Source of the DNA: Planctomycetaceae bacterium
GTDB lineage: Bacteria > Planctomycetota > Phycisphaerae > Phycisphaerales > SM1A02
NCBI GenBank assembly: GCA_947480055.1
Contig: CANKBX010000009.1
Span: 1 to 32,855, forward strand
DNA length: 32,855 nt
Direction of reading: 5' to 3'
The position numbers and the translations under genes are program-made. This document shows positions 1 to 32,855 of the stretch, piece after piece (position 1 is the first letter of the stretch; every line of letters starts with the position of its first letter). Under the pieces are notes generated by a model, which made no database searches, was not told the DNA's origin, and was given only the letters and a program-made list of their open reading frames with translations.

Positions 1-1446
1 CGGCATGGACTTGAGTCCAACCCGTTCGCGGCCGAGGAGGCCGCGCAAGATCCGGTGTTGACGCAGTCCGGCGATTTGTGCCGCCATCCAGACTTTGGAA
101 AGATATTTGGCGAGCCAACGCATCCATCTCCCGCGGTTGTGTTTGGCGAGCGCGGCGCGGGAAAGACCGCGTTGCGCTTGCAAATGGAGGCGGCATACCG
201 CGCCTACAACAAGGAGCAATCGGACAACCGCGTGCTGGTGTTGGGTCATGACAATTTCGACGCCATGATTGGCCGCATCGCGCGGCATGAGCGATTGAAA
301 AATCAATCGGCGGCGCTGGAGTCCATCACGCTGAGCGATCACATTGACATTGTGCTGCACGGAATTGTTCCGCAACTTGTGGATCAATTGTTGGGCGGCA
401 CCGATCGCGCGCCGTTGCAAGTTTCCAACTTTCGCAAGCAGTTGCGCAAGGCGCCATCGTTGGTGCGCCGTGAAATGTTGCTCTTGCAAATGGCGTATGA
501 CCACACGCCCATCGCCGCCAAACGCACGCGCCAATTAAAGTCCGCGCTTGGTCTTGGTGGCTCCAGTGGCAGCAGGGCGGCCGCGACTTGGTCCATGGTT
601 TTAGCTTGTTTCGCGCTGGTTTTTTCCGGCATGAGTTTGGTGCAGGAACCCAAACGCCCGCTGCTTGCGGTTGCGGTGTTGTTGGCTGCGGGGTCATTTG
701 TCATGGGTTGGTCTTGGCTTCGCTGCCAAACTCGTGTGGGCATCATTGCCCGCGGAATGCACAAGGGAATCCGATGCGTCAATCGCACGGCCGCGAGCTT
801 TCGTGAAAGTTTGCATCACATAGAAGTGAATATTGGTTCGGCAAGCATGCCCATTGACCGCGGCGACGATTCGCGCTTCGCCATGATGGATCGGTTGCTG
901 GCTGTGCTGCGAGTGGTTGACTATGGCAGCATCGCCATTTTGGTCGACCGCGTGGATGAACCAACGGTGGTCGCGGGCGATGTGGATCACATGCGATGCC
1001 TGGTGGCTCCGCTGCTTTCAAGCAGGTTCTTGCAACATCGTGGTATGGCGGTGAAATTGCTTTTGCCCGCGGAGCTTGGCGATCGTTTCAATCGCGAGGA
1101 CGGCGCGTTCTTCAGGGCCGCGCGTTTGGACAAGCAAAACGCGGTGGAGCGGTTGCAATGGTCTGGATCAATGTTGGCCAAGGTTTGTGACGCGAGAATT
1201 CGCGCGGCCTCGGCGCGTCCAACTTCGGCCGTGGCTGTTGAAACATTGTTCGACGAGAATGTTGGCCGCGCCAAAGTGGAGGAGGCTTTGGGTGGTTGCG
1301 GAAATCCGCGCGAGGCATGTCGAATGATGTACGCCATGTTGCAAGAACACATGGCGCATTCGGACGCGGGGGTGAAAACTATTTCCAGCGCCACATTTGA
1401 TTTGGTGCGTCAGCGTTCGCAAGTGCGATCCAATAGCAAGCGATAA
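1..1446 (+). CDS. P-loop ATPase with two internal membrane helices (5' end outside window)
   Basis: The frame is open from base 1 and no start codon precedes the GTG at 55. The residues before it (an NPFA-containing stretch) look like the usual N-terminus of this kind of protein, so the true start is probably upstream of the window. Counting from the GTG, a Walker A loop GERGAGKT lies at residues 31-38 and a Walker B-like strand IAILVDRVDE at about 293-302. Between them are two hydrophobic helices, about 176-196 and 202-222, joined by a short loop. The layout suggests a membrane-tethered regulatory or STAND/AAA-like ATPase whose ATPase domain is interrupted by a membrane hairpin. I do not recognise a named family or a substrate. 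No partner gene is adjacent: the next gene is on the other strand. ATP binding is well supported; the cellular role is unknown. Confidence 0.8.
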   Translation, partial: RHGLESNPFAAEEAAQDPVLTQSGDLCRHPDFGKIFGEPTHPSPAVVFGERGAGKTALRLQMEAAYRAYNKEQSDNRVLVLGHDNFDAMIGRIARHERLKNQSAALESITLSDHIDIVLHGIVPQLVDQLLGGTDRAPLQVSNFRKQLRKAPSLVRREMLLLQMAYDHTPIAAKRTRQLKSALGLGGSSGSRAAATWSMVLACFALVFSGMSLVQEPKRPLLAVAVLLAAGSFVMGWSWLRCQTRVGIIARGMHKGIRCVNRTAASFRESLHHIEVNIGSASMPIDRGDDSRFAMMDRLLAVLRVVDYGSIAILVDRVDEPTVVAGDVDHMRCLVAPLLSSRFLQHRGMAVKLLLPAELGDRFNREDGAFFRAARLDKQNAVERLQWSGSMLAKVCDARIRAASARPTSAVAVETLFDENVGRAKVEEALGGCGNPREACRMMYAMLQEHMAHSDAGVKTISSATFDLVRQRSQVRSNSKR

Positions 1447-1561
1447 GTGCGCGCGAACTTCAGGCGTGCATAGTTCAGCACACATTCGCTTTCCAATTAA
1501 AAATTCCGCGCGTTCACATGCGTTCAATCAACCCACGCGCCTAGGAATTCCCCAATAGGGC

Positions 1562-1614
1562 GGGGAGTAACTCAGGGAGTAACTCAGGGAGTAACTCAGG
1601 CAGTAAATCAGGGA
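1562..1614. repeat. 12-bp tandem repeat carrying in-frame stop codons
   Basis: The unit GGGAGTAACTCA occurs three times exactly (1563-1574, 1575-1586, 1587-1598), once with two changes (1599-1610), and then starts again at 1611. Read on the minus strand, the array begins with the last two codons and the TGA stop of the lipoprotein gene at 1608-1805. Because the period is a multiple of three, each unit places another TGA in the same frame. The array therefore looks like a duplication of the gene's own 3' end. Confidence 0.9.
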
Positions 1615-1805
1615 GTTTTTTTGGTGCTCGCAGGATCGGAGCCTTCTTTGGAATTCAAACTACCGCCGGCTTTCATCTCCACCTTCTTAGAGGTGTCGAC
1701 TTTGCGTTGGGTGATGGCTTGCTTTCCAGCGGCGGGGCTACTTGGGCCGCATGCGGCCAGTGCGAGGATCGAGAGGGTTGCAAATGTTAAAACGATTTTG
1801 TTCAT
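1608..1805 (-). CDS. Small lipoprotein, 65 residues
   Basis: The protein starts with a short basic n-region and a hydrophobic core ending in the lipobox LAAC (Cys at residue 19), typical of a type II signal peptide. The mature part is only about 46 residues and is rich in Lys, Ser, Thr and Pro, with no recognisable domain. A Shine-Dalgarno GGAG lies at 1812-1815 (minus strand), 6 nt before the ATG, which supports the gene and its start. It lies 81 bp downstream of the metallophosphoesterase gene on the same strand and could be cotranscribed with it. It is likely anchored to a membrane facing the periplasm. Its function is unknown. Confidence 0.72.
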   Translation of the reverse strand: MNKIVLTFATLSILALAACGPSSPAAGKQAITQRKVDTSKKVEMKAGGSLNSKEGSDPASTKKTP

Positions 1806-1811
1806 AGGTGT

Positions 1812-1815
1812 CTCC
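1812..1815 (-). promoter_or_regulatory. Ribosome binding site of the small lipoprotein
   Basis: CGGAG on the minus strand, with GGAG 6 nt before the ATG at 1805. This is one of the few clear Shine-Dalgarno sites in the window. Confidence 0.6.
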
Positions 1816-1886
1816 GTTGTGTATTGAATCAGATCAAAGCAAGGTTCGTCAAGTGGATTTGTGATGTCAAGAGTAAAAGTTTATTG

Positions 1887-3803
1887 CTATTTTTTGCCAA
1901 TCTCAGGCGATTGAGCGCGCAACGGCACGAGGCGATTTTCGGGCGCCAACCACCGCCATTGTGTGTGATACGTCTCATCATTATCCGCAACTCCCACGTT
2001 CACGGTTTGGGTGGACTCTGGAAGTTCCACTTCCAACCACCAACCAAGCGCGCCTTCAAGCGGCCCGGTGCGAGTTACGGGTTTCCAATCTTTACGACTT
2101 GCCGCGCTCCATGGCGAGAATGGTTCTATGAAATACCACGCCTCGCCTTTGTCGTCGGTCCAGCGGATTTCTACCGCGTCAGCGGCGGGATTTTTTCGAC
2201 GATCTTTCGTGTCGCGCTTGTCTGTGGCGTAACCACTTTGTGATTGGTCGGGGGTTTCAATGCGAAGCACGATTGATTGAGTTGGGTTGGCGGCTGGCTT
2301 ACTCAAGCGAACCGTTGGGTCGGCCTCCAACGTGTCATAGGGAGAGGGTTTCCATGAACAAATCAATAACTGTGCGGCGGGTTTGGCGGCGTCGACTGAA
2401 TACAACGCGACGCGATCCAGGTCCGGACGCAACTGCACATAGGTTGGAACAGTTCGTCCCTTCGTGTCCTTCATCTTGATCACGCACTCGATGGTTGGAG
2501 GCTGCGATGGAATTTTTGTGGCGACGCTTTTCAAAGTCAACGCAATGTCAACGGATCCCTTGGCGGGAACAACAACGCTCGCGGGCGCGTCGAGTGTCCA
2601 CGTGGTGTTGGCGTCGGTGGTGAATGGATTGAACGAGTCGATTGAAGTGCGGCTGACAAATTGCTCGCCATCAACAATCCAAGGGGTGGGATCGCGCGCG
2701 ATGGAAGTCGTGATTGCGATCGTTCGATCCAGCGGATTTGTAACTTTGAGAGTGACAACGCCACTGACCGACGTGGTTGCCATGAATGGATCAGGCAGCG
2801 CGCCCACGAGAGAAAGGCATCCTGGATTTTCACGCAGCGCGAACACGCAATCTTGATCTTCGCGCACCACAAAATCCTCCGGCAATGTCATGCCCACTGG
2901 TTGGTGGAAAATTTCCAACGCTCCATCGGGCGCGATTTGCACAAATGTGAGATGTTGCAGTTGGCCCGCAAGTGGGTGTTGATCAATCGCGCCGCCGCAC
3001 GTTCCAACCACCAAATATTTCACGCCGTCTTTGGCGGGATCGTCTTGCAAACTGTGCAAATGTCCCGCGATCACCGCCGACACTTTGGCTTTGACCAACA
3101 GCGGATGAATGCGCTCGAACCATTTCACGCTGTCATAGCGCCACAGTGGTCGATGCATCAAGATCATGATGGGTTTGCCGCGCGCCGCCGCGCGATCAAG
3201 CGAAGTGCGCAACCAATTTAATTGGCCATCGTTCACCTGCATCTTGCTGTCGCCAAGACCCTCGTCGGAGAACATGACAATGACGCTGGCTCCTTCAAGT
3301 TCCGCCATGTATTGCAGTGGACCAAATTGTTGCAGATACAAATCCGCAAATGTTCGGTCGCCAGGTTGGCGCGAACCGCTGATGACATCGTGATTGCCAG
3401 CGACGGGCAAGAATGGCGCGCTCAACTTTTCAGTGATCGATTTGTAGATCACGGCTTCCTTCTCCCACTCGGCGGGATCGCGGGTGTAGCCCTGAACCAT
3501 GTCGCCAACGGTGAAGACGGCGTCGGGCTGAATGCGATTCAGGTCGCGCACCGCGGCTTGCAGATATGGCAATCCCCAATCGCGGCCGGTGGTGCGGTCA
3601 GGAAGAATGGCGATGCGAAATGGACGATCGGGCATGGCCACTGGAACAACTTGTTGATCTATATATGGTTTGCCCTCGCGAATAAATGGCGGCGGAGTGG
3701 CGGACGCGTTGGCAACGCACACAGCGATTGCGAACAAGGTGAATGTATAGGCGCATGTCACGCTGATGGTGTTCAATAGTTGGCGAAAGAATTTCGTGAA
3801 CAT
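1887..3803 (-). CDS. Secreted calcineurin-like metallophosphoesterase
   Basis: From the ATG at 3803 the protein has 638 residues and begins with a hydrophobic signal segment ending near ANASA. Metallophosphoesterase motifs follow in order: PDRTTG (about 68-73), GDMV (about 100-103), GNHD (about 136-139), a HRPLW strand, then AGHLHS. These supply the usual bimetal ligands, although the first motif is D-R rather than the common D-x-H. The remaining roughly 350 residues are probably beta-rich, with no motif I recognise. The frame is open further upstream to 4049, but that would run into the DUF971 gene and lacks a signal peptide at its start. A TATTTT hexamer 5 nt before 3803 supports the chosen ATG. 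Likely a periplasmic or surface phosphoesterase; its substrate cannot be read from the sequence. Confidence 0.85.
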   Translation of the reverse strand: MFTKFFRQLLNTISVTCAYTFTLFAIAVCVANASATPPPFIREGKPYIDQQVVPVAMPDRPFRIAILPDRTTGRDWGLPYLQAAVRDLNRIQPDAVFTVGDMVQGYTRDPAEWEKEAVIYKSITEKLSAPFLPVAGNHDVISGSRQPGDRTFADLYLQQFGPLQYMAELEGASVIVMFSDEGLGDSKMQVNDGQLNWLRTSLDRAAARGKPIMILMHRPLWRYDSVKWFERIHPLLVKAKVSAVIAGHLHSLQDDPAKDGVKYLVVGTCGGAIDQHPLAGQLQHLTFVQIAPDGALEIFHQPVGMTLPEDFVVREDQDCVFALRENPGCLSLVGALPDPFMATTSVSGVVTLKVTNPLDRTIAITTSIARDPTPWIVDGEQFVSRTSIDSFNPFTTDANTTWTLDAPASVVVPAKGSVDIALTLKSVATKIPSQPPTIECVIKMKDTKGRTVPTYVQLRPDLDRVALYSVDAAKPAAQLLICSWKPSPYDTLEADPTVRLSKPAANPTQSIVLRIETPDQSQSGYATDKRDTKDRRKNPAADAVEIRWTDDKGEAWYFIEPFSPWSAASRKDWKPVTRTGPLEGALGWWLEVELPESTQTVNVGVADNDETYHTQWRWLAPENRLVPLRAQSPEIGKK

Positions 3804-3808
3804 ATTTG

Positions 3809-3814
3809 AAAATA
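3809..3814 (-). promoter_or_regulatory. Candidate -10 element of the metallophosphoesterase
   Basis: TATTTT on the minus strand, 5 nt before the ATG at 3803. No clear -35 is seen. It fits the leaderless pattern of the window. Confidence 0.4.
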
Positions 3815-3942
3815 GCACGAGCAATAGCTTGGGCACCAACGCGAGTCCGTCACGCGACAAAGTTGTGGTTTGCATGGCGAGATTTGTACCCGCACTTTGT
3901 TTGAAATGCGCTAACCATACTTGCCTTTGCAACTGCATCGAT

Positions 3943-4284
3943 TCAGGCTTGCGGCGCGCTGTCGGCAAGGGAGCGCAGATAAAGCCAGGAAAATAAACCC
4001 GTGTCGTGGCCGTCGGAAAATCGAATGCGCACGGCGTAATTACCCACAAGTTCCGCGGTTAAAGCGGAGAGTGGCTCCGAGGAGGAGTGCTTTAAAATAT
4101 GCAGCGGATTGGTGGACATGGATTCACGCTCTTGGCGGGCGTCTGCGCTTTGGCTCATGCGACGCAGCGTGACAACATCTATGAAACCCTTGCTTCCATC
4201 GCGCCATGTCACGGTGAGCCCCTTTGATTTTTCCAGGTGCAAAGACTGCGGCGGCGGTTCGGTTGGTTCGTTGGGCGAATTCAC
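3943..4284 (-). CDS. DUF971 (GBBH-like N-terminal domain) protein
   Basis: A protein of 113 residues from a GTG start. The central and C-terminal parts match the DUF971 / gamma-butyrobetaine hydroxylase-like N-terminal fold. The visible elements are a WRDGSKGFIDVVTLRR-type strand pair, a VGNYAVRIRFSDGHDTGLFSW segment (positions about 85-105), and a final YLRSLA. In eukaryotic gamma-butyrobetaine hydroxylase this domain sits before the catalytic part; stand-alone bacterial copies are poorly characterised and some have been linked to iron-sulfur proteins. The gene diverges from pyrF across 44 bp. A TACCAT hexamer 8 nt upstream supports the GTG. It lies 139 bp upstream of the metallophosphoesterase on the same strand. 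Confidence 0.8.
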   Translation of the reverse strand: MNSPNEPTEPPPQSLHLEKSKGLTVTWRDGSKGFIDVVTLRRMSQSADARQERESMSTNPLHILKHSSSEPLSALTAELVGNYAVRIRFSDGHDTGLFSWLYLRSLADSAPQA

Positions 4285-4292
4285 GGGCGCGC

Positions 4293-4298
4293 ATGGTA
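4293..4298 (-). promoter_or_regulatory. Candidate -10 element of the DUF971 gene
   Basis: TACCAT on the minus strand, 8 nt before the GTG at 4284. It lies where the -35 of the divergent pyrF promoter would be expected. Confidence 0.4.
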
Positions 4299-4316
4299 GA
4301 TGATTTGCCGCTCCTC

Positions 4317-4322
4317 TATGAT
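4317..4322 (+). promoter_or_regulatory. Candidate -10 element of pyrF
   Basis: TATGAT, five of six matches to TATAAT, exactly 6 nt before the ATG at 4329. Transcription would begin at or next to the start codon. This supports 4329 over the in-frame ATG codons at 4224 and 4293. Confidence 0.55.
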
Positions 4323-4328
4323 GGGCGC

Positions 4329-5207
4329 ATGGTCAAACACGATCACCCCGCGGATCTTCTAAATTCTTGGATCAAACTTCGCGGCGCCCCGGTGTGCGTT
4401 GGCATGGACCCGGTGTTTGAGCGGTTGCCGCCCGCGTGTCAAAAGCACGAGCCGGCGCAAGCATTTGAGTTGTGGGGAAAAACATTTCTTGATGCGATTG
4501 AGACGCATGTGCCTGCCGTAAAATTTCAGTCGGCGTGTTTTGAGCGCCACGGAGTCGCAGGCATGGCGGCGCTTGCGAAATTGCTGGCGCATGCGCATGG
4601 GAAATTCTTGGTGATCCTGGACGGCAAGCGCGGCGACATTGGAATCAGCGCCGAGCATTACGCCGCCGCCGTGACCGAGCATTTTCGCGCCGATTGGGTT
4701 ACGGCCAACGCGTATTTAGGCGTGGATGGTTTCTTGCCTTTTCTTCAGGCGGGTCTTGGCGTATTCGCGCTTGTGCGTACGAGCAATCCATCGGGAGATG
4801 TGGTGCAAGGCGAGCGATTGCATGATGGACGCACCGTTGCGCAGAGTGTGGCCGACGTGGTTGCGGACACTGGCTCGCGCTACATGGGCTCTTGCGGATT
4901 CAGCGCGCTTGGCGCGGTGGTTGGCGCCACCAAATCCCTCGACGCAGCGCAACTTCGACAACGCATGCCGCACTCGCCGTTTTTGGTGCCGGGCTACGGC
5001 GCGCAAGGGGGCGGCATCGCCGACGCAATGCGTTGTTTTATTCATGGTCGTGGGGCTTTGATCACCGCGAGCCGCTCCGTGATGCAGGCATTTGAAAATC
5101 GCGATGGCGATTGGTCGCAACACGTGGCGGAAGCCGCGAAATCGTTCGCGCATGAAATATCCTCAGGATTGCAAACCCATCTTCCAACTTCCGCAAATTC
5201 AGCATGA
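4329..5207 (+). CDS. pyrF: Orotidine 5'-phosphate decarboxylase, type 2
   Basis: Catalyses decarboxylation of orotidine 5'-phosphate to UMP, the last step of de novo pyrimidine synthesis, in the cytoplasm. The 292-residue product has an N-terminal VGMDP strand and the signature DGKRGDIG with the catalytic D98, K100 and D103. Length and spacing fit the type 2 (bacterial, about 270-300 residue) subfamily rather than the shorter type 1. Near the C-terminus a VPGYGAQGGG segment forms the phosphate-binding part of the barrel. The frame opens at 4224, but the homologous region starts just after the ATG at 4329, and a TATGAT hexamer 6 nt upstream supports it. The stop overlaps the next gene by ATGA at 5204-5207, so pyrF heads a multi-gene transcript. 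Confidence 0.95.
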   Translation: MVKHDHPADLLNSWIKLRGAPVCVGMDPVFERLPPACQKHEPAQAFELWGKTFLDAIETHVPAVKFQSACFERHGVAGMAALAKLLAHAHGKFLVILDGKRGDIGISAEHYAAAVTEHFRADWVTANAYLGVDGFLPFLQAGLGVFALVRTSNPSGDVVQGERLHDGRTVAQSVADVVADTGSRYMGSCGFSALGAVVGATKSLDAAQLRQRMPHSPFLVPGYGAQGGGIADAMRCFIHGRGALITASRSVMQAFENRDGDWSQHVAEAAKSFAHEISSGLQTHLPTSANSA

Positions 5208-6805
5208 ATCGAATCGCGCTGTTTGCCATAGCGTTTGCGGCGTTGTTGGCCACGCCATTGCTGCTGCGTTGGAGTGATTCGCCACGCACACAAATAGTTG
5301 CAAAGATTGGCGCTGCCACGCCGATGCGCGAGGTGGTGATTCTCACGCCAAGCAACGAGCAAATACGTATTGAATTCGGCCAGGCTTTCAGCGCGTGGCA
5401 TCAGAACAAATATGGCGAGCCCGCGGAAGTTGTATGGAGCACTCCGGGTGGCGCGGTTGAAATTCGCCGCATGCTTGTTTCAACATGGGAGTCGCGCCTG
5501 GCTCAAAATATTCCTGTGGGTGGCGACGCCGATTTAATTTTTGGCGGAGGCAGTTATGAATTTGACACGCTTAAAAAAGAAGTGACGGTCACCGTGGGCG
5601 CGGGGGCTGACGCAAAAAAATATTCGGCGACTATTTTGGAGCCGGTTCAATTGCCCGAGTCCGTGGTGATGGGCTGTTATGGAGTGGCTGAAATCGCGGG
5701 GCAAAATTTGTACGACCCCAAGGGCTATTGGTACGGAGTCGCGCTGTCGACTTTTGGAATTGTGATGAACTTGGATGTTCTTGACACGTTGCATGTCGAG
5801 CCATTGAAGTCGTGGAGCGATCTTGCGGATCCGCGTTTGTTTGGGTGGGTGAGCCTGGTGAATCCATCTCAATCTGGCAGCGTTTTGTCGGCGTTTGAAT
5901 CGATTTCGCAAAGAGTTGGCTGGCGCGATTCCATAGATATTTTGCGCCGCGCCGGCGCCAATGCCAGGGGATTTGCGGCCAGTGGTTCGCGTGTGCCAAT
6001 TGATGTTGCCAGTGGCGACGCGGCGGCTGGCGTGGCGATTGATTTTTATGCGCGATTTCAAATTCAATCCATGGTCGACGCCGCCATGCACGCGGGTCGC
6101 CAAGGCAGCGAACCCAAAGTTATTTTCACCGCGCCCGCGGGGCAAAGTTCGGTGGATCCGGACCCTATTGGAATGTTGCGCAATCCGCCGCACAAAGAGA
6201 CTGCGATTCGCTTCATGGAATTTTGCCTTTCAAAAGATGCGCAGCGTCTATGGCAATTGCGCGCTGGTGCTCCAGGTGGTCCGCGGCGATTTGAATTGCG
6301 CCGCATGCCAGTGATGCGTTCGCTCTACACCCAAGAGTTGCCGCAGTTCATTGATCAAGTGGATCCAATTGCAATCGCGACCGCGCCAATGTTTGATAAT
6401 CCAAGCATGCGCGCATTCACTCCGCTTTTATTTCAGACCATGGCTATGGATACGCACACGCAATTGCGGGCGGCGTGGAAAGCGATCTTGTCGCATCCCG
6501 CGTATCCCAAGAATAATTTTGGCGTGGTGCGCGCGTCCGATGTGGCCGACACGCAATTGAAAAGTTGGCTGGAAAAATTCGATGCGTTGCCCATGGTCGC
6601 AACTCCACATGGATATGTGGAACTCGCTGATATCAATCAACTCAAAAAACTTCGCGATGGTTGGTTCAAGGGCGAGTGGAAAGATCAAGGGCTTTGGCCC
6701 GAGCAAGGCGCGCCAGTCGACACGCTTCGACAAAAGTTTTTGCCATTTTTTAAGGAGAATTATCAGTGGATCGTGGATCAAGCGGCACAACAAAAATCGG
6801 CGTGA
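5204..6805 (+). CDS. ABC transporter family solute-binding protein (Fe3+/AfuA-like)
   Basis: A protein of 533 residues that begins with one hydrophobic segment (about residues 4-21), a signal peptide or membrane anchor. The following sequence has hallmarks of iron(III)- or phosphonate-type solute-binding proteins: a GGGSYEFD segment, a YWYGVALSTFGIVMN stretch and an ADPRLFGWVSLVNPSQSGS stretch, each matching the hinge-side motifs of the AfuA/FbpA group. It is longer than a typical FbpA (about 330-350 residues), and its C-terminal 150 residues have no motif I recognise. It overlaps pyrF by ATGA and cinA by 40 bp. No permease or ATPase of a transporter is nearby, so its transporter must be encoded elsewhere or it may act as a sensor. 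The ligand is not certain; iron is a guess from the family. Confidence 0.8.
   Translation: MNRIALFAIAFAALLATPLLLRWSDSPRTQIVAKIGAATPMREVVILTPSNEQIRIEFGQAFSAWHQNKYGEPAEVVWSTPGGAVEIRRMLVSTWESRLAQNIPVGGDADLIFGGGSYEFDTLKKEVTVTVGAGADAKKYSATILEPVQLPESVVMGCYGVAEIAGQNLYDPKGYWYGVALSTFGIVMNLDVLDTLHVEPLKSWSDLADPRLFGWVSLVNPSQSGSVLSAFESISQRVGWRDSIDILRRAGANARGFAASGSRVPIDVASGDAAAGVAIDFYARFQIQSMVDAAMHAGRQGSEPKVIFTAPAGQSSVDPDPIGMLRNPPHKETAIRFMEFCLSKDAQRLWQLRAGAPGGPRRFELRRMPVMRSLYTQELPQFIDQVDPIAIATAPMFDNPSMRAFTPLLFQTMAMDTHTQLRAAWKAILSHPAYPKNNFGVVRASDVADTQLKSWLEKFDALPMVATPHGYVELADINQLKKLRDGWFKGEWKDQGLWPEQGAPVDTLRQKFLPFFKENYQWIVDQAAQQKSA
6752..6757 (+). promoter_or_regulatory. Ribosome binding site of cinA
   Basis: AAGGAG, 8 nt before the GTG at 6766, embedded in the 3' end of the preceding gene. 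It decides the GTG start despite the 40-bp gene overlap. Confidence 0.75.
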
Positions 6806-8067
6806 GCGCCGCCATACTTTCGGTTGGCGATGAGTTGATGCTGGGTCAAACCCAGGACACAAACGCCAAATGGTTGGCGTCGCGGTTCGCCACGCACGGG
6901 GTGTTGGTGGGTGAGATTCGAGTGGTGTTGGATGACGTGGTTGCCACGGAATCCGCGATGCGGGAACTGGCCGCCCGCTATGACATTATTGTGATGACGG
7001 GGGGACTTGGTCCCACGGAGGATGATCTCACGCGCGAAGCGCTGCGACGCGCGATGGATGTGAGCGAACCACTTGAGGTTGATCCGCAAGCGCTGGCCGA
7101 TCTTGATCGTTGGTTCCTTGATCGCGGTCGCCCGATGACCGTGAACAACAAGGTGCAAGCATTGCGGCCCAAGGGCGCGAGTTGCTTAAAAAATATCCTG
7201 GGCACTGCCCCAGGTTTGTTCGCCAACATTGGCGCGGCGCGCATTTGGTGCTTGCCTGGACCTCCGCGCGAAATGGAGCCCATGTTCGACGCGCAAGTCG
7301 CTGTGCATCTTCCCACTGTGGCAATGTCCACGGCGGCGGTGCATTCCTTTGGTCAAGGTGAAAGTTTCTTGGCGCAACAACTTGGTTCACTCATGTTGCG
7401 CGATCGCAATCCGTTGATTGGAACCACCGCCAGTGGATCCATTGTCAGCGCGCGCATTCGCGGAGTTCAAGACGCCGCAAAAGCCGAGTCCATGGAAAGG
7501 GCGATGCAGGAGATTGAAAAATTATGGGCGCCCTACGCATATGGGCGCGATCAGGAAACGCTTGCGGGCGCGCTTGGAAAACTGCTTATTTCTAGGTCAG
7601 AAAGGCTTTCGCTTGCGGAAAGTTGCACTGGCGGACTTGCGGGAAGTTTGGTGACGGCTCAGAGCGGATCAAGCGAATGGTTTGCGGGTGGCGCAATCAC
7701 GTACGCCAACGTCGCGAAAATGGATTTGTTACACGTGCCCCATGATCTGTTGTCCCAGCATGGCGCAGTAAGTGCGCCAGTTGCGCTGGCCATGGCGCGT
7801 GGATGCGCGGCGTTGTTAAAGACAGAGTGGGCCGCCAGCATCACCGGCATCGCTGGCCCAAATGGTGGCAGTGAATCCAAACCCGTGGGCGAGGTGTTCA
7901 TTGGAATATGTGGCCCGCGATTCGAAGCGGTAAGAAGATTTCACTATCCAGGCGACCGCGCATCTATTCGTGATCGAAGCGCCAAGACAGCGTTGGCGTT
8001 AGTGCGCTTCGCGATTCTTGGCAAGGATGCATTCGCGGCCCCATTTATTTGGGAGTGGAGCAAGTGA
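6766..8067 (+). CDS. cinA: CinA family protein (nicotinamide-nucleotide amidase / ADP-ribose pyrophosphatase type)
   Basis: A two-domain protein of 433 residues. The N-terminal molybdopterin-binding-like domain carries SVGDELMLGQTQDTN near the start, then MTGGLGPTEDDLT and LPGPPREMEPMF. The C-terminal amidase domain carries LAESCTGGLAG and later SITGIAGPNGG. CinA proteins of this form recycle NMN: the C-terminal domain deamidates nicotinamide mononucleotide and the N-terminal domain can hydrolyse ADP-ribose. The name 'competence-inducible' comes from homologues in naturally competent bacteria and does not itself show competence here. A strong AAGGAG precedes the GTG start. The stop overlaps folK by GTGA. 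Family length is about 410-430, so the gene looks complete. Confidence 0.93.
   Translation: MDRGSSGTTKIGVSAAILSVGDELMLGQTQDTNAKWLASRFATHGVLVGEIRVVLDDVVATESAMRELAARYDIIVMTGGLGPTEDDLTREALRRAMDVSEPLEVDPQALADLDRWFLDRGRPMTVNNKVQALRPKGASCLKNILGTAPGLFANIGAARIWCLPGPPREMEPMFDAQVAVHLPTVAMSTAAVHSFGQGESFLAQQLGSLMLRDRNPLIGTTASGSIVSARIRGVQDAAKAESMERAMQEIEKLWAPYAYGRDQETLAGALGKLLISRSERLSLAESCTGGLAGSLVTAQSGSSEWFAGGAITYANVAKMDLLHVPHDLLSQHGAVSAPVALAMARGCAALLKTEWAASITGIAGPNGGSESKPVGEVFIGICGPRFEAVRRFHYPGDRASIRDRSAKTALALVRFAILGKDAFAAPFIWEWSK
8051..8055 (+). promoter_or_regulatory. Ribosome binding site of folK
   Basis: GGGAG, 8 nt before the GTG at 8064, inside the end of cinA. It favours the GTG that overlaps the cinA stop over the TTG at 8049. 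Confidence 0.55.
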
Positions 8068-8579
8068 GCGTAGTCGCAGAACGTGTTGGCATAGCGCTTG
8101 GATCAAATGTTGGTGATCGCCAGAAATTTCTGCGACAAGCGTTGAGCATGATCATTGATAAAAAAGTGCTGACCCAAATTCGCGCTAGTTCCATGTATGA
8201 AACAATCGCGGTTGGAGAACGCGCTGGCGGAAAATTTATCAACGCCGCCATCACGGGTTTCTGCGCGCTTACTCCGCGCGAGTTGCTCGCCGTTTGCATG
8301 AGTGTTGAAAGCGCGCTGGGAAGAAATCGCGCGGTGGAGGGGCAGGGCGGACCTCGCTCCATTGATTTGGATGTGTTGTTTTATGGGCAACGCCAAGTGG
8401 TGGAGCCTGGTTTAATTTTGCCACATCCGCGCATGTTTACAAGGCAATTTGTGCTGAAACCGCTCTCGGAAATAGCCGGGGAATTGATCCTTCCCACGCA
8501 AAAAGACAGCGTACACTCTCTCCTCGCATCGCTGGATCAAACGGCGATCGAGTGTTGTGTGGGTCCGCTTCAAGCTTGA
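8064..8579 (+). CDS. folK: 2-amino-4-hydroxy-6-hydroxymethyldihydropteridine pyrophosphokinase
   Basis: Transfers pyrophosphate from ATP to hydroxymethyl-dihydropterin in folate synthesis. The product of 171 residues opens with VGIALGSNVGDR, then SSMYET and FINAAI, and carries the HPPK signature RSIDLDVLFYG followed by LPHPRM. These are the expected pterin- and Mg-ATP-binding elements, and the length is normal. The start is the GTG at 8064, which forms a GTGA overlap with the cinA stop and has GGGAG 8 nt upstream. It is embedded in the pyrF-cinA run, and no other folate gene is in the window. Confidence 0.94.
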   Translation: MSVVAERVGIALGSNVGDRQKFLRQALSMIIDKKVLTQIRASSMYETIAVGERAGGKFINAAITGFCALTPRELLAVCMSVESALGRNRAVEGQGGPRSIDLDVLFYGQRQVVEPGLILPHPRMFTRQFVLKPLSEIAGELILPTQKDSVHSLLASLDQTAIECCVGPLQA

Positions 8580-8604
8580 AGCATGATCCAAATGAGTGGT
8601 GAAT

Positions 8605-8624
8605 ATTTCTCCGTGTGGAGAAAT
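8605..8624 (+). other. Perfect hairpin between folK and the thioredoxin-fold gene
   Basis: ATTTCTCC and GGAGAAAT form an 8-bp perfect stem around the loop GTGT. It begins 25 nt after the folK stop and ends 34 nt before the next ATG. No run of T follows, so it is not a standard intrinsic terminator. The 3' arm contains a GGAG. It may be an RNA processing or stability element, or a protein-binding site. Confidence 0.5.
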
Positions 8625-8649
8625 AGTGGTTGAAAAATTTATTCAAATT

Positions 8650-8653
8650 GGAG
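8650..8653 (+). promoter_or_regulatory. Ribosome binding site of the thioredoxin-fold protein
   Basis: GGAG, 5 nt before the ATG at 8659. It supports this start over the in-frame codon at 8596. Confidence 0.55.
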
Positions 8654-8658
8654 CTTGC

Positions 8659-10086
8659 ATGAAAAAGTCATCGTTGTCCCCCCAGTCAGCCATGTTCACC
8701 TTTGTGTTTGGGATCAGCTTGGCCTGCGCGCCAATTTGTCTCGCTCAAAATCCGTCAGACACGCCAGCGCCAAAGGCCCCAGCCGCGACTCCAGCCGCGG
8801 CGCCGACTGCGACTCCAGCCACGACTCCAGCCGCCGCACCAGATATGGATTCAGCCGAGCCGCAAGATCAAATGGCTCCGCCGCCCAACGCGCCAATGGA
8901 TATTCCACCGGAGTTCAAAGCGCCAGCGCCATCAACTACCTGGAGCGCGGATGAAAAATCAGCATTAGCGGTTGCTCAAGCCACCGCAATTGTGAAAAGT
9001 TTTCCAGCCCGATACTCAGCTATACCCGCTCTTGAAGAAACAATGATCATCCGTTCTCCCCAATTTCAAGGACAAGATCAGAAGGTTCAACTTTTAGCCA
9101 CCAAGTCGGGTGACGCAAAAGTGATCATGCCTGGAATCACATTGACACGTCTCAATGATCAGGTGTATGTGGAAATGGATGGCCGACCTAAGTACGCGCA
9201 AATGAAACAAGCCGGTTCGGCCGCGAAGGCGTTGGGCGAAGTGATGGGTGGAAAATTGCCTTTGCCAACGCTGATTTTGCTTGGTGGGGATTCCGCCGAT
9301 GTCGCTGCCGCGATGACTCTTGGTCAAAACCCAGACATGTTTCCTTCGGGATTCCGCGCGGGTGTTGACGGCAAGCCTGATCAGATTTTAATGATCGATC
9401 CGCAAGGAACCGAAGTCGTGGCATTTATTGATCCAAAGACTGGCTTGCTCGCTTCAATCAACATGTCCCTGACCAATCCGAAATTTCCGCCTGGACTTCG
9501 CTTGCCAATGTCGATCACGTTTGAACGAAAGGTGTATGACGCAGGTTTGCCAACACCTATTGCTTTCGATCCAGCTGGGCGCAAAATGACCGATACCTTG
9601 GACTCTCTTGACCAACCATTTGATGTTGGTGACGCCGCGCCTGATTTTGTATTGCAAACACTTGAGGGTGGAAAAATAACCCTGGCTGATTTGAAAGGCA
9701 AAGTTGTGGTGCTTGATTTTTGGGCCACATGGTGCAAGCCATGCATGATGGCACTTCCATTGCTTGACACATTTGCAAAGTGGGCCAGCGAAAGCGGCAA
9801 GCCAATCGCCGTATATGGCGTGAATGTGATGGAGCAAGTTGATAAGCAGGTTCCAAACGCGCGCGAGAAAATGGTCGGTGATTTTTGGAAAGGCAAGGCA
9901 TTTTCTTTTTCAACATTGATTGATTTTGATGAGCAGGTTGGTAAGGACTACAAACTCACTGGCATTCCATTCACCGTGGTCATTACTCCAAATGGGAAAA
10001 TTGCCGCCATTCACATGGGTTTTGACGAGAAGTCCACCGAAAATTTAAAGAAAGATGTCGAGGCGGCTCTAGCGACCAAGGGTTGA
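8659..10086 (+). CDS. Secreted TlpA-like thioredoxin-fold protein with N-terminal LolA/DUF2092-like region
   Basis: From the ATG at 8659 the protein has 475 residues. It starts with a signal peptide ending near CLAQ, then a low-complexity Ala/Pro/Thr linker (about residues 30-75) built from near-repeats of an ACTCCAGCC-like unit in the DNA. Residues about 90-310 resemble the beta-rich DUF2092 / LolA-like part that often precedes a redoxin domain in planctomycetes; this is my weaker assignment. The C-terminal 150 residues are a TlpA/AhpC-TSA-type thioredoxin fold with active site WCKPC (C359, C362) and a cis-proline-type TGIPFT. The role is probably periplasmic thiol-disulfide exchange. The next gene starts on its stop codon (TTGA), which suggests the two products act together. 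Confidence 0.87.
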   Translation: MKKSSLSPQSAMFTFVFGISLACAPICLAQNPSDTPAPKAPAATPAAAPTATPATTPAAAPDMDSAEPQDQMAPPPNAPMDIPPEFKAPAPSTTWSADEKSALAVAQATAIVKSFPARYSAIPALEETMIIRSPQFQGQDQKVQLLATKSGDAKVIMPGITLTRLNDQVYVEMDGRPKYAQMKQAGSAAKALGEVMGGKLPLPTLILLGGDSADVAAAMTLGQNPDMFPSGFRAGVDGKPDQILMIDPQGTEVVAFIDPKTGLLASINMSLTNPKFPPGLRLPMSITFERKVYDAGLPTPIAFDPAGRKMTDTLDSLDQPFDVGDAAPDFVLQTLEGGKITLADLKGKVVVLDFWATWCKPCMMALPLLDTFAKWASESGKPIAVYGVNVMEQVDKQVPNAREKMVGDFWKGKAFSFSTLIDFDEQVGKDYKLTGIPFTVVITPNGKIAAIHMGFDEKSTENLKKDVEAALATKG

Positions 10087-11018
10087 ATTTGTCGCGATTG
10101 AAATACCACGTGCCAAGTCACGCCAATCGAATGTGCAATGCCAGCACTCGGCTGTTTGTTGCGCTTGCAAGTGCCGCGTTGTGTGTCTTGGCTCAATTGG
10201 CGTGGGCAACTTCAACTGCCGCCCACTTCATAATGGATTCTTCCGGTGGCGCGATCCATGGTGGGGTGCTTGTGGATCCGCCCACTGACAATTGGAAAGA
10301 CTTGAGTCAAGCATGGGCCGCATCTGCGGGCGCCGCGCGCTGCAATGTTAATGTAGTGGTTCAAGATGGAGATTTATCCGCCGAAAAAGAAGCCACGCCC
10401 AGTGTGATCGCATGGGACGCTGCTGATCACAAATTTGCGCTGACGCAAGGCGCGCTGACCGTGCTTGTGGATTCAACACGAATGATGGGTTTGCGAGCGG
10501 GCGTGGATGTGGCCGTTGATCGCGCTCTGACAATCGAGCCCGCATTGGCGTTGCGCAAGGAAATTCCGGAAAGTCCCTGGCCGCAACTTGGTGTCGCGCT
10601 TCGCAATCAATCAGAGCAATGGTGGAAAGCAATCGATCCTGAACTGGGGGAACTGGGGTTGAAATCATTTGTGAAAAAAGATGATGGATCAATTATTGTT
10701 TTGCTTGAGGGCAAGAACGGTTCGCTTGAACTCACGTTCAATGGCCAGACTTCCGAATTGCGCGCCGCCACGCGTCGAATAGAAAGTGGGCCGCGCGTGC
10801 CGCCAAATGCCGCAATTGAATGGCGGATGACATTTGACGCGGTGCCGATTCCCGCTGAGATGTTGACTTTGGATGTGGGCGATCGTCGCCGTGTTGAGCG
10901 CTTGGATGATCTTCCAAAGCCAACTCCGATCAAGGTTGATACTGAATTGAAAGATTCCACCAAGCCAAATGCGCAATTGAATCCCGAAATCAAATTGGCT
11001 CCAGAGGTCAAGCCGTAG
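10083..11018 (+). CDS. Exported protein of unknown function
   Basis: A TTG at 10083 overlaps the preceding stop as TTGA; an ATG at 10131 is an alternative start that gives a more compact signal peptide. Either way there is a clear hydrophobic export segment ending at LAWA. The mature part of about 260 residues has alternating short strands and no motif I know, and ends in a Lys/Pro-rich tail. There are no membrane helices after the signal. Because it is coupled to the thioredoxin-fold gene, it may be a periplasmic partner or substrate, but this is inference from position only. Confidence 0.72.
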   Translation: MNLSRLKYHVPSHANRMCNASTRLFVALASAALCVLAQLAWATSTAAHFIMDSSGGAIHGGVLVDPPTDNWKDLSQAWAASAGAARCNVNVVVQDGDLSAEKEATPSVIAWDAADHKFALTQGALTVLVDSTRMMGLRAGVDVAVDRALTIEPALALRKEIPESPWPQLGVALRNQSEQWWKAIDPELGELGLKSFVKKDDGSIIVLLEGKNGSLELTFNGQTSELRAATRRIESGPRVPPNAAIEWRMTFDAVPIPAEMLTLDVGDRRRVERLDDLPKPTPIKVDTELKDSTKPNAQLNPEIKLAPEVKP

Positions 11019-11100
11019 CCTGAAATTTTTGGTAGCCAAAGCAAATGCCAGATCTGAATGTGGGATTGAAGTCAATGCCTGATGCCAACAAGCCAACTAG

Positions 11101-11106
11101 TATTGT
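11101..11106 (+). promoter_or_regulatory. Candidate -10 element of the FAD/Fe-S oxidoreductase
   Basis: TATTGT, exactly 6 nt before the TTG at 11113. No convincing -35 is seen. It supports the TTG start, which would then be a leaderless TTG. Confidence 0.4.
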
Positions 11107-11112
11107 GTCGTC

Positions 11113-14100
11113 TTGAAGAAGGTCCACGATCAATCTGTTTCTGATTCCGCATCGGCGATTCATTTGCCAATGTTCGCCACTCTCTCTCAGTTGCGCCAAA
11201 ACGCCGTTAATGATTTGCGAAATATGAACGTGGGTGAGGTGCGTTTTGAAAAACACGATCGCATGCTGTACGCCACCGACGCAAGTATGTATCAAGTTGA
11301 ACCAATTGGCGTAGTGATTCTCAATCGACCCGAATGCGCCGTTGACATTGTGCGCTATTGCCGAGCGAGAAATATTCCAATATTGCCACGAGGCGGTGGA
11401 ACAAGTTTGGCCGGGCAATGCGTGAACCAAGCGCTGATGATGGACATGAGCGCGCGTTGCCGCGGTATAAGCGAAATAAATGTGGCCGCCCGCACTGTCA
11501 CGGTGGAGCCTGGAGTGACGCTTGATCAACTCAACGCGGCGCTTAGCCCGCATGGCATGATGTTTGGACCCGATGTCGCAACCAGTAGCCACGCAACCCT
11601 GGGAGGCATGATTGGCAATAATTCGGCGGGCGCACGCAGTATTTTGTATGGGCGCACTGTTGAAAATGTGGTCGCCATGACAGTGGTCACCGCCGAGGGA
11701 GCCGTGTTGAAATTGTTCCAAGGTTCATGCGATAGCGATCCCGCGCAAGCTCTCTTGGCGCGGCGTTTGGCGGAGATTGTTTTGCCGCTTGCCGATGAGA
11801 TTCATAAACGCATTCCAAAAATAATGCGCCACGTGGACGGCTACAACATTGACATTCTGCTGCAACAACTCCAAGCCAGCACTCCCGGCACATTTGACCG
11901 GGTGAATTTGGCGCAACTGTTCTGTGGATCAGAAGGCACGTTGGCGGTGATGTTGCAAGCCACGCTAAAAATTGTTCCCAAGCCCAAGCGCACCGGCTTA
12001 GCCATCATTGGTTTTACCAGTATCGAGGACGCGCTTACGCCATTGATGGGCATGATCAACACCAAGCCAAGTGCCGTTGAGTTGATCGATGAAGTTGTTC
12101 TAGATGCCGCGCGAGACAATACGGAGTACACCCACTACGTCGACTTGATGCCCAAGCCAGCCAGCGGGAAATTGGGCGCGGTGATGTATGTGGAATATCA
12201 AGGCGACACGGAGTTGGATTTGAACGCCTCATTTGATTTGTTGGCGGCGGTGGTTCCTGGCGCCCCGATGCAGCGCTATCTCACGCCCGCCTCGATTGCT
12301 TCGGCGTGGAAATTGCGCAAGGCCGGCGAGCCGTTGCTGCACAATATTTCCGGGGATAGAAAGCCCCTGACTTTCGTGGAGGACACCGCTGTTGATCCAA
12401 TCAAATTGCTTGATTTTGTGAGGGATTTCAAGGCTATTGTCACGCGGCATGGAACCACGGCGGCCTACTACGCGCACGCCAGTGTGGGGTGTTTGCACAT
12501 TCGGCCGTTGGTGAAAATCACCACCGATGCCGACCGCGCGCAGATCACATCGATCGCTGTTGAAGTTGCCGACTTGGTGGCGAAATATGGCGGGGCGCTT
12601 TCCGGCGAGCATGGCGACGGACGTTTACGCACACCATTGCTTGATCGAGTGCTTGGACAGAAATTGTGCGAACTCTTTCGCCAAGTTAAAAACATTTTTG
12701 ATCCCGTTGGCTTGATGAACCCTGGCAACTTGATCTCAACCGGCGATCCATCGCAGATCATGCGGGCGTTGCGTGTGAAGCCCCTTGATCAAGAGATTGA
12801 AATTCAAACCACAAACACATTTTTCCGCTTTGAAAAAGAACATGGATTTGATCACGCGGTTCAGTCGTGCAACGGCGCGGGCTTGTGTCGCAAAACGCAA
12901 CCTTCCGGCGTTATGTGTCCCTCGTACCGCGCAACGCTTGATGAGCGCCATTCCACGCGCGGTCGCGGCAACGCGCTTCGCCTGGCGCTGTCGGGGCAGA
13001 TGAACGCACCGGATCAAATCAGTTCTCCGGGCCAGATCTGGAGCGATCCAGAAACCAAAGCCACGCTTGATCTGTGCCTTTCATGCAAGGCGTGTCAAAG
13101 TGAATGCCCCAGCAATGTGGACATTTCAAAAATGAAGGCGGAATTTCAGGCGCAAGAATTCGCCGCGCGTGGAAAAATTCCCTTTGCAACCCGCTTGATT
13201 GGGCGTATTCGCAAGGCAAATCGCATAGGTTCGCGTGTGTGGCCCATCGCCAACGCGTTGCTTGAATACACGCCGCTTGCAAGCGTGATTCGCTCCACGC
13301 TTGGCTTTCATGCGGCTCGAACTGTTCCTGGATTTGGTCCCGCAACGCATCGTTGGGTGGCGCGTAAAAATCGCGCGGTCAATGCCGCCACACATTCCAT
13401 CAACAGTGCAATGAACGAATCTAGTGAAGGTCGGTCTGTGGCGCGGCCAACCGTGTTGTTGTTCGCCGATTGCTTCACCAACTTTTCAGAGACACATATC
13501 GCGCGTCACGCGGTTGAGTTGTTGGAGGCGTTCGGGTACCGCGTTGTGATGCCTGACGCGGGTTGTTGTGGACGAACATTGATCAGCGTGGGAATGTTGG
13601 CGGAAGCCTCTCGCACTTGCGCTCAAACCGCCAAAAAACTTTTGTCCGCATTGAACAGCGAGAACGCCGTGGCGTTGCTTGCTTTGGAGCCATCATGTTT
13701 GAGCGCGATCAAAGATGATTGGCTGGATCTCAACATGGGCTTGGACGTCAAGCAACTGAATGAGTTGGCGGCGCGCAGCATGTTGGTGGAGGAGTTTCTT
13801 GAGGCGCGATGGGAAGACCATCCACGCAAGCCAGCCATACCCTCTGGAAATGAAACGGTGATTTTTCACGGTCATTGTCATCAAAAAGCGCTGTGGGGCA
13901 ATGAATCCGGCGCTCGGTTGCTTCGACGAATTTTTGGAGATCGACTTAACGCCCTTGACTCTGGTTGCTGCGGCATGGCTGGATCATTTGGATACGCCAA
14001 GCATCGCTACGACTTGTCCATGCAAATTGGCGAGCAATCATTGTTCCCCGCGATTCGTTGCGCGCCGGACTCCGTGGTTGTTGCCTCGGGCACAAGTTGC

Positions 14101-14208
14101 CGCCATCAAATTAGAGATGGCACCAGCGCGCAGCCACTGCATCCGATTGAACTTGTGGCGAAATTAGTGTCAACGCAGATCACAGGCATATCAAGCAAAC
14201 CGCATTGA
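11113..14208 (+). CDS. FAD-linked oxidase fused to Fe-S / CCG domains (GlcD-GlpC type, D-lactate dehydrogenase-like)
   Basis: A long cytoplasmic or membrane-associated dehydrogenase of 1031 residues. The N-terminal FAD-binding PCMH domain shows ILPRGGGTSLAG near residues 90-100 and GGMIGNNSAGARS further on. The FAD-oxidase C-terminal domain follows, with GEHGDGRLRTPLL. Then come Fe-S motifs, CNGAGLC...CPSY and CLSCKACQSECPSN, the second being a typical 4Fe-4S site. The last 260 residues hold two CCG-type elements, DAGCCGRT and DSGCCGMAGSFGY, with HGHCHQKALWG between. This fuses what are separate GlcD and GlpC/GlcF subunits elsewhere, as in large D-lactate or 2-hydroxyacid dehydrogenases. The exact 2-hydroxyacid is not determined. 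An ATG at 11170 is an alternative start; the TTG is preferred because of the TATTGT hexamer 6 nt upstream. Confidence 0.92.
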   Translation: MKKVHDQSVSDSASAIHLPMFATLSQLRQNAVNDLRNMNVGEVRFEKHDRMLYATDASMYQVEPIGVVILNRPECAVDIVRYCRARNIPILPRGGGTSLAGQCVNQALMMDMSARCRGISEINVAARTVTVEPGVTLDQLNAALSPHGMMFGPDVATSSHATLGGMIGNNSAGARSILYGRTVENVVAMTVVTAEGAVLKLFQGSCDSDPAQALLARRLAEIVLPLADEIHKRIPKIMRHVDGYNIDILLQQLQASTPGTFDRVNLAQLFCGSEGTLAVMLQATLKIVPKPKRTGLAIIGFTSIEDALTPLMGMINTKPSAVELIDEVVLDAARDNTEYTHYVDLMPKPASGKLGAVMYVEYQGDTELDLNASFDLLAAVVPGAPMQRYLTPASIASAWKLRKAGEPLLHNISGDRKPLTFVEDTAVDPIKLLDFVRDFKAIVTRHGTTAAYYAHASVGCLHIRPLVKITTDADRAQITSIAVEVADLVAKYGGALSGEHGDGRLRTPLLDRVLGQKLCELFRQVKNIFDPVGLMNPGNLISTGDPSQIMRALRVKPLDQEIEIQTTNTFFRFEKEHGFDHAVQSCNGAGLCRKTQPSGVMCPSYRATLDERHSTRGRGNALRLALSGQMNAPDQISSPGQIWSDPETKATLDLCLSCKACQSECPSNVDISKMKAEFQAQEFAARGKIPFATRLIGRIRKANRIGSRVWPIANALLEYTPLASVIRSTLGFHAARTVPGFGPATHRWVARKNRAVNAATHSINSAMNESSEGRSVARPTVLLFADCFTNFSETHIARHAVELLEAFGYRVVMPDAGCCGRTLISVGMLAEASRTCAQTAKKLLSALNSENAVALLALEPSCLSAIKDDWLDLNMGLDVKQLNELAARSMLVEEFLEARWEDHPRKPAIPSGNETVIFHGHCHQKALWGNESGARLLRRIFGDRLNALDSGCCGMAGSFGYAKHRYDLSMQIGEQSLFPAIRCAPDSVVVASGTSCRHQIRDGTSAQPLHPIELVAKLVSTQITGISSKPH

Positions 14209-14250
14209 ACTAGGTGATTTTGCGCCGCGCATGAAACCTTCAGCCCAAGC

Positions 14251-14256
14251 TAAGAT
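14251..14256 (+). promoter_or_regulatory. Candidate -10 element of the receiver protein
   Basis: TAAGAT, exactly 6 nt before the ATG at 14263. No Shine-Dalgarno site is present in between. Confidence 0.42.
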
Positions 14257-14262
14257 GCATCC

Positions 14263-14742
14263 ATGCCCACACCGCAAGATGAATTGGAACAAGCCATCGA
14301 ACGCGAGCCCTCCAGCGAAGAACTCAGAAGCGCGGTTCTTTTGTTGGTGGATGACAATCTGCAAAATGTGGAGTTGATGCAGGCGTGGTTGGAATCGCTG
14401 GAGTGCAAGTTGGAGACCGCGCACGACGGCGTTGAGGCCATTGAAGCCGTGGCGCGTTGCAAGCCGGATTTAATTTTGCTGGACGTGATGATGCCGCGCA
14501 TGAGCGGCTTTGAAGTATGCCGCAAAATCAAGCAGGATTCAGCCTTGCGCGACACCGTGATCATCATGGTGACTGCGCTGAACGAGGTGGGTGACTTTGA
14601 GCGCGCCGTGGAATGTGGCTGCGATGATTTTCTAACCAAGCCGGTGAACAAGTTGGAATTAATCACCCGCGTGCGCAGCTTGTTGCGCGTGCGCTTGCTC
14701 AAGCGACGCGTTGAAGCGTTGCTGCGAAATCCGCGTCTATAA
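14263..14742 (+). CDS. Stand-alone response regulator receiver protein
   Basis: A protein of 159 residues with one CheY-like receiver domain. The acidic pair D30-D31, the phosphoacceptor D74 in LLDVMMPRMSG, T104 in MVTAL and K126 in LTKPV are all present, so it should be phosphorylatable. A 20-residue acidic N-terminal extension and a short basic C-terminal helix flank the domain; no output domain is present. The strand pattern is closest to the PleD/two-component group that often precedes GGDEF or phosphatase domains. No histidine kinase gene lies nearby. The STAS protein gene about 440 bp away on the opposite strand is the only other signalling gene in the region. Confidence 0.92.
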   Translation: MPTPQDELEQAIEREPSSEELRSAVLLLVDDNLQNVELMQAWLESLECKLETAHDGVEAIEAVARCKPDLILLDVMMPRMSGFEVCRKIKQDSALRDTVIIMVTALNEVGDFERAVECGCDDFLTKPVNKLELITRVRSLLRVRLLKRRVEALLRNPRL

Positions 14743-14800
14743 AAATACTTTTATAAATAAATTTCCGCGATAAGGTTGGTGGGACGGCGGTCTTTGGGAG

Positions 14801-15004
14801 TCAAGCCGCGGACCGCCGCCACACAACTGCGGGAGTGTCGCCCAAGCGCGTCCAGTGGCTGTCCACGCCACGCGGCTCAAGCGTCATGCTCAAATGATCT
14901 AGATATCTACGAAGCGCATGCCAATCGAATGATGCTAAAAATTCACGCAGAGCGGAAGGGTTGATACGTTGAATGCAATCGATCAGTTGTTCTTTGCTTT
15001 GCAT
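14801..15004 (-). CDS. Small protein, 67 residues, unknown function
   Basis: The frame extends upstream to 15154, but the ATG at 15004 has AAGGAG 10 nt before it, the best Shine-Dalgarno site on this strand. The product from there has an ordered look: a helix starting MQSKEQLIDCIQRINPSA, then EFLASFDWHALRRYLDHL, then PRGVDSHWTRLGDTPAVV. The last part, PRG followed by W-x-R and DTPA, resembles small uncharacterised proteins I associate with planctomycetes; this is from memory and was not searched. There is no signal peptide or membrane helix. It lies downstream of the STAS gene on the same strand, with a spacer of 174 bp that contains two hairpins. Confidence 0.65.
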   Translation of the reverse strand: MQSKEQLIDCIQRINPSALREFLASFDWHALRRYLDHLSMTLEPRGVDSHWTRLGDTPAVVWRRSAA

Positions 15005-15014
15005 GTGCGTTGCG

Positions 15015-15020
15015 CTCCTT
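15015..15020 (-). promoter_or_regulatory. Ribosome binding site of the 67-residue protein
   Basis: AAGGAG on the minus strand, 10 nt before the ATG at 15004. It decides the start within a longer open frame. Confidence 0.6.
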
Positions 15021-15098
15021 GCCGAATTGGCGTGAACCTTCATCGAACCAAGCGCGTCGCTTGCCGCACAATTTTTTTGTATCACGAAATAAATTTCA

Positions 15099-15160
15099 AG
15101 ACCGTATGCGGTCTCTCCACAGCATCTTGTGGGGAGCATTGCGTGCCGCCACAAGTGGCG
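15099..15160. other. Two short hairpins in the STAS / small-protein spacer
   Basis: AGACCG-TATG-CGGTCT at 15099-15114 is a 6-bp stem with a 4-nt loop. CGCCAC-AA-GTGGCG at 15147-15160 is a 14-bp near-palindrome. Neither is followed by a T run on the minus strand, so a standard terminator is not supported. They could be operators or structured leader RNA for the 67-residue gene. Confidence 0.4.
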
Positions 15161-15178
15161 TGTATTGGCTGAATTTGG

Positions 15179-15526
15179 CTAGGAAAGGGGGCGGAACGAA
15201 ATTTTAGCCGCGTTGACGTCTGGATAGACCTCAAAGATCTTGTCCAGCCGTGAAATCAATATGGCTTGCACCATCAAGCTGCGAAGTCCGCACAAGCGAA
15301 CTTGCGCGCCATGCTTCTTGAGCTTGTTGTGGATTTGCAGCAGGGCGCCAAGACCCATGCTGGACAAAATTTCAAGCTTGGCGCAATCCACCACGACTTG
15401 CGTGGCGCCACTTTCAACATGCTTGGAAATTTCCTCTATCAATTGCTGCGCCGTGCCGCGGTTCAAGCCACCGTCGGCGGCGACAACCAAAATCAAACCA
15501 TCTCGCTCGGTGATGTATGTCTGCAT
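15179..15526 (-). CDS. STAS-domain protein (anti-anti-sigma factor type)
   Basis: A protein of 115 residues that is essentially one STAS domain. It opens with a RDGLILVVAADGGL strand region, then VVVDCAKLEILSSMGLGALL, where S55/S56 sit at the position phosphorylated in SpoIIAA-like proteins, and RLDKIFEVYPDV near the end. Known relatives are switched by an anti-sigma kinase and a PP2C phosphatase. Neither is found here, so the partner is elsewhere. The gene starts 3 bp after the kdsD stop, so the two are very likely cotranscribed. A stand-alone receiver gene lies nearby on the other strand. Confidence 0.88.
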   Translation of the reverse strand: MQTYITERDGLILVVAADGGLNRGTAQQLIEEISKHVESGATQVVVDCAKLEILSSMGLGALLQIHNKLKKHGAQVRLCGLRSLMVQAILISRLDKIFEVYPDVNAAKISFRPLS

Positions 15527-15529
15527 TTT

Positions 15530-16543
15530 TTAGTCCCGCACAACTTTCAGCGCGATCAAATCCTGAATGTCAATCAAGCCAATCGGTTTGCCATCGGTGT
15601 CAACCACGGGCAATTCATCCACGCGCAATTCGCGGATCATTCGCACCGCGTCGCGCACCAAGGATTGCGCGGGCAAGCAGCGCGGATGTTTGGTCATGCA
15701 ATCGGCGATTGGTTTTTCCAACGCGGCCGCGCCAAACTGGTTGATCAATCGGCGCACATCGCCATCGGTCAAGATGCCCGCAAGGCGTCCGTGGGAATCC
15801 ACAACCATCAACGCGCCCGATCGACGCCCATCACCGCAGGATTGCAGGGCGCTTTTCATGGTGGCGGTCAATGCAACGCATGTGAGATTCTTTCCCACTT
15901 GAAAGCGCAGTGCCTCGCTCACGGGTCGAAGTCCAATTCCCAGCATTCCGCCCGGGTGAATCTTGTGAAAGTCATCGGCCTTGAAATTGCGCCGGCGCGC
16001 CACGGCCAATGCCAACGCGTCGCCCGCGGCAAGCATGGTGGCGGTTGTGGCGGTGGGGGCCAAATTCAATGGACAGGCCTCCTCGATGTCGCCCAGCGAA
16101 ATATGCACAGTTGAAATCTTGGCCAGATTGGTTTGGGCGTGCTTGGAAATTGCAATTCCCGCCACGCCATCAGCCTTCAGGATCGCCGCGAAGTTGAGAA
16201 GTTCCTCAGTTTCACCGCTGTAGGAAAGCAGCAGAACCACATCGTTGGAGCGAATGCGACCCAAGTCGCCATGCACCGCCTCGGCGGGATGCACGAAATG
16301 ACTTGGCTGACCCAGGCTTGCGAAAGTTGCGGAAAGTTTGCTGCCAATCAATCCGGACTTTCCCATGCCGCTCACCACAACATGCCCGTCGCATGCGCAG
16401 ATTAAATCAATGGCCTTGGCAAAGTCCAACGAATCAGGACTGTTGTGTGAAACTCGAACGGCCAGGCGCGTGATGGCCTCGGCCTCGGATCGAAGCACAT
16501 CAGAAATAAATGTTGCCTCGTCGGTCGCCATCTTTTCGGTCAT
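15530..16543 (-). CDS. kdsD: Arabinose-5-phosphate isomerase (KdsD/KpsF family)
   Basis: Interconverts ribulose 5-phosphate and arabinose 5-phosphate, the first committed step to KDO for lipopolysaccharide. The 337-residue product has an N-terminal SIS domain with SGMGKSGLIGSKL, HPAEAVHGDLG and SYSGETEE, then two CBS domains (roughly residues 215-335) containing GILTDGDVRR and GLIDIQDLIALK. Length and order match the family. The frame runs up to 16615, but the ATG at 16543 is preferred: it fits the homologous start, and TATCAT lies 7 nt upstream. It diverges from scpA across 48 bp. Its presence implies an outer membrane with KDO-containing glycolipid. Confidence 0.93.
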   Translation of the reverse strand: MTEKMATDEATFISDVLRSEAEAITRLAVRVSHNSPDSLDFAKAIDLICACDGHVVVSGMGKSGLIGSKLSATFASLGQPSHFVHPAEAVHGDLGRIRSNDVVLLLSYSGETEELLNFAAILKADGVAGIAISKHAQTNLAKISTVHISLGDIEEACPLNLAPTATTATMLAAGDALALAVARRRNFKADDFHKIHPGGMLGIGLRPVSEALRFQVGKNLTCVALTATMKSALQSCGDGRRSGALMVVDSHGRLAGILTDGDVRRLINQFGAAALEKPIADCMTKHPRCLPAQSLVRDAVRMIRELRVDELPVVDTDGKPIGLIDIQDLIALKVVRD

Positions 16544-16550
16544 GCACAAA

Positions 16551-16556
16551 ATGATA
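16551..16556 (-). promoter_or_regulatory. Candidate -10 element of kdsD
   Basis: TATCAT on the minus strand, five of six matches to TATAAT, 7 nt before the ATG at 16543. Confidence 0.5.
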
Positions 16557-16579
16557 GCGAAAACAAACGATGATTTTGG

Positions 16580-16585
16580 TACAGT
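16580..16585 (+). promoter_or_regulatory. Candidate -10 element of scpA
   Basis: TACAGT, exactly 6 nt before the GTG at 16592. It favours this GTG over the TTG at 16586. Confidence 0.45.
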
Positions 16586-16591
16586 TTGCCC

Positions 16592-17425
16592 GTGGCAATC
16601 CTTGACGAATATCAAGTCAAACTTTCGGCATTTGAAGGCCCGCTTGATCTTCTTTTGTTTTTAATCAGGCGCTCGGAAGTTGATATCCACGATATTCCAA
16701 TCGCGGCCATCACAACCCAATATCTTGACGTGCTCAAGACAACCGACGAGATGGATGTGGAGCAAGCGGGCGAATTTCTAGTGCTCGCGGCCACGTTGGT
16801 GGAAATGAAAAGCCGAATGCTTTCGCCCAAGCCGGAGCATGACGAGGCGCAGATTCTTCCGGATGCTTCTTTGCACGAGGATCCGCGGCGTGAATTGGTG
16901 CAACAACTCTTGGCGTACCAGCGCTTTCGAACAGCCGCGGAAACGCTTGATTCGCTGCGCGATGAATTTTCAAAACGGTGGACGGCATCCGGTGTGGCCG
17001 GTGAAGTTCCCGCGGTTGATGGCGAAGCCACCACTGTTGAAGATGTGCAGGATCTTGACATAGGCGATGTGCATTTGCTGGATTTGCTCGAGGCCTTTGA
17101 GCGCATCACGCTTGCGGTGGATTTCACGCGCCTTGGAAATCACCAAGTCACTTTCGATGACACGCCGATTGGTTTGCATCAAGATGATCTTGTCGATCGA
17201 TTGGGTCGCTCGCCTGAGCGTCGCATGCGACTCGACGCCATCTTCGAAGGGCGAAATCGCATGGATCGAATTGGTTTGTTCTTGGCGTTGCTTGAATTGG
17301 CGCGAGAGCAACGCATTCGTGTTCGGCAAGCGCAAGCCAATGAGCCAATCGAGTTGGAATTGGTCGATGTCAGCGCCGCGCCAGCCACAATGTCCGTTGG
17401 GAATTCTTCAACCGCCGCCGAGTGA
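16592..17425 (+). CDS. scpA: Segregation and condensation protein A
   Basis: The kleisin subunit of the bacterial SMC-ScpA-ScpB condensin. The product of 277 residues begins with the family's N-terminal signature, a QVKLSAFEGPLDLLLFLI stretch, then VDIHDIPIAAITTQYL. After an acidic, variable middle it ends with a winged-helix part containing FLALLELARE near residue 235. This is the normal length and order. No scpB or smc gene is in the window. The start is the GTG at 16592, 6 nt after TACAGT; no Shine-Dalgarno site is seen. It converges on dacB with a small overlap at 17408-17425. Confidence 0.93.
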   Translation: MAILDEYQVKLSAFEGPLDLLLFLIRRSEVDIHDIPIAAITTQYLDVLKTTDEMDVEQAGEFLVLAATLVEMKSRMLSPKPEHDEAQILPDASLHEDPRRELVQQLLAYQRFRTAAETLDSLRDEFSKRWTASGVAGEVPAVDGEATTVEDVQDLDIGDVHLLDLLEAFERITLAVDFTRLGNHQVTFDDTPIGLHQDDLVDRLGRSPERRMRLDAIFEGRNRMDRIGLFLALLELAREQRIRVRQAQANEPIELELVDVSAAPATMSVGNSSTAAE

Positions 17426-19021
17426 TTCACGCACCTTTGGTGAAACCACCGCGCCCACTGGAGCGAGTGTCTCCAAATATTGCGCCGTGGCCTTGACCAC
17501 GCTCTCCTGTAGTTGCTTGGCTTTGGTCACGCCGCCGGCCTCAAATCCATTGCAAATCACGCTGAAAGTGGCGTGATGGCCATTCACGCATTTCACCACG
17601 CCCGAGAGCGCGCAGACGCCGTTGATGTATCCGGTTTTGCAATGCACGGAAAATTTGCGGTCATCAAGATCGCGAAATCTTTTCTTCACCGTTCCGCTTT
17701 CGCCACCCACGGCGAGCGTGGCGGTGAACTCATCTCCCAATTTCTTGTCGCTGATCAAGTCATCTACCCACGCGCTAAGAATGCTGGCGCTCACTCGGTT
17801 CTCTTTGGAAAGACCCGAGCCGTCCACGCAATCAAGCGACTCAATATTCACCTTGTCACCCAAGCGGGCGCGGACAATTTTTTCCACAGCGTCGCTACCG
17901 TTGAGCCAAGAGCCTGGCGTCTTTGTCACGGCAAAACCGGCGCGTTTGAGCAAGCACTCGGCGTACAAATTCTGACTGTCCACATTGCACCTTCGCAACA
18001 CCGTGGCGATGGGAGTGCGAACGACTGGCCCAACGATAACGCCGGTTGAAATTGGATCGATCTCAGATGCAAGTCGATACGACTTGACTGGAATACCGCC
18101 CTTGGTCAAACGCTCGGCCAAAAGTTGCGCGAAATAATTTGCAGGGTCTGTCAAAGCCACGCTCACTGGTTCTTCAAGCGGCTTATTGCAGAAACCTCGG
18201 ATCGTGAACGAGTTCGTTGTGGCGTCGCGCTGAATCCACAGGCCATCTTCCTTGCCTTTCACTCGGGCGGTGTGGTTTACAATCACAACAAAATCACTGC
18301 TTGGCCTTGTCTTACATATTTCCGCGCCACGATCCGATGGTTTTGCCCAGAAATCAAGGCGATTGAGATGAAATGTGATTCCATCAACCGGCGCGCAGTA
18401 GTGCTCGTTCAGTTGGTCCGCGGGCCAACCAGGATGCACTCCGTTGCGATCAAAGATGCGATCGTCAATCACAAGTTCGGCGCATTCGGTCATGCCCGAA
18501 TCCTTGGCGCCTTGCACCCAAAGATCCAGCAATGACTCCGGCGTCATGCCTTTGCTCTGTTGACCATCCTTGTTGGTGTGCAGCATTTCCGCCAGAAGTT
18601 CTGGATCAGCGAATGAAGGATCGCCGTCACCCACTGCGATCAATCGATCTCCGTCACGCAGCAAACGAGTTTGAAATACAAAGTCGCCACCAAGAATTCG
18701 CAGCGCCGCGCCAGTGGTGAGCAATTTTTCATTGCTCGCCGGCGCCATGGCGGTGTCGGAGTTGATGCGCACAAGTTCAATCCCATCTTCGCCGCGCACA
18801 CTGATGGCGGCGGTTCCTTTTTTGGGCGATGAGGTGTTCGCCAATGCTTTCACTGTGGAAGCTAAATCGGTTCCAAATAGTGTTGTGGCCGCGAATAGCG
18901 TGAGGCACGCTCCAACACAATGGATCATTGCGGAGGATGCGCGGCGCGTATCGCCAGCGACAAATGAACCATGATTTTTAGGCTTGGCGCTACGATTGAA
19001 ATTTTGTAAAAACACGTTCAT
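17408..19021 (-). CDS. dacB: D-alanyl-D-alanine carboxypeptidase/endopeptidase, PBP4 type (peptidase S13)
   Basis: A periplasmic serine peptidase that trims or cleaves peptidoglycan cross-links. The 537-residue protein has an N-terminal hydrophobic export segment at about residues 33-50. The catalytic S-x-x-K is at S96-K99 (PASNEKLL), an SQN triad lies in DSQNLYAECLL, and KTG is at 462-464 (HCKTGYINGV). All three penicillin-binding motifs are intact, and the length fits DacB. The ATG directly follows the stop of the flavoprotein gene (TAGATG), implying translational coupling. An internal ATG at 18928 would put the signal peptide at the very N-terminus and is possible. It is the last gene of the feo run. 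It also shows that the organism makes conventional peptidoglycan. Confidence 0.92.
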   Translation of the reverse strand: MNVFLQNFNRSAKPKNHGSFVAGDTRRASSAMIHCVGACLTLFAATTLFGTDLASTVKALANTSSPKKGTAAISVRGEDGIELVRINSDTAMAPASNEKLLTTGAALRILGGDFVFQTRLLRDGDRLIAVGDGDPSFADPELLAEMLHTNKDGQQSKGMTPESLLDLWVQGAKDSGMTECAELVIDDRIFDRNGVHPGWPADQLNEHYCAPVDGITFHLNRLDFWAKPSDRGAEICKTRPSSDFVVIVNHTARVKGKEDGLWIQRDATTNSFTIRGFCNKPLEEPVSVALTDPANYFAQLLAERLTKGGIPVKSYRLASEIDPISTGVIVGPVVRTPIATVLRRCNVDSQNLYAECLLKRAGFAVTKTPGSWLNGSDAVEKIVRARLGDKVNIESLDCVDGSGLSKENRVSASILSAWVDDLISDKKLGDEFTATLAVGGESGTVKKRFRDLDDRKFSVHCKTGYINGVCALSGVVKCVNGHHATFSVICNGFEAGGVTKAKQLQESVVKATAQYLETLAPVGAVVSPKVRESLGGG

Positions 19022-20398
19022 CTATCGGTTGTTTTCATTGTTTGGCTTCAGAAAGTGTGGTGAAGAATTCAGCGAAGACGTCATGGAAATTCCAGCCACA
19101 AATCCGCTCGCCCAAGCCCATTGAAAATTGAATCCACCTATGCGACCGTCCACATCCAAAATTTCCCCGGCCATATAAAGACCAGGACATTTGCGGCTTT
19201 CCATAGTGGCGAGATTCATTTCACTCAGAGGCACACCGCCGGCGGTGACTTCGGCGTGGCTGAAGCCGCGGTCGCCAACAATTTCAACAGGCGCTCCGCA
19301 CAGAAGTTGCGCCAACGCGCGGCGACGATCGCGTTCAATTTGCTTGGGGGTTCTATCGGAGGCGATGCCGGCGCCCTCCAATAAAGTTTTTGCCAGGCGC
19401 TCGGGCAGTTTCTCACGCAAGCGCGACAGCACGGTTTGCGCTTTGGCTTCAAGCAACCATGTGTCGGCTTGTTCAAGCGAGCATCCAGGCATGAAAGATA
19501 ATTGCAACGATGCGCTCGCATCCCGTGTGCGCTCCATCATGAGGTAGCGGCTGATGTCCAGCACCGCGGGCCCGGACAATCCGAAGTGCGTGAACAACAT
19601 GGAGTTTGTGAACGATGTGATGCGCTTGCCGGTGGCTGAAACAACGCGAACTTCGGCATCTAAAGTGAGTCCGCTGAGTGAGCGCACCCAATGTTGCGCG
19701 CTTGCCACCAATGGAACAAGTGAGGGAATCACGTGCTCCGTCACGCTGTGGCCAAGTTTTTGAACCAACTCTAAACCAAGTCCATCCGAACCAGATTTGG
19801 GCAAACTTTTTCCGCCGCTGCACAAAGCCACGCGACGCGCGCGCAACGAGCCCCACGCGCCCGCGACTTCAAAGCCGCCATCGACAAGGGGAGTGATTGT
19901 TTGCACGCGCAGTGGCGAGCGAATATCCACATCCACCGCGCGCGCCGCTTGCAGCAGTGCGTTGAGCACGGTGTGCGCGTCATCCGTCACAGGAAATAAT
20001 TTTCCCGTGTCCTCTTGTTTCAACTCCACTCCCAGTTGATTGAAGAACGCAACGCAATCCGCAACCGTGAAGCGACTCAGCACGCGCCGAATCGCGGCGG
20101 GAGTGCTGCCTGCGTAATCTTGCTCGCGCACCACGTGATGCGTGACATTGCATCGACCGCCTCCGGCCACAAGAATCTTTATGCCAATGCGTGGCGCTCC
20201 GTCAAGAACAACAATACGAGCCGCGGTTTGTGTTTGCGAGTCAGTGGCTTTGGGCGTGTCCGTGGTTGGGATAATTTTGGCGAACTCTTGGCGCGCGGTT
20301 CGCGCGGCGTGGATGGCGCTCATCAAGCCCGCCGCGCCGGCGCCAATCACCACAATATCGGCGTCAAAACCCGCCGAATTGCCAACTTGATCACTCAT
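19022..20398 (-). CDS. HI0933-family (BaiN/RdsA-like) FAD-dependent oxidoreductase
   Basis: From the ATG at 20398 the protein has 458 residues. The N-terminal dinucleotide-binding motif VIGAGAAGLMSA is followed by IKILVAGGGRCNVTH, typical of the HI0933/YhiN group. The C-terminal signature is AGEILDVDGRIGGFNFQWAWASG. Members of this group reduce varied substrates, and the cellular substrate is usually unknown. The frame is open to 20581, but this would cover the small Cys protein gene, and the homologous part begins just after 20398. The start overlaps the stop of that gene as ATGA. Placed after feoAB it may contribute to redox handling of iron, which is inference from position. Confidence 0.9.
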   Translation of the reverse strand: MSDQVGNSAGFDADIVVIGAGAAGLMSAIHAARTARQEFAKIIPTTDTPKATDSQTQTAARIVVLDGAPRIGIKILVAGGGRCNVTHHVVREQDYAGSTPAAIRRVLSRFTVADCVAFFNQLGVELKQEDTGKLFPVTDDAHTVLNALLQAARAVDVDIRSPLRVQTITPLVDGGFEVAGAWGSLRARRVALCSGGKSLPKSGSDGLGLELVQKLGHSVTEHVIPSLVPLVASAQHWVRSLSGLTLDAEVRVVSATGKRITSFTNSMLFTHFGLSGPAVLDISRYLMMERTRDASASLQLSFMPGCSLEQADTWLLEAKAQTVLSRLREKLPERLAKTLLEGAGIASDRTPKQIERDRRRALAQLLCGAPVEIVGDRGFSHAEVTAGGVPLSEMNLATMESRKCPGLYMAGEILDVDGRIGGFNFQWAWASGFVAGISMTSSLNSSPHFLKPNNENNR

Positions 20399-20604
20399 CT
20401 TTTGTACGCGTCGCCAGCATCTCGCTTGGCGTCTTTGGAAATCGTCAGAGGCGTGAGCCGTGGTTTTTTCACGCCGGGCTTGGCGGTGCAACTTGGGCAA
20501 GCGGGTGAGCCTCCCTTTGAAGGAAGCAACGGGCGAAGCACCACGTACAAGCCAGCAAGTGCGATCAACGACACGATCCAAAATTGTATTTCATTCCAAA
20601 GCAT
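20395..20604 (-). CDS. FeoB-associated Cys-containing small membrane protein
   Basis: A protein of 69 residues with one N-terminal membrane helix (about 7-26) and a CPSC motif at about residues 36-39, followed by a basic tail. The size, topology, Cys pair and position directly after feoB (the ATG follows the feoB TAA without a gap) match the FeoB-associated Cys-rich membrane protein group, which is thought to support ferrous iron uptake. It has only two cysteines, fewer than many members. The stop overlaps the flavoprotein start by ATGA. Confidence 0.82.
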   Translation of the reverse strand: MLWNEIQFWIVSLIALAGLYVVLRPLLPSKGGSPACPSCTAKPGVKKPRLTPLTISKDAKRDAGDAYKR

Positions 20605-22626
20605 TTAAAATCCTCCTGTAAGAAGCGCTTGTCGAACAATCCATGCCATGCTCCACGCCAATCCGCTCATCCATGCAAATTGTAGGAGCGGCCATTTCCA
20701 TGATTGTGTTTCGCGCCGGACCAACGCAAGTGTGGGCAGGCATTGCATGGCCAATGTGAAAAACACCAACAGTGAAGCCGCGGTTGGAATGGTGAATAAA
20801 AGAGTTCCGTCTGCGCGGCGATTATGGGTGAGTCGATCCAATAAAGAAGCCTCATCATTGGCGTCCGTTGAGGAAATAATCATGAGCGTGCTCACAAAAA
20901 CTTCGCGCGCCAAAAAACTGGTGAGCACCGCCACGGTGAGTTGATGGTCAAATCCCAATGGGTGAAAAAGTGGTTCTGCGATCAAGCCAAGTTTGCCCGC
21001 CATGGATCCCAGTTGTTGCTCGCGTGATTCCAGCAGATTTGCAGCACTTTCAAGCGCCTGCACCTGTTCAGGATTGGCGTTTGCTTGCAGCGCCACTTCA
21101 CTTGTTTGGGCTCGCATCTGCAACAACTCGGGCGAAGGCGCGACTTTTGGATAGGCGCTCAGCCACCACATGACAACGCAAATCGCCAAGATCATGGAGC
21201 CAGCGTTCTTTATGAACAACACGCCGCGGTCGTACATCACCCACAACGCAATGCGCACGCTTGGCCTGCGATAGGGTGGCATCTCCAACAACATTGGGCG
21301 CGCTGGACCCTTGAGCAGCGTGCGTCGAACAAGAAATGCGCTTAACAAACCTGCGATTGCGCCAGTGGCGTAGCACCCAACAAACGCAAGGCCCGCTAGC
21401 CACGGTCTGCCCGCGAACAAAAGCGAAATCAGCAACACATAGACCGGAAGTCGGGCCGTGCAACTCATGAATGGCGCCACAAGAATTGTTGCCAGCCGGT
21501 CCTTGGGATCTGGAATCAGACGCGTGGACATGATGCCAGGCAAGGCGCACGCATGGCTTGAAAGAAGTGGAACAAATGCTTGCCCGGGCAAACCAAATCG
21601 GCGCAAGAATTTGTCGGCGGCAAACGCGGCGCGCGCCAAGTATCCGGAATCTTCAAGCAGCGACAATAGAAAAAAGAGCAGGCAAATTTGCGGCAAAAAG
21701 ACCACGGTTCCAGCGACGCCTCCAATAATTCCGTCCACGCATAAATCGCGCAACGGGCCAGCGGGCATCACGGCGCGCAGCCAATCGCCCGAGGTGCCAA
21801 ATATAAAATCAAGTCCTTTCATGGGAAATTGAGCCAGCCAGAAAATGCTGGCGAACAACACGCTCATGACCAGAATAAATGTTGCCAATCCCGACACTGG
21901 ATGCGTGAGCGCGCGGTCAACGCGGTCGCTCACGCTGCTTGCCGCGGCCAATCGACCGCTTGCCACTTCCACAAGCACGTCATTGGCCCACTTGGCAAGA
22001 TCCGATTCGCTCACGCTGGATGCGGGAAGATGATTCAGCCGTTGCTCGAACGACTCCAATGAAATTCCGTGCAGGGCCGCGCGCAAGGCGGCGTCGGCGA
22101 GTTCGTCCACGCCCTCGCCAGTGCGGCCGCTTGTGATCACAACTGGACATCCCAAACATTCAGAGAGCGCGGCGGCGTTCACACTGAAACCTTTTCGGCG
22201 CGCGTCATCAGCCAGAGTGATCGCAATCACGCAAGGCATTTTTCGCCGCAGCGCATGCGAGGCGAATCGCAGCGACCTGGAAAAATTAGTCGCGTCGGCG
22301 ATGATCACGGCAACATCCGGCGCGACATCGCCAATGCGGCCGTCCAAGCAATCACGGCACAATTTGCTTTCAGGAACTTCCAGACTTAATCCATAAATCC
22401 CAGGCAAATCCATAATCTCAAGCACGCCGTGGGTTGTGGCAGCCAAACCCACGCGACTCTCAACGGTGGTGCCGGGAATATTGGCGGTGCGCGCACGCGA
22501 GCCGCAAAGTCGATTGAATAAAGTTGTCTTTCCAGTGTTGGGTTGACCCAACAACGCCGCGCGTGGTGGGCGCTCGGTGGAGTACACCCGCAGCGCTTCA
22601 AGTTCATCAGGCTGCTGGGCAGCCAT
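20605..22626 (-). CDS. feoB: Ferrous iron transporter FeoB
   Basis: An inner-membrane Fe2+ transporter with a cytoplasmic G domain. The 673-residue protein has G1 GQPNTGKT (27-34), G2 region PGTTVE, and G3 DLPG (73-76). The usual G4 NxxD reads TLAD (137-140), so the guanine-specificity Asn is replaced by Thr. The membrane part contains the two conserved Gate regions, HACALPGIMSTR and SCTARLPVYVLLI, each with its cysteine. Length is about 100 residues below E. coli FeoB, mostly from a short C-terminus, with a separate Cys-containing protein encoded next. It overlaps feoA by 20 bp. Confidence 0.95.
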   Translation of the reverse strand: MAAQQPDELEALRVYSTERPPRAALLGQPNTGKTTLFNRLCGSRARTANIPGTTVESRVGLAATTHGVLEIMDLPGIYGLSLEVPESKLCRDCLDGRIGDVAPDVAVIIADATNFSRSLRFASHALRRKMPCVIAITLADDARRKGFSVNAAALSECLGCPVVITSGRTGEGVDELADAALRAALHGISLESFEQRLNHLPASSVSESDLAKWANDVLVEVASGRLAAASSVSDRVDRALTHPVSGLATFILVMSVLFASIFWLAQFPMKGLDFIFGTSGDWLRAVMPAGPLRDLCVDGIIGGVAGTVVFLPQICLLFFLLSLLEDSGYLARAAFAADKFLRRFGLPGQAFVPLLSSHACALPGIMSTRLIPDPKDRLATILVAPFMSCTARLPVYVLLISLLFAGRPWLAGLAFVGCYATGAIAGLLSAFLVRRTLLKGPARPMLLEMPPYRRPSVRIALWVMYDRGVLFIKNAGSMILAICVVMWWLSAYPKVAPSPELLQMRAQTSEVALQANANPEQVQALESAANLLESREQQLGSMAGKLGLIAEPLFHPLGFDHQLTVAVLTSFLAREVFVSTLMIISSTDANDEASLLDRLTHNRRADGTLLFTIPTAASLLVFFTLAMQCLPTLALVRRETQSWKWPLLQFAWMSGLAWSMAWIVRQALLTGGF

Positions 22627-22903
22627 CGCAGGGTTTCACAAAAACTTTGCTGGCCACGGATCCACACAAGCCAACGCGCGTTCGTTCCACTTCAATAATG
22701 CAAGGCGCTCCAGCCTTGCACACTTTTAATTCGCAGGACTCGTGAATTCCCATTGCTCGAAGAAGGCATCGATCAGCCTCCGCAAGCGTGGTCAGTGATT
22801 CGGAGTCGATGATGGCGCGCTGTCCCCGCGCGAGTTGCGTTAAAGGAATGCGTTTGGATTGCGCCGCGCCATCGCCCATCAATGTTGAGGGAATTACAAC
22901 CAT
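22607..22903 (-). CDS. feoA: FeoA-type SH3-like protein
   Basis: A small cytoplasmic partner of FeoB, 98 residues. The core LRAMGIHESCELKVCKAGAPCIIEV-type segment (about 49-73), followed by TRVGLCGSVASKVFV, matches the FeoA/DtxR C-terminal beta-barrel. Cysteines are more numerous than usual (seven in 98 residues), including a C-terminal PCDGCP. An N-terminal extension of about 15 residues precedes the domain, and an ATG at 22879 is an alternative start. It heads the feo run: feoA, feoB, Cys protein, flavoprotein, dacB. Confidence 0.9.
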   Translation of the reverse strand: MVVIPSTLMGDGAAQSKRIPLTQLARGQRAIIDSESLTTLAEADRCLLRAMGIHESCELKVCKAGAPCIIEVERTRVGLCGSVASKVFVKPCDGCPAA

Positions 22904-22911
22904 GACAGCGT

Positions 22912-22940
22912 AGTGTATGAGTTCAATTCACAAGGGGCAA
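22912..22940 (-). promoter_or_regulatory. Candidate promoter of the feo operon
   Basis: On the minus strand, TTGCCC (22935-22940) and TACACT (22912-22917) are separated by 17 bp. The -10 lies 8 nt before the feoA ATG, so the leader would be at most a few bases. I do not see a convincing Fur-box palindrome around it. Confidence 0.5.
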
Positions 22941-22985
22941 GAACAAAATCACTGGCGTTGCGGACGCGCCCAATTCGCTCGGTGA

Positions 22986-23735
22986 TCACTTTGGTGTCGC
23001 AGTCTGGGCAACCTTCTCTGGATACAGGCGCACTGGCCTCACTTGAAATTTATAAGCCACGCATGGCCCGACCAAAGGTGGATTGTCAAAAGTATTGGGC
23101 GTCAACATCTCCGGTTCCGCGAACAACGTGGGCGTAAGCGTGCCGCTCATTCGCCAAATCACGTCCCGTTCCGGCATTGTGTCCCCAAGTTGCGGGGCGT
23201 TGCTGGCAAGAATTGTGGCGGATACAACTCGGCCAAAATTTCTTTTATTGTCGGCGGACACGCACTGAAATTCAAATGTGCGATTGCCACCCGCGCCCAC
23301 GGCCAGCTCCACAATCCGTCCGCGCCACTCGATGGCGTAGGGAGTTGCGCGGTTCATGGCGTCAATCCATTTCTTGGCCTCCACCAAATACAACTGGCGC
23401 GTGGACTTGCTGTCCGTCTCCATAGGAAGCGCGACGTGGCGTTTGGCCATGTCCTCGGTGAATTTTTTCTGAAAGAAATCCAAGACCGCGATTGGATTTC
23501 CCATTAAATCCGCTGTGGCGTCGGCGGTGGTTGGAGTTGTGGTTGTGGGCGCCAATGCGGGCGACTTTTGCGCCGCGGCTTCAAGTTCCTGCACGCGCTT
23601 CTGCGCCGCTGCAAGTTGGTCGCGCAACTTTTGATTTTCCGCTTGGACTTCCTGCAGTTTTTGGGCGTCGGTGGGCGTGGGAGTGGTTTGACCTGCGAAG
23701 GCGCAAAGGATCGCGCTAAGAAGAATTGATTTCAT
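22986..23735 (-). CDS. Secreted protein with N-terminal coiled coil
   Basis: From the ATG at 23735 the protein has 249 residues. A signal peptide (about 1-16) is followed by a heptad-like region with LQEVQAENQKLRDQLAAAQKRV character (about 25-55), a Thr/Pro/Ala linker and a globular C-terminal domain of about 170 residues that I do not recognise. The C-terminal part contains several short beta strands and two cysteines. The frame starts earlier at 23756, but the ATG at 23735 puts the signal peptide at the N-terminus. It diverges from the vWA cluster across 57 bp. Function unknown; probably periplasmic or envelope-bound. Confidence 0.75.
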   Translation of the reverse strand: MKSILLSAILCAFAGQTTPTPTDAQKLQEVQAENQKLRDQLAAAQKRVQELEAAAQKSPALAPTTTTPTTADATADLMGNPIAVLDFFQKKFTEDMAKRHVALPMETDSKSTRQLYLVEAKKWIDAMNRATPYAIEWRGRIVELAVGAGGNRTFEFQCVSADNKRNFGRVVSATILASNAPQLGDTMPERDVIWRMSGTLTPTLFAEPEMLTPNTFDNPPLVGPCVAYKFQVRPVRLYPEKVAQTATPK

Positions 23736-23745
23736 GTTGTGAATA

Positions 23746-23751
23746 ATTCTA
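23746..23751 (-). promoter_or_regulatory. Candidate -10 element of the secreted coiled-coil protein
   Basis: TAGAAT on the minus strand, five of six matches to TATAAT, 10 nt before the ATG at 23735. Confidence 0.42.
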
Positions 23752-23780
23752 ACCAATCAAATTGCAAATGATTTGTTGGC

Positions 23781-23786
23781 TATCCT
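23781..23786 (+). promoter_or_regulatory. Candidate -10 element of the vWA/MoxR cluster
   Basis: TATCCT, exactly 6 nt before the ATG at 23793. No Shine-Dalgarno site is present. It would drive the five-gene cluster. Confidence 0.45.
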
Positions 23787-23792
23787 TTATAT

Positions 23793-25430
23793 ATGACCGC
23801 AGTCCATCGCCTAGTTGAGCGCGCGCGTCGAAGACTTCAAGTGTCCGAATTGCTTGAAGTTGCCGCTTTGACTTTTCCCGTGGCGGGTTGGGCAATGTTG
23901 GTATGGATTGTGATTCTGCGCATGTTCTTGGTGGGGAGCATGCCGCCGGCCATGACCTCGTGGTCCATGCTGTTGGCGATTGGAGCGGCGATATTCATTG
24001 CCAACGCGGCGTTGCTGATCGCGCGTCGCGGTTGGCCTTCGCGCGTCCATGCGGCGGCGCAACTTGATGAGCGCCTGAATCTTGCCAGTCGAATAAGCAC
24101 CGCGCTTGCGGTGCAAGATCGTGGCGACGCTTTTTCTTTGGCGGCCGTGGCCGACGCCAATCGAATCGCCCAGGATGCGCAAAATAAAAACTTGTTGGCC
24201 CGCTCCTTCGCCTATCGCTTTGGACCCGAGTGGAGAGTGAGCTTGATCACAGCGTTGCTGGTGTGCGCCGCGTGGCTGTTCATTCCCAATTGGATTTCGT
24301 CGGCCGTGAAAAAAAATCAGCAGGCGCAGCAAGACGCGGCTTCGGTGGAGAAAGCCGATCAAGCCGAGCAGCGGTTGATTGACGCCATGCAAAGCGCGAT
24401 GGAAGTTGCGTCGCTTGATGAATCAATCCAGAAATCAATCGACGCGTCGCGTGAAACTTTGGATCGCGCCAAGCAGCAAACAATTTCGCCAGCTGATCGA
24501 GAGGCGCAGGCTTTTCAACAGCGCGCCTTATTGGAGGCCGCGTTGCAAACAGCTGGCGAAGCCGAGGAGTTGAATGACAATGAATCGCTCAAGGACGCGC
24601 TTTCTGAATTGGAGTTGTCCCAAGGCGAGGAGCGTGAAATGTTGGCCGCGCTCAAGCGCGGCGATTTTGAGGCCGCCGCAAAAGAGGCGCAGAAACTTGC
24701 TGATAAAGCGCAAAGTTCTGATCCAGCCGAAGCCGCCGCCGCCAAGCAGGCGTTGGAAAAAGTCGCCGCCGCATTGGACAAACAAGCCGCCAAGGAAAGC
24801 GCCAAGGCTGGCGCCCTGAAGAGCAAACCCACGCTGTCCAAGGAGGATCAGAAAAAAATTGCCGCGGCCATGAAGAACGCCAAGCAATGTAATTCTATTG
24901 GCAAGCAATCGAAAGGATCGTGCAGCGGTGGCGCGCCCGTGAAAAATTTAATGGACTTGCTTAAGAAAGGCTCCGCGGCATCAAGCCAAAAATCAAGTTT
25001 GTCCAAATCACTTGCTGCGTGTAGAAATCCCGGCTCGGGTGGCAGGGGAGCGGGTTCAGGATTTTCCAAGCCCCGACTTGCCGACCAACCTGACACAAAG
25101 CCCAAGCAATTCACAACCGAGCAAGTGATGAGTGAATCTCAGGATATTGATGCCGAACCGATCGCGCGTGACTTTGTGCAAGGCAACGCCACGACAACCC
25201 AAGAGGCCACGCGCAAACTCACGGTGATTGAGAATCAAGTGCAAGCTGGCCTTGAAGAGGCGAGCGAAGAGGATCCAGTTCCGGCGCCGCTTCGCGAGGC
25301 GCATCAAAAATATTTTTCACAGTGGAAGAAAAAAATCGAGGATGCAAAAGAGAATCAAACTCAAACGCCCGCCGCAACCACCAGCACGCCCGCGGTGGAG
25401 CCCGCAAAACCATCTTCTCGCGCCCCGTAA
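23793..25430 (+). CDS. Membrane protein with long helical/coiled-coil domain (DUF4175-like), first gene of MoxR/vWA cluster
   Basis: A protein of 545 residues. Three hydrophobic helices lie at about 22-46, 57-77 and 148-166. After the third comes a long Ala/Lys/Glu/Gln-rich helical region (about 170-345), then a Ser/Gly-rich linker and a shorter C-terminal helical part ending in Pro/Ala. The topology of a few N-terminal membrane helices and then a large helical domain, at the head of a MoxR-DUF58-vWA cluster, resembles DUF4175-like proteins. I base this on layout, since no diagnostic motif is visible. It probably acts as a scaffold in the envelope for the vWA proteins. It is followed 36 bp later by the first vWA gene. 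Confidence 0.78.
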   Translation: MTAVHRLVERARRRLQVSELLEVAALTFPVAGWAMLVWIVILRMFLVGSMPPAMTSWSMLLAIGAAIFIANAALLIARRGWPSRVHAAAQLDERLNLASRISTALAVQDRGDAFSLAAVADANRIAQDAQNKNLLARSFAYRFGPEWRVSLITALLVCAAWLFIPNWISSAVKKNQQAQQDAASVEKADQAEQRLIDAMQSAMEVASLDESIQKSIDASRETLDRAKQQTISPADREAQAFQQRALLEAALQTAGEAEELNDNESLKDALSELELSQGEEREMLAALKRGDFEAAAKEAQKLADKAQSSDPAEAAAAKQALEKVAAALDKQAAKESAKAGALKSKPTLSKEDQKKIAAAMKNAKQCNSIGKQSKGSCSGGAPVKNLMDLLKKGSAASSQKSSLSKSLAACRNPGSGGRGAGSGFSKPRLADQPDTKPKQFTTEQVMSESQDIDAEPIARDFVQGNATTTQEATRKLTVIENQVQAGLEEASEEDPVPAPLREAHQKYFSQWKKKIEDAKENQTQTPAATTSTPAVEPAKPSSRAP

Positions 25431-25466
25431 TTCCATGATTCAATCGACGCAACCCTAAGGCTTTCC

Positions 25467-28427
25467 GTGTGGATTTCATTTGAACATCCTGGTTGGCTGA
25501 TCGCGTTGGTGTTGTTGGCGCCGATATGGTTGATCGCATTTCGCTCCACGGATATGCGGGTTTCAAGCCGCTCCGTGGTGGCGGCGTGCATTCGTAGCGT
25601 TGTCATCGCGCTGCTTGTCGCCGCGTTGTCGCGGCCAAGTTTGGTTGAATCCAGCGATGGCATCACTGTGGTGGTTGTCGCCGATGCAAGTCGCTCCGTG
25701 CCAATTCAGTTGCGCACCGTGGCGCAAAGTTGGTTGCAAGATCGCGCGGGGGATACATCCAACGCGCGCGATCAATTGGCGGTTGTCACGTTCGCCAAAA
25801 GCGCCGAGATTCAAAGCAAGCCGGAGAGCGCCGCGAAAATAAATATTTTGTCGCATGCGGACACCGCCATTGGCAGCGATTTGGCGGCGGGCGTGCGCAT
25901 GGCCATGGCGCTCATGCCGCGCGACACTCGCAATCGCATTCTTCTTGTGAGCGACGGCAACGAGACATCTGGAAATATTCTCGAGGCCGCGCAGATGGCG
26001 CGTTCGGCTGGCGTTGCCATTGACGTTGTGGCGCTTGAAGTGGCGACAGCCAACGACACAATGGTTGAATCGTTGCGCGCGCCAACCCGCGCGCGGCGTG
26101 GTCAAAGCGTCGACGCGAAAATGATCATCCGCGCCCGCAGCGCAATTGACGGGCGAATTCGCTTTGAAATTGACGGAGAAGCGATTGATTTGGATTCCAA
26201 AAGCGACAGCAACGCGATGAAGATTCATCTTGACGCGGGCCCAAATGTGATCACCATTCCCGTGGCGCTGCCGCGCTCCGGCGTGGTGCGCATGAAGGCC
26301 ATCTTTGAGCCGCTTGATCCAAGCGCCGACGCCATCGTGGAAAATAATGTCGCATCCGCTATCACATTTGTTTCTGGTGAGGGCCGCATTCTTATCGTGG
26401 ATGATTCCGGCGCCGAGACCCAAGCCTTCGCGCAAGCGTTGCGAGCCAGCAAGCTTGATGTGCAAGTTTCAAACGCCTCGGTTCTTTCTGATCCAACCAC
26501 CGCGGGAAGTTATGACGCGATCGTGCTCGCCAATATCGCGCGATGGAATTTGGATCAGGCCGCGGACCGCTCGATTGAAATCGCGGTGCATGATTTTGGC
26601 GTTGGACTTCTGATGTTGGGAGGCGACCATTCGTTTGGCGCCGGCGGCTGGACCGACAGTGAAACCGCCAAGGCGCTTCCGGTTGAAATGAATCCGCCGC
26701 AAGAGCGTCAACTTCCCAGGGGCGCGCTGGCGCTGATCATTGATTGTTCCGGCTCTATGGGAATGCCCGTGGCGGGCAGCAACATGGATCAACAACAATG
26801 CGCCAACGAGGCCGCGATCGAGGGCATTCGCTCGTTGACCGCTGGCGATCAAGTGACCGTGATCGCGTTCGACGATTCGGCGGCGGTGGTTGTTCCGCTG
26901 ATGAATGTTGAGAATCCAGAGGCAATTGCGCAGCGAATTCGTAGGATTGTTCCGCGTGGTGGAACTAATTTATTTCCCGCGATTGAATTGGCTTCCAAGC
27001 AACTTGAAGCCTCGCAGCAATCGGTCAAGCACATGGTGATTTTAAGCGACGGACAAACCATGGGCGATCCAAACGAGGGGATCCGCATGGTGCAACTGCT
27101 CGCGCGCAAAGGTGTTTCTGTTTCCACGGTTTCCATTGGCGACTCAACCAACGATCCGCTGCTTGAGCAAATGGCCAAGGTTGGCGGCGGCCGCTGCTAT
27201 CCAGTGAAGTCGCAGAACGCGCAACTTGTGTTGCCGCAAATTTTTATTAAGGAAGCGACGATTCTCAGTCGAAGTTTGTTGGCGGAAGGTTCATTCGCGC
27301 CAGCCACGTCCGGGCAAAGTCCGCCGGGTGTCGCGCTTTCCAAATCCATGCCCAAGCTCTCGGGCTACGTCATCACCGCGCCACGCGGAGGACTTTCGCA
27401 GAACGCGCTTACGATTCCCACCAAGGAATTTGCCGATCCACTTTTCTCATGGTGGAATTATGGAGTGGGTCGATCGGCCGCTTTCACAAGCGATCTTTCA
27501 TCGCGTTGGGGTTCGTCGTGGGTTGCATGGAGCGGATATCAACCGTGGTGCGCGGGAGTTGCGCGATGGTTGTTGCGCCAAAGCGCGCCCATGGACACTT
27601 CGCTCACAACGCAACTTGATGGCGACGACGCCATAGTTGAACTTTCAATTCGTGAAGACCAAAATTCCAACGCATCCAACGCCGTGGCCACTGCAAAAGT
27701 GCTTGCTCCCGATGGATCGGTGGCGGCGTTGGCGTTGCGCCAAGTTGCGCCCGGGCGCTGGTCCGCCAAATTTTCCACCGACGCATCGGGCGCGTATTTG
27801 GTGAACGCCGCGCTGAAGCAAGGCACCGACGAGCGGCCAGTTTTTGTTCAAGCCGCCGTGAATGTTTCCTATCCGCGTGAATTTAGATTTCAGCGCGATG
27901 ACCAAACCAAACTCGCGGAGGTGGCGCGCATTTCTGGCGGCCGCGTGTTGAAGTTGGGCGACACCAACGTGAAATTATTTCAAACCGATGGAACGCTGCC
28001 CGCGGAATCGCTCCGTCAAATGTGGGACATGCTGTTATGCGCGGCCACGTTGCTCTTTATTGTTGATGTGGCCGCCCGTCGATTGGTGTTTCAAAAACGC
28101 ACCGCGAATGAAACCACAAAGGTTGTTGTTGGACAAGTGGGGCAAGCATGGAAGACGGCCAGAATTCGCGCCGCCGATGACATGTCGCAAGCGGAAGTGG
28201 CAAAGGCAAGTATCCAGGCGCGCGAACGCAGCGCCGCGGCGAATTCCACAGCCGCGGTGAACTCCACAATAAATCCATTGGATGCCCAAGTTGACCCGAT
28301 CAACGATTCCTCCACGCGCGCCCCGCAAGATTCTTTGGAACAGCTCTCGCCACTTGAACGATTAAGAGAAGCCAAGCGCCGAGCGCGGACTGCTGGCGAT
28401 GCCGCCAATCAGGATGATCCGACATGA
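25467..28427 (+). CDS. Double vWA membrane protein with glutamine-amidotransferase-like insert
   Basis: A protein of 986 residues from a GTG, with AAGG 6 nt upstream. Two N-terminal membrane helices (about 7-26 and 40-58) precede a vWA domain with a MIDAS DASRS at D73. A class I glutamine amidotransferase-like segment (about 315-400, with RILIVDDSG and LMLGGDHSFGAGGW) has no obvious catalytic cysteine. A second vWA domain has the complete MIDAS DCSGS at D426. A C-terminal membrane helix lies at about 856-874, then a roughly 110-residue charged cytoplasmic tail. The vWA domains should bind metal and protein partners. The stop overlaps moxR by ATGA. The architecture is familiar in planctomycetes, but its function is not established. 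Confidence 0.88.
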   Translation: MWISFEHPGWLIALVLLAPIWLIAFRSTDMRVSSRSVVAACIRSVVIALLVAALSRPSLVESSDGITVVVVADASRSVPIQLRTVAQSWLQDRAGDTSNARDQLAVVTFAKSAEIQSKPESAAKINILSHADTAIGSDLAAGVRMAMALMPRDTRNRILLVSDGNETSGNILEAAQMARSAGVAIDVVALEVATANDTMVESLRAPTRARRGQSVDAKMIIRARSAIDGRIRFEIDGEAIDLDSKSDSNAMKIHLDAGPNVITIPVALPRSGVVRMKAIFEPLDPSADAIVENNVASAITFVSGEGRILIVDDSGAETQAFAQALRASKLDVQVSNASVLSDPTTAGSYDAIVLANIARWNLDQAADRSIEIAVHDFGVGLLMLGGDHSFGAGGWTDSETAKALPVEMNPPQERQLPRGALALIIDCSGSMGMPVAGSNMDQQQCANEAAIEGIRSLTAGDQVTVIAFDDSAAVVVPLMNVENPEAIAQRIRRIVPRGGTNLFPAIELASKQLEASQQSVKHMVILSDGQTMGDPNEGIRMVQLLARKGVSVSTVSIGDSTNDPLLEQMAKVGGGRCYPVKSQNAQLVLPQIFIKEATILSRSLLAEGSFAPATSGQSPPGVALSKSMPKLSGYVITAPRGGLSQNALTIPTKEFADPLFSWWNYGVGRSAAFTSDLSSRWGSSWVAWSGYQPWCAGVARWLLRQSAPMDTSLTTQLDGDDAIVELSIREDQNSNASNAVATAKVLAPDGSVAALALRQVAPGRWSAKFSTDASGAYLVNAALKQGTDERPVFVQAAVNVSYPREFRFQRDDQTKLAEVARISGGRVLKLGDTNVKLFQTDGTLPAESLRQMWDMLLCAATLLFIVDVAARRLVFQKRTANETTKVVVGQVGQAWKTARIRAADDMSQAEVAKASIQARERSAAANSTAAVNSTINPLDAQVDPINDSSTRAPQDSLEQLSPLERLREAKRRARTAGDAANQDDPT

Positions 28428-29440
28428 GCCAAGCAACCAATGAAACACGCGATATTCAAGCCGAATGTGAGGCGTTTCGCAGCATGTCCCTGGCTTGGAA
28501 AAATTCCATTTGCAGCCGCATTGTTGGTCTAGGCGATTCGCTCGAGCAAACTTTATGGTGCTTGCTAGCCAATGGCCACATTCTTCTGGAGGGCGTTCCC
28601 GGCCTTGGAAAAACATTGTTGGTGCAAACTATTTCGCAATCCGCCGGTCTGCGCGCCACGCGCATTCAATGCACGCCCGACTTGATGCCAGCGGATGTTC
28701 TGGGCACCACTGTGCTGGTGGAGGATCTTGTTCATGGTCGTCGCGAACATCGTTTCCGTCCTGGTCCGGTATTCACGCAAATTCTTTTGGCTGATGAACT
28801 CAACCGCGCAACGCCGCGCACGCAGTCGGCATTGCTTGAAGCCATGCAAGAGCGATCCGTGAGCGTGGGTGGAACAACATACGCGCTTGAAAAACCGTTT
28901 TTAGTTTTGGCCACGCAAAATCCAATCGAGCAAGAGGGAACGCATCCACTACCGGAGGCGCAACTGGATCGCTTCATGGCAAAGATCGAAGTCCCCAGCC
29001 CATCGCGCGAGGCGCTTCAAACAATTTTGCAGCGCACCACCAGTCAACCATTGCCGCCATTGACAGCGACCATCAACGCCCCAACATTGATCGCCGCGCA
29101 GCACTTGGCTCAGGAGGTCATCGTGGCGCCCCACGTGATGGATTGGGCCATTCGACTGGTGCTCTCCACGCAGCCAAATTCAGTGTATTTCAGCGCGCAA
29201 GCCAAGCGTTACATTCGCTGCGGGGCAAGTCCGCGCGCCGCTCAATCCATGCTCGCCATGGGCAAAGTGCGCGCCTTGCTTGCGGGTCGCTACGCGTTGG
29301 CGATTGATGATCTGCGCGCGGTTGCGTTGCCGGCGCTTCGGCATCGACTTGCATTGACGTTTGAGGCCGACGCTGATCGCGTGGACGCCAATGAAATTGT
29401 GCGGCGCATTATCCAAGGCATGCCATTGGAGGCGCCATGA
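28424..29440 (+). CDS. MoxR-family AAA+ ATPase
   Basis: A chaperone-like ATPase of 338 residues that in known cases activates or assembles vWA-domain partners. Walker A is GVPGLGKT (57-64), Walker B LLADELNR (121-128), and the sensor region LATQNPIEQEGTHPLPEAQLDRF matches the MoxR group. The C-terminal lid is complete. It overlaps the vWA gene upstream and the DUF58 gene downstream, both by ATGA, so expression of the three should be tightly linked. Confidence 0.95.
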   Translation: MSQATNETRDIQAECEAFRSMSLAWKNSICSRIVGLGDSLEQTLWCLLANGHILLEGVPGLGKTLLVQTISQSAGLRATRIQCTPDLMPADVLGTTVLVEDLVHGRREHRFRPGPVFTQILLADELNRATPRTQSALLEAMQERSVSVGGTTYALEKPFLVLATQNPIEQEGTHPLPEAQLDRFMAKIEVPSPSREALQTILQRTTSQPLPPLTATINAPTLIAAQHLAQEVIVAPHVMDWAIRLVLSTQPNSVYFSAQAKRYIRCGASPRAAQSMLAMGKVRALLAGRYALAIDDLRAVALPALRHRLALTFEADADRVDANEIVRRIIQGMPLEAP

Positions 29441-30351
29441 TTTCGCCGAGCAAATTAATCAAGCTGGAGGATTTATTGCAGCCCTCGCTTGTGGCGGCAT
29501 TGGATCGTCTAGATCTGATGAGCCGAAAAATGTTGCAGGGACGAATGCAGGGGGAGCGTCGAAGTCGACGCCGCGGTCAAGGCATGGACTTCGCGGATTT
29601 TCGTCCCTACGCGGCCGGCGATGATTTGCGATTTGTGGATTGGAATATTTACGGTCGTCTTGATCGCCTCTTTCTAAAAATGTTTTTGGAGGAGGAGGAT
29701 CTTGGCTTGGTAGTCGCCATTGATGGCAGCGCCAGCATGGATACGGGCGAGCCAAATAAATTTGACGTCGCGCGCCGCATCGCCATGGCGCTGGCCTACG
29801 TTGGTTTGGTCAATCAACACCGCGTCACTTTGGCGCTGCTCAAAGATGGCAGCGCCGACCGTCTCACTGGCATGCGCGGACGCCGCCGCGCCGCCGACGC
29901 CGCAAACTGGCTCATTGGCCAAAAAGCCGCTGGAACAACTGGTTTTGATAGCGCGTGTCGATCGCTGGCCTCGGCTCGCTTGGGTCGAGGCGTGGTGATT
30001 GTGATCAGCGATTATCTATTGCGCGAGGGATATGAAAGTGGATTTCGCGCTCTCGCGGCGCGCGGTTGGGATGTGTTCGCGTTGCAAATTTTGTCGCCCG
30101 AGGAAATGGATCCACGCAAAAACAATCAGAACCTTGATGTGCGATTGGTCGACCTTGAAAATAAAGGCGAGGTGGAAATCACGCTCACCGGCGCGGTGGT
30201 GCGCGATCATCAAAGACGATTGGAAACATTCAACGCCGCAATGCGTGAAACATGCATGAAGCTTGGTGTGCGCCAAATGACAATCAGCTCCGCGGTTGAC
30301 TATCAAAAGTTTTTAGTTGAGACTTTGCGAAAAGAGGGGCTGCTGAAATGA
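29437..30351 (+). CDS. DUF58 / vWA-like protein
   Basis: A soluble protein of 304 residues. The DUF58 hallmark DFRPYAAGDDLRFVDWN is at 54-70, and a vWA-like MIDAS DGSAS at 96-100 follows. The C-terminal half contains VVIVISDYLL and a Rossmann-like alternation. DUF58 proteins are usual partners of MoxR ATPases. It overlaps both neighbours by ATGA. Confidence 0.93.
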   Translation: MISPSKLIKLEDLLQPSLVAALDRLDLMSRKMLQGRMQGERRSRRRGQGMDFADFRPYAAGDDLRFVDWNIYGRLDRLFLKMFLEEEDLGLVVAIDGSASMDTGEPNKFDVARRIAMALAYVGLVNQHRVTLALLKDGSADRLTGMRGRRRAADAANWLIGQKAAGTTGFDSACRSLASARLGRGVVIVISDYLLREGYESGFRALAARGWDVFALQILSPEEMDPRKNNQNLDVRLVDLENKGEVEITLTGAVVRDHQRRLETFNAAMRETCMKLGVRQMTISSAVDYQKFLVETLRKEGLLK

Positions 30352-32348
30352 CATTGCTCACGCCCATCTTTGGCTTGATCACCGCGTTGATTGTGGTGCC
30401 ACTGTTGTTGCTGTTGTACATGTTGAAACTGCGCCGCGAGCGCCGCGACATTTCCAGCACGCTTCTATGGACATCCCACACCAAAGATTTGCGCGCCAAC
30501 TCGTTGTTTCAGCGCCTGCGACTTTCACCTCTATTTGTGCTGCAATGTCTGCTTTTACTCATGCTCGCAGCGGCGTTAACGCAACCAATATTGAAGGAGT
30601 GGTCGCGGCCATCTGGTCGAGTTGTGTTCTTAATCGATCAATCAGCCAGCATGCAAACGCGCGATGCGCCCGATTCTCGAACGCGCCTGGATGAGGCCAA
30701 ACGCTTGGCAATCGCGCAAGTTGAGTCATGGCAGGGTGGCGGTCTCTTTGCGGCAAGTCCGCCAGAAGTCATGGTGATTGCTTTCGCACAGGATCCTTCA
30801 GTTCGCATTCCATTCTCCACCAATCTTGGGCGCATTCGAGAAGCCATTGATGGGATTGAGCCGACCGATCAAATCACGCTCATCGCGCCCGCGGTATCTC
30901 TTGCAAGGGCTTTTTCATCTTCGCAAGATGCGCTGGAGATATCCCAGTCATCCACGCAAATAAATACATTGGATAATTCTTCGCCCACCATGCAATTGTT
31001 TAGCGATGGAAATATTTCCGACATCGCCACATTGTCCCTGCGCAAAGGTGAAACCATGTCCTGGAATCGCTGCGGCAATCCGCAAACCATCAACCAAGGT
31101 ATTTCCGCCGCGGGCGCTGAGCGGCGCAATGATGATCCAACCCGAGTGAGCGCCTTTGTTGCGCTGCGAAATGATGCGGCAACCCCCGCCAAACGTGAAG
31201 TGCAGGTGAGAAGCAACGGCACGCTCATCGCCAGCGCGTCGGAGCCAATCGCAATTCCTGCGGCCAGCGGCAAGGGCGCAACCCGCGTTGTCGGCGCGCA
31301 AAAACTTTCATTCACGCCCTTCGCTCTGCCAAACTCCGGCGTGCTCAGCATGAGTTTGCTTCCCGAAGACGCGTTCACCACCGACGACCGCGCGGTGATC
31401 GCCATTCAAGAGCAGCGCACGCTCCGCATTCTGTTGGCTGGAAATGATCCGGCGCTCGAGTCACTGCTGAATAGTTTGTCATTCGCGAATGTGCAACAAA
31501 TTGCGTCCACGGATTTCATCAAACGCATTTCCGCGGACGCGAATTGGACCGAATCATTCGATGTGGTGGTGTGCGTGGATTGCGAATTGCAATCGCTCAC
31601 CGCGGGAAGATGGTTGATCTTTGGCAAGCCGCCAGCCATTGCAAATCTAAACGCGTTCGGGGAGCAACCACGCCAAGCGATCCGCACATGGAAGAGCGAT
31701 CACAAGGCGATGGCGCAAAGTCAGTTCTCCGATCTCGTGGTGGATCGTTCGGCGGCCATCGCGCCAACTTCCGATTGGCTTGCGTTGCTTGAAGGTTCCA
31801 AAGGACCGCTGATCGTGTCTGGACGATCGGCCAACGCCACGGTGATTTATGTGGCGTTTGTTCCCATGGATTCCAACTGGCCCTTTCAGCGCAGTTTTGT
31901 GAATTTCACCGCGCAAGCCGTGGAATTTCTGGGCGCACTTGGTAGCGCCGTGACAAGTGAGTCGCTTGAGCCGGGCGCAATGTTGCGCACGCGAATTGTG
32001 CGCGGATCAACCAACGTATTTATTCAAACTCCCTCAGGTGACCGCGTGGCGCAAAATCTGGTTGATGGCGAAATTGTATTTGGACCTTTGCGAAATGTGG
32101 GCGTGTACAAAGTTGAATACGTCGATCCATTGGGCAAACAAAAAGTACGCATGGTGGCCGTGAATCTCACCGATGCCACCGAATGCGATGTGGCCGCGGC
32201 GGAGAAATTAAATATTCCTGGTGGCGAACTCGATCCCAAGGGCGTTGGCTTGGCCACTTTGACAATTTGGCCGTTCATTGTGGCGGCTTCGTTATGCCTG
32301 CTTATGCTGGAATGGTTTCTCTATCATCGCTTTGGAGGCGCAACATAA
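30348..32348 (+). CDS. BatA-like vWA membrane protein
   Basis: A protein of 666 residues with N-terminal membrane helices at about 5-26 and 61-78. The segment between them, ending SSTLLWTSH, matches the BatA N-terminal domain. A vWA domain with MIDAS DQSAS begins at D97. Residues about 240-630 are periplasmic, probably beta-rich, and a last membrane helix lies at about 645-662. With the larger vWA protein it should present paired metal-binding domains at the membrane. It is the last gene of the cluster and is followed by a 153-bp gap. Confidence 0.9.
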   Translation: MTLLTPIFGLITALIVVPLLLLLYMLKLRRERRDISSTLLWTSHTKDLRANSLFQRLRLSPLFVLQCLLLLMLAAALTQPILKEWSRPSGRVVFLIDQSASMQTRDAPDSRTRLDEAKRLAIAQVESWQGGGLFAASPPEVMVIAFAQDPSVRIPFSTNLGRIREAIDGIEPTDQITLIAPAVSLARAFSSSQDALEISQSSTQINTLDNSSPTMQLFSDGNISDIATLSLRKGETMSWNRCGNPQTINQGISAAGAERRNDDPTRVSAFVALRNDAATPAKREVQVRSNGTLIASASEPIAIPAASGKGATRVVGAQKLSFTPFALPNSGVLSMSLLPEDAFTTDDRAVIAIQEQRTLRILLAGNDPALESLLNSLSFANVQQIASTDFIKRISADANWTESFDVVVCVDCELQSLTAGRWLIFGKPPAIANLNAFGEQPRQAIRTWKSDHKAMAQSQFSDLVVDRSAAIAPTSDWLALLEGSKGPLIVSGRSANATVIYVAFVPMDSNWPFQRSFVNFTAQAVEFLGALGSAVTSESLEPGAMLRTRIVRGSTNVFIQTPSGDRVAQNLVDGEIVFGPLRNVGVYKVEYVDPLGKQKVRMVAVNLTDATECDVAAAEKLNIPGGELDPKGVGLATLTIWPFIVAASLCLLMLEWFLYHRFGGAT

Positions 32349-32501
32349 GTTCACCGATTCGGCCATGTACATGAATGATTCGCATGGTTTAATACACGTT
32401 TTGAAGCGCCTTTTTCAATATATTTGAAGCCATTGAATTGATTTGCAAAGTCTTAGAAAGATTATTCGCCAAGCTCGCGCCGCAAGTCGTATGATCAATT
32501 T
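32349..32501. other. Non-coding gap after the vWA cluster
   Basis: No open frame of note. It contains a CATGTACATG palindrome (32364-32373) and ends with the TATGAT that probably serves the TPR gene. No T-tract terminator is visible. Confidence 0.4.
32490..32495 (+). promoter_or_regulatory. Candidate -10 element of the TPR gene
   Basis: TATGAT, five of six matches to TATAAT, exactly 6 nt before the ATG at 32502. Confidence 0.5.
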
Positions 32502-32855
32502 ATGAACGCAGACCGCATCGCACAATTTGAAAAAATGGCCGCCGCCGATCCCACCAACGAGATGGCGCACTTCAGTTTGGGAAACGCCTATTTGCAAACG
32601 CAACGCTTCGCCGAGGCTTCCAAAAGTTTGCAGCGCTGCCTTGAACTTGTTCCCGACATGAGCAAGGCGTGGCAGTTGTGTGGCCAAGCGGAGATTGGCG
32701 CGGGTTGGACTGACCGCGCAGTTGTGACGCTGACCAAGGGTTATGAAATTGCGGCAAGCAAGGGCGATCGCATGCCGCAGCAAGCCATCGCAGAATTGCT
32801 TCGATCCATTGGCCGCGAGCCGCCAAAAGTTGCTTCGCCAACCGAAGAGGAAACC
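32502..32855 (+). CDS. TPR protein, 3' end outside window
   Basis: The frame is open from the ATG at 32502 to the end of the window (118 codons, no stop). It starts MNADRIAQFEKMAAADPTN, then two TPR units, the first with AHFSLGNAYLQTQRFAEASK and the second with AWQLCGQAEIGAGW. A loop with KGDRMPQQAIAELL follows, then a Pro/Glu-rich linker. From memory, planctomycete proteins with this kind of N-terminus can continue into a YggX/Fe(2+)-trafficking domain; that part would lie beyond the window and is not seen. The TATGAT 6 nt before the ATG supports the start. Confidence 0.8.
   Translation, partial: MNADRIAQFEKMAAADPTNEMAHFSLGNAYLQTQRFAEASKSLQRCLELVPDMSKAWQLCGQAEIGAGWTDRAVVTLTKGYEIAASKGDRMPQQAIAELLRSIGREPPKVASPTEEET

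Follow-up and report, generated by a model that had tools for sequence, protein, structure and literature searches.

Two probable leaderless or nearly leaderless promoters, each a −10 box without a −35 element, in the 44-bp spacer between a DUF971 gene and pyrF of a planctomycete

The window analysed here is a stretch of 32,855 nucleotides that makes up a whole contig (C9) of a planctomycete genome, in which a DUF971-type gene and pyrF diverge from a common spacer (Table 1). This spacer probably holds two separate promoters, each consisting of a −10 box only and serving a leaderless or nearly leaderless gene, and their overlap at 18 bp is probably incidental to contraction of the spacer and not a conserved switch. 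The box positions, their conservation, the genome-wide peak in box distance and the variation of the gap between boxes were all read from sequence. The first gene was assigned to PF06155, of which we take DUF971 to be the older name.

Table 1. Features of the DUF971/pyrF locus (positions in the window)
Feature	Coordinates	Strand	Evidence
DUF971-type gene, 113 aa, GTG start at 4284	3943..4284	-	Pfam PF06155, GBBH-like_N, E 2.3e-18
pyrF, orotidine 5'-phosphate decarboxylase, 292 aa, ATG start at 4329	4329..5207	+	Pfam PF00215, E 3.4e-19
Divergent spacer with both predicted promoters, 44 bp	4285..4328	.	Sequence, relatives
DUF971 predicted −10 box TACCAT, end 8 nt before GTG	4293..4298	-	Genus conservation; invariant in 7-genome alignment
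pyrF predicted −10 box TATGAT, end 6 nt before ATG	4317..4322	+	Genus conservation; genome-wide 6-nt peak

The minus-strand TACCAT (ATGGTA on the plus strand) and the plus-strand TATGAT are separated by 18 bp (4299-4316). Both hexamers were found where an earlier note on this DNA had placed them (4293-4298 and 4317-4322), with the separation that it gave; its further statement that each box stands in the −35 slot of the other is exact at a spacing of 18 bp and off by one at the 17 bp that it claimed. To estimate chance, the nucleotides of the 44-bp spacer were shuffled singly 200,000 times. A TANNNT hexamer 6-7 nt before pyrF combined with one 6-10 nt before DUF971 had a chance of 0.00026, and two TANNNT hexamers placed back to back anywhere in the spacer, 17-19 bp from each other, had a chance of 0.0011. 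The pyrF ATG at 4329 is common to the window's genus, and two genus genomes (G003 and G014) have an ATG in the same place as the DUF971 GTG. By pyrF, the closest named records were uncultured bins, with 98% identity to one titled 'uncultured bacterium', 97% to a Planctomycetia bacterium and 82% to a Phycisphaerales bacterium.

Distances between TANNNT and candidate starts were counted over 21 stretches of the same genome (296 open frames ≥ 450 nt, 1413 candidate ATG/GTG starts). Here, and in the counts below on the 72 starts, the 189 divergent pairs and the sets of 80 and 29 loci, starts were taken mechanically from the open frames using only ATG and GTG, so that some of the counted starts are wrong. 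TANNNT was found 6 nt before 38 per 1000 candidate starts and 7 nt before 13 per 1000, with 1-9 per 1000 at the remaining distances from 0 to 30 nt, and 72 of the 296 frames had a box at 6-7 nt. Internal in-frame starts gave 0 to 6 per 1000 over all distances and 1 per 1000 at 6 nt. At 8 nt, which is the distance of the DUF971 box, the count was 7 per 1000, a background level. The same count over 400 kb of another genus genome (G014) peaked at 23 per 1000, with 0 to 9 at other distances.

Such a peak is the TA-like signal taken by Zheng et al. 2011 (PMC3160421) to mark leaderless genes. In the portion of that paper available to us, TA-led leaderless genes carry a TANNNT whose first T lies about 12 bp ahead of the start codon and which is interpreted as the −10 box of a leader-free message, and the term 'planctomycet' was not found. 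pyrF is like these genes, its TATGAT beginning at 4317, exactly 12 bp before 4329, and the first T lies 12-13 bp before its start in 16 of 16 genus genomes. The DUF971 box stands 2 nt further out, with the first T 14 bp before the start here and 12-16 bp in the genus, compared with a genome peak at 12-13 bp; the 8-nt box distance would agree with a leader some 2 nt long. A survey including one planctomycete (PMC5397173) places the phylum with those that have few Shine-Dalgarno genes and a bias suggestive of leaderless and/or S1-dependent initiation. A Shine-Dalgarno sequence for DUF971 was considered and rejected, given that the minus-strand GAGGAG, 26 nt from the GTG, is too far away. Both genes look leaderless, which the earlier note had missed, and this would explain how the spacer can be so short. 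Weighing against the leaderless reading, the DUF971 box at 8 nt is off the 6-7 nt peak, and both boxes are without the upstream G described below.

A scan for paired −35/−10 hexamers from 3000 to 6000 found none, with 1.4 expected. The −35 slots at 18 bp contain ATGGTA and ATCATA, each with 3/6 matches to TTGACA, and those at 17 bp have 2/6 and 1/6 (all counted by eye). When TTGACA was sought at spacers of 16-18 bp from the 72 leaderless-like starts of the window's genome, there was no clear enrichment (mean best match 2.47, versus 2.29 and 2.43 at shifted positions); the 35 leaderless-like starts of G014 gave 2.69, versus 2.63 and 2.31. Based upon the scan and the lack of clear enrichment upstream of leaderless-like starts, a −35 element was rejected for either box. 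If neither a leader nor a −35 element is required, 44 bp would be enough room between the two divergent genes.

Of the 72 leaderless-like starts (window and L063-L082), 62% had a G two bases upstream of the box, as did 57% of the 35 in G014. This preference, occurring without a −35 element, may be a planctomycete form of an extended −10. At the locus itself an extended −10 was rejected, as the enriched G is missing two bases upstream of both boxes. A regulon motif was also rejected, because the 14-mer around the DUF971 box was found just once per genome in seven genus genomes and the g19 15-mer described below just once per genome in 12 (181 genomes searched each time). G116 has a further single copy of the 14-mer, which is not on the contig that carries its pyrF among the matches listed.

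In the window's genus, TANNNT was kept before both genes in all 16 genomes, at 6-7 nt from the pyrF start and at 6-10 nt from that of DUF971 (6 nt in G014, G001 and G007). The variants were TATGAT, TATCAT, TAGCAT, TAGGAT and TAGAAT for pyrF, and TACCAT, TAGGAT, TACGAT and TAGCAT for DUF971. The middle letters vary and TANNNT is kept, as expected of a −10 box; both hexamers behave like the −10 boxes that the earlier note had proposed.

The gap between the boxes varied across these same genomes. It was 10 bp in G007, 11 bp in G001, 18 bp in G000, G002 and G011, 19 bp in G005, G015, G008 and G012, 27 bp in G004 and G010, and 69, 85, 90, 98 and 100 bp in G014, G003, G006, G009 and G013, respectively. 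In the last five, neither box lies in the −35 slot of the other. An alignment of seven spacers had an invariant DUF971 box and retained the two ends of the spacer; the short forms lacked its central part. A tree was built from pyrF alone using 15 of the 16 genus genomes and two others (G012 was left out as its pyrF is split, and G003 was represented by one of its two pyrF pieces). The 18-bp-gap genomes were placed beside G006 (gap 90 bp; support 87/84) and G005/G015 beside genomes with gaps of 85-100 bp (support 99/97), and the gap changed between short and long at least three times on the 17 rows. Placing G000, G002, G011, G005 and G015 in one clade was rejected (AU p = 5.6e-5), a p value that is valid for a group named beforehand, and these five short-gap genomes were chosen by gap after the tree was seen. 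We infer that short gaps came from contraction and not growth, two directions that the tree cannot distinguish.

Given that the distance between the two retained promoters differs so widely among close relatives, the exact closeness in the window looks incidental. When conservation of the spacer in relatives was checked, as the earlier note had suggested, the two boxes were kept genus-wide and the distance between them was not. With gaps that run from 10 to 100 bp, the mutually exclusive expression proposed by the note finds no support as the purpose of the arrangement or as a trait under selection in the genus.

Under the reading of two separate −10-only promoters, the box would set the transcription start of pyrF at its start codon and that of DUF971 within about 2 nt of its own. 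With 18 bp between the boxes, a polymerase bound at either would hide its counterpart, and initiation would consequently alternate. Exclusion at this distance is plausible as a matter of geometry, from general knowledge of polymerase footprints. Both genes would still be expressed, even in one cell, with polymerases taking turns, and 'mutually exclusive' would describe polymerase binding at any instant and not expression. The 18-bp distance would be an accident of spacer contraction and not a conserved switch.

It is unlikely, in our estimate, that the overlap is instead a selected device by which the promoters compete for polymerase and the outputs of DUF971 and pyrF become reciprocal or keep a fixed ratio. 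Steady box distances argue for such a device and against an incidental origin. A gap of 18-19 bp is found in three genus lineages (G000/G002/G011, G005/G015 and G008/G012), at least two of which are separate on the pyrF tree, and from this sharing the distance could be favoured. In genus g19 of the same family, all 12 genomes that have pyrF among the matches listed had a gap of exactly 1 bp. Its DUF971/pyrF junction is an almost invariant 15-mer, GATT[C/T]TACTATGATG (L243-L254), composed of a minus-strand TAGAAT (TAAAAT in one genome), one base and a plus-strand TATGAT, in a spacer of 26-27 bp between start codons. A search of 181 family genomes found the 15-mer once per genome in these 12 and nowhere in the remaining 169; G096, the thirteenth g19 genome, was without it and had no pyrF match among the matches listed. 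The 12 spacers match pyrF loci by sequence, with pyrF identity down to 54-60% in some pairs, and one of them (L248, with the same spacer as L180) had no ATG/GTG at the usual DUF971 start. This geometry makes competition at one site more credible in g19, and the idea of the earlier note is stronger there. The gap was also steady in g14 (29-30 bp in three of four loci, none scored in the fourth) and in g56 (41-42 bp in four of four loci). Some genera thus hold the two boxes at a set distance, which the window's own genus does not.

Evidence against a selected device comes from the five of 16 genus genomes with gaps of 69-100 bp, which keep both boxes, and from how often the pairing itself is absent. 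Among 61 genomes, pyrF was found in 60 and PF06155 in 59. Of the 59 genomes with both genes, 43 had them as divergent neighbours less than about 300 bp apart and one (G044) at about 1.26 kb; in 15 (family and order) they were not found as divergent neighbours, some being on separate contigs. At 60 further loci from twelve other family genera, DUF971 was divergent and ≤ 700 bp upstream of pyrF in 29, and the remaining 31 had no divergent DUF971 within 700 bp (for one of the 31, the contig ended within the locus). In genera g41, g18 and g54, no DUF971 was found ≤ 700 bp upstream of pyrF in 18, 4 and 8 genomes, respectively (L260-L277, L280-L283 and L292-L299), and the pairing is absent in these three genera.

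A further explanation is that the spacer holds a promoter at the predicted place for pyrF only, that TACCAT is a coincidental match and that DUF971 is transcribed from a different sequence, inside the spacer or outside it. The 8-nt distance of this box from the GTG, off the genome-wide peak, agrees with that explanation, as does its match of 4/6 to TATAAT. We nevertheless consider it improbable, because a TANNNT with varied middle letters precedes DUF971 by 6-10 nt in all 16 genus genomes and because of the counts over 80 unique divergent loci. These loci were compiled from two overlapping sources and deduplicated by spacer sequence only, after dropping loci that lacked a match for both genes or had > 1500 bp between matches. 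TANNNT at 6-7 nt was present for pyrF in 43 of these loci, for DUF971 in 33 and for both in 19, versus 0-7 in seven two-position control windows from 12 to 25 nt. The windows in between gave 7 for pyrF and 17 for DUF971 at 8-9 nt, and 13 and 6 at 10-11 nt; the 17 for DUF971 and the 13 for pyrF weigh against the preferred reading. In 29 further divergent loci, TANNNT at 6-7 nt was found for pyrF in 10 and for DUF971 in 17, versus 0-3 in five shifted windows.

Translation of pyrF from an in-frame ATG at 4293, which would make TATGAT coding and leave a spacer of just 8 bp, is hardly credible: an in-frame ATG is present 36 nt upstream in G000, G002 and G011, but in G009 the preceding sequence, followed as far as the first stop or for 150 nt, contains no other in-frame start, the upstream in-frame starts of other genomes are elsewhere and the ATG at 4329 is the shared one, and in long-spacer relatives the same ATG block adjoins DUF971, about 100 bp from pyrF. 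This in-frame ATG (4293-4295), which is not genus-wide, could make a gene caller extend pyrF through the promoter.

Similar pairs were sought among 189 divergent pairs in 1.34 Mb of the window's genome. TANNNT was present at 6-7 nt on both sides in 20 of them, whereas four shifted two-position windows gave no such pair among the 189; five-position windows gave 32 pairs (5-9 nt), versus 1 and 6 when shifted. The single-side rate of 109/378 predicts about 16 doubles, so the 20 observed are no strong excess. A fixed genome-wide spacing rule was rejected, with gaps in the 20 pairs running from −2 to 597 bp and eight at ≤ 30 bp. The 20 do not include the DUF971/pyrF pair, whose DUF971 box has a distance of 8 nt. 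The list for 5-9 nt lacks this pair as well, probably owing to a longer mechanical frame that overlaps the short frame of DUF971. The window itself contains a second pair (16541-16594), formed by a SIS/CBS-domain gene (minus strand, ATG 16543) and scpA (plus strand, GTG 16592). Their boxes, a minus-strand TATCAT at 16551-16556 (7 nt from the start) and a plus-strand TACAGT at 16580-16585 (6 nt from the start), are 23 bp apart.

The arrangement was compared with two known systems. In the bidirectional class, the −10 elements of the two strands overlap each other and the start sites are 7-25 bp apart, mostly 18 (PMC10268837, PMC12825309). The spacer in the window is like these Warman-type promoters in its divergent initiation from a very short stretch, and there the binding of one polymerase blocks the other. 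It is unlike them in that its boxes do not overlap and, being 18 bp apart, give predicted start sites about 43-45 bp apart, which places it outside the Warman-type definition; the 18 bp here is the gap between boxes, whereas the published 18 is a distance between start sites and another quantity (PMC10268837, PMC12825309). One shared bidirectional site, which the earlier note offered as an alternative, is not supported in the window's genus. For g19 the predicted distance between start sites is about 27-28 bp, slightly more than the 7-25 bp of the class (PMC10268837). The EcoRV control region has two divergent promoters with partly overlapping polymerase sites, from which no simultaneous starts occur (PMC5333194). 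The promoter distance here would fit overlapping polymerase sites; EcoRV differs in having a controller protein and a C transcript that is not leaderless (PMC5333194), whereas here there is no evident regulator and the genus does not preserve the overlap. Among the matches listed for leaderless and divergent promoters, planctomycete start sites and DUF971, with few subscription journals covered and the sources available in part, the arrangement was undescribed.

A more speculative history, possible though on balance doubtful, is that DUF971/pyrF descends from an old minimal bidirectional leaderless region made of two −10 boxes and two start codons. It would have been locked at 1 bp in g19, where one polymerase site would serve both genes by competition, and would have loosened and tightened repeatedly in the window's genus, where at 18 bp the promoters would again compete and tie pyrimidine synthesis to DUF971.

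If the preferred reading of two separate leaderless or nearly leaderless promoters is correct, leaderless genes let divergent neighbours fit both of their promoters into a few dozen bases. Collision between polymerases would then be routine in such genomes and would need no special switch. The g19 15-mer, set against the variable gaps of the window's genus, offers a natural experiment on whether such competition is ever selected.
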